From assembly GCA_001803795.1 (NCBI GenBank), contig MHEK01000053.1:15332-52789 (forward strand): DNA of 37,458 bases. Direction: 5' to 3'. Below, one piece after another: positions 1 through 37,458 of this stretch. The number at the start of each line of letters is the position of its first letter. Position 1 is the stretch's first letter. The position numbers and the translations under genes were made by a program. The stretch is from Nitrospirae bacterium RBG_16_64_22 (GTDB lineage Bacteria; Nitrospirota; RBG-16-64-22). The notes under the pieces were generated by a model. That model had not been told where the DNA came from and did not search any database. It was given only the letters and a program-made list of their open reading frames with translations.

Positions 1-88
1 CGGTCCGCATGGCCCCGCCGAGTGTGCGGCAGGAATGAAAAACAGCCGGTCATTGTTCTGATGGTTAAGGTCATTCTGGGAGGACTGG

Positions 89-289
89 ATGAGCGATCCC
101 TCGCCAAGAGAAAAAGACATCTCCCACCTCGTCGATGAATGGTGGAAAGGCCTCCCGGCGTGGGAAAGAGAGGTCATGCACCAGACCTACGGCGGGGACA
201 GGAAGGCGGCCTACCTCGCCACGAAGGCGTTCGAGTCGTACATGGAGCGGAATGCTACGGACGCCGTCCTCTGCGCCGACCGTTCGTAG
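89..289 (+). CDS. Small hypothetical protein (66 aa)
   Basis: I do not recognise this protein. The ATG is preceded by a good ribosome-binding site (GGGAGG, 78-83, spacing 5). The product is hydrophilic and probably mostly helical, with two Trp in tandem (WW) near residue 18, no signal peptide, no membrane segment and only one Cys. It is the only frame here with a Shine-Dalgarno site; the overlapping frames at 135-384 look like shadows. It converges on the minus-strand GspE-domain gene and is followed by intergenic repeats, so it may be the last gene of an operon that enters from the left. Existence is likely and function unknown. Confidence 0.55.
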   Translation: MSDPSPREKDISHLVDEWWKGLPAWEREVMHQTYGGDRKAAYLATKAFESYMERNATDAVLCADRS

Positions 290-445
290 AGCCCGCCGAT
301 CCGCAGATTGGCGCAGATTCTCTTCATCCCGCAGAGAAGCAGGAACGCTTCATGGAACCTGAGGAATCCGTGAAATCCGCGTAATCTGCAAATTCCTGTC
401 ATCGTCGCCCATTCACCGATTCACCGATTCACCCATTCACCCGCC
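290..445. repeat. Intergenic repeats between convergent genes
   Basis: Positions 297-395 hold degenerate copies of a CGCAGATT-type repeat (units such as CCGCAGATTGGCGCAGATT), also seen at 8403-8432 and 8508-8540. Positions 411-442 are four copies of the octamer family GTGAATNG read on the minus strand (ATTCACCG). No coding signal or clear terminator is visible. Confidence 0.7.
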
Positions 446-1519
446 CTATAGTTCCATCTTCTTCTTGCTTTCAACGATCAATCGTTCGTACGCGGTCCCC
501 GCGGCGGCCAGAAGGCGGGAAAGCCTGGCCGGAAGCGTGGGGTCGATCTCCGAGCGTCCGGCGTCTCCGTAAAAAAGGTTGACCACTCTCCGGCGGACTT
601 GGACCGGAAGGACGAGCGCGGTCGCGGGCCGTTCGCGGCCCAGGGCGCGGAGCAGCGCTTCGTTCAGCGGTTCGGAAGCCACTGGGCCGAAATAGATCGC
701 CCCGCTTTCCTTGACGGTCTTCAAGACGGACGGTCCGTCGAGCGGCAGGATGGTTTCTCCGATCGCGGCCAGAGGTCCGTCGGCCGAGACACCCACCCAG
801 CCGATCGCCTCGTCGGTCTTGACAAGAAACAGAGCCGCCGTCGAAAGATACTGCCGCGCGAACTGAAGGATCGTCAGCCCGATCCTGGTCCGATCCGGGG
901 CCGCGTCCATCTGCTCGATCGCGTTTTCCAGCGGGAGAGGGCCCGTCGGGATGACCAGGGGAGGTTCCGCGGCCTTGAGCCGAGATTCCGGCACGGGCCG
1001 CGCGGGAGTCCCGTCTGGCCGGGAGCGGTCCGGGGATCTCCCGCCGAAAATGGCGAGGCGTTCCAGTTCGGAGAGGCGCGCGTGGTATTCGCGTCGGGGA
1101 ATTCCGTAGTTCCGCTCCAGGTAGTACGCGAGGACGATCTCGGGGAGGGCGTACGGGACGATCATCAAGCCGGTCAGGAACGAGATTTCGTCCAGGACGG
1201 AGATGTTCCGGGGGTCGGACATGGCGAGGTGGAGCCTTCGTCCTTCGATCTTGATCGGGTGGACCCCGTGCTTCTGGACGAGGTCGGAAGGGATTCGCTC
1301 GATGACATCGCGCGGCGCGTTCTCGATGTCGGGCTGGCTGGCGCACGGGACCCCGAAATGCCGGGACAACAGGCGCTTGTGCGTCTCGATATCGATGTGG
1401 CCGAGCGTGAGCAGGATCGTTCCAAGCCGTCCCCCGTAGACGACCTGGTTCTTGAGGGCTTCTTCAAGCTGTTCGGGCGTGATGACCTTCTCGCGGGCGA
1501 GAAGGGTTCCAAACTTCAT
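446..1519 (-). CDS. Stand-alone GspE/PilB N-terminal (MshEN-type) domain protein with GAF-like C-terminus
   Basis: The protein has 357 residues. Residues 1-50 carry the pattern GTLLAREKVITPEQLEEAL...LGTILLTLGHI typical of the first half of type II secretion/type IV pilus ATPase N-terminal domains. Residues 55-140 match the MshEN/T2SSE_N module (HFGVP...IPSDLVQKHGVHPI...LAMSDPRNISVLDEISF), which in several proteins binds c-di-GMP. There is no Walker A or B ATPase domain; instead residues ~205-350 look like a GAF-like sensory fold. It is therefore probably a signalling or regulatory protein and not a secretion ATPase. The ATG has an upstream AGGAG (spacing about 6). It lies 78 nt downstream of the selenoprotein glutaredoxin gene on the same strand. 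Confidence 0.8.
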   Translation of the reverse strand: MKFGTLLAREKVITPEQLEEALKNQVVYGGRLGTILLTLGHIDIETHKRLLSRHFGVPCASQPDIENAPRDVIERIPSDLVQKHGVHPIKIEGRRLHLAMSDPRNISVLDEISFLTGLMIVPYALPEIVLAYYLERNYGIPRREYHARLSELERLAIFGGRSPDRSRPDGTPARPVPESRLKAAEPPLVIPTGPLPLENAIEQMDAAPDRTRIGLTILQFARQYLSTAALFLVKTDEAIGWVGVSADGPLAAIGETILPLDGPSVLKTVKESGAIYFGPVASEPLNEALLRALGRERPATALVLPVQVRRRVVNLFYGDAGRSEIDPTLPARLSRLLAAAGTAYERLIVESKKKMEL

Positions 1520-1597
1520 GGCCGCTCCTGATGGGGCGCGACGCGGCGCGAGATTAGGATTGCTGAGCCGTCACGACCGGCGGCTTGCCTAGACCCC

Positions 1598-1813
1598 TCA
1601 CGTTCCGCCGAAGCCGACGGCCGTTCGCCCGTTCTCCTCGACGATGACGGGAACGTTCCGCCCTCCTCCGGTGACGGCGAGCATGCGGGCCATGGCGTCC
1701 GGGTCGTCCTTGATGTTGACGTATTCGATCGTGAATCCGCGCTGGGCGAAGTCCTCACGGGCTCGCGTCGTGTACGGTCAGGTGTCTTTGCCGTAGATGG
1801 TGACCTTGGGCAT
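1598..1813 (-). CDS. Glutaredoxin-like selenoprotein with in-frame UGA (Sec12)
   Basis: Read through one UGA (1778-1780, codon 12), the frame from ATG 1813 to TGA 1598 gives 71 residues starting MPKVTIYGKDT-U-PYTTRARE. The UGA falls exactly where glutaredoxins have the first active-site Cys (CPYC/CPYT). The rest is intact: N-terminal beta strand KVTIY, the cis-Pro segment NVPVIV near residue 55, and the glutathione-binding turn GFGGT at the C-terminus. An SD (AGGGAG) precedes the ATG. A hairpin with the right spacing to act as a bacterial SECIS lies just after the UGA. Sec-containing glutaredoxin relatives are known; I recall the NCBI label Uxx-star glutaredoxin-like (seleno)protein. Expected role: thiol/disulfide or peroxide redox chemistry in the cytoplasm. 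Ordinary gene callers stop at the UGA and miss it. A pseudogene is the alternative, but no other lesion is present. Confidence 0.85.
1746..1766 (-). promoter_or_regulatory. Candidate bacterial SECIS hairpin
   Basis: The hairpin begins 11 nt after the UGA (minus strand). The stem is GCGA/UCGC, then G-C with a bulged U, one C/A mismatch, CC/GG, and a GUGA tetraloop. The loop is about 19-22 nt from the UGA, inside the range used by SelB-dependent bacterial SECIS elements, and has GU at the apex. I assigned it by eye, without a folding program. Confidence 0.5.
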
Positions 1814-1868
1814 CGGGATTCTCCCTGCTGAAAGATGAACGCTCTTTTACCAGACGCGGGGCGGGGCG

Positions 1869-2717
1869 TCAATCGCAAGGAAGGCGGACGTTGTCGATCA
1901 GCCGCACGCCTCCGATGCGGCCGGCGAGGAGGGCGACGGCGGGGCGGTCGCAGGTCTCGATCGGGTCCAGCGTCTCGGCGTCACGGATTTCCAGATACTC
2001 GACGCGGAAGGCAGGTTCCGCGGCCAGAACGGAGCCCCCGGCTTCGCGGAGGACGGCCGCTCGGCGCTCGCCAGTCTCGCGGCTCCGGGCCATGGCAGAG
2101 ACCGCCCGGAAGAGGACCGTCGCGGTTGTGCGCTCCTCCGGCGAGAGGAACGCGTTCCGGGAGCTCATGGCGAGGCCGTCGGCCTCCCGGACGGTCGGGC
2201 AGGGGACGATCTCCGCGTCGAGGTCGAGGTCCCGCGCCATCCGCCGAATCACGGCGATCTGCTGGTAGTCCTTTTCTCCGAAATAGGCCCTCGTGGGACG
2301 AACGACGCTGAAGAATTTGAGGACGACGGTGGCTACGCCGCGGAAATGGTTCGGTCGAGAGGCGCCGCAAAGGCCTTCCGCGGCCCTTCCCGGCGCGACA
2401 AACGTGTCGAATCCCGGGGGATAGACGTCCTCGACCCGGGGAAGGAAAAGAAGATCGACCTTCTCCCGCTCGCAAAGAGCCGTGTCCCGCGGGATGTCCC
2501 TGGGGTACCGGTCCAGATCCTCCGCGGGGCCGAACTGCGCCGGATTGACGAAAATGGAGACAACGAGCAGGTCGTTTTCCGCGCGGGCGCGGCGGATCAG
2601 GGAGGCGTGCCCCGCGTGGAGCGCGCCCATCGTGGGGACAAAGCCGATTGTCTTGCCGGCCCGGAGAGCGGCCAGAGTCCTGTTGCGGAGATCAGCGGGA
2701 GAGGAGATGGTTTCCAC
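1869..2717 (-). CDS. panC: Pantothenate synthetase
   Basis: PanC condenses pantoate and beta-alanine with ATP in the cytoplasm, the last step to pantothenate. It shows the class I nucleotidylyl-transferase motif in PTMGALHAGH, the pantoate/ATP-binding stretches FVNPAQFGPAEDLDRYPR and YFGEKDYQQ, and the KMSKS-like loop GLAMSSRNAFLS. I place the start at GTG 2717 (VETISSPADLR...), giving 282 aa, the usual family length. The frame stays open upstream to 2798, but that extension is just a translation of the AT-rich repeat at 2726-2764. The SD is poor. In many related genomes panC follows panB after folK and the deoxynucleoside kinase; here panB is absent and two unrelated genes intervene. Confidence 0.93.
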   Translation of the reverse strand: METISSPADLRNRTLAALRAGKTIGFVPTMGALHAGHASLIRRARAENDLLVVSIFVNPAQFGPAEDLDRYPRDIPRDTALCEREKVDLLFLPRVEDVYPPGFDTFVAPGRAAEGLCGASRPNHFRGVATVVLKFFSVVRPTRAYFGEKDYQQIAVIRRMARDLDLDAEIVPCPTVREADGLAMSSRNAFLSPEERTTATVLFRAVSAMARSRETGERRAAVLREAGGSVLAAEPAFRVEYLEIRDAETLDPIETCDRPAVALLAGRIGGVRLIDNVRLPCD

Positions 2718-2725
2718 TGGGTGGA

Positions 2726-2764
2726 GATTGTAGATTGGAAATTGGAAATTGGAAATTGGAAATC
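2726..2764. repeat. AT-rich AAATTGG repeat upstream of panC
   Basis: About four tandem units of GGAAATT lie directly before panC. The same family occurs at 12533-12675, 20825-20864 and 28988-29120. Confidence 0.75.
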
Positions 2765-2784
2765 TATCGATCCCCAATCCCTGC

Positions 2785-3411
2785 TCACCACTCCGCAAAG
2801 AGGACGTCGGTCTCGACCTTGACCGGGATACGGCTCATGGGCCGGTTGCCGCTTTTGACGCACGCGCCGCTTCGGGGATCGAACTCCCAATGATGGCCGG
2901 GGCAGACGATGTTCCCCGCCTCGTTCTGCTGGAGGGGGATCTTCGTCTTTCGGTGGGGGCAATGATCGTCGAACACAAGGGCGCTTCCGTTCCGGCGGAC
3001 AACGATCACCGTTCTGTCCTCGACGGTCCGCCAGGCGGGGCGCTCCTCCGGGAATTCGCTCAAGGGTCCGATCCGGTGCCAGTCCGCCGGGCGGCCCAGG
3101 TTCTCAGCGCGGAACTCGGGAAGGTCCATCGAGAGCAGAACGTCAACGGCGCTCAGGACCTTCGTGAGGCCCGCCGCCGGGAAGGCGCAAAGGATGGCGT
3201 CGAGAATCTCGTTCGGCGTCGCCCCGGCTTCGATGGCGCGCGGAAGGTACTGTTTGAGACCCCGCTCGCTTCCCGTCACGACCTTCGTGACGACCGAGAT
3301 GATCCAGCGCGTCTTCGGGTCGAGGTGGCGCGCCGATTCCTTGAGGAACTTGAGGTAGTGCCCCATCGCTTCAGGGCGGACCTTGGCAAGATAGTCGAGG
3401 GCTTCGCTCAT
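2785..3411 (-). CDS. Carboxymuconolactone decarboxylase-like protein fused to a Rieske [2Fe-2S] domain
   Basis: The 208-residue protein has two domains. Residues ~1-95 resemble the carboxymuconolactone decarboxylase/AhpD fold (VVTGSERGLKQYLPRAIEAGATPNEILDAILCAFPAAG), but the AhpD CxxC redox pair is missing; only Cys75 is present. Residues ~105-208 are a Rieske ferredoxin domain with both cluster-binding boxes, Cys151-Pro-His153 and Cys170-x2-His173, in the spacing of soluble Rieske ferredoxins and NirD-like proteins. It has no signal peptide or membrane segment, so it should be cytoplasmic. It sits 40 nt downstream of the C39-like gene and probably shares its mRNA. The substrate cannot be named. 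The first domain may be an adaptor or alpha-helical scaffold rather than an active decarboxylase. Confidence 0.82.
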   Translation of the reverse strand: MSEALDYLAKVRPEAMGHYLKFLKESARHLDPKTRWIISVVTKVVTGSERGLKQYLPRAIEAGATPNEILDAILCAFPAAGLTKVLSAVDVLLSMDLPEFRAENLGRPADWHRIGPLSEFPEERPAWRTVEDRTVIVVRRNGSALVFDDHCPHRKTKIPLQQNEAGNIVCPGHHWEFDPRSGACVKSGNRPMSRIPVKVETDVLFAEW

Positions 3412-3451
3412 TTATTGATCTCCTCGCGCGTCTTCGGGCAAAGAGAGACCG

Positions 3452-4174
3452 TCAGATCAGCGTGATCTCCTCGTCGCAGTTGGCGCAACGGACGAAGCTC
3501 CAGTAACCGGATGGGCAACGGGGGTTGGGGCATCCCAGCGGAAGGCCGGGGCCGTATCGAAACGACTGACGGCACTCCTCGCACGTGTATGTCGTCACGG
3601 GCGAGACGACGGAACAGTTCGGGCAGGCCAGTTGCGGGTTGGCAAAGGCGGCCATCTCCCAGAGGTTGAAGGACGGCGGGCTCGCCTTCGCGGAGACGAT
3701 GATATAACAGTGGCCCGGATGGCGCCCGTAAGGAACGAGGAGCTTCTCGAATTCGTCCCTCGGCATGGTGCGGTTGGGGCCGTGCAGAGGATCGTGGAAC
3801 GTGACCGTGACCTCGTCGACCTTGATGATGAGCTTTGCGCCGGTGGCCCAGAGCTGTTCGTGAGTCCGGGCGAAGGCGATGACCTGGGCCCCCTTCGCGA
3901 TTGCCCACTGGACGGGATCCAGCCCCGCCTGGACGAGAGAGGCCTCGAAGCCGTGTTTCTGGGCGAAGAGGGTCAGGCGCGACAGCGTTGTGTAGGCGGG
4001 TTCCCGGTCTTCTCCGGCCGTCTTGACTTCTGACCAGATGTCCTGGGCCGTGAGGTCCCACCCGAGGGCGCCGAGGGCCATGGCCAGAGCGCACGGCCCG
4101 GCCATCTGGTGGGCGGCCATCGGGGGGGCGCTATGGGCTGAGTGGAACGGGATTGTCGGCGCTTTCTTTTCCAC
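3452..4174 (-). CDS. Peptidase C39-like protein with C-terminal double zinc ribbon
   Basis: 240 aa. The N-terminal half looks like a papain-fold C39-type domain: Gln23 and Cys28 lie in the pattern QMAGPCALAMALGALG, and the later HDPLHGP plus DEFEKLL resemble the DP box of C39_2 domains. The His usually found before that box is not obvious (GAKLIIKVDEV there), so activity is uncertain; His127 or His155 (GHCY) might substitute. Residues 184-233 hold four Cys pairs (CPNC, CEEC, CPNPRC, CANC), predicted to form two zinc ribbons. The start is GTG 4174 with AAGGAG at spacing 7. It sits between the deoxynucleoside kinase and the Rieske fusion. No signal peptide is seen. The fold is moderately sure and the function unknown. 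Confidence 0.7.
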   Translation of the reverse strand: MEKKAPTIPFHSAHSAPPMAAHQMAGPCALAMALGALGWDLTAQDIWSEVKTAGEDREPAYTTLSRLTLFAQKHGFEASLVQAGLDPVQWAIAKGAQVIAFARTHEQLWATGAKLIIKVDEVTVTFHDPLHGPNRTMPRDEFEKLLVPYGRHPGHCYIIVSAKASPPSFNLWEMAAFANPQLACPNCSVVSPVTTYTCEECRQSFRYGPGLPLGCPNPRCPSGYWSFVRCANCDEEITLI

Positions 4175-4256
4175 AATGAGTCTCCTTTGTTACCTGTATA
4201 CCGCAATCCTTGGCCCGTTTTCAAGCGCGGTTTCCTTGCCTCCGGGCTGGTACGGC

Positions 4257-4919
4257 TCAGTTCTTGTCGGGCAGGGTCTCTCCCGAGCTCATCGGTACGT
4301 AATACTGGGTCCCCTTGCGCATCTGGCGGATCTGCTTGAGGAGATCGTCCAGGTCTTCCTTCCGGGTGACGAAATCGATTTCCGTCGTTCGGATCACGAG
4401 CAGGGGGGTGTCGGCGTAGTGAAAGAAGAAGTGGTTGTAGGCCTGGTTGATGTTCTCGATGTACTCCCGCGAGATCTCGCGCTCGGAGGGACGGTTTCGA
4501 TGGCGGATCCGTTTCCAGAGCGTCTCCGTCGCCGCCTGGAGATAGATGACGAGGTCCGGCCGGACGGACTCCCGATCGAGGATCGTGAAGATCTCCTCGT
4601 AAAGACCCAGGTCGTGGTCGCCCAGGGTTTGGTAGGCGAAGATCTTGTCCTTGGCGAAGATGTAGTCGCTGATGACGGCGCGGTTGAAGAGATCGGGCTG
4701 TTTGAATTCCGCCTGCTGGTGGAAGCGGGCCAGGAGAAAGTGGAGCTGGGCCTGGAGGGCGTTCTTGGCCTGGTCCCGGTAGAACTCCTCCAAAAAGGGA
4801 TTGTCATCGGCCGGGTCAAGGACGACCCGCGCGTTAAAATGCTCGGCCAGGAGATGGGCGAGAGAGGTCTTGCCCACGCCGATCGGCCCTTCGATCGCGA
4901 TGAAGCGCGGTTCTCTCAC
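4257..4919 (-). CDS. Deoxynucleoside kinase (dGK/dAK-type)
   Basis: This enzyme phosphorylates deoxynucleosides for dNTP salvage. It shows the P-loop GPIGVGKT at residues 10-17, the FNRAVISDYIFAKDKIFA segment matching the DRS-type substrate motif region, the RIRHRNRPSEREIS lid, and the family C-terminal part. The 220-residue length is normal for bacterial dNKs. Its ATG overlaps the folK stop (ATGA), so translation is probably coupled. The folK-dnk order is common in delta-proteobacteria-like genomes. Specificity (dG versus dA or dC) cannot be read from sequence. Confidence 0.9.
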   Translation of the reverse strand: MREPRFIAIEGPIGVGKTSLAHLLAEHFNARVVLDPADDNPFLEEFYRDQAKNALQAQLHFLLARFHQQAEFKQPDLFNRAVISDYIFAKDKIFAYQTLGDHDLGLYEEIFTILDRESVRPDLVIYLQAATETLWKRIRHRNRPSEREISREYIENINQAYNHFFFHYADTPLLVIRTTEIDFVTRKEDLDDLLKQIRQMRKGTQYYVPMSSGETLPDKN

Positions 4920-5398
4920 GCGGGCTCCACGGCCGACCGGTCCGGACAGCGGCGGAGGAGGTCGGCGATCTTCCCGCCGGAGACGGGATCGACCGCGTCG
5001 GGCGCCGCCTCGGCCAGCGGCACGAGGACGAAGCGCCGGTCCCTGAAGCGCGGATGGGGGACGATGAGATCGGGGGACGAGAGCCGCTGGTCGTCAAACA
5101 TGAGCAGGTCCAGGTCGATTGTCCGGGGGCCGTTGGGAAATGCCACGGCCTTGCCAAGGGCCGATTCGATCCGCCGGAGGATCGCCGCGAGGTCCCGGGG
5201 CGCAAGCTCCGTGTCGATCACGCACGCCGCGTTGACGAACCAGGGCTGGTCGCGGTGTCCCACGGGCTCCGACCGGTAGAGCCGCGAAACCCGGATGACC
5301 CGGACAGCCGGATGGTGCCTCAGCATGCGGATCGCTTCGCGGATCTGCCGGACCGGGTCTCCCTGGTTGCTTCCCAGGCCGAGATAGGCCCGGTGCAC
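4916..5398 (-). CDS. folK: 2-amino-4-hydroxy-6-hydroxymethyldihydropteridine pyrophosphokinase
   Basis: FolK transfers pyrophosphate from ATP to 6-hydroxymethyl-dihydropterin in folate synthesis. It shows the signature GLGSNQGDP near the N-terminus, the substrate segment RSEPVGHRDQPWFVNAA, and PRTIDLDLLMFDD...VPHPRFRDRRFVLVPLAE. I chose GTG 5398, preceded by AGGGAAGGGGC and 11 nt after the dapL stop, giving 160 aa, the normal size. The frame is open further upstream, but that would overlap the end of dapL. The stop overlaps the kinase start. Confidence 0.93.
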   Translation of the reverse strand: MHRAYLGLGSNQGDPVRQIREAIRMLRHHPAVRVIRVSRLYRSEPVGHRDQPWFVNAACVIDTELAPRDLAAILRRIESALGKAVAFPNGPRTIDLDLLMFDDQRLSSPDLIVPHPRFRDRRFVLVPLAEAAPDAVDPVSGGKIADLLRRCPDRSAVEPA

Positions 5399-5408
5399 GC
5401 CCCTTCCC

Positions 5409-6653
5409 TCACCACTCGAATTCGACGTCGGAGAGCCGGCGCCGGACTTCGTCGATGACGCGCCGCTCTTCATTCTCGCCGCGGGCTACGAACGTGCAAG
5501 AGAAGCGAAGGTACGCCCCGACATCGTCCCACGGAACGCTCGATATCTGCTTCCGGCGGATAAGCCACTGGGAGGCTTCTTCGGCGGACTGGAACCGCTC
5601 GCCGCCGCGGATCCCCCGGGGGGCCCGGACGTAGAGAAAGAACGAGCCGCCGGGCATCCGGGCGCCGAATCCTTTCTCGCGAAGGAGGTCGATCATCATC
5701 CCCAGGCGCCGCTCGTACTTGGCCGCGATCGCCCGCGTGATTTCCGGATGGGCCATACAGTATATCCCCGCCTTCTGGATCGCCGCAAACTGTCCCGAAT
5801 CCGTGTTGTCCTTCACAGCGGCGAACGCGGAGACGATCAGGGGATTCCCGGCCAGGAAGGCGAGGCGCCAGCCCGTCATGTTGTAGGCCTTGGAGAAGGA
5901 ATGGATCTCGACGCCGACCTCCTTGGCGCCGGGAATCGCCAGGAACGAGAGAGGGCGCGCTCCACCGTAAACCAGCCCGTTGTACGCGGCGTCGGAGACA
6001 ACCAGCACGTTCTTGCGGCGGGCGAAGTCGACCACCCGCTCGTAGAACTCCCGCGTGGCCGCCGCGCCGGTCGGGTTGTTCGGGTAGTTCAGGTAGAGGA
6101 CCTTGGCGCCGGCTCCCTCGGAAGGGACGGCGTCCAGATCCGGGAGAAAGCCGTTTTCTTCCTTGAGAGGAAGGTTGACTACTCTTCCGCCGTACCAACG
6201 CGCGTGCGTGCCCAGGACCGGATATCCGGGGGTGGTCATCAGGACCACGTCGCCGGGGTTGATGAAGGCCGCCGCGAGCATCGCGAGCGCCGGTTTGGCG
6301 CCGATGGAATGGATGACCTCGCCGTTGGGATCGATCCCGGAGACGCCGTAGACCCGTTCCAAGTACGCAGGGACGGCGTCCTTGAGCGCCTGGATGCCGT
6401 TGTCCGTGTATCCGCGGTTTTCCGGATTGGCCGCTTCGGCCCGGAGGACCTCGACCACTTCCGGATGGGCCATCTCGTCCGGCTCGCCGACGCCCATGTC
6501 GATGATCTCCACGCCGGGGAATTCGCGGCGCGCCTGGGCCTTGGCTCTCTTGATCTTCTCGAACTTGTATATGACGTCTTCCCTGCCGAACCGGGCCCCT
6601 CCGATCCGCTCGGCGATCAGGGACTGAATGTAAGAATCCGTCTGAACAGGCAT
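5409..6653 (-). CDS. dapL: LL-diaminopimelate aminotransferase
   Basis: DapL converts tetrahydrodipicolinate directly to LL-DAP, bypassing DapC/D/E. It is a fold-type I PLP aminotransferase with YTDNGIQALKDAV, TTPGYPVLGTHARWYGG, LNYPNNPTGA and the Schiff-base lysine in SFSKAYNMTGWR. ATG 6653 is preceded by AAGGAGAA (spacing 8) and gives 414 aa, as expected. The open frame continues to 6704, but those residues (MQLATGNWKLKAKG...) are a translated CCAGTTG repeat. No dapC, dapD or dapE is present in the cluster with dapA, dapB, dapF and lysA, which supports the DapL pathway. Confidence 0.93.
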   Translation of the reverse strand: MPVQTDSYIQSLIAERIGGARFGREDVIYKFEKIKRAKAQARREFPGVEIIDMGVGEPDEMAHPEVVEVLRAEAANPENRGYTDNGIQALKDAVPAYLERVYGVSGIDPNGEVIHSIGAKPALAMLAAAFINPGDVVLMTTPGYPVLGTHARWYGGRVVNLPLKEENGFLPDLDAVPSEGAGAKVLYLNYPNNPTGAAATREFYERVVDFARRKNVLVVSDAAYNGLVYGGARPLSFLAIPGAKEVGVEIHSFSKAYNMTGWRLAFLAGNPLIVSAFAAVKDNTDSGQFAAIQKAGIYCMAHPEITRAIAAKYERRLGMMIDLLREKGFGARMPGGSFFLYVRAPRGIRGGERFQSAEEASQWLIRRKQISSVPWDDVGAYLRFSCTFVARGENEERRVIDEVRRRLSDVEFEW

Positions 6654-6677
6654 CAATACTTCTCCTTTTGCCTTCAG

Positions 6678-6706
6678 TTTCCAGTTGCCAGTTGCCAGTT
6701 GCAATT
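6678..6706. repeat. CCAGTTG tandem repeat
   Basis: Three tandem CCAGTTG units sit between the FAH gene and dapL. They overlap the FAH stop codon (6705-6707) and precede the dapL SD. Confidence 0.65.
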
Positions 6707-7463
6707 ACACCACCCTGTTTTTCAGCGTTCCGATACCGCCGACGGTGATCTCGATCGTATCTCCCCGGTTCATGGGGCCGATCCCGGCCGGTGTTCCAGT
6801 CAGGATCACGTCGCCCGGAAGAAGCGTCATGACGCGGGAGATGAAGCTGACGAGGAATGGAACGCTGAAGATCATCTTGCCGGTGTTCGACGACTGTTTG
6901 GCCTCTCCGTTCAGCCGCGCCTCCACGGGGCAGGACGAAGGATCGAGGTCCGTCTCGATCCAGGGACCCAGCGGCGCGAACGTGTCGAACGACTTGGCCC
7001 GGGTCCACTGGCGGTCCTTCTTCTGGAGGTCGCGCGCCGTGACATCGTTTCCGCACGTGTACCCCAGGATGTGCCGCTGGGCTTCCTCCGGCGGGACGTT
7101 CCGGGCCCGGCGGGAGATCACAACGGCCAGTTCCGCCTCGTAGTCCACGCGCTCGGACATCTCGGGGTACACGATGGCCTCGCCCGGCCCGATGACGGCC
7201 GTCGCCGGCTTGATGAAGAGGCGCGGCTCATCGGGAAGCTGGGCGTTCTGCTCGTCGGCGTGGTCCTGGTAGTTGAGGCCGACGGCGACGATCTTCGACG
7301 GAAGGACGGGGGCGAGGAGGCGCGCCTCCGAGAGGCGGACGCTCTCGCCGCCGGGACGAAGGCCCGCGAATGGATCTCCCGCCGCCGGAATCAGCCGGTC
7401 GTTCTCCGGCTCGGCGACGGCATAAGTCTCGTGATCGTCCATCCGGACGCGGGCGATTTTCAT
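6705..7463 (-). CDS. Fumarylacetoacetate hydrolase family protein
   Basis: 252 aa with the short FAH fold: PSKIVAVGLNYQDHADEQN, the metal-binding Glu/Asp residues in VDYEAELAVVI and GYTCGNDVTARDLQ, and LTGTPAGIGPM...GDTIEITV near the end. Members of this family act as acylpyruvases, hydroxyhepta-dienedioate isomerases/decarboxylases or oxaloacetate tautomerases/decarboxylases. Its place between dapB and dapL suggests a keto/enol or oxaloacetate-related housekeeping role near lysine synthesis; that is inference. There is no good SD before the ATG, because the TTATTGGTCAAT repeat ends right there. Confidence 0.88.
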   Translation of the reverse strand: MKIARVRMDDHETYAVAEPENDRLIPAAGDPFAGLRPGGESVRLSEARLLAPVLPSKIVAVGLNYQDHADEQNAQLPDEPRLFIKPATAVIGPGEAIVYPEMSERVDYEAELAVVISRRARNVPPEEAQRHILGYTCGNDVTARDLQKKDRQWTRAKSFDTFAPLGPWIETDLDPSSCPVEARLNGEAKQSSNTGKMIFSVPFLVSFISRVMTLLPGDVILTGTPAGIGPMNRGDTIEITVGGIGTLKNRVV

Positions 7464-7465
7464 TG

Positions 7466-7577
7466 GGCGTTATTGGTCAATCGTCAATGGTTATTGGTCA
7501 ATGGTTATTGGTCAATCGTCAATCGTTATTGGTCATTCGTTACTCACCATTGACGATTGACTACTGACGAATAACGG
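7466..7577. repeat. TTATTGGTCAAT/CGTCAATG repeat block
   Basis: The whole 118-nt dapB-FAH gap is made of units such as GGTTATTGGTCAATCGTCAA in direct orientation. It ends with an inverted part (ACCATTGACGATTGACTAC, GACGAATAACGG), so the RNA could fold back on itself. Confidence 0.75.
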
Positions 7578-7581
7578 TTTT

Positions 7582-8388
7582 TCACTGCTTCAGTCCCAGG
7601 ACGTCCTGCATGTCGTAGAGTCCGGGCGGGCGGCCGAAGAGCCATCGCGCCGCAAGGACGGCGCCCCGCGCGAAGTTGCCCCGGGAGTGGGCCCGATGGA
7701 TGAACTCGAGCCTTTCTCCCGGTCCGGCGAAAATGACCGTGTGGTCGCCGACGACGTCTCCGCCGCGGAGGGTCTGGATGCCGATCTCCTGAGCGGCGCG
7801 CTCTTCCATGACGCCGTGCCGCTCGTACCGGGCGGTCTTCTCGAGGTCGCGCCCGAGAGCCTCGGCGACCACCTGGGCGAGACGGATGGCCGTTCCGCTC
7901 GGCGCGTCCTTCTTCAGCCGGTGGTGCATCTCGACGATCTCGACGTCGTAGTTGTCTCCGAGGGCCTTGGCGGCGACGGCCAGGACCTTGAGAAGGACGT
8001 TGACGCCCACGCTCATGTTGGGCGCGAGGACGATCGGGATCCTTTCCGACAACCGGCGGATCTCGTCCAACTGGTCCTTGCTGAAGCCGGTCGTGCCGAT
8101 GACGGCCGGGACCTTGTTCTCGGCGGCCGGCCCGAGATGCTCGATCGTTCCTTCCGGCGTGGTGAAGTCGATCATCGCCTGGGCTCCGGGCAGGACGGCT
8201 TCCAGCCTGTCGGTCAGGAGGACGCCCACCTTGCCCCGGCCGATCAGGTCTCCGATGTCCTTGCCGAAGGAGGGGTGCCCCTTCCTCTCGGTCGCCCCGC
8301 CCATCTTCAGGTCGCGGGCGTCCAGGACCGCCGAGACGATCTGGGAGCCCATTCGGCCGGCCGCGCCGGTCACGACGATTCGGTTCAT
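7582..8388 (-). CDS. dapB: 4-hydroxy-tetrahydrodipicolinate reductase
   Basis: DapB reduces HTPA to tetrahydrodipicolinate with NAD(P)H. The Rossmann motif VTGAAGRMG is at residues 5-13, and the catalytic/substrate segment EMHHRLKKDAPSGTA is near residue 155 with His-His and Lys in place. The C-terminal part contains FARGAVLAARWL. At 268 aa it has the typical length. The SD is weak. It is separated from dapA by a 300-nt repeat-filled gap, so it may also have its own promoter. Confidence 0.95.
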   Translation of the reverse strand: MNRIVVTGAAGRMGSQIVSAVLDARDLKMGGATERKGHPSFGKDIGDLIGRGKVGVLLTDRLEAVLPGAQAMIDFTTPEGTIEHLGPAAENKVPAVIGTTGFSKDQLDEIRRLSERIPIVLAPNMSVGVNVLLKVLAVAAKALGDNYDVEIVEMHHRLKKDAPSGTAIRLAQVVAEALGRDLEKTARYERHGVMEERAAQEIGIQTLRGGDVVGDHTVIFAGPGERLEFIHRAHSRGNFARGAVLAARWLFGRPPGLYDMQDVLGLKQ

Positions 8389-8688
8389 CCTAAGACCCGA
8401 AGGATCCGCAGATTGCGCGGATTACGCAGACAATCACACAAAAAGCCGCAGCGATTCCATGGTGAGTCATCGTGCGGGCGACCTGAGGTTCCAGAGAGAA
8501 GCCCTTGAGAATCTGCGAAAATCTGCGTCCATCTGCGGATAACCGCTCTTTTCGGGTTGAAGAACCCCGCCTTGAAAGGCGGGGATTCTCCGACCTCTAA
8601 GGTACTTTGCGTTATTTGCATTCGTGCGCCTTGACCCCGCCCCAAGGGGCGGGGATTGCGGCGCACTTTGCGGTTCATGGTTCGGCCC
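8389..8688. repeat. Repeat-filled gap between dapA and dapB with two CCCCGCC palindromes
   Basis: I see no gene here. CGCAGATT-type repeats lie at 8403-8432 and 8508-8540. Two near-identical palindromes, CCCCGCCTTGAAAGGCGGGG (8565-8584) and CCCCGCCCCAAGGGGCGGGG (8635-8654), are 50 nt apart and each is followed by ATT. They could be REP-like elements or act as mRNA-stabilising or terminating hairpins in the lysine operon; no T-run follows on either strand. Confidence 0.7.
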
Positions 8689-9576
8689 TCACGCGCGGAC
8701 GAGCCCGGCTGTCCGCAGGACGGTCCGGAGCTTTTCCTTGTTCCCCTCCCCCATGGGAGAGAGGGGGAGGCGCATCTCATCCGAGCACCGGCCCATGAGC
8801 GAGAGGGCCGTCTTCACCGGGATCGGGTTCGTCTCGAGGAACATCGCCCGGTTGAGGGGCTGGAGAGACTGGTGGACGCGGAGCGCTTCGTCCCGGTCTC
8901 CGCGCGTCCAGGCGTCGTAGAGGGCCGCGATCCGGTCCGGGGCGACGTTGGCCGTGACGGAGATCACGCCGACCCCGCCTATGGCGAGCGTCGGCAGGAA
9001 GGTCATGTCGTCGCCCGAGATGACGGCGAAATCCGGCCCGCACCGCTCGATCACCTCGCTGATCTGGTCGAGGTTCGCCGTCGCCTCCTTGATTCCGACG
9101 ATCCGGGGATGGCGCGAAAGCTCCTCCACCGCGGCCGGCAGCATGTTGACCGCCGTTCGTCCCGGGACGTTGTAGAGGACGATGGGGATGTCCACCGCGT
9201 CGGCGACGGCCCGGAAGTGGCGGACGAGGCCGTCCTGGGTCGGCTTGTTGTAGTACGGCGTGATGAGGAGGGCGCCGTCGGCGCCCGCCGTCTTGGCGCG
9301 CCGGGTCAGGGCAATCGCCTCATCCGTCGAGTTGGACCCCGTTCCCGCGAGGACAGGGACGCGCTTTGCGGCGGCCTTGACGACAATCTCCACGACGCGG
9401 CCGTGCTCGTCGTGGGAGAGCGTGGCCGATTCGCCCGTCGTTCCGCAAGGCACGATCCCGTCCGTCCCGGCGGCGATCTGGAACTCCACCAAAGCCCGGA
9501 GGGCTTCCTCGTCGACTCTCCCGTTCTTGAAGGGCGTCACGATGGCAACGTAGGCGCCCGAAAAGCGCGGACTCAT
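8689..9576 (-). CDS. dapA: 4-hydroxy-tetrahydrodipicolinate synthase
   Basis: DapA condenses pyruvate with aspartate semialdehyde. It shows CGTTGES (residues 44-50), YYNKPTQ, the catalytic Tyr135 in YNVPGRT and the Schiff-base Lys163 in GIKEA. I prefer the second ATG (9576): it gives an ATGA overlap with the dapF stop and leaves GGAGG at spacing 7, whereas the in-frame ATG at 9582 is only 1 nt from it. The product has 295 aa, the family length. The GC-rich 3' end resembles a dispersed repeat but encodes the usual LPLSPMGEGNKEKLR tail. Confidence 0.95.
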   Translation of the reverse strand: MSPRFSGAYVAIVTPFKNGRVDEEALRALVEFQIAAGTDGIVPCGTTGESATLSHDEHGRVVEIVVKAAAKRVPVLAGTGSNSTDEAIALTRRAKTAGADGALLITPYYNKPTQDGLVRHFRAVADAVDIPIVLYNVPGRTAVNMLPAAVEELSRHPRIVGIKEATANLDQISEVIERCGPDFAVISGDDMTFLPTLAIGGVGVISVTANVAPDRIAALYDAWTRGDRDEALRVHQSLQPLNRAMFLETNPIPVKTALSLMGRCSDEMRLPLSPMGEGNKEKLRTVLRTAGLVRA

Positions 9577-10415
9577 TCCCATGCCTCCCGCGTAAGCTCG
9601 CCCTTGCAGACGATCCGGGCGTCTCCTTCCAGGTCGATCTCCCCGAACGTTCCATTCGACCTGGCGAAGTGGACCGTGAGATCGATTCCGCTTCGCGCCG
9701 CCAGCGTGACCGGCGAGTCGACGAGACCGCGCGCCGCGGCGACCACGGCCGAGGCGACCGAGCCTGTGCCGCAGGCGAGCGTTTCACCCTCGACGCCCCG
9801 TTCGTATGTCCGGATTCGCATCGCGTGGCGTCCGTCCACGCGCACGAAGTTGGCGTTCGCGCCGGCCGGGGCGAACTCGGGATGGAACCGGATCGCGCGT
9901 CCCACTCCGGAGACGTCCATCGAGCCGGGGTCATCGACGAAAACGACGGCGTGAGGGACGCCGGTGTTGACGAAGTCGGCGGAGAAATCCGTCCCGCCCT
10001 CGATCGGAAGCCGGACGCCGAGAGCCAGAGCGCGCGGCTCCGTCAGCCGGACGCGGACGCGGCCTCCCTCGACCCGCGCCTGGATGGGGCCCGCGATCGT
10101 CTCGAACGTCATCCGGGCAGGCGCGATCCCGTTCAGGTGCGCGAAGCGGGCGGCGCACCGCGCGCCGTTCCCGCACATCTCCGCCTCCGATCCGTCGGCG
10201 TTGAAAAAGCGCCACTTGAAATCGGCCGCGCCGGAGGCGGACTCGATCAGGATCAGTCCGTCCGCCCCGAGCGAGACGTGAGGCGCGCAGAGACGCGGAA
10301 CGCGGGGCCGAATCTCGTCAGCGGAGACGAGCCCCGTCCGGTTGTCGATCAGGATGAAGTCGTTTCCCGCGCCGGACATCTTCCAGAACGGGATCGAATC
10401 GGGGAGGCGGGTCAC
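9573..10415 (-). CDS. dapF: Diaminopimelate epimerase
   Basis: DapF converts LL-DAP to meso-DAP for lysine and peptidoglycan. It shows KMSGAGNDF at the N-terminus and both catalytic Cys, in EMCGNGARC and LACGTGSVAS. The start is GTG 10415, which overlaps the stop of the TPR gene (GTGA); this gives 280 aa, as expected. The frame is open to 10682, but that part overlaps the TPR gene and is not like DapF. It is coupled to dapA downstream. Confidence 0.95.
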   Translation of the reverse strand: MTRLPDSIPFWKMSGAGNDFILIDNRTGLVSADEIRPRVPRLCAPHVSLGADGLILIESASGAADFKWRFFNADGSEAEMCGNGARCAARFAHLNGIAPARMTFETIAGPIQARVEGGRVRVRLTEPRALALGVRLPIEGGTDFSADFVNTGVPHAVVFVDDPGSMDVSGVGRAIRFHPEFAPAGANANFVRVDGRHAMRIRTYERGVEGETLACGTGSVASAVVAAARGLVDSPVTLAARSGIDLTVHFARSNGTFGEIDLEGDARIVCKGELTREAWE

Positions 10416-10891
10416 GATGCCTTCTTCTTGATGAGCCGGTGGCTGACCATGCCGAGGAGCTTGTTGATCGGGTGATCCCGGTCCAGGGACCCGATGAAGG
10501 GCTTCCGGCGCGGCTGGAGCTTCTTCAGCATCGAGAGGAGCTCGCGGTGGCCGTTCTCCGCCACGAGGCCCCGGCGGAGGACCAGGGCGGCCTCCTCCTT
10601 CTGGCGCGACTTCTCGTACACAGTGGCCAGGTTGACGTACCACTGCCCGACGTAAGGCTGTTCGTCGATGGCCTTCCGGCAAAGCTCGATCGCTTTCTTC
10701 ACGTCGCGCCGGACCAGTGCCGTGAGGACGCCGATGTAGGAGATGAAGCGCGGGTCTCCCGGGGCGAGATCGAGTCCCTTCTCGAACACTGCCAGGGCCT
10801 GGCCGTGGTAGCCGCCCCTGTACAGGGTCTGCCCCAGCTTGTAGAACTCCGCGGGCGTCTTGGGTTCCGCGTGGGCCTTTTGCTCCGTCAT
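10412..10891 (-). CDS. TPR-repeat protein between lysA and dapF
   Basis: 159 aa. Tetratricopeptide repeats cover residues ~13-115 (AEFYKLGQTLYRGGYHGQALAVFEKGLDLAPGD, then WYVNLATVYEKSRQKEEAALVLRRGL), followed by a basic tail ending KKKAS. It has no signal peptide or membrane segment, so it is probably a cytoplasmic scaffold. SD AAGGAG precedes the ATG, 19 nt after lysA. It overlaps dapF by 4 nt and is therefore a full operon member. The partner is unknown; its conserved-looking position suggests something tied to lysine or cell-wall precursor synthesis, which is speculation. Confidence 0.85.
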   Translation of the reverse strand: MTEQKAHAEPKTPAEFYKLGQTLYRGGYHGQALAVFEKGLDLAPGDPRFISYIGVLTALVRRDVKKAIELCRKAIDEQPYVGQWYVNLATVYEKSRQKEEAALVLRRGLVAENGHRELLSMLKKLQPRRKPFIGSLDRDHPINKLLGMVSHRLIKKKAS

Positions 10892-10910
10892 CTGTCTGGC
10901 TCCTTTTCGA

Positions 10911-12170
10911 TCAGGCCAGGAGAAGTTCCGGGATCTGTTCGCCCCTCACCAGGTCCTCGAAGGTCTCCCGCTCGCGGACGATGAAAAAATTGTCGTCCCT
11001 GACCATCGCTTCCGGAATTCGGGGGCGCGAGTTGTAGTTGGACGACATTGTGAAGCCGTACGCGCCCGCGCTCATGACGGCGAGAAGGTCGCCGGAGGAG
11101 ACGGGCGGGATCTCCCGGTCCTTGGCGAGAAAATCGCCAGACTCGCAGATCGGCCCAACGATGTCGGCCTTCACGGGCTTCCCCCCTCTCTCCCGGACGG
11201 GGACGACGGCGTGATACGCCCCGTACAGAGAGGGGCGCGTGAGATCGTTCATCGCCGCGTCGACGATGACGAACGTCTTCCCGCCGGAGCGCTTCACGTA
11301 GAGGACGCGCGTCACCAGGATGCCGGCGTTCCCGACGAGCGCCCGCCCCGGTTCCAGGACGAGCGTACAGCCAAGGCCGTCGAGGAGAGGAAGAACGGCG
11401 CCGGCGAGCTCGTCCGGATGCGGAGGGGTCTCGTCCTTGTACACGATCCCAAGGCCGCCGCCGACGTCGATCTGGCGGATGTCGATTCCCTCCGCCCTCA
11501 GGTTCCTGACGAGATCGACGATCCGCGCGAGGGCATCGGCGAACGGCTGAACCTCGGTGAGCTGTGAGCCGATGTGATGGTGAATGCCGACGAGCGCAAT
11601 GTTCGAAAGCGCGCGGGCTTCCCGGTAGTGTTCAAGCGCCTCCTCGATCGCGATGCCGAACTTGTACTTCCTAAGGCCGGTCGAGATGTACGGATGAGTC
11701 TTGGGATCGATGTCCGGATTCACCCGGAGGGCGATCGGCGCCTTCTTTCCCATTCTTCCGGCGACTTCGTTGATCGCGGCCAGCTCCTCGCGGGATTCGA
11801 CGTTGAGCATCCGGATGCCGGCCTCCAGCGCGGCCTGGATCTCGCTTCGCTTCTTGCCAACGCCGGCGAAAACGATCCGGTCGGCGGGGACGCCCGCCCT
11901 GAGAGCGCGGAAGAGTTCGCCGCCCGAGACGATATCGGCCCCCCCGCCTTCCTTCGCGAAGAGGGAAAGGACGGCGAGGTTCGAGTTCGCCTTGACGGCG
12001 AAGCACGTCAAATGGGGCATCCCGCTGAACGCCCCGTCGAACGCCCGGAAGTTGTCGGTCAGCGCCGCGTGGCTGTAGAGGTAGAAGGGCGTGTCGATCC
12101 GGTCCGCGACGGCGGAGACGGAGACGTCCTCGGCGTGAAAAGAGCCGTTTCGGTATTCGAATGACGCCAA
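10911..12170 (-). CDS. lysA: Diaminopimelate decarboxylase
   Basis: LysA decarboxylates meso-DAP to lysine. It shows the PLP lysine Lys60 in FAVKANSN, the HHHIGSQ and GGGLGI phosphate-binding segments, EPGRALVGNAG, the catalytic CESGDFLAKDR and the C-terminal AYGFTMSSNYNSRPR. At 419 aa it has normal length. The start codon is TTG (12168-12170) with GAGGT at spacing about 8. The region upstream to 12654 is repeats, so lysA could have its own promoter or be read from the lipoprotein gene. Confidence 0.95.
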   Translation of the reverse strand: MASFEYRNGSFHAEDVSVSAVADRIDTPFYLYSHAALTDNFRAFDGAFSGMPHLTCFAVKANSNLAVLSLFAKEGGGADIVSGGELFRALRAGVPADRIVFAGVGKKRSEIQAALEAGIRMLNVESREELAAINEVAGRMGKKAPIALRVNPDIDPKTHPYISTGLRKYKFGIAIEEALEHYREARALSNIALVGIHHHIGSQLTEVQPFADALARIVDLVRNLRAEGIDIRQIDVGGGLGIVYKDETPPHPDELAGAVLPLLDGLGCTLVLEPGRALVGNAGILVTRVLYVKRSGGKTFVIVDAAMNDLTRPSLYGAYHAVVPVRERGGKPVKADIVGPICESGDFLAKDREIPPVSSGDLLAVMSAGAYGFTMSSNYNSRPRIPEAMVRDDNFFIVRERETFEDLVRGEQIPELLLA

Positions 12171-12654
12171 AACCTTGCACCTCTTTCTCGATCGAACACG
12201 GGCCTGTCGGGCCGCGCAACCCCGGCCGGATTGCCGAGGGCCGCGCGTCCGAATATATCAGCCGGGACAGGGGTTTTCAATACTCTTTGTGGGTGGGGAA
12301 TCGGTCGATCGGTGAATGGGTGAATCGGTCGATCGGTGAATGGGTGAATCGGTGAATGGGTGAATGGGAGAATCGAAGAATCGAAGCCCCCTCCCGTTCG
12401 ATGGGTGTTCAGGGCGGGGGTGAAGAAAAGCCGGCTGGTCGGGCAACCGGTGAATCGGCGCCCTTATCTTGTGGTCTCGGGGTCCCGGCGTTTTCACCCC
12501 CGCAGGGCAACACACCGTATTCAAGAAAGGCAGATTGAAAATTGGAAATTGTAAATTTCAAATTGTAAATTGCCGAAGACACTCATCCCATTCCTCGCCG
12601 GCTTTCGTTGTCCGGTTCTTCGTTGCTTGTCTTCCAATTTCAAATTTCCAATTT
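12171..12654. repeat. Long repeat-filled spacer between the Fn3 lipoprotein gene and lysA
   Basis: No gene is visible in 484 nt. Contents in order: GTGAATNG octamers with some GGTCGATC variants at 12299-12386; a large inverted repeat whose arms (12414-12435 and 12485-12503) share GCGGGGGTGAA and GCCGG and flank about 50 nt; and two oppositely oriented blocks of the AAATTGG family (12533-12572 and 12631-12675) that can pair. The last block supplies the lipoprotein stop codon. Confidence 0.7.
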
Positions 12655-13851
12655 TCAATTTCCAATTTTCAATTCCTTTTTCCGAACGGAGACCTTGGCG
12701 GGGGAGGACGGCGGCGATTCGTTCGGCGGCTGGGCGCGGTCGTAGGCCGTGATCGTGTAGACGTACGTGACGCCGGGGCGCGCGGTCTTGTCTTCGTAGG
12801 CCGTCTGGCCGGCGGAAGCCGTCGCGATCTTCCGGCTCCGCCCGCCCGCCTCGTCGCTCCGGTAGAGGTGATACCCGGCGGTGTCTTCCTCGGGGCTCGG
12901 TGACCATGAGAGCCGAACGCGGCCGCCCGCCGCTTCCGCCTTGAGACCCTGCGGCGGCGACGGAGGGGTCTTGTCGATTGTCACGACGGAGACGGATGCG
13001 GACCGTTCACCCGCGTGCCAGGGGGGCCTCGCTGACGCGACGGCGGCGACCGAATAGGTGTAGCGGAGGCCCGGCGAAAGGTGGAGGTCGGTGTAGGCCG
13101 GATCGCGGACCGGCTCGGGCGACACCTGGATTTCCCGGGCCTCTTTTTCGGACGTTCGGAAGACGAGATACCCGGAGACGGCCGCCCGGCCCGCCTCCGC
13201 GGGGGGAGCGGTCCACGTGAGCGCGGCCGTGTCCTCCCCCGGCGCGCCGGAAAGGTCGGAGGGCGGGACGGGAGGAAGTGAAAGCGCGACCGTAACCGCC
13301 TTCGACGCTTTGCCCTTGTAGTCTCTCTTTGTGACCGCGGCGACCTGGTACGAGTAGGTTCGCCCGTGGGGGAGTCCGCCGGGATAGAGACCGCCGCCCC
13401 TGTCCTCGAACCGGATGCGGTTTCCTTCCACCTCGCCGGGCTTGGGATCGTCGAGGTCGACCCGGCCGACCGCCTGATGCTCGCATTCGCACTTGTCCCC
13501 CTTGGCCGACGGCGGAACTTCCCCGCGGAGGACGATGAATCCTGAGATGTCCGCGGCGAGCGTTCCGTCCGTGTTCTTGCGCGGTTTTGTCCACGCGAGG
13601 GAGACGTTCTTGCCGCGAGGAGCCGCTTCGAGGTCGGTCACGGCCTCGGGAACGACCGAGCCGGGGACGATGGGGGGACCTTTCTTTCCGCAGGACAAGG
13701 ATGCGGCGCCGAGCAGGAGAAAAAGCGCGCCGAAGGCGAGCAGGGGAGCCTGAACCGGCCGCAGGCAATCCCCCTTGGCCCCCCTTTGGCAAAGGGGGGG
13801 TGGGGGGATTTGACCCGGCTTGTCGTTCGCCGGAGCGGCGTCGAATATCAT
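12655..13851 (-). CDS. LptM-like lipoprotein with fibronectin type III domains
   Basis: 398 aa from ATG 13851, which overlaps the argH stop (ATGA). An N-terminal hydrophobic signal ends at a lipobox-like SLSC, and the mature protein begins CGKKGPPIVPGS, the CGxKGP start known from LptM/YifL lipoproteins encoded near lysA-dapF. After it come about three Fn3-like beta-sandwich units (EAVTDLEAAPRGKNVSLAWT..., PPVPPSDLSGAPGEDTAALTWTAP..., PPSPPQGLKAEAAGGRVRLSWSPS...). It is probably anchored in the outer or inner membrane facing the periplasm. Two oddities: a palindromic CCCCCTTTGGCAAAGGGGG repeat is translated before the signal core, and the last residues (ELKIGN) come from the AT-rich repeat. 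The lipobox -3 residue is Ser, not Leu. Confidence 0.82.
   Translation of the reverse strand: MIFDAAPANDKPGQIPPPPLCQRGAKGDCLRPVQAPLLAFGALFLLLGAASLSCGKKGPPIVPGSVVPEAVTDLEAAPRGKNVSLAWTKPRKNTDGTLAADISGFIVLRGEVPPSAKGDKCECEHQAVGRVDLDDPKPGEVEGNRIRFEDRGGGLYPGGLPHGRTYSYQVAAVTKRDYKGKASKAVTVALSLPPVPPSDLSGAPGEDTAALTWTAPPAEAGRAAVSGYLVFRTSEKEAREIQVSPEPVRDPAYTDLHLSPGLRYTYSVAAVASARPPWHAGERSASVSVVTIDKTPPSPPQGLKAEAAGGRVRLSWSPSPEEDTAGYHLYRSDEAGGRSRKIATASAGQTAYEDKTARPGVTYVYTITAYDRAQPPNESPPSSPAKVSVRKKELKIGN
13769..13812. repeat. CCCCCTTTGGCAAAGGGGG palindromic repeat inside the lipoprotein 5' end
   Basis: A 9-bp stem (CCCCCCTTT/AAAGGGGGG, 13779-13799) lies within a GC-rich element of a type that is widespread in related genomes as an intergenic repeat. 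Here it is in frame and encodes PPPPLCQRGAKGDC ahead of the signal peptide core. Confidence 0.65.
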
Positions 13852-15290
13852 GCGGGTCCCGCCAGCCGCCGCTCCCAGAACTCGATCTGGGCCGAGACGG
13901 ATCCGGGAGAGGTGCCTCCCGGGCTCTTCCGGCGGCGGATCGAGTCGAGCGGGTCGACGCGCCTGAGCGATTTCCGGTCGAACGCCGGTTCGTGACGCCT
14001 GAGATCGGCCAGGGTCAACTGGTCGAGCGTCCGCCCCTTCTCCTGGCACTCACGGACGATTCGCCCAACGACTTCGTGGGCCGTCCGGAATGGAACGCCT
14101 TTCTCCACGAGATCGTCCGCGAGGTCGGTCGCCGTCGTGAACCCTTCCCTGACCGCATTCCTCATCCGTTGTTCGTCGAACGAGACCCGGCTGACGAGGG
14201 CCGTCATGACGGCGAGCGTCCGTCCGACGGTGTCGGCCGTGTCGAAGAGGGGCTCCTTGTCCTCCTGCATATCCCTGTTGTAGCTGAGCGGCAGTCCTTT
14301 CATCACCGTGAGAAGGGCGATGAAGTTGCCCGCCGCGCGGCCAGCTTTCCCGCGGGCGATCTCGGCCACGTCGGGGTTCTTCTTCTGGGGCATCAGAGAG
14401 GAGCCCGTGGCGAAGGAATCCGGGATGCGGACAAAGCCGAATTCGGCCGTATTCCAGAGGACGATCTCCTCGGCCAGCCGGGAAAGGTGCACGGCCAGGA
14501 TAGCCGCCCCCGCCAGGTATTCGAGGGCCGGGTCGCGGTCCGAGACGGCGTCGATCGAGTTCCGGGTGATCCGCGGGAACCCGAGCAGTTTCGCTGTGAA
14601 GGCCCGGTCGATGGGGTGAGGCGTTCCGGCCAGGGCGCCCGACCCCAGGGGCATGACATTGATCCGATTGAAGGCGTCGCGGAGCCGCTCCCGGTCCCGC
14701 TCCAGCATCTCGACGTGGGCGAGGAGGTGGTGGGCGAGGAGCACCGGCTGGGCGCGCTGGAGGTGCGTGTACCCGGGCATGACGGTCTCCTGGCCCCGGG
14801 AGGCCTGCGCGAGGAGCGCCCTCTGCAGGCCGGCGATCTGGCGGTCATGTTCGTGGACGATGTCCCTCAGGTAGAGCCTGAGATCGAGAGCGACCTGGTC
14901 GTTCCGGCTCCGCGCCGTGTGAAGACGCCGCCCCGCGTCCCCGATCATCTCCGTGAGCCGGGCCTCGACGTTCATGTGGACGTCCTCGAGGTCCGTCCGC
15001 CACGTGAATCGGCCCTCCTCGATTTCCCGACGGATCTTCTCCAGGCCGCGGACGATCTCCGCGCCGTCGGCCTTCGAGATGATGCGGCATTTGGCGAGCA
15101 TCTTCGCGTGGGCGATCGAGCCGGCGATGTCGTACGGGGCGAGCCGGTGATCGAACGAGACCGACTGCGTGTAGGCCTCGACGAGCGGATCGGTCCTCTC
15201 CGCAAACCGGCCGCCCCAAGGCTTCCGGGGCTTGCGGCCGACCGGGGCTTTCGCGCTGGATTTCCTTCTTGTCCGGGAGGCTGACGGCAT
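13848..15290 (-). CDS. argH: Argininosuccinate lyase
   Basis: ArgH splits argininosuccinate into arginine and fumarate. It shows HTARSRNDQ (residues 124-132), the catalytic-base region MPGYTHLQRAQP with His175, and the fumarase/aspartase-family signature GSSLMPQKKNPD (296-307). At 480 aa it has a basic N-terminal extension of about 20 residues over the family norm (MPSASRTRRKSSAKAPVGRK), so a later start is possible. It begins 2 nt after the argG stop, and its own stop overlaps the lipoprotein start. Confidence 0.95.
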   Translation of the reverse strand: MPSASRTRRKSSAKAPVGRKPRKPWGGRFAERTDPLVEAYTQSVSFDHRLAPYDIAGSIAHAKMLAKCRIISKADGAEIVRGLEKIRREIEEGRFTWRTDLEDVHMNVEARLTEMIGDAGRRLHTARSRNDQVALDLRLYLRDIVHEHDRQIAGLQRALLAQASRGQETVMPGYTHLQRAQPVLLAHHLLAHVEMLERDRERLRDAFNRINVMPLGSGALAGTPHPIDRAFTAKLLGFPRITRNSIDAVSDRDPALEYLAGAAILAVHLSRLAEEIVLWNTAEFGFVRIPDSFATGSSLMPQKKNPDVAEIARGKAGRAAGNFIALLTVMKGLPLSYNRDMQEDKEPLFDTADTVGRTLAVMTALVSRVSFDEQRMRNAVREGFTTATDLADDLVEKGVPFRTAHEVVGRIVRECQEKGRTLDQLTLADLRRHEPAFDRKSLRRVDPLDSIRRRKSPGGTSPGSVSAQIEFWERRLAGPA

Positions 15291-15292
15291 GG

Positions 15293-16558
15293 CTATCCCG
15301 GGTGCTCGCCCGGTTCCGGACGCCGGGCACGGCGCGAGGGCCGCCTGGGACCCTTTGCGCGGCGCGCCATCCGCTCGACCCGGAGGCGGAGGGCGTTCAA
15401 CCGGATGAACCCCTCAGCGTCCTTCTGGTTGTAGACCGTCTCTTCCTCGAACGTGGCAAGGGCCGGGTTGTAGAGCGAGCGGGGCGCCTTCCGGCCAACG
15501 ACCGCGACGCTTCCCTTGTACAACTTGAGCCGGGCCGTGCCCGTGACGGGTTCCTGGACCTTGTCCACGAGCGCCTGGAGGGCCTCCCGCTCGGGCGCGA
15601 ACCAGTAGCCGTAGTAGACCAGCTCCGCGTATTTCGGGACGAATTGGTCCCGGAGGCGCATCACCTCCCGGTCGAGCGTCACCGATTCGACGGCGCGGTG
15701 CGCGGCGTGGAGGAGCGTCCCGCCGGGCGTCTCGTAAACGCCGCGCGACTTCATCCCCACGTAGCGGTTCTCGACGAGATCGACCCGGCCGATCCCGTGC
15801 TTCCCGCCCAGCCGGTTTGCCTCGGCGAGGAGAGATGCGGGGGAGAGCCGCTTCCCGTTGACCGCCACGGGGTTTCCCTTCTCGTAATCGACCGTGGCGT
15901 ACTCCGGCCGGTCGGGGGCTTTCTCGACGGGGACGGCGAGAGTGTGCATCTCCTTCGGCGGCTCGGCCCACGGGTCCTCCAGGATGCCGCCCTCGTAGGA
16001 GATGTGGAAGAGGTTGCGGTCCGTGGAGTACGGCTTCGCCTTCGTCACGGGGACGGGGATGCCGTGTCTCCGCGCGTAGTCGATGAGCGACCGGCGGGAC
16101 TTGAACTCCCACTCCCGCCACGGCGCGATGATCTTGATCCGGGGGTCGAGGGCCATGTACGTCAGCTCGAACCGGACCTGGTCGTTTCCCTTGCCCGTCG
16201 CGCCGTGGGCCACGGCGTCGGCTTTCTCCCGCCGGGCGATCTCGATCTGGGTCTTCGCGATGAGCGGGCGGGCGATCGACGTCCCGAGAAGGTAGTTTCC
16301 CTCGTAGACGGCGCCCGCGCGGAGCATGGGAAAGACGTAGTCGCGGACGAACGTCTCCTTGAGGTCCTCGATGTAGATCTTCGACGCGCCGGTGGCGAGC
16401 GCCTTCTTCCGGACGGGCGCGAGTTCCTCGCCCTGGCCGAGATCGGCCGAGAAGGCGATTACCTCGCATCCGTACGTCTCGATCAGCCACTTGATGATGA
16501 CGGACGTGTCGAGCCCGCCCGAGTAGGCGAGGACGACCTTGCGGATATCTCCACTCAT
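15293..16558 (-). CDS. argG: Argininosuccinate synthase
   Basis: ArgG joins citrulline and aspartate with ATP. It shows the PP-loop AYSGGLDTS at residues 11-19, [10 protein letters not shown], the EWEFKSR segment, and the conserved C-terminal half ([27 protein letters not shown]). It has a basic C-terminal tail ([16 protein letters not shown]) beyond the usual end. ATG 16558 has no good SD of its own (GGAG at about 12 nt) but overlaps the stop of an 7-codon mini-ORF that does have one, which suggests coupled translation. It is first of the arg-lys run. Confidence 0.95.
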
Positions 16559-16578
16559 TTGCGCGTGTTCTCCATCAT
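16555..16578 (-). promoter_or_regulatory. Seven-codon mini-ORF (MMENTRK) overlapping the argG start
   Basis: ATG-ATG-GAG-AAC-ACG-CGC-AAA-TGA, preceded by GGAG, ends in an ATGA overlap with argG. It contains one Arg and one Lys codon just before a large arginine-lysine operon. It could couple translation or act as a leader peptide; chance is quite possible. Confidence 0.35.
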
Positions 16579-16741
16579 TGCTCCGGGGGCGACATAAGTC
16601 AGGACCGATTTCAGGCCCCCCTCACCTTGGTCCTCTCCCCCCAGCGGGGGGAGAGGGGGAACAAGCAAGAGCTGCTTTTCCCTCTCCCCTCGGGGGAGAG
16701 GGCGAGGGTGAGGGGCGAAAGGGGCGAAGGACTGGCACTTT
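16579..16741. repeat. Spacer between rsmA and argG with two GC-rich hairpins
   Basis: It holds palindromes at 16632-16656 (CCTCTCCCCCC/GGGGGGAGAGG) and 16680-16702 (CCCTCTCCCC/GGGGAGAGGG), separated by 23 nt and embedded in CCCTCACC-type repeat. They may slow or end transcription from rsmA. No T-run or convincing promoter is seen for argG. Confidence 0.6.
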
Positions 16742-17575
16742 TTACCCTTTCCGTTCCTTTCGTTCAAACAAAAAATCGGCCAGGCGGGCGAACTCGTCGA
16801 GAGAAAGCGTTTCTCCCCGCCGGCTTAGATCGATGTCCGCATGCTTCCCGCCGGCAGAGAGAGAGTCCGCGTCCGCGATCGACCGGAGAGCGTTCCGGAG
16901 CGTCTTCCGCCTTTGCCCGAACGCGGCCCGGATGACGGAGAAGAGGAAACGCTCGTTTCGGACCTTCACGCGCGGGGCGGAAAGGGGAGCGAGCCGGACG
17001 ACGGCCGAGTCGACCTTGGGGGGCGGCGAGAATGCCCCAGGTGCGATCTTGAAGAGAATCTCCGCGTCCATGGCGTATTGCACGGCGAGCGTGAGGGAGC
17101 CGTAGTCCTTCGTTCCGGGGGACGCCGTGATCCGGTCGGCCACCTCCTTCTGGAACATGAGCACGAGCCGGGAGAAGCGCGCGCGCTCCTCGACGAGCCG
17201 CATGAGGATCGGCACGGCGACATTGTAGGGGAGGTTCGCCACGGCGGCCGTTCCGGCCGGGAGGCGGTGAAACGGAAACGTCAGTGCGTCGCCGCGGACG
17301 AGATGAACATTCGTCAGCCCCCCCAGATCGGACTGGAGCGAAGGGATGAGCCGGCGGTCGAATTCGACGGCGAAGACAGTGCCGGCGGCGCGGGCGATGT
17401 GCCGCGTCAGATCTCCCCGCCCGGGACCGATCTCGAGGACCGTGTCGCTGGTCGAGAGCCGGGCCGCATCGACGATCTTCCGGAGGATGTTCGGGTCCGT
17501 GAGAAAGTGCTGGCCGAGCGACTTCTTCGGAGGCACCCCGGACGTCTGCCGGGGCGCGGAAGCCGGTTGTCTCAC
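16742..17575 (-). CDS. rsmA: 16S rRNA (adenine1518/1519-N6)-dimethyltransferase
   Basis: KsgA/RsmA dimethylates two adenines in the 3' hairpin of 16S rRNA. It shows KKSLGQHFL, the SAM-binding LEIGPGRGDLT and the catalytic NLPYNVAVPI, followed by SPPPKVDSAVVRL and FGQRRKTLRNAL. The GTG start (17575) overlaps the pncA stop (GTGA). It is 277 aa, the usual length. Confidence 0.95.
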   Translation of the reverse strand: MRQPASAPRQTSGVPPKKSLGQHFLTDPNILRKIVDAARLSTSDTVLEIGPGRGDLTRHIARAAGTVFAVEFDRRLIPSLQSDLGGLTNVHLVRGDALTFPFHRLPAGTAAVANLPYNVAVPILMRLVEERARFSRLVLMFQKEVADRITASPGTKDYGSLTLAVQYAMDAEILFKIAPGAFSPPPKVDSAVVRLAPLSAPRVKVRNERFLFSVIRAAFGQRRKTLRNALRSIADADSLSAGGKHADIDLSRRGETLSLDEFARLADFLFERKERKG

Positions 17576-18150
17576 GCGTGAAGGGACGAGGAGGCGATGA
17601 AGGAGACGCCGGCTGAACTCATCTCTCCGAGAGCGCGTTCCACGTCTCCGGGAGAGGCTTCGACTCCCCGGACGGCATCGACGACAACGTAGACCTCGAA
17701 CCCGCCGTTCTTCGCGTCTAGTGCCGTGGCCTTTACGCAGTAATCCGTGGCAAGGCCGGTGACGAAGACGCGGCGGACGCCCAGGGTGTGAAGGTATTCC
17801 GCGAGGGTCGTTCCATGGAAGCCGGAGTAGGCTTCGGCGTTGGCTGTCGCCGCCTTCGAGACGATGTGAGCGATCCGCTCGGCCCGGAGGCCGGGATGAA
17901 GCTCCGCGCCGCGGGTTGCCTGAACGCAGTGCGGGGGCCAGGGGCCGCCCTGGTCCGCGAACGACACGTGGCCGGCGGGATGCCAGTCGCGCGTGGCGAT
18001 GGCCGTTTTCCAGGGAAGATCGAGGAGGCGGTTGATGACGGGAACGACGGCGTCGCCCTCGGGAACGGCGAGCGCCCCGCCGGGGCAGAAGTCGTTCTGC
18101 ACGTCCACGACGATCAGCGCGTCGTTATCGGGATGGACGGTTGTGGACAT
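17572..18150 (-). CDS. pncA: Nicotinamidase (isochorismatase-like)
   Basis: PncA hydrolyses nicotinamide to nicotinate in NAD salvage. It shows the catalytic Asp in VDVQNDFCPGGAL, metal ligands in TRDWHPAGHVSF, Lys in the HIVSKA strand, YSGF, and the catalytic Cys in LATDYCVKATALDA. ATG 18150 has AGGGAG upstream and gives 192 aa; the longer open frame to 18225 lacks an SD. It is translationally coupled to rsmA, an unusual functional pairing that is probably just operon convenience. It is divergent from the transposase gene. Confidence 0.92.
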   Translation of the reverse strand: MSTTVHPDNDALIVVDVQNDFCPGGALAVPEGDAVVPVINRLLDLPWKTAIATRDWHPAGHVSFADQGGPWPPHCVQATRGAELHPGLRAERIAHIVSKAATANAEAYSGFHGTTLAEYLHTLGVRRVFVTGLATDYCVKATALDAKNGGFEVYVVVDAVRGVEASPGDVERALGEMSSAGVSFIASSSLHA

Positions 18151-18234
18151 GGCGCTCCCTGCCCTTTGGGGTGGACCCAATGCATATATTACTCTTGAAA
18201 TCGTTGCAAAGGAAGGGGGTTGCAAAGGGCCTAA

Positions 18235-18262
18235 GGGGACGTAATTAAGTTATCAAGTATCT
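18235..18262 (+). repeat. Left terminal inverted repeat
   Basis: It begins GGGGACGTAATTAAGTT and ends CAAGTATCT; it is the inverse of 19294-19321 with one mismatch (A for T). Confidence 0.85.
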
Positions 18263-18298
18263 CTTGACTTCCATCCTTCTTTGTTGTAATCAAAGCGC

Positions 18299-19303
18299 AT
18301 GCCGCGACGGGCTCGGATCGACGCACCTCTTGCCGTTCAACACGTCATCGCCAGGGGAATAGAGAGGCGCAGGATATTCTTCGGTCCAGTGGACTACGAA
18401 GCGTTTCTTCGGAGACTCGGGACGGTGCTTCATGAGACCGGGACGGTCTGCTACGCGTGGGCACTGATGCCCAACCATCTTCACCTTCTTCTCAGGACGG
18501 GCAAGACCCCCTTGCCAACGGCCATGCGAAGGATACTTACCGGGTATGCCGGCGAGTTCAACCGTAGGCACCGACGCCACGGGCACCTGTTTCAGAACCG
18601 CTACAAGTCCGTCCTCTGCCAGGAAGATCCATACCTTCTGGAACTCGTCAGGTATATCCATCTGAATCCGCAAAGAAGCGGGTTGGTGTCGGAGGTGCAG
18701 GGGCTGGCTCAGTATCCCTATTGCGGCCACGGGGCGTTGCTGGGGAGGAGAAGGATCGGATGGCAGGATACCGCCTACGTTCTTCGGCTCTTTGGCCATT
18801 CGCAGGCGGATGCGCGGCGGCGGTATCTCCAGTTCGTGAAAGAGGGGGAACGACAGGGCCGCCGGCCTGAGCTGACCGGCGGGGGACTAAGAAGAAGCCT
18901 CAAGGGATGGGAAGTTCCTGGGAAGAAGTCGAGAAGCCTTCGAATGGCGTCTGACGAGAGGATCTTGGGGGAGGGCGATTTCGTGCTTGAGACTCTGAAG
19001 GCCGCGGAAGAGCGCCTGACTCGTCAAGCGGCCTTGAGGCGGAAGGGGTACGACCTCGAACGGCTCCTCGATGAAGCATCGGCGCGTCTGTCCGTGGCTG
19101 GGAGGAGGATCTTGTCCCGGTCCCGGGAGCGGCAGGCGGTCAGGGCTAGGGATCTCTTTTCTTATTGGGCGGTTCGCGAGATTGGACAGACTGGAGTTGC
19201 CGTGGCCCGCTTCCTTGGGGTGTCGCCGGCCGCCGTGAGCTTGGCGGTGACTCGCGGCGAGAAGATCGCGAACGAAGGCCATGCGCTGGAGGTAGATACT
19301 TGA
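18299..19303 (+). CDS. REP-associated tyrosine transposase (RAYT) with DnaA-like C-terminal domain
   Basis: 334 aa. The N-terminal Y1_Tnp domain has the HUH motif in MPNHLHLLL (His60, His62) and the catalytic tyrosine in QNRYKS (Tyr102), with the family pattern LVRYIHLNPQRSGLV. The C-terminal ~60 residues (SRSRERQAVRARDLFSYWAVREIGQTGVAVARFLGVSPAAVSLAV, about 273-320) resemble the DnaA C-terminal/helix-turn-helix domain often attached to larger RAYTs. There is no SD before ATG 18299, typical of low-expressed transposases. The gene looks intact and all key residues are present, so it may still be active. Confidence 0.93.
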   Translation: MPRRARIDAPLAVQHVIARGIERRRIFFGPVDYEAFLRRLGTVLHETGTVCYAWALMPNHLHLLLRTGKTPLPTAMRRILTGYAGEFNRRHRRHGHLFQNRYKSVLCQEDPYLLELVRYIHLNPQRSGLVSEVQGLAQYPYCGHGALLGRRRIGWQDTAYVLRLFGHSQADARRRYLQFVKEGERQGRRPELTGGGLRRSLKGWEVPGKKSRSLRMASDERILGEGDFVLETLKAAEERLTRQAALRRKGYDLERLLDEASARLSVAGRRILSRSRERQAVRARDLFSYWAVREIGQTGVAVARFLGVSPAAVSLAVTRGEKIANEGHALEVDT

Positions 19304-19321
19304 AAACTTAATTACGTCCCC
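19294..19321 (-). repeat. Right terminal inverted repeat
   Basis: It is the inverse of 18235-18262 and includes the TGA stop of the transposase (19301-19303). Confidence 0.85.
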
Positions 19322-19417
19322 CTTGGTTAACTGAGAAGAGAAAACAGCGTTTGATGGCGCGGGGAACGGGGCTGGGGACAGCGGCGTCCGCCGAGATTGG
19401 AAGGAGGAGTCTCCGTC

Positions 19418-19627
19418 CTATGTCCGCCCGTCGGCGCTCGATCGTTGATTCCGTGCTCGGCCGAGGAGGCGGCGCATCTCCTCCATCGTCTCCTCGAGCC
19501 AGGCGAGGCGCTGGGCGGGCGTGAGCTTGAGACCGATCCTTGCCTGGCGGCGGAAGTGTCCCTCGTAGCCGGAGTCGAAGGCGCATTCCTCCGAGACTTG
19601 TTCCGCTTTTTCCGGTTTCTCTTCCAC
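19418..19627 (-). CDS. Small partner of nucleotidyltransferase (69 aa)
   Basis: GTG start with GGGGGAG at spacing about 9, four nt after the nucleotidyltransferase stop. The core GHFRRQARIGLKLTPAQRLAWLEETMEEMRRLLGRA is a helical pattern I recognise from small proteins encoded beside such nucleotidyltransferases; I cannot name a domain. It is probably an antitoxin-like or accessory subunit of a two-gene module. No transmembrane or signal segment. Confidence 0.65.
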   Translation of the reverse strand: MEEKPEKAEQVSEECAFDSGYEGHFRRQARIGLKLTPAQRLAWLEETMEEMRRLLGRARNQRSSADGRT

Positions 19628-19631
19628 GGAC

Positions 19632-20141
19632 TTATTCTCCCCCCTTCGGCGGGCGTTCCTTCAAGGCCGTAAGCGCCTGGATGTCCTCCAGATCTCGCGG
19701 CCGTCCTGTCAGCCGCTTGAGGGCGATCAGGTCATCCATGCCGATGACCGTCGCGTCTGCGGTCTCGAGGCGCACGCGGAGTGACCGATCGTAAGCGGCG
19801 TTGAAGTCGAAAGGCTCCTCCACGAAGATGTCTATTTCAAGCGCCGGGATGGCGGTGTTGTAAAGCGAAAAGACCTTAAGATTCTTGTCTCGTATCCATT
19901 CGGATCTCGTTTCGGCATCGGCGAAGGCTTCCATTTCCACCGGAGGCCGAGGCCGGTACCCAATCCCGGCCAGGGCCCGCAATGCCTTCAGGGTGTTATT
20001 CCGCTCCAGATGGATGATCAGGTCGAGGTCGGCGGTCGTCCTGAGGTAGCCGTGCAGGACAACGGCTACACCTCCGACAACAAGGTATCGTACACCGGCC
20101 CTGTTCAGGGCATCCAGAATCCTTTCGATATCCCCGGCCAT
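19632..20141 (-). CDS. Nucleotidyltransferase-fold protein (AbiEii/MNT-like)
   Basis: 169 aa. The pol-beta-type nucleotidyltransferase pattern is clear: VRYLVVGGVAVVLHGYLRTTADLDLIIH, with the GG and the DLD metal-binding pair, a third Asp in ALEIDIFVEEPF, and the common end VIGMDDLIALKRLTGRPRDLEDIQAL. Proteins like this act as the toxin or modifier half of toxin-antitoxin or abortive-infection pairs, or as orphan nucleotidyltransferases. A GGGGGAG site lies just before ATG 20141. It forms an operon with the 69-aa gene downstream and lies next to the transposon, consistent with accessory DNA. Confidence 0.85.
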   Translation of the reverse strand: MAGDIERILDALNRAGVRYLVVGGVAVVLHGYLRTTADLDLIIHLERNNTLKALRALAGIGYRPRPPVEMEAFADAETRSEWIRDKNLKVFSLYNTAIPALEIDIFVEEPFDFNAAYDRSLRVRLETADATVIGMDDLIALKRLTGRPRDLEDIQALTALKERPPKGGE

Positions 20142-20269
20142 CTCTCCCCCAGTATAGAGGAAGCGCGCTCACTGTTCCAGGTAAGGAAATTCAAGCCCTG
20201 AAGGAAAGCACGCCTCCTCGGAGGGACCGACCGCCACCAGGAACCGTTGCGTCCTGCCGATGATAATAG

Positions 20270-20300
20270 TTGACAAAATCGCTTTGGAATAGGCTAGACT
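20270..20300 (+). promoter_or_regulatory. Candidate promoter of the rrf2-nifS-like-tusA operon
   Basis: TTGACA (20270-20275) and TAGACT (20295-20300) with a rather long 19-nt spacer. The context GATAATAGTTGACAAAATC resembles promoter-overlapping sites of Rrf2 regulators, so autoregulation is plausible. Confidence 0.5.
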
Positions 20301-20354
20301 GGAATCGGATTGGGAACGGCAGGGTCGGGCGGTCCGCTTGGCCGGGAGGAACGG

Positions 20355-20816
20355 TTGAAGTTTTCGACGAAGGGCGAATACGGGGTCCGGGCGGTGTTCG
20401 AGATCGCGAAGCGATACGGAAAGGGGCCGATCCCGATCCGGGAGATCGCCGAGCGCCAGGGGATCGATTCGGTCCCGTATCTCGAACAGCTCCTCAATAA
20501 GCTGGTCCGCGGCGGGATCGTAGAGAGCACGCGCGGGCCGGGGGGCGGATACGTCCTGGCCCGGCATCCGGACGAGGTGACGGTGGGCGAGGTCATCCGT
20601 GTGCTCGAGGGGCCGATCGCGCCGATGGCCTGCCTCCTGCCCGACGATTCGTCCGCCGACTGCAACCGGAGCGCGGCCTGCGCCACGCGTCTCCTCTGGA
20701 AGCGCGTGGGGGACCGGATCGAGGAGACGCTGAACGAGACGACGTTCGGCGACCTCTGGGCGGAAGAGGAAAAGCTCAGGCGGGGGAAGGCCAGGTCGAA
20801 GGTGCCGGCGGGGTGA
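20355..20816 (+). CDS. Rrf2/IscR-family transcriptional regulator
   Basis: 153 aa from TTG 20355, which has an excellent SD (GGGAGGA, spacing 5); the upstream open frame to 20310 is not needed. The winged helix begins KFSTKGEYGVRAVFEIA, with the Rrf2 hallmark GIVESTRGPGGGYVLARHPDEVTVGEVIRVLEG. Three Cys (93, 103, 109; pattern C-x9-C-x5-C) could ligate an Fe-S cluster as in IscR, where the first spacing is shorter (x5). It probably senses Fe-S or redox state and controls its own operon, which continues with the desulfurase-like gene and tusA. Confidence 0.9.
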   Translation: MKFSTKGEYGVRAVFEIAKRYGKGPIPIREIAERQGIDSVPYLEQLLNKLVRGGIVESTRGPGGGYVLARHPDEVTVGEVIRVLEGPIAPMACLLPDDSSADCNRSAACATRLLWKRVGDRIEETLNETTFGDLWAEEEKLRRGKARSKVPAG

Positions 20817-20824
20817 CGGAACAA

Positions 20825-20864
20825 GAAATTGAAATTGTAAATTGCAAATTGTAAATTGCAAATC
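20825..20864. repeat. AT-rich AAATTG repeat inside the rrf2 operon
   Basis: Units of GAAATTGTAAATTGCAAATT lie between rrf2 and the desulfurase-like gene, the only part of this spacer besides the SD. Confidence 0.75.
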
Positions 20865-20893
20865 GGAAGTCAAGGGACGGGGAGGAAGCGGCC

Positions 20894-22072
20894 ATGAGGA
20901 AGGTTTTCTTCGATCACATCTCGACGACCCGGCCTCACGCTGAGGTCGTGGAGGCGATGATGCCGTTCTTCCGGGACCACTTCGGGAACGCCCTGAGCCT
21001 TCACCAGTTCGGGGCGGAGCCGAGGCGGGCCGTGGACGACGCGCGCGAGAAGGTCGCCGCGCTCATCGGGGCGGCGAAGCCGGACGAGATCATCTTCACG
21101 TCGAGCGGGACGGAGGCGAACAACCTGGCGCTCAAGGGGATCGCGATCGCCCAGCAGAAGCGGGGCAAGCACATCGTCGTCTCGGCGGTCGAGCACTTCT
21201 CCGTTCTCCATTCCGCTCGGTCGCTCGAGAAACTCGGCTGGAGCGTGACGACGGTTCCCGTGGACTCCACCGGCCTGGTCGATCCTGAAGAAGTCGCCAA
21301 GGCGGTCACGAAGGAGACGGTCCTCGTCTCCGTGGGTCTGGCGAACAACGAGATCGGGACGATCCAGGACCTGGCGGCGATCTCGAAGGTCTGCAAGGAA
21401 AGGAACGTCCTCCTCCACACGGACGCGATCGCGGCCGTGGGACACATGCCCGTGGACGTTCATGCGCTCGGCGCCGATCTCCTCTCGATGGCGGCGCACC
21501 GTTTCTACGGGCCGAAGGGCGTCGGGGCGCTCTACGTCCGGAAGGGCGTGCGGATTTCTCCCTTGATCGACGGAGGCATTCAGGAGAACGGCCGGCGGGC
21601 CGGGACGGAGGACGTGCCGGCGATCGTGGGGTTCGGAAAGGCGGCGGAGATCGCGAAAGCGAAGGTTCTCGAATGGGAACCGTACGTCCGCCGCCTCCGG
21701 GACCGAGTCATCGAAGGCGTGACGGAGCGGATCGACGCCGTCTATCTTAACGGCCACCCGACGCGTCGGCACCCGGGAAGCGTCTCGCTCTGCGTCAAGT
21801 ACATCGAGGGTGAGGCCATGCTCCTCTTCCTCAATCAGCAGGGGATCGTGGCGTCGAGCGGCTCGACCTGCTCGTCGCGGGCACTCAAGACGTCGCACGT
21901 TCTGACGGCCATCGGCGTCGACGCGGAGCTGGCGCAAGGCTCGCTCATGTTTACCCTGGGGATCGGCAACGACGACGGGGATGTGGACGTGCTCCTCGAT
22001 ATTCTCCCGAAGGTGGTCGAGCGGCTTCGCATGATGTCGCCGCTCTATACGCCGGCCGGAACGAGGGGCTGA
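20894..22072 (+). CDS. NifS/IscS-like protein lacking the PLP lysine (Arg203)
   Basis: 392 aa, clearly fold-type I class V and collinear with IscS: FTSSGTEANNLALKG, His101 in VEHFSVL, NNEIGTIQ, Asp177 in HTDA, GPKGVGALYVRKG, RRAGTEDVP, and the mobile-loop cysteine Cys326 in SSGSTCSSRALKTSHVL. But where IscS/NifS have the Schiff-base lysine (S-G-H-K), this protein has AAH-Arg203-FYGPKG (codon CGT, 21500-21502). The Gln that binds the PLP ring oxygen is Ala180, and the substrate-carboxylate Arg of the R-F-S-L-G motif is Met352 (SLMFTLG). It either works without a normal internal aldimine or is a sulfur carrier or regulator rather than a desulfurase. SD GGAGGA at spacing 8. It is cotranscribed with rrf2 and tusA. 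Confidence 0.9.
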   Translation: MRKVFFDHISTTRPHAEVVEAMMPFFRDHFGNALSLHQFGAEPRRAVDDAREKVAALIGAAKPDEIIFTSSGTEANNLALKGIAIAQQKRGKHIVVSAVEHFSVLHSARSLEKLGWSVTTVPVDSTGLVDPEEVAKAVTKETVLVSVGLANNEIGTIQDLAAISKVCKERNVLLHTDAIAAVGHMPVDVHALGADLLSMAAHRFYGPKGVGALYVRKGVRISPLIDGGIQENGRRAGTEDVPAIVGFGKAAEIAKAKVLEWEPYVRRLRDRVIEGVTERIDAVYLNGHPTRRHPGSVSLCVKYIEGEAMLLFLNQQGIVASSGSTCSSRALKTSHVLTAIGVDAELAQGSLMFTLGIGNDDGDVDVLLDILPKVVERLRMMSPLYTPAGTRG

Positions 22073-22088
22073 GAAGGGAGCCGGCCGA

Positions 22089-22328
22089 ATGAGACTGGAC
22101 GTTAAACCCGACGCGACGGTTGACACGCGGGGCACGTATTGCCCCATGCCGATCGTTCTGGCGAAGCAGGCGATCGAAAAGCTGGCCGAAGGCTCGGTCC
22201 TTCAGGTCTTCTCGGACGACGACGGGGTACTGAAGGATTTCCCGGACTGGTGCGCCCGAACCGGCCACGAGTACCTCGGGACGGTCGAGGAAGACGGCGA
22301 GTACCGCTCCCTCATCCGGCGGAGATAG
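22089..22328 (+). CDS. tusA: TusA-family sulfurtransferase
   Basis: 79 aa. TusA fold with the sulfur-carrying Cys in TRGTYCPMPIVLAKQAI (CPxP motif) and the family end LPDF-like KDFPDWCARTGHEYLG...EYRSLIRR. It accepts persulfide sulfur from desulfurases or rhodaneses and passes it to tRNA thiolation, Moco or sulfur-oxidation pathways. SD AAGGGAG at spacing 8, 16 nt after the desulfurase-like gene. Which donor loads it is the open question, because its operon partner lacks the PLP lysine. Confidence 0.93.
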   Translation: MRLDVKPDATVDTRGTYCPMPIVLAKQAIEKLAEGSVLQVFSDDDGVLKDFPDWCARTGHEYLGTVEEDGEYRSLIRRR

Positions 22329-22330
22329 AC

Positions 22331-22442
22331 GATGAATAGGTGAATGGGTGAATTGGAAAATCGGTGAATCGGTGAATAGGTGAATCGGTGAATAGGTGAA
22401 TGGGTGAATCGGTGAATCGGTGAATCGGTGAATAGGTGAATG
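22331..22442. repeat. Octamer array GTGAATNG, about 14 units
   Basis: A nearly perfect 8-nt period directly after tusA. Units alternate GTGAATCG, GTGAATAG and GTGAATGG, so one position varies freely. Related arrays lie at 411-442 (opposite strand), 12299-12386 and 31085-31137. Confidence 0.85.
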
Positions 22443-22452
22443 AGAAAGAAAA

Positions 22453-22487
22453 AAGGCTGGGGCGGCCGTCGAGACCGCCCCAGCCTT
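22453..22487. terminator. Bidirectional intrinsic terminator between tusA and the cytochrome c gene
   Basis: A perfect 13-bp stem AAGGCTGGGGCGG/CCGCCCCAGCCTT with a 9-nt loop. On the minus strand it is followed by TTTTCTTTC, so it is strongest for the cytochrome gene, but it can also end the rrf2-tusA transcript. Confidence 0.85.
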
Positions 22488-22520
22488 ATGCTTGGCTCAA
22501 CTCTCAACTCTTGCCTTCCG

Positions 22521-22931
22521 TCACTTCTTCCCCAGCGACCTCAGGTAGTTGACAACCGACCAGACGTCGTTCTCCTCGAGGACGATGTCCCAGCGGGGCA
22601 TCATGCCCCGGCCGTTGGCCGTTTTGGAGAAGAGGTCCCCGTCCGAATTGGCGGCCATGTACTTCTTATCAAGGAAGTTGGCCGGGGGCGGGTTCAGGGC
22701 CGAAGCCGAGGCGCCCTTTCCGTCGGCTTTCTCGCCGTGGCAGATGGCGCACCGCTCCATGTAGATCTTCTTTCCCTTCGCGATCGAGGCGGCGTCCGCC
22801 TTGACCGGGTTCTTCTTCTTCGACTCCTCGGCCGGAACCTTCCACGGCTCGGCGCTCCAGGCCGCCGGTGCAACCGTCAGTCCCCACGCGGCCAAGGCGA
22901 GCCCTGCGAGCTTGAGTGTCGTGAACTTCAT
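22521..22931 (-). CDS. Periplasmic class I cytochrome c (monohaem)
   Basis: 136 aa. A Sec signal peptide covers residues 1-27 (positive MKFTTLK, hydrophobic core, AWSA cleavage). The haem-binding motif is Cys61-A-I-Cys64-His65 within CAICHGEKADGKG. The probable distal ligand is Met110 or Met111 in GRGMMPRW, and the C-terminal helix is DVWSVVNYLRSLGKK. It is a small electron carrier of the cytochrome c6/c551 type in the periplasm. SD GGAGGG at spacing 7. It is transcribed alone towards the shared terminator. Confidence 0.92.
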   Translation of the reverse strand: MKFTTLKLAGLALAAWGLTVAPAAWSAEPWKVPAEESKKKNPVKADAASIAKGKKIYMERCAICHGEKADGKGASASALNPPPANFLDKKYMAANSDGDLFSKTANGRGMMPRWDIVLEENDVWSVVNYLRSLGKK

Positions 22932-23185
22932 GGCAAACCCTCCTTCGATTTCTAGAATTGTGTCTGGATGATTCCTTCCTTAAAAAGAACGCTGGATTGT
23001 TTGTGCCGCCGGACCACCTCCTACGATCGGATATGGGGGGGAGCCGCGGAATCTTAAGGAAGAGAGCGGTTCTTGTCAACGGTCAGAGGCTTATTTTTTT
23101 CTCCCTTGGAGGGGTTCTTCCATGCCTGACCGGCGTTTCGCCGCGCGGGCGCAGAGATCCAGTAGAACGTCGTTTCCTTTTTACC

Positions 23186-23214
23186 TTGACATGGAAGGGG
23201 GTGGTTCCTATAAT
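23186..23214 (+). promoter_or_regulatory. Consensus sigma70 promoter of the YeiH cluster
   Basis: TTGACA (23186-23191), 17-nt spacer, TATAAT (23209-23214): a full consensus match in GC-rich DNA, where it is unlikely by chance. Transcription should begin near 23221. Confidence 0.85.
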
Positions 23215-23220
23215 CCGGCC

Positions 23221-23486
23221 CACTTTTTCACCGAACCCATCGGCGGACAAGATAGCCATAATAATCGCTTATTGCCCGATAAGCAGTCGCAAGGCGTTTC
23301 TCCGATGGGGGTTCGAAATCAGCTTCTCGAAGGGGGGGATGCCTGGGGAGGACGGCGAAGAAGCAACCCACAAAGCAGTCCAGAAAGCAACTCGATAGAA
23401 GAAAAAGCGAGAAATATCAGAGAAGCCCCCCGGTTTCTGACGGGGGCGTTGGCTCGACAGCCATTCTATAAAATGGAGGGGGAATA
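23221..23486 (+). other. Long untranslated leader of the YeiH gene
   Basis: About 266 nt between the predicted start site and the YeiH ATG, with no convincing ORF. It contains a G-run-rich segment (23327-23355), a GCCCCC/GGGGGC hairpin (about 23427-23449) and GGCT-cgac-AGCC close to the SD. It could be a regulatory leader or riboswitch, but I do not recognise a known class. The remaining 22932-23185, upstream of the promoter, holds nothing I can assign. Confidence 0.4.
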
Positions 23487-25070
23487 ATGAGTAACGGGGA
23501 GCGATCGCCCGCAGCTTTGATCATCGGTTTGATTCTGCTCGCCTACGCGTATATTATTTCGCAAGCCTACGTTGACCTTCCAAGCTGGACCCATGCCGGC
23601 AAGACGATCTCCACGCACGTCGGCGTCGCATGGTACGCCGGTCTTGTAGTCGCCATCTTCGGCCTGTGGAACTTGGCCGTGCCTCTCGCCGGGACCAAGC
23701 TCGACAATGTTCTCCGGGCGCCCATGGCGGGGATCGGCTACATCATGATCCTGGCCGTTCTCATCCGGTACTACGGAGAGCCGCTCTTCAAGCACTGGGG
23801 CGCGCTGGCCAAGCCGACCCTGGGCTGGGACTTCTCAAAAGTCCTTAACTTCAACTACGTCCTCCTGGGAATCATCATCGGGATCATCCTGACCAACACG
23901 ATGGGGATCCCGAAGTGGGCCGCCGCGGGCGTCAAGACGGCCCGCCTGGCCCTCAAGACGGGCGTCATCACGCTGGGCGCCATGTACTCGATCACCGAGC
24001 TCGCGTACCTGGGCCAGCTCTCCATCGTCATGATCGGCATCTTCGTCATGGGGACGACGATCATGACGCTCTGGCTCGGCGGTATCTTCGGCACGGACCG
24101 CTCGCTCACGGGCGCCCTCTCCTCGGGCTTGGGCGTCTGCGGCGTTTCCGCGATCGTGGCGGCCGCTCCCGTCGTCAAGGCCAAGTCGATCGACATGGCG
24201 TACTCGATCGGGACGGTCCTCCTGATCGGCGTGATCTTCCTGTTCATCTTCCCGCCCGTGGGACAGATCTTCAGCATGACGCCGATCCAGTTCGGCGCGT
24301 GGGCGGGGACCGGGATCCTCAACTCGGCGCAGGTGGCGGCTGCGGCCCTGATCTACGATCCGAAGGGGATCGAAACCCTGAAGGTCGCGGAGATCTTCAA
24401 CATCACCCGCGTTCTTTTCCTGCCGCTCATCGTCATCCTTCTCGCCGTCTGGTTCGCCAAGGGCGAGGAAGAGGCCGAGGCCGGCGGAAAGGTTGCCATC
24501 GGGAAGGTCCTCATCGACAAGTTCCCGGTCTTCGTCCTCGGGTTCATCCTGATGTTCGCCTTCAGCTCGACCGGCGTCTTCCGGCCGGCGGGGTACGAGC
24601 TCTACAAGGCCAAGAGCTACAACTTCACGGCGGAAAAGAACAAGGACCCCAAGAAGCGCATGATCAGCGCCGGCGACGCCGAGAAGCTGACGGCCTTTCT
24701 GGCGACGGGCAAGGTGAAGGACCCGGCCCAAAAAGCCGCCCTCGAGAAGCTCGCGGCCGACAAGCGGATCGCGAGCGCCGGTACGCTCGCGGGGGTCATG
24801 GATGCACGCGGCGCCCTGGACAAGGACACCAAGAAGATCGTGGACCACTCGATCAAGATCGCCAAGCACACGCCGAAGGTCCTGAAGATCATCCGGGAGT
24901 ACATGATCTGGTTCTTCGCGTACGGCTTGATCGGCCTGGGGATGCAGATCACCTGGTCGACCATGGCCCAGGCGGGCGGGAAAGCGGCGCTCATCGGCGT
25001 GATCGCCGGTGTCACGAAGGCCGTCCTCTCGCTCATCGTCGTGCTGGCTTTCATCACGGGCGCGGTCTAA
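23487..25070 (+). CDS. YeiH/UPF0324-family putative sulfate exporter with soluble insert
   Basis: 527 aa, about 11-12 hydrophobic helices. The UPF0324 (YeiH) core is visible at 120-325: NYVLLGIIIGIILTN, ARLALKTGVITLGA, the LSSGLGVCGVSAIVAAAPVVKAK signature, and GILNSAQVAAAALIYDPKG. The family is annotated as a putative sulfate exporter on weak evidence and is usually 330-400 aa. The extra length here is partly N-terminal helices (1-115) and partly a hydrophilic Lys/Asp-rich insert at about 365-470 before the last two helices, unlike classical YeiH. SD GGAGGG. It is first of a cluster with a one-helix protein, a USP and two more membrane proteins. Confidence 0.85.
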   Translation: MSNGERSPAALIIGLILLAYAYIISQAYVDLPSWTHAGKTISTHVGVAWYAGLVVAIFGLWNLAVPLAGTKLDNVLRAPMAGIGYIMILAVLIRYYGEPLFKHWGALAKPTLGWDFSKVLNFNYVLLGIIIGIILTNTMGIPKWAAAGVKTARLALKTGVITLGAMYSITELAYLGQLSIVMIGIFVMGTTIMTLWLGGIFGTDRSLTGALSSGLGVCGVSAIVAAAPVVKAKSIDMAYSIGTVLLIGVIFLFIFPPVGQIFSMTPIQFGAWAGTGILNSAQVAAAALIYDPKGIETLKVAEIFNITRVLFLPLIVILLAVWFAKGEEEAEAGGKVAIGKVLIDKFPVFVLGFILMFAFSSTGVFRPAGYELYKAKSYNFTAEKNKDPKKRMISAGDAEKLTAFLATGKVKDPAQKAALEKLAADKRIASAGTLAGVMDARGALDKDTKKIVDHSIKIAKHTPKVLKIIREYMIWFFAYGLIGLGMQITWSTMAQAGGKAALIGVIAGVTKAVLSLIVVLAFITGAV

Positions 25071-25100
25071 CCGTCTCGTCGACCGTTTAGGGAGGGAATC

Positions 25101-25256
25101 ATGGCTGGACCGAGAACGACAGCGACAGAAGCGGAAGTCAAGGATCTGGAGGAAAGGGCCCTGTCCGTCTTCGCGTCCGAGCGGCGGGAAGACATGACGG
25201 CGCTCATCATCTCGTTCGTCCTCGCGATCATCATGATCGTGATGATTCAGGGGTAG
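25101..25256 (+). CDS. 51-aa single-helix membrane protein
   Basis: ATG 25101 has a strong SD (GGGAGGG, spacing 4-5) 30 nt after the transporter. The frame gives a charged N-terminal half (EAEVKDLEERALSVFASERRED) and a C-terminal hydrophobic helix (MTALIISFVLAIIMIVMIQG), so it is tail-anchored with the N-terminus probably in the cytoplasm. It is too short for ordinary callers. It is probably a small subunit or modulator of the YeiH transporter, as inferred from position only. It is followed by a terminator. Confidence 0.75.
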   Translation: MAGPRTTATEAEVKDLEERALSVFASERREDMTALIISFVLAIIMIVMIQG

Positions 25257-25291
25257 TTCGAGTATAATCTCCCCTGGACTTGGTGCTGGGG

Positions 25292-25324
25292 AAGGGGCGG
25301 CCCGCCGGGTCGCCCCTTTTTTTT
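25292..25324 (+). terminator. Intrinsic terminator after the transporter and small membrane protein
   Basis: A 12-bp stem AAGGGGCGGCCC/GGGTCGCCCCTT (one G-T pair) with a 3-nt loop, then a run of eight T. It separates the first two genes from the USP gene, which would need read-through or its own promoter. Confidence 0.88.
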
Positions 25325-25334
25325 GGAGGGAAAC

Positions 25335-25787
25335 GTGGAAGGACCGATCTTGCTGGCGACGCATGGAACGGAGAACGCGGTTCGGGCCGAGGACGAAGCG
25401 TTTGAGCTGAGCCGGCGGCTGGGTCTGCCGGTGACCGCCCTTTACGTGGTCCACGAGAACTGGGCGAAAGTGATCGGGGCCGACTGGCTCACGTCGTACT
25501 CGACCCGAAGGACGTTCATCCGACACGCGGAATCGGAGCTCAAGAAGCGGGCGGACGCCGTCCTGGACGCCGTGACCGCGAAGGGGCGCGGAGCGGGCAT
25601 CGAGGTCCGGCGCGTGATCCGGATCGGAGAGCCGGGCCAGGCGATCTGCGACGAGGCCCGCGAGATGAAGGCCGGCCTGATCGTGATGGGCGGGCGTGCG
25701 TTGAAGAGGTCGAAGGAGTTCAAGGCGCGGATCAGGATGGACCGGTTCCTTCGCGAAGCGCCCTGTCCGGTCATGGTCATTCCGTGA
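25335..25787 (+). CDS. Universal stress protein (UspA family)
   Basis: 150 aa from GTG 25335 (GGAGGG at spacing about 4). UspA alpha/beta fold: ILLATHGTENAVRAEDEAFELSRRLGLPVTALYVV, the middle GEPGQAICDEAREMKAGLIVMGGRA corresponding to the ATP-loop region (the usual G-x2-G-x9-G(S/T) is only partly kept: GGRALKRS...FLREAPCPVMVIP). It probably binds a nucleotide or senses stress and may regulate the neighbouring transporter, as USPs often do. Its stop overlaps the next start (GTGA). Confidence 0.88.
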   Translation: MEGPILLATHGTENAVRAEDEAFELSRRLGLPVTALYVVHENWAKVIGADWLTSYSTRRTFIRHAESELKKRADAVLDAVTAKGRGAGIEVRRVIRIGEPGQAICDEAREMKAGLIVMGGRALKRSKEFKARIRMDRFLREAPCPVMVIP

Positions 25788-26392
25788 CTGAAGGAAAGGG
25801 TTTTTTCTGGAGCGTCGCCGCCCTCCTCCGGCCGGCCGGCGCCGAGAAGGCCGCTCAGGTCTGGAAGGACCCGGTCGCTCTCCTGAGGTTCTCTCCGTAC
25901 TGGGAGGTGCAGGTCGGCGAGGGTCCCGCCCCGGGCCGGCCAGCGGACCTGCCATCCGGCCGGCCAACAGGCCGGATTGTCCCGTACGCCGATTTCGAGC
26001 CGTGGGACTTCTCCGCGTCATCGTCGGAGAGGGGGTCGGAGGGGGAAGCGGTGTGGACCTGGGAAGGAGTGCCGTGGCGCCGCGCCTGGCTCCGGGAGGA
26101 ATCCCGCAACGGGGAAACGGCGCTGACCATCACGGTGGAGTTCCCCGAGGAGCCCGATGCGGCGCTCCTTCTTCACTGGCAGACATGGTTCAGGTCGTTC
26201 CGCGAGTACCTTCGGCTGTACGAACGCGGGGGAGTCTGGAAGCGGCTCTGGCGCGTCGTCATGGAACGCCTCTGGCTGACGATGACGCCCTCCCAAAGAC
26301 AGCAGGCCGTCCTCATCCTGAAGATCACGGCCCTTGAGTTTGTTCTCTTTCTGGCGGCCGTGGTGATCTTCCTGATCGCCTGGAGAGACTGA
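25784..26392 (+). CDS. Unknown tail-anchored membrane protein
   Basis: 202 aa, GTG start overlapping the USP stop. I do not recognise it. Residues 1-170 are soluble, rich in Trp, Pro and Glu (WDFSASSSERGSEGEAVWTWEGVPWRRAWLREESRNGETALTITVEFPEEPD has beta character), followed by a basic helical region (FREYLRLYERGGVWKRLWRVVMERLWLTM). Residues ~175-200 form one transmembrane helix (ITALEFVLFLAAVVIFLIAW). It sits between the USP and the YeiH-like paralogue and is probably part of the same membrane assembly. Confidence 0.7.
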   Translation: MTEGKGFFWSVAALLRPAGAEKAAQVWKDPVALLRFSPYWEVQVGEGPAPGRPADLPSGRPTGRIVPYADFEPWDFSASSSERGSEGEAVWTWEGVPWRRAWLREESRNGETALTITVEFPEEPDAALLLHWQTWFRSFREYLRLYERGGVWKRLWRVVMERLWLTMTPSQRQQAVLILKITALEFVLFLAAVVIFLIAWRD

Positions 26393-26400
26393 TTCGCGCC

Positions 26401-27516
26401 TTGGGATCTTCATTCCCGGGCCGTCTCGCGGATCATCTCCCGGCCGCGCTTTCGGTCGCGCTCCTCGCTCTCGTCGGCCTCCTCTTCGCCGGCTCTGGTC
26501 CGGCAATGGGAGTCCTGAACGTCGAAGGGCTCGACCGCTGGATCGCGCGCAACTGGTTTCTCGGCCATCGGTTCTTCCATCTGGACGGCGTTTTTATTCC
26601 CTTCCTCCTCGGGTTCCTCCTGAGGCGGATCCGCGCGTGGCCCGCGTCGCTGGGCGACGGGGGCTTCATCGGCCGATGGGCTTTGGTCATCGGATTGGCG
26701 CTTCTTCCGTTTTCCTTCGCCCTCGCGATTCCTTCCGGGCTGATCAAGGGAGGAAGTCTCGTCATCGCGGCGGCGTTCCTCGCCGCAGCGGCCGGCGGGG
26801 TCCTGGCGATCGGCTGGCTCCTCGGCTTCCGGGACGAGCGGGTGCCGGTGGCGGTCGCGTGCGCGCTTCCCGGGGTCGGGATCGCCGGGGCCGCGGGCGG
26901 CAGGGTGATCTGGAACCAGTCGGAATCGGTCGTCCAGTGGACGATCCTCTGGTTCTACGTCGTCGGGATCGTCAACGCGCTCGCCGTCTTTGGGATTTCC
27001 CCCTGGCTGAACATCGGGAGCGCGGGGCACGGCGTCTGGCTGGGCGTCTCGGCGTCGGGCCTCGGCCCGCTTCGCGCGGCGGCCCTCCTGATCGATCCCG
27101 GCTCTCCGGACGGAATCTCGACCGCTCTCGCGGCGGGAGAAGAGGTGTTCCGATTGCGCATCCTCGGTTTTCCCTTTCTGGTGTTCGCCCTGGCCGTTGT
27201 TCTGTGGTTCTGGCGCTCGGGTCCCTGGGAGAAAGGGGGACGGTGGGGTCTCCTGACCGTGGCGATCGGGGGAGGGGCCGCCTCGGTCCTCGTTCTGAAC
27301 GACGGGAAGGTCCCGCTTCCTCTTGCGGACTGGCTCTCCTGGAGCGGGCGGTTTCTCCTGGCGGCGGGGATGTTCCATCTTGGGCTCCTGCCCACGAGGC
27401 TCTCCTGGCGGCGCGAGGGGCGGTACGTCGCCGGTCTGATCGCTCTCTCGGGCGTGATGGCGCTCGCCGCGGGTCTCGCCGCGGGCGCCGTCCTGTCACG
27501 GTCGTTGACGCCGTGA
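26401..27516 (+). CDS. Multi-spanning membrane protein, probable divergent YeiH-like paralogue
   Basis: 371 aa from TTG 26401 (weak SD, 8 nt after the previous stop), about ten hydrophobic helices. It can be laid over the YeiH protein upstream: FFHLDGVFIPFLLGFLLRR against NFNYVLLGIIIGIILTN, GVGIAGAAGG against GLGVCGVSAI, and AAALLIDPGSPDG followed by ILGFPFLVFALAVVLWFW against AAAALIYDPKG followed by VLFLPLIVILLAVWF. Identity is low and the UPF0324 signature is lost (no CGVSA), so it may be a structural or regulatory partner. It lacks the soluble insert. The relationship was judged by eye. Confidence 0.7.
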   Translation: MGSSFPGRLADHLPAALSVALLALVGLLFAGSGPAMGVLNVEGLDRWIARNWFLGHRFFHLDGVFIPFLLGFLLRRIRAWPASLGDGGFIGRWALVIGLALLPFSFALAIPSGLIKGGSLVIAAAFLAAAAGGVLAIGWLLGFRDERVPVAVACALPGVGIAGAAGGRVIWNQSESVVQWTILWFYVVGIVNALAVFGISPWLNIGSAGHGVWLGVSASGLGPLRAAALLIDPGSPDGISTALAAGEEVFRLRILGFPFLVFALAVVLWFWRSGPWEKGGRWGLLTVAIGGGAASVLVLNDGKVPLPLADWLSWSGRFLLAAGMFHLGLLPTRLSWRREGRYVAGLIALSGVMALAAGLAAGAVLSRSLTP

Positions 27517-27720
27517 AAATCGGTGTGCAACAATCCCGGACATTCCATGAACATGGAACAAGCCGTTGAACCGCGGAGCACGCAGAGAACGCAAAGGAGT
27601 TCCAGGGATTGGAAGACACATCGACCTCACCAGGCAGGTGAGCGTCAAAACCGCCCGAAAAGATGTTCCTCCCCCGATCGGATCGGGGTCCTCTGCGGTG
27701 AATGAATTGCGGATTTCAGG
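27517..27720. repeat. Spacer before moeA with a CGCAGAGAACGC repeat and two hairpins
   Basis: A repeat of the type CCGCGGAGCACGCAGAGAAC lies at 27569-27600. Hairpins CTCACC/GGTGAG (about 27627-27643) and CCCCGAT/ATCGGGG (about 27676-27692) follow. No promoter or known riboswitch is recognisable. Confidence 0.5.
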
Positions 27721-28977
27721 ATGAAGGACATGCTGGGTCGTGAAGAGCTGGTGACGTCGGCCGAGGCGGCCGAACGGATCGGGCGGGAATTTTCCCTCAC
27801 GGGCGGTTCCGGGACGGAGAAGGTCCATCTTGCATCCGCTCTCGGAAGGGTTCTCGCCGAGGACCTGGCGAGCCCGGAAGACCTTCCGCCGTTCGATCGT
27901 TCAACGGTCGACGGCTTCGCGCTCGCGGCGGCGGACACCTTCGGCGCGACGGACGCGATGCCGGCCTACCTGAAGCTCGCCGGGGAGGTGGCGATGGGCG
28001 AGCGTCCCGCCCTCCGCGTAGGGAAGGGGGAGACGGTCCGGATCTGGACGGGAGGGATGCTTCCCGAGGGGACGGATGCCGCGATGATGCTCGAGCACGC
28101 GAGCGTCATCGACGGCGAGACGGTCGAGTGCGTCAAGGCCGTGGCCCCCGGTGAGAACGTGCTCTTCAAGGGCGAGGACGTGACGAAAGGCGAGGCCGTC
28201 CTGCCAAGAGGACACCGCCTCCGTCCCCAGGACGCGGGGGCGCTGGCCGGTCTCGGGATCGTGGAAGTCTCTGTCTTCAAGAAGCCGCGCGTGGCCGTTC
28301 TCTCGACCGGGGACGAGGTCGTTCCGCCCGAGGCCGCTCCCTCTCCCGGCCAGATCCGGGACATCAACGCCTACAACCTGATCGGTCTGATCGCCGAAGC
28401 GGGAGGGGAATCGCTCTACCGGGGGATCGTTCCGGACGACCGGGAGGCCCTTCGGCGCGCGATCCGATCGGCGCTCGATTCCGCCGACATCGTCGTCCTC
28501 TCGGGGGGGAGTTCCGTCGGCGTGAGGGACATGGCCCCCGACGTCCTGAACGCGCTGGGGAAGCCGGGGGTCTTTCTTCATGGCGTCTCGATCCGGCCGG
28601 GAAAACCCGTGCTCGCGGCGAACGTGGACGGGAAGCCGGTCTTCGGACTCCCTGGAAATCCGGCGGCGGTCGCCCTTACGTTCGAGTTGTTCGTCGAGCC
28701 CGTCGTCCGGCGATGGGCGGGCGAGCGGGGCGCGGCGGACGGTCCGCGGCGGACGGTCCGCGCGCGCCTGTCGCGGCGTCTCGCGTCGTCCATGGGGAGG
28801 GAGGACTACGTCCGAGTCCGCCTGGAGGAGAGGGACGGAGAGTGGTGGGCCGTGCCGGTCCTGGGGAAGTCGGGACTGATCACGACGCTCGTGCGGGCGG
28901 GCGGGACGGTCGTCATTCCCCTGCACAAGACGGGATTCGAAGCGGGGGAGACCGTGGACGTGAGGCTGTTCAGGTAG
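27721..28977 (+). CDS. moeA: Molybdopterin molybdenumtransferase
   Basis: 418 aa. MoeA inserts molybdate (or tungstate) into adenylated molybdopterin. It shows PPFDRSTVDGFAL at ~57-69, GGMLPEGTDAAMMLEH, the domain-III strand VAVLSTGDEVVPP, GGSSVGVRD and FGLPGNPAAVALTFELF; the C-terminal domain IV is complete. ATG 27721 has only a weak SD, and an ATG three codons later is possible. A second moeA-like gene follows on the same strand. Confidence 0.94.
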   Translation: MKDMLGREELVTSAEAAERIGREFSLTGGSGTEKVHLASALGRVLAEDLASPEDLPPFDRSTVDGFALAAADTFGATDAMPAYLKLAGEVAMGERPALRVGKGETVRIWTGGMLPEGTDAAMMLEHASVIDGETVECVKAVAPGENVLFKGEDVTKGEAVLPRGHRLRPQDAGALAGLGIVEVSVFKKPRVAVLSTGDEVVPPEAAPSPGQIRDINAYNLIGLIAEAGGESLYRGIVPDDREALRRAIRSALDSADIVVLSGGSSVGVRDMAPDVLNALGKPGVFLHGVSIRPGKPVLAANVDGKPVFGLPGNPAAVALTFELFVEPVVRRWAGERGAADGPRRTVRARLSRRLASSMGREDYVRVRLEERDGEWWAVPVLGKSGLITTLVRAGGTVVIPLHKTGFEAGETVDVRLFR

Positions 28978-28987
28978 CGCGGGTGAT

Positions 28988-29120
28988 AAAAATTGGAAAT
29001 TTTATATTGTAAATTGGAAATTGCAAAGTTGCGGAACACCGCGTTTCAGGCGCCCTGCGTCATGGATATTTCTTCCTTCGCTTTCCAATTTACAATTTCC
29101 AATTTACAATTTTCAATTTC
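28988..29120. repeat. Long inverted repeat of the AAATTGG family between the two moeA genes
   Basis: The left arm 28988-29027 and right arm 29081-29120 are oppositely oriented runs of GGAAATTGTAAATT units and are largely complementary, flanking about 53 nt. In RNA this would be a long AU-rich hairpin with a GC-rich loop. Confidence 0.75.
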
Positions 29121-29144
29121 ATCTTTGTCCAACTGGGTGAACCG

Positions 29145-31079
29145 ATGAAGCGCAACGTTTTTCTCGATAACACGCCTCTCGGCGAGGCGCTGGAGCGCTG
29201 GAACGCCGCCCTGGAGCGCGCGGGCGCGGCGAAGCCCCTGCCGGGCGAGACGGTCGCCGTGGAGAAGTCGCGGGGACGGGTTACGGCGGCGCCGGTGACG
29301 GCCGCGGTTTCTTCGCCTTCCTACCACGCCGCGGCCATGGACGGGTACGCCGTCCGGTTCGCCGACACGTTCGGGGCGACGGAGACGCGCCCCAAGAGGC
29401 TTGCGGTCGGCCGGGACGCCTTTCCGGTCGACACGGGAGACCCCTTGCCCGAAGGGTGCAACGCCGTCGTCATGATCGAGCACGTCCAGCCTGTGGGGGG
29501 GGCGGGCGAAGAAGCGATCGAGATCATCGAGTCCGTCACTCCGTGGCACCACGTCCGGACGACGGGCGAGGACATCGTGGCGACGGAGATGATCGTACCG
29601 GAGAACCACGTCGTCCGGCCCGTGGACATCGGCGCCATGCTGGGCGCAGGGATCACGGAAATTTCCGTACGCCGCCGTCCGCGCGTGGCGGTGATCCCCA
29701 CGGGCGACGAGTTGATCCAGCCTGGAGAGCCGCCCGGGCCGGGGCGGATCTTCGAATTCAACTCCCGCGTTTTGTGCGGTCTGGTCGAGGAGTGGGGGGG
29801 CGAACCGGTCCGGTCCGAGATCGTCCGGGACAACGTCGAATCGCTCCGGACGAGGATCGGGGAAGCGGCCTCCGAGGGCGACTTGGTCGTCGTCAACGCC
29901 GGCTCCTCCGCGGGTTCCGAAGACTACACGGTCCACGTCCTCCGAGAGCTCGGCGAGGTCGTTCTCCACGGCGTGAGCATCAAGCCGGGGAAGCCGGTCA
30001 TCCTGGCCCTCGTCTCAGGCAAGCCCGTCCTGGGCATCCCAGGCTATCCCGTTTCGACCGTCCTCACGTTCGAGCTGTTCGGGAAGCCGCTGGTCTTCGC
30101 GCTCCAGGGAAGGCGGGTCCCCCCGGCCCAGACGATCCGCGCGCGGATGTCCCGCCAGACGGCCTCGCCCTTGGGCCAGGAGGAGTTCCTCCGCGTCAAG
30201 GTGGGCCGGGTGGGGGAGAATATCGTCGCGACGCCGATCTCGCGGGGCGCGGGCGTGCTGATGTCCCTCGTGCGGGCGGATGGGATCGTCCGGATTCCAG
30301 CCGGGTCGGAGGGCGTGGGCGCGGGGGCGGAAATAGACGTGGCGCTCCTGAGGCCCGCGGAGGAGATCTCCAAAACGGTCGTCTGCATCGGGAGCCACGA
30401 CAACACGCTCGACCTGCTCGCCAACGCGCTCAAGAAGCGCCGCCCGGAGATGAGCCTCTCGTCGGCCCACGTGGGGAGTCTGGGCGGTCTCCTGGCCCTC
30501 AAGCGAGGCGAGGCCCACGTCGCCGGGACGCACCTGCTCGACGAGGAGACGGGAACCTACAACGTCTCGTATCTCAGGAAGATCCTTCCCGACAGGAGGA
30601 TGACGCTCATCCGGCTGGTCGACCGGGAACAGGGGTTCGTGGTTCCGCGGGGCAACCCGATGGGGATCAAGGGATTCGGCGACCTCGCCCGCCCGGGCGT
30701 CGTCTACATCAACCGCCAGGCCGGCTCTGGGACGAGGCTCCTCCTCGACCATCACCTGAAGAAAAACGGGATCGATCCTGGGAAGGTGACGGGATACGGC
30801 CACGAGGAATACACGCACATGGGCGTGGCCGCCGCCGTTCTTTCAGGCGTGGCGAGCACGGGGCTCGCCATCCTCGCCGCCGCCCGGGCGCTGGGCCTTG
30901 ACTTCGTCCCCGTGGCCATAGAGGAATATGACCTCGCCATTCCGCGCGAGTTCCTCAATCTGCCCATGGTCCAGGTCTTGCTCGAGGTCATCCGGACGGA
31001 CCGGGAATTCAAGGACGCCATTCGCGCTCTCGGCGGCTATGGCGTCGAGCGGATGGGCGAGGTCGTCTGGGAGTCGTGA
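29145..31079 (+). CDS. MoeA-PBP fusion (molybdopterin biosynthesis protein with substrate-binding-like domain)
   Basis: 644 aa. Residues ~1-410 are a MoeA homologue (SPSYHAAAMDGYAVRFADTFGA, GDPLPEGCNAVVMIEH, VAVIPTGDELIQPGE, NAGSSAGSEDYT, GIPGYPVSTVLTFELF). Residues ~415-640 are the PBP_like domain (GSHDNTLDLLANAL..., GTHLLDEETGTYNVSYL, LIRLVDREQGFVVPRGNPMGI, NRQAGSGTRLLLDHHL, GYGHEEYTHMGVAAAVLSG), a periplasmic-binding-protein fold that here must be cytoplasmic, because there is no signal peptide. The domain probably senses or presents an oxyanion such as molybdate or tungstate, or the cofactor. It is paired with the plain MoeA upstream; the two may discriminate Mo from W or serve different enzymes. 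Confidence 0.92.
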   Translation: MKRNVFLDNTPLGEALERWNAALERAGAAKPLPGETVAVEKSRGRVTAAPVTAAVSSPSYHAAAMDGYAVRFADTFGATETRPKRLAVGRDAFPVDTGDPLPEGCNAVVMIEHVQPVGGAGEEAIEIIESVTPWHHVRTTGEDIVATEMIVPENHVVRPVDIGAMLGAGITEISVRRRPRVAVIPTGDELIQPGEPPGPGRIFEFNSRVLCGLVEEWGGEPVRSEIVRDNVESLRTRIGEAASEGDLVVVNAGSSAGSEDYTVHVLRELGEVVLHGVSIKPGKPVILALVSGKPVLGIPGYPVSTVLTFELFGKPLVFALQGRRVPPAQTIRARMSRQTASPLGQEEFLRVKVGRVGENIVATPISRGAGVLMSLVRADGIVRIPAGSEGVGAGAEIDVALLRPAEEISKTVVCIGSHDNTLDLLANALKKRRPEMSLSSAHVGSLGGLLALKRGEAHVAGTHLLDEETGTYNVSYLRKILPDRRMTLIRLVDREQGFVVPRGNPMGIKGFGDLARPGVVYINRQAGSGTRLLLDHHLKKNGIDPGKVTGYGHEEYTHMGVAAAVLSGVASTGLAILAAARALGLDFVPVAIEEYDLAIPREFLNLPMVQVLLEVIRTDREFKDAIRALGGYGVERMGEVVWES

Positions 31080-31084
31080 GGGCC

Positions 31085-31137
31085 GGTGAATGGGTGAATG
31101 GGTGAATCGGTAAATCGGTGAATGGGTGAATCGGAGA
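31085..31137. repeat. GTGAATNG octamer array after the MoeA-PBP gene
   Basis: About six units (GTGAATGG, GTGAATCG, one TAAATCG variant) directly downstream of the stop codon. Confidence 0.8.
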
Positions 31138-31141
31138 ACCC

Positions 31142-31219
31142 AAGCCGTCGGCGATCAGCGATCAGCAGGAACAAGAGAGATTCCCTGGCTGAAAGCTGAT
31201 CGCCGGATGTTGACGGCTT
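31142..31219. repeat. Interrupted inverted repeat between convergent genes
   Basis: Left arm AAGCCGTCGGCGATCAGC (31142-31159) and right arm GCTGATCGCC-...-GACGGCTT (31195-31219) pair except for a 7-nt bulge. It lies between the MoeA-PBP and helicase 3' ends, so it may act as a bidirectional terminator, though the T-runs are short. Confidence 0.6.
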
Positions 31220-31232
31220 CTTCCGGTTCCCG

Positions 31233-32492
31233 CTAGCCGTTCGAGGGACGGGCCGGACCCTTGCGAGGGAAACCGCGGCCGCGGTCGTTTCCGCCGAAGC
31301 GCCTTGGGCGGCCGGATTGTTCCCTTGGGGTTTGCCGGCGCGGCCCGCGGCTCGGCTCCAGGCCGGGGATCACGTGGGACGGGATGGCGTGTCCGGTGAA
31401 ACGCTCGATCTCTCGCACCTGCTGGAAATCGTCGGGCGTGACAAACGAGATGGCGATTCCGGCGTGGCCCGCCCGGCCGGTTCTGCCGATGCGATGGACG
31501 TAATCCGCCGCCGTCCTGGGCAGGTCGAAGTTGATGATGTGCGTGATCCCGCTCACGTCGATGCCGCGGGCCGCCACGTCGGTGGCCACCACCAGTCGGA
31601 CGGCGCCGCCGCGCAGGCCCGCGATCGTCCTGTTTCGCGCGTTCTGATTCATGTTGCCGTGAAGCGCCGCCGCCGCGTGGCCCTGCGCGTGAAGCGACTT
31701 CGCCAGCCGGTCGGCGCCGCGTTTCGTGGCGGTGAAGACGATCGCCTTGCCGAGGGCGGCGTCCGCCAGGTGATGCGCGAGGAGGCGGTGCTTGTGCGCC
31801 ACGTCATCCGCGTGGTGCAGACGCTGATCGATCTGCTCGTGCCGCGTCTGGGGCGGCGTGATCTCGATTCGCTTCGGGTCCCTCAACAGGCGCTTGGCCA
31901 GGGCGGCGATGTTTCCTTCGAGCGTGGCGGAAAAGAGGAGCGTCTGGCGGCTTGCGGGGGTCGCGGCCGCGATCTGCTCCACCGCGTGGATGAAGCCCAT
32001 GTCCAGCATGCGGTCGGCCTCGTCGAGGACCAGGATCTCCAGGCGCGAAAAATCGACCCGCCCGCACTTCATGTGGTCCAGCAGACGCCCTGGCGTCGCC
32101 ACCAGGATGTCCAAAGGCTGGGACAACAGCCTGTTCTGCGGCGGGTAGGGCATGCCGCCGACCACGGCCCCGGTCCGGACGCGCATGTGACGGCCGTATC
32201 GGGAGGCGGCGTCCGTCACCTGCTGGGCGAGCTCGCGCGTCGGCGTCAGGACGAGCACCCGCGGGCCGCGGGCTCTGCCCGCAGACGGCGCATGCGATCG
32301 TTGCAGGCGTTGCAGGGCGGGGAGGATGAAGGCGGCGGTCTTGCCGGTGCCGGTCTGGGCGGAGGCCATCAGGTCGCGTCCGCTCAATGCTTCCGGGATT
32401 GCCTGCTCCTGGATCGGCGTCGGCGTCTTGTAGCCGCTCTCGGCGATCGCCTTGAGCAGGGCCGGGTGTAAAGCCAGTTCTTCGAAGGTCAC
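31233..32492 (-). CDS. DEAD-box RNA helicase (RhlE-like)
   Basis: 419 aa from GTG 32492, which has AAGGAG at spacing 5; the upstream open frame to 32609 lacks an SD. All helicase motifs are present: Q motif (GYKTPTPIQEQAIP), AQTGTGKT, PTRELAQQ, TPGRLLD, VLDEAD, SAT, VATDVAARGID and HRIGRTGRAG. The C-terminus is a short basic, Gly/Arg/Pro-rich tail, as in RhlE. It acts in RNA remodelling, for example ribosome assembly or cold response. The core reads like proteobacterial (Burkholderia-type) RhlE, so acquisition by transfer is possible but unproven. Confidence 0.93.
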   Translation of the reverse strand: MTFEELALHPALLKAIAESGYKTPTPIQEQAIPEALSGRDLMASAQTGTGKTAAFILPALQRLQRSHAPSAGRARGPRVLVLTPTRELAQQVTDAASRYGRHMRVRTGAVVGGMPYPPQNRLLSQPLDILVATPGRLLDHMKCGRVDFSRLEILVLDEADRMLDMGFIHAVEQIAAATPASRQTLLFSATLEGNIAALAKRLLRDPKRIEITPPQTRHEQIDQRLHHADDVAHKHRLLAHHLADAALGKAIVFTATKRGADRLAKSLHAQGHAAAALHGNMNQNARNRTIAGLRGGAVRLVVATDVAARGIDVSGITHIINFDLPRTAADYVHRIGRTGRAGHAGIAISFVTPDDFQQVREIERFTGHAIPSHVIPGLEPSRGPRRQTPREQSGRPRRFGGNDRGRGFPRKGPARPSNG

Positions 32493-32812
32493 TTTGACTC
32501 CTTTTGAGTTGCGTGGATAGATCCCGCGCCCGCGGAATTGGAGATCCGGTTCCCGGCGAGGGGGAAACGGCGGGGTACAACCCTGCTGGCGCAACAGCAT
32601 CGTCGCCAACCGGTTGCTGAATTTTCAGACGGGACTGAAATCAGGATGGGTTAGAGAGCGATGAACGAAAGGCAGGACGGGCCATTGCGGCCGGTCGACT
32701 GTCTGCTCCGTACCAGAGCGAGACGCACATTATCATACTCATCCGAGGATTGCGAGCGAATTTTTTTGGAATGCCCGCGGCTCTCGTCCAACGTGTGTTT
32801 TTCAATACCCTG
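32493..32812 (-). promoter_or_regulatory. Helicase upstream region with extended -10 at 32729-32737
   Basis: This 320-nt gap has no gene. Minus-strand TATGATAAT (32729-32737) looks like an extended -10 box without a clear -35, which would give a leader of about 230 nt before the helicase, as is common for cold-inducible DEAD-box genes. Nothing else is recognisable. Confidence 0.35.
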
Positions 32813-33892
32813 CTACTGCCTCACGTTCAGGAAGAGGTAACCGCCCGCCAGGATAAAGACGACGTTGGCGAACCAGGCGGCGGCGGCCGGGGGAAGGCGG
32901 TTCGCGTAGCCGAACGAGACGCCCACCGAGAGAAGGACCCAGTAAATGAATCCGATGAAGACGGACAGGGCGATCCCCATTGCCACTCCGGAGGACCGTC
33001 CGTCCCGCAGGGCGTATGGGACGCCGATCAGCGTCATGATGAAGCTCACGAACGAGTAAGAAATCTTCCGCTGGAAGTCGACGTCGGCCCGCACGAACGG
33101 ATACCCTCCGTGCATCAGGCGGTCCCGGTATTCGTAAAGTTCCGTGTAGCTCATCTGGTCGGATCTCGTCTCGGCCTTCCGGAAGTCGGCCGGCTTCTCG
33201 CGAAGCGGCAAGGGCGCGCGGACGAGCGGCCGTGCCTGGTAAGCTCCCGTCGGCATCAGGACGTACTCCCGTCCCCCGACCAGAAACCATTGGCCGTTGC
33301 CCCACTGAAGCTCGCGGGCGTCGATCCGGCGGAGCATCTTCATCTCCGGCGACATCTGGTAGAGGTGGACGTCGTAAAGGATACCTTCATCCGGAGAGAC
33401 CAGGCCGACGTGCATGAGCGTCTGGTCGGGTCCGCGGAACCAGACCTTGTTCTGCCTGACCGTCTGGACGGGCCGGCGCTCGATGACGGTCTGGCGGATC
33501 GTCGCGGCTTTCTGGTTCGTGTAGGGGACGAGCATCTCGTTGGCCACGATCGTCACGAGCGAGAGAAGGAGCCCCATGGCCAGGACCGGCCAGGCGATCC
33601 GCGGCAGGCCGATCCCCACGCTTCTGAAGGCGATGATTTCGCTGTTGCGCGAGAGGATTCCCAGCGAGATGAGCGACGCCAGAAGGGCGGCGACCGGCGT
33701 CACTTCCATGTAGTGCTGGGGAATTCGAAGAGCGAAGAACGAGACGACGGCTCCCCAGCCCGGGTTGTGCCGGAGAAGCTCGTCGATCGTCTCGAACAGC
33801 TCGACGATCACGAGCGCGGTGACGAGACCGACCGTGCACAGAGCGTAGATCCGGAGGAACTGGCCGGAGACGTACCGGGTGACGAGCTTCAC
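32813..33892 (-). CDS. lptG: LPS export permease LptG
   Basis: 359 aa from GTG 33892, which overlaps the lptF stop (GTGA) and has GGGAGGGG just upstream. YjgP/YjgQ architecture: helices near residues 10-35 and 55-110 (ALVIVELFETIDELL, VTPVAALLASLISLGILSRNSEIIAFRSVGI), a large periplasmic beta-jellyroll (about 120-260), and three C-terminal helices. With LptF and the LptB ATPase it extracts LPS from the inner membrane. A longer open frame upstream overlaps lptF and is spurious. Confidence 0.93.
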   Translation of the reverse strand: MKLVTRYVSGQFLRIYALCTVGLVTALVIVELFETIDELLRHNPGWGAVVSFFALRIPQHYMEVTPVAALLASLISLGILSRNSEIIAFRSVGIGLPRIAWPVLAMGLLLSLVTIVANEMLVPYTNQKAATIRQTVIERRPVQTVRQNKVWFRGPDQTLMHVGLVSPDEGILYDVHLYQMSPEMKMLRRIDARELQWGNGQWFLVGGREYVLMPTGAYQARPLVRAPLPLREKPADFRKAETRSDQMSYTELYEYRDRLMHGGYPFVRADVDFQRKISYSFVSFIMTLIGVPYALRDGRSSGVAMGIALSVFIGFIYWVLLSVGVSFGYANRLPPAAAAWFANVVFILAGGYLFLNVRQ

Positions 33893-35034
33893 GGCCCCTC
33901 CCTCGCCCAGAGCCGGCGGATGGAGAAGGAGGGAGGGAGACCCGTGCGGGCCTGGTAGAGAAGACCCGCGCCGAGCAGTCCCAGGAGGACGTTCGGGCTC
34001 CACATGGCCACGGCGGGAGGGATTTTCCGGTCCACGGCCAGGTTCTCGCCGGCCGTGATGAAGATGTAGTAGATAGCGATCACCGCGAGCGCGAGTCCGA
34101 AGGCGCTTCCCTTCCCCGAGCGCCTGGATGTGAGGCCGAGCGGCATTCCGACGAGGCCGAAGACGAGGCACGCCGCCGGAATGGAGAACTTCTTGTGGAT
34201 CTCGACGACGAGAGGAGAGGCGTTGCCGCCGCCGGCTTTAACCTTCGCGGCTTCCTCGGAGAGCTCGGACAGCGTTTTCTCGCGCCGGCCTTTCGGAATC
34301 GTCGTCGCCCCGCCGCGAGACCCGAATAGATCGAGCTGGACGTCGTTGGACGAGAAAGAGATGACGGGATACGTCTCCCGCTCGGGGACGAGCCGGTGGA
34401 TCGCGCCGTCCGTGAGGCGAAGGGTCACGCGGAGGGAGTCCGGATCGGTCAGGAGGGTCCCTTCCTTCGCGACGAGGATGTGGGGGTTCTTGGGCGTCCG
34501 CTCGTTCGAGATGAAGATGCCGCGAAGGCGGTTCCCTCCTTCGACTCCCTGGGCGTAGAGGACGAGCCCGTCGAACGCGTCGTTGAAAACGCCCTCATGA
34601 ATGCCCACCGTGGCCTTGGTCTTGATGACCTGGAACATGGTCTCCTTGAACGCCTGGTTTCCGGCGGGGAGAAGGGAGAGCATGATCCAGAGCGTGACGG
34701 CGGAGCCCATGAGGCAGAACGAGAAGACGGACGGCACGAGCCGGCCGAGCGAGACGCCCGAAGCCGCCATGGCCGTGATTTCGCTTTCCGCGGAAAGGCG
34801 GCCGAAAGCGATCAGGACGGATACCAGGACCGCCATCGGGACCGTGACGGCGAAGAAGGAGGGGAGGATGTAGAGAAAGAGGAGCCCGACCGTGCCGACG
34901 TCCACTCCCTTCAAGATGACCAGCTCTGTGAGCCGGAGGGCCCGGTCGGTCAGCATAATGAGGGTAAAGACCGTGAGGGCGAGGAAGAAGGGTGGAAAAA
35001 GCTCTTTGAGGAGGTAGCGGTCTATAAGGCGCAT
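33889..35034 (-). CDS. lptF: LPS export permease LptF
   Basis: 381 aa. It starts MRLIDRYLLKELFPPFFLAL, typical of LptF/YjgP, with GRLSAESEITAMAASGVSLGRL (the coupling-helix region contacting LptB), a periplasmic jellyroll (about 130-265) and the C-terminal FSIPAACLVFGLVGMPLGLTSRRSGKGSAFGLAL helices. It partners LptG, encoded immediately downstream. Both together show that the cell has an LPS outer membrane. No good SD precedes ATG 35034; upstream is a tandem-repeat region. Confidence 0.93.
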   Translation of the reverse strand: MRLIDRYLLKELFPPFFLALTVFTLIMLTDRALRLTELVILKGVDVGTVGLLFLYILPSFFAVTVPMAVLVSVLIAFGRLSAESEITAMAASGVSLGRLVPSVFSFCLMGSAVTLWIMLSLLPAGNQAFKETMFQVIKTKATVGIHEGVFNDAFDGLVLYAQGVEGGNRLRGIFISNERTPKNPHILVAKEGTLLTDPDSLRVTLRLTDGAIHRLVPERETYPVISFSSNDVQLDLFGSRGGATTIPKGRREKTLSELSEEAAKVKAGGGNASPLVVEIHKKFSIPAACLVFGLVGMPLGLTSRRSGKGSAFGLALAVIAIYYIFITAGENLAVDRKIPPAVAMWSPNVLLGLLGAGLLYQARTGLPPSFSIRRLWAREGP

Positions 35035-35100
35035 GCGTTGGTTCCAGCTTGAAGAGGGGGAATCATACGGGAGGCGGTCTCCCTTTGCAAACGGGAAGTG

Positions 35101-35162
35101 GGCGGAAAGATGCTTCTGGCGGAAAGATGCTTCTGGAAAGATGCTTCTGTTAAGATGCTTCT
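35101..35162 (+). repeat. Four tandem copies of an AAGATGCTTCT unit
   Basis: Two 17-nt units GGCGGAAAGATGCTTCT (35101-35134) are followed by two shortened 14-nt units (35135-35162). The array ends exactly at a -35 box and lies between divergent lptF and a small transcription unit, so it could be a protein-binding site array. Confidence 0.8.
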
Positions 35163-35190
35163 TGACAGCGGGAAACGCCGGTGGTAAAAA
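35162..35190 (+). promoter_or_regulatory. Candidate sigma70 promoter
   Basis: TTGACA (35162-35167), 17-nt spacer, TAAAAA (35185-35190). The -35 overlaps the last base of the tandem repeat. The predicted start is near 35197. Confidence 0.6.
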
Positions 35191-35196
35191 TCTACG

Positions 35197-35264
35197 GCTT
35201 TTTACCCGGCCATTGCCGACAGGCGGAAAGGGTCCGCGATAAGCGGGCCTTCAGGCCTTTTTTT
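35197..35264 (+). ncRNA. Candidate short RNA or attenuated leader of the Ala-Pro lipoprotein gene
   Basis: A ~68-nt segment from the promoter start to an intrinsic terminator-like hairpin. It has no ORF with an SD. It could be a free small RNA or an attenuator controlling the lipoprotein downstream. Confidence 0.35.
35245..35264 (+). terminator. Short hairpin with T-run upstream of the lipoprotein gene
   Basis: A 5-bp stem GGGCC/GGCCT with loop TTCA followed by seven T (35258-35264). It is weak to moderate strength because the stem is short. Confidence 0.55.
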
Positions 35265-35303
35265 CATCGGTTCTATCCTGAACGGAGAGGAGGTGATTGA
35301 CAA

Positions 35304-35516
35304 ATGAAGAAGCTTGCTTCGCTCGTCGCGGCCCTGTTCTTCGTGGCGGCCACGACAATGACGATCGGTTGCGCTCCTGAGCCCAAGAAGGAGCCGAAGA
35401 AGGAAGAGAAGAAGGAGGCGGCTCCGGCCCCCGCGCCAGCCCCGGCTCCGGCTCCTGCCCCGGCTCCCGAGGGCGCCAAGGCCCCGGCTCCAGCCCCGGC
35501 TCCTGCCAAGAAGTAG
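35304..35516 (+). CDS. Small Ala-Pro-rich lipoprotein
   Basis: 70 aa with a near-perfect SD (GGAGGTGAT, spacing about 8). Signal peptide 1-22 and lipobox T-I-G-Cys23. The mature part starts CAPEPKKEPKKEEKKE, continues with alternating Ala-Pro to the end, and finishes AKK. Such charged then Ala-Pro stretches are extended and flexible and often span the periplasm. Function is unknown; the strong SD and terminator suggest high expression, as for abundant envelope spacer lipoproteins. Low-complexity composition prevents a family call. Confidence 0.85.
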   Translation: MKKLASLVAALFFVAATTMTIGCAPEPKKEPKKEEKKEAAPAPAPAPAPAPAPAPEGAKAPAPAPAPAKK

Positions 35517-35540
35517 TCAGGGAGTTCGTCTGTTTGTCTC

Positions 35541-35575
35541 AAGGGGAGGTCCTTGAAGGGCCTCCCCTTTCTTTT
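35541..35575 (+). terminator. Intrinsic terminator after the Ala-Pro lipoprotein gene
   Basis: A 12-bp stem AAGGGGAGGTCC/GGGCCTCCCCTT with a 5-nt loop, then TTTCTTTT. Confidence 0.88.
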
Positions 35576-35602
35576 GACGGCGGCCCGGACGATGAAGACC
35601 GC

Positions 35603-35632
35603 TTGCATGATCGGCGGGAAGAATGATATAAA
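35603..35632 (+). promoter_or_regulatory. Candidate promoter of rimP-nusA
   Basis: TTGCAT (35603-35608), 18-nt spacer, TATAAA (35627-35632) within GATATAAAT. Start predicted near 35639, directly before the terminator-like hairpin. Confidence 0.55.
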
Positions 35633-35642
35633 TGTGCCAAGC

Positions 35643-35675
35643 GAGTGGGTTGACAGACCCACTCTTATTTTTTTT
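35643..35675 (+). terminator. Terminator-like attenuator upstream of rimP
   Basis: A perfect 8-bp stem GAGTGGGT/ACCCACTC with a 6-nt loop, then TTATTTTTTTTT. It lies inside the predicted rimP leader, about 80 nt before the gene, with no gene ahead of it to terminate except by read-through from the lipoprotein unit, which already has a terminator. Confidence 0.75.
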
Positions 35676-35757
35676 GAGCGTTCCTGCGCGAGGCTGGCGC
35701 GCGGACTACCACTGCAACCAGTTGTTTTCATAGTGTTTTTGCTTGGGAGAAGGGTTT

Positions 35758-36297
35758 GTGGGAGGGGGAGAGATCGAGCAAAAGGTGGAGCGCCTGGTCG
35801 GCCCGATTGTCGAAGATCTCGGGCTGGAGATTGTCCTCGTGGAATACTCCGAGAGAGGCAACGGCCGGCTTCGCCTCGTGATCGACAAGCCGGGAGGCGT
35901 CTCTCTCGACGACTGCGCGGAAGCCAGCCGCAGGCTCGGCGCCGTTCTCGACGTCGAAGACCCCGTTCCCCGTTCGTACGAGCTCGAAGTCTCGTCTCCG
36001 GGGCTCGATCGGCCTCTTGTTCGGCCGGAGGACTATGACCGTTTCAGCGGGCGGAGGGTCGTGGTCAAGACGGCCATGCCCCTCGACGGCAGGCGCGTCT
36101 TCCGGGGCCGGCTCAGGGGACGGTCGGGAGAGAAGAAGGACCTGGCGGTTCTCGAACTTGCGGACGGCTCGGGGTCGGTGGAGATTCCGCTGTCCGCCGT
36201 CGCCCAGGCCCGGCTTGAAGTGGAGGACCTCGTTGCTTCCGCGCCGCGATCGGGGGGACGTCCCGTGCGTCGCAAGGGAGGGTTTGGAAGAAAATGA
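35758..36297 (+). CDS. rimP: Ribosome maturation factor RimP
   Basis: 179 aa from GTG 35758, with AGAAGGG just upstream; the open frame to TTG 35743 has no SD. RimP assists 30S subunit maturation. The N-terminal domain is IEQKVERLVGPIVEDLGLEIVLVEY...LRLVIDKPGGVSLDDCAEASRRLGAVLDVEDPV, then YELEVSSPGLDRPLVRPEDYDRFSGRRVVVK and the SH3-like C-terminal domain. A basic tail (RPVRRKGGFGRK) follows. It overlaps nusA by ATGA, the standard rimP-nusA(-infB) operon order. Confidence 0.94.
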   Translation: MGGGEIEQKVERLVGPIVEDLGLEIVLVEYSERGNGRLRLVIDKPGGVSLDDCAEASRRLGAVLDVEDPVPRSYELEVSSPGLDRPLVRPEDYDRFSGRRVVVKTAMPLDGRRVFRGRLRGRSGEKKDLAVLELADGSGSVEIPLSAVAQARLEVEDLVASAPRSGGRPVRRKGGFGRK

Positions 36298-37458
36298 ACA
36301 CAGAATTGCTACAGGTCATCGAGCAGATCGGGCGCGAGAAAGGGATCGGGAAGGACGTCCTGATCGAGACGCTCGAGAGCGCGCTTGTCTCGGCGACGCG
36401 CAAGAAGTTCGGCGTGTCTCAGCCGATCGAAGTGAAGATCGACCCCAAGACGGGCGAGATCGACATCCGGACGATGAAGAAGGTCGTCGATGTCGTCCAG
36501 AACGAGCAGGAGGAGATCTCTCTCGACGAAGCCCGCCGGCACGATCCGACCCTCCAGGTCGACGACGAGATCGGTTTTCCGATCACCTTCGAAGGGTTCG
36601 GGCGGATCGCGGCCCAGACGGCCAAGCAGGTGATCGTCCAGCGCGTGAAGAAGGTCGAGCAGGAGATCGTCTACAACGAGTTCAAGAAGCGCGAAGGGAC
36701 GCTCGTCAACGGCATGGTCCTCCGGCACGAAAAGGGGAACTACGTGATCGACCTCGGCCGGACGGAAGGCGTGATCCCTCCTCGCGAACAGGCCCCCCGG
36801 GAGTCGTACAAGAGGGGGGACCGGCTCAGGGCGATGGTCCTCGAAGTCCGGATGGCGGAGAAGGGGCCGCAGATCGTCCTTTCCAGGTCCCATCCGACCC
36901 TCGTGGCGCGTCTCTTCGAGATGGAAGTCCCCGAGATCTACGAGGGGATAATCGAAATCAAGAACGTCGTCCGCGAGGCCGGCGACCGGACGAAGATAGC
37001 CGTGGTCTCCAAGGATTCGGCGGTCGACCCGGTCGGGGCCTGCGTGGGGATGAAGGGGTCCCGCGTCCAGGCAGTGGTCCGGGAGCTGAGAGGCGAGAAG
37101 ATCGACATCATCCCCTGGGTCTCCGATCCGAAGGTGCTGATCGCCAAGGCCCTTTCGCCGGCCGTGGTCGAGAAGGTGGCCGTGGACGAGGAGGCCCGCA
37201 CGGCCCTGGTCGTCGTCTCCGACGCCCAACTCTCCCTGGCGATCGGGAAGAAGGGGCAGAACGTTCGCCTGGCCGCCAAGCTGACGGGATGGAAGATCGA
37301 CATCCTGAGCCAGACCGAATACGAGACGGAGCGGGCGAAGGAGCTCGGGAGCGAGATCGAAGCCGCGATCGCCCGCGAGACCCGCAAGGAAGCCGAGGCT
37401 GCTGCGGCGGCGGCGGGCGAGGCGGGTCCGGCGGAAGAGACGGCGGGTCCGGCGGAAG
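36294..37458 (+). CDS. nusA: Transcription termination/antitermination factor NusA (3' end outside window)
   Basis: 388 complete codons are visible and the frame is open at the window edge. NusA binds RNA polymerase and modulates pausing, termination and antitermination. N-terminal domain residues 1-125 (ALVSATRKKFG), S1 domain about 135-200 (GTLVNGMVLRHEKGNYVIDLGRTEGVIP), KH1 about 225-280 (DPVGACVGMKGSRVQAVVREL), KH2 about 300-345 (LSLAIGKKGQNVRLAAKLTGWKIDI). The visible C-terminus turns Ala/Glu/Gly-rich (EAEAAAAAAGEAGPAEETAGPAE), a low-complexity acidic tail in place of the AR repeats of E. coli. ATG 36294 overlaps the rimP stop. Confidence 0.95.
   Translation, partial: MNTELLQVIEQIGREKGIGKDVLIETLESALVSATRKKFGVSQPIEVKIDPKTGEIDIRTMKKVVDVVQNEQEEISLDEARRHDPTLQVDDEIGFPITFEGFGRIAAQTAKQVIVQRVKKVEQEIVYNEFKKREGTLVNGMVLRHEKGNYVIDLGRTEGVIPPREQAPRESYKRGDRLRAMVLEVRMAEKGPQIVLSRSHPTLVARLFEMEVPEIYEGIIEIKNVVREAGDRTKIAVVSKDSAVDPVGACVGMKGSRVQAVVRELRGEKIDIIPWVSDPKVLIAKALSPAVVEKVAVDEEARTALVVVSDAQLSLAIGKKGQNVRLAAKLTGWKIDILSQTEYETERAKELGSEIEAAIARETRKEAEAAAAAAGEAGPAEETAGPAE

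Follow-up and report, generated by a model that had tools for sequence, protein, structure and literature searches.

Glutaredoxin-like selenoproteins have already been described under several names. The closest to the gene treated here is UXX-star family 1, which is given with a UxxT motif and two selenocysteine (Sec) residues in Table 1 of a 2026 review (PMC13188914), and the Distant Grx-like protein 1 of a 2022 review (PMC9312934) has a UxxT motif as well. The 2026 review considers that the Sec residues of UXX-star proteins may act as metal-binding ligands, and it cites Haft and Tolstoy 2025 for UXX-star family 2 and for the HUGP/GUXX-star fusion.

Our gene is on the minus strand of the window, i.e., the whole stretch of 37,458 nucleotides of Nitrospirae bacterium RBG_16_64_22 that was analysed. 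With UXX-star family 1 (NCBIfam NF041114) and Distant Grx-like protein 1 it shares a full-length profile match, the UxxT motif, two predicted Sec and a length of about 70 aa. With the cGrx of Clostridium oremlandii, which is of the UxxC type, it has in common the glutaredoxin fold and Sec at the nucleophilic position, and the structural matches to the window protein include 7c10 and 4tr1, both of cGrx; unlike cGrx, it has UxxT and lacks the resolving Cys, its C-terminus is truncated, and a second Sec is predicted close to that end. Glutaredoxin 3, YruB and mycoredoxin share the fold, the Y-x-K-x-x-C-P-Y motif, the cis-Pro in VP and the GG, but they are Cys proteins with a final helix.

The gene, its family, the two conserved UGAs, the Sec machinery of the genome and the class of fold are all read from sequence, and on this basis we are highly confident that positions 1589–1813 (minus strand) are a two-Sec member of UXX-star selenoprotein family 1.

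Gene, reading frame and 3′ end

The features of the locus are as follows, with the basis of each in brackets.

1589–1813, minus strand: complete gene of a UXX-star family 1 selenoprotein with two predicted Sec, 74 aa and a UAG stop (frame, profile, homologues)
1821–1826, minus strand: Shine-Dalgarno-like AGGGAG, 7 nt ahead of the ATG (sequence)
1778–1780, minus strand: UGA1, predicted Sec12, where glutaredoxin has its catalytic cysteine; motif T-U-P-Y-T (UGA or Cys in the loci compared)
1746–1766, minus strand: candidate SECIS 1, GCGAG-C-CC-GUGA-GG-A-C-UUCGC (fold and 27 loci; weak in the window sequence)
1598–1600, minus strand: UGA2, predicted Sec72, taken as the stop codon by the first-pass annotation (UGA in the loci compared; the NF041114 profile continues to it)
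1589–1591, minus strand: UAG, the actual stop (shared by the three members of the genus)
1566–1585, minus strand: candidate SECIS 2 hairpin, AGCCG-C-CG-GUCG-UG-A-CGGCU, past the stop codon (covariation in relatives)

When UGA is translated as U, the stretch from 1813 to 1598 gives MPKVTIYGKDTUPYTTRAREDFAQRGFTIEYVNIKDDPDAMARMLAVTGGGRNVPVIVEENGRTAVGFGGT, followed by UGA. The first-pass annotation had recognized in it a glutaredoxin-like protein with UGA at the catalytic cysteine position, preceded by a Shine-Dalgarno sequence, and both points are borne out. It had also described the frame as complete in 71 residues with one UGA, of which UGA1 stands and the 3′ end does not, as reading through the UGA at 1598–1600 adds U-G-V before the UAG. 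The corrected end of the 74-aa product is thus …VGFGGT-U-GV. Two annotation errors are mended in this way: a gene finder halting at UGA1 yields nothing, and reading UGA1 alone loses the second Sec.

Upstream of the gene is panC (ending at 1869), and downstream is an open reading frame at 446–1519 that encodes a c-di-GMP-binding domain of MshEN type (NF053729, above cut-off), corresponding to the N-terminal part of PilB only. Elsewhere in the window, the frame at 2785–3411 has an N-terminal part that looks AhpD/CMD-like by eye, joined to a ferredoxin domain of Rieske type (AndAb/NirD-like). Further Sec-like UGAs were looked for in a crude scan of the window, which, judged by eye, returned only chance-looking frames.

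Family membership

Profile scoring against NCBIfam was done with C in place of U. The protein reaches 103.9 bits against NF041114, "UXX-star selenoprotein family 1" (curated cut-off 72, E 3.9e-30), with a match covering positions 1–68 of the 70 in the profile; the next profile is that of the wider family, NF041212 (85.1 bits, cut-off 66), and Pfam gives a glutaredoxin match with E 1.8e-11. For the YruB, mycoredoxin and Grx3 profiles, the scores of the protein are far below the cut-offs of those families. Both traits of NF041114 are present in the sequence, with a UGA at codon 12 for the Sec of the active-site UxxT (here TUPYT) and an in-frame UGA at codon 72 for the predicted second Sec. That Sec-containing glutaredoxin-like proteins are a known kind had been anticipated in the first-pass annotation, which missed that the protein falls into a named family with two Sec. 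The protein is not a classical dithiol glutaredoxin of CPxC or UxxC type, since Thr15, invariant in the 29 sequences compared, replaces the resolving Cys. The genome was also searched for NF041115, the two-Sec UxxU metal-binding protein, with only sub-cut-off matches that contain no stops.

Two features set the genus of the window apart: the middle part of the protein is longer by about three residues than in most members of NF041114 in the phylum, and SECIS 2 is less regular than in other members of the family.

Conservation of the two UGA codons

A search across the phylum (396 genomes) found dozens of matches whose aligned region contains two TGAs, and 29 loci, the window's own included, were read from the phylum. 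Every one of them has UGA at site 2. At site 1, 27 have UGA, and the remaining two, L014 (1489-1716) and L018 (1498-1707), have Cys. As these two loci keep UGA at site 2, one Sec position can change without the other. Beyond the 29 loci, L028:1486-1770 in genome G353 retains UGA at site 2 and has UAA at site 1, which may be an error, decay or something else. A match on a Thalassospira contig (L053) was rejected as a chance match, the motif being absent.

Aside from that UAA, the homologues do not carry random stops but UGA, or Cys, at exactly site 1. The three genomes of the window's genus agree fully at both UGAs and at the stop. Comparison with two congeners gives a dN/dS of about 0.16 and 0.33 downstream of UGA1, from few sites, which indicates mainly synonymous change. 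This, together with the same position being kept in 27 of 29 loci, means that UGA1 is not there by chance. Regarding the cis-Pro and GFGG motifs that had been called conserved, the alignment shows no variation in VP or in the last G of the GG, nor at the two U positions.

It could be argued that a Cys codon has turned into UGA in a decaying glutaredoxin gene, or that the UGA is a sequencing error, since UGC and UGU are one base from UGA and the genome is a draft (89% completeness, 118 contigs). Nevertheless, the same two UGAs occur in the three congeneric genomes and across the phylum, dN/dS is below 1 after UGA1 and the genome has a full Sec machinery, so that we give this explanation practically no weight.

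Another reading accepts UGA1 as Sec and takes the UGA at 1598–1600 as the real terminator of a single-Sec protein of 71 residues ending in GFGGT. UGA normally terminates translation, after all, the UAG comes only two sense codons later, and the hairpin beyond it is imperfect in the window. Against this, every one of the 29 loci has the UGA, after it G-V or something similar, and then a second stop (UAA, UAG or UGA), a covarying hairpin is found downstream in relatives, the NF041114 profile reaches UGA2 and the family is recorded with two Sec in PMC13188914. We therefore regard termination at UGA2 as improbable, and the two-Sec reading is the one followed below.

Selenocysteine machinery

The genes selA, selB, selC and selD, whose absence had been named beforehand as a reason for discarding a selenoprotein, are all in the genome. 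The tRNA-Sec gene selC scores 78 bits, over the cut-off, and ARAGORN also reports tRNA-SeC with anticodon tca. SelA (602 bits) adjoins SelB (367 bits, cut-off 242), in which the C-terminal wing domain was found. There are two SelD genes, of 392 and 379 bits, with one in-frame TGA in each; one of the frames reads SHGSGUACKLGPELL, and the second selD match, with its single in-frame TGA, is on contig C117 (loci L059, G000:C58:25500-28200, and L044). GSGUACK is what we take to be the usual Sec site of SelD, and a SelD with Sec there implies that the genome uses Sec independently of the window gene.

SECIS candidates

The 5-bp stem of SECIS 1 is paired in 89.6% of the cells across 27 loci. Its covariation score is above all 500 column shuffles, with double changes in two pairs only, so the covariation evidence is modest given the coding constraint. 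The SECIS-like hairpin of the first-pass annotation does exist after UGA1, but it is weak in the window, where the folds following this codon are not more stable than shuffles (z of +0.10 for 44 nt and −1.67 for 65 nt). Rfam gave no SECIS match.

The clearest SECIS evidence for this gene lies downstream of the second UGA. In most loci, the SECIS 2 hairpin starts about 10–12 nt past UGA2, which puts it beyond the stop codon, in the 3′ untranslated region; judged from the sequences, this position is likely. In 28 of 29 loci the hairpin is more stable than its own shuffles are on average (mean −10.5 vs −6.2 kcal/mol). Each of the seven pairs shows compensatory changes, in 33 cells compared with 9.7 ± 2.7 after shuffling, although the choice of hairpins by stability for each sequence favours pairing and inflates it somewhat. 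Controls slid along the alignment gave 2–7 such cells, far fewer than 33. The loops mostly contain GU or GG (e.g., GGUC, AGUUU).

In the window, SECIS 2 has one C-A mismatch and keeps seven of the eight pairs that its congeners L015 and L017 form; owing to this mismatch a pure stem search did not pick it up (row L010). Compared with shuffles, none of the window's own hairpins at the two sites stands out (z +0.10, −0.40 and −0.41). A covariance model of SECIS 2 built from other genera, with the genus of the window left out, scored the window hairpin at 4.8 bits (E 1.8). In congeners, other GC-rich hairpins obtain higher scores from this model, so it is too small to discriminate and was set aside.

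Fold and possible function

AlphaFold2, run with the 29 sequences, gives a beta-alpha-beta-alpha-beta-beta arrangement with a mean pLDDT of 83.7. The best PDB matches are glutaredoxins, such as Brucella Grx (TM 0.75) and cGrx2 (0.70), and the model points to a minimal glutaredoxin fold in which the last helix is absent. Sec12 occupies the position of the nucleophilic Cys and Thr15 the resolving position. The conserved GG of glutaredoxins is part of the glutathione-binding region, and Sec72 is two residues past the GG.

What we infer concerns the translation of both UGAs, the pairing of Sec12 with Sec72 and the substrate. SelB and Sec-tRNA-Sec would decode the UGA at codon 12 and then that at codon 72, in both cases under the direction of a bacterial SECIS hairpin shortly downstream; the second hairpin would be past the UAG, in the 3′ untranslated region, yet not too far from the UGA when the latter is in the decoding site. 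In the product, Sec12 would substitute for the nucleophilic Cys and Thr would occupy the resolving position, and Sec12 and Sec72 might be joined by an internal selenyl link. As another option, both Sec might bind a soft metal(loid) or a thiol cofactor.

The latter leads to a reading that competes on function only, not on the gene, in which the product is a carrier of soft metals or metalloids (Hg, As, Cu or similar on two selenols) and not a redox enzyme. The metal-binding role allowed for Sec in UXX-star proteins (PMC13188914) and the Thr at the resolving position, which speaks against a classic dithiol site, agree with it, but there are no metal-resistance genes among the neighbours, be it in the window (panC and the MshEN-type frame) or in the relatives, where they are mixed (panC, isochorismatase, NusG, arginase, M16 peptidase and others). 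In our opinion, a carrier is conceivable but rather unlikely. The gene neighbourhoods of the window and its relatives have no conserved context pointing to a substrate. We think that the product is most likely a thiol/selenol oxidoreductase, and hold this function, with reasonable though not strong confidence, over metal carriage.

Conclusions

The first-pass interpretation of the locus as a selenoprotein is supported as right in kind, although it was incomplete. The gene belongs to a family that is already catalogued, and the case is real but largely ordinary. Only tentatively do we propose something less ordinary, namely that in this family a gene of 225 nt might combine one SECIS in the coding region with one wholly in the 3′ untranslated region, the second evolving free of coding constraint, as its covariation suggests, and that the two selenols of the minimal glutaredoxin fold might form a Sec-Sec centre within the molecule. 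No discussion of a 3′-untranslated location of the second SECIS was found in a search of the literature that was not exhaustive.

The value of the family is that of a compact test case for the recoding of two UGAs within 60 codons of one mRNA, with UGA2 only two sense codons ahead of the stop. It is also one for the question of whether bacteria can use a SECIS that is located in the 3′ untranslated region.
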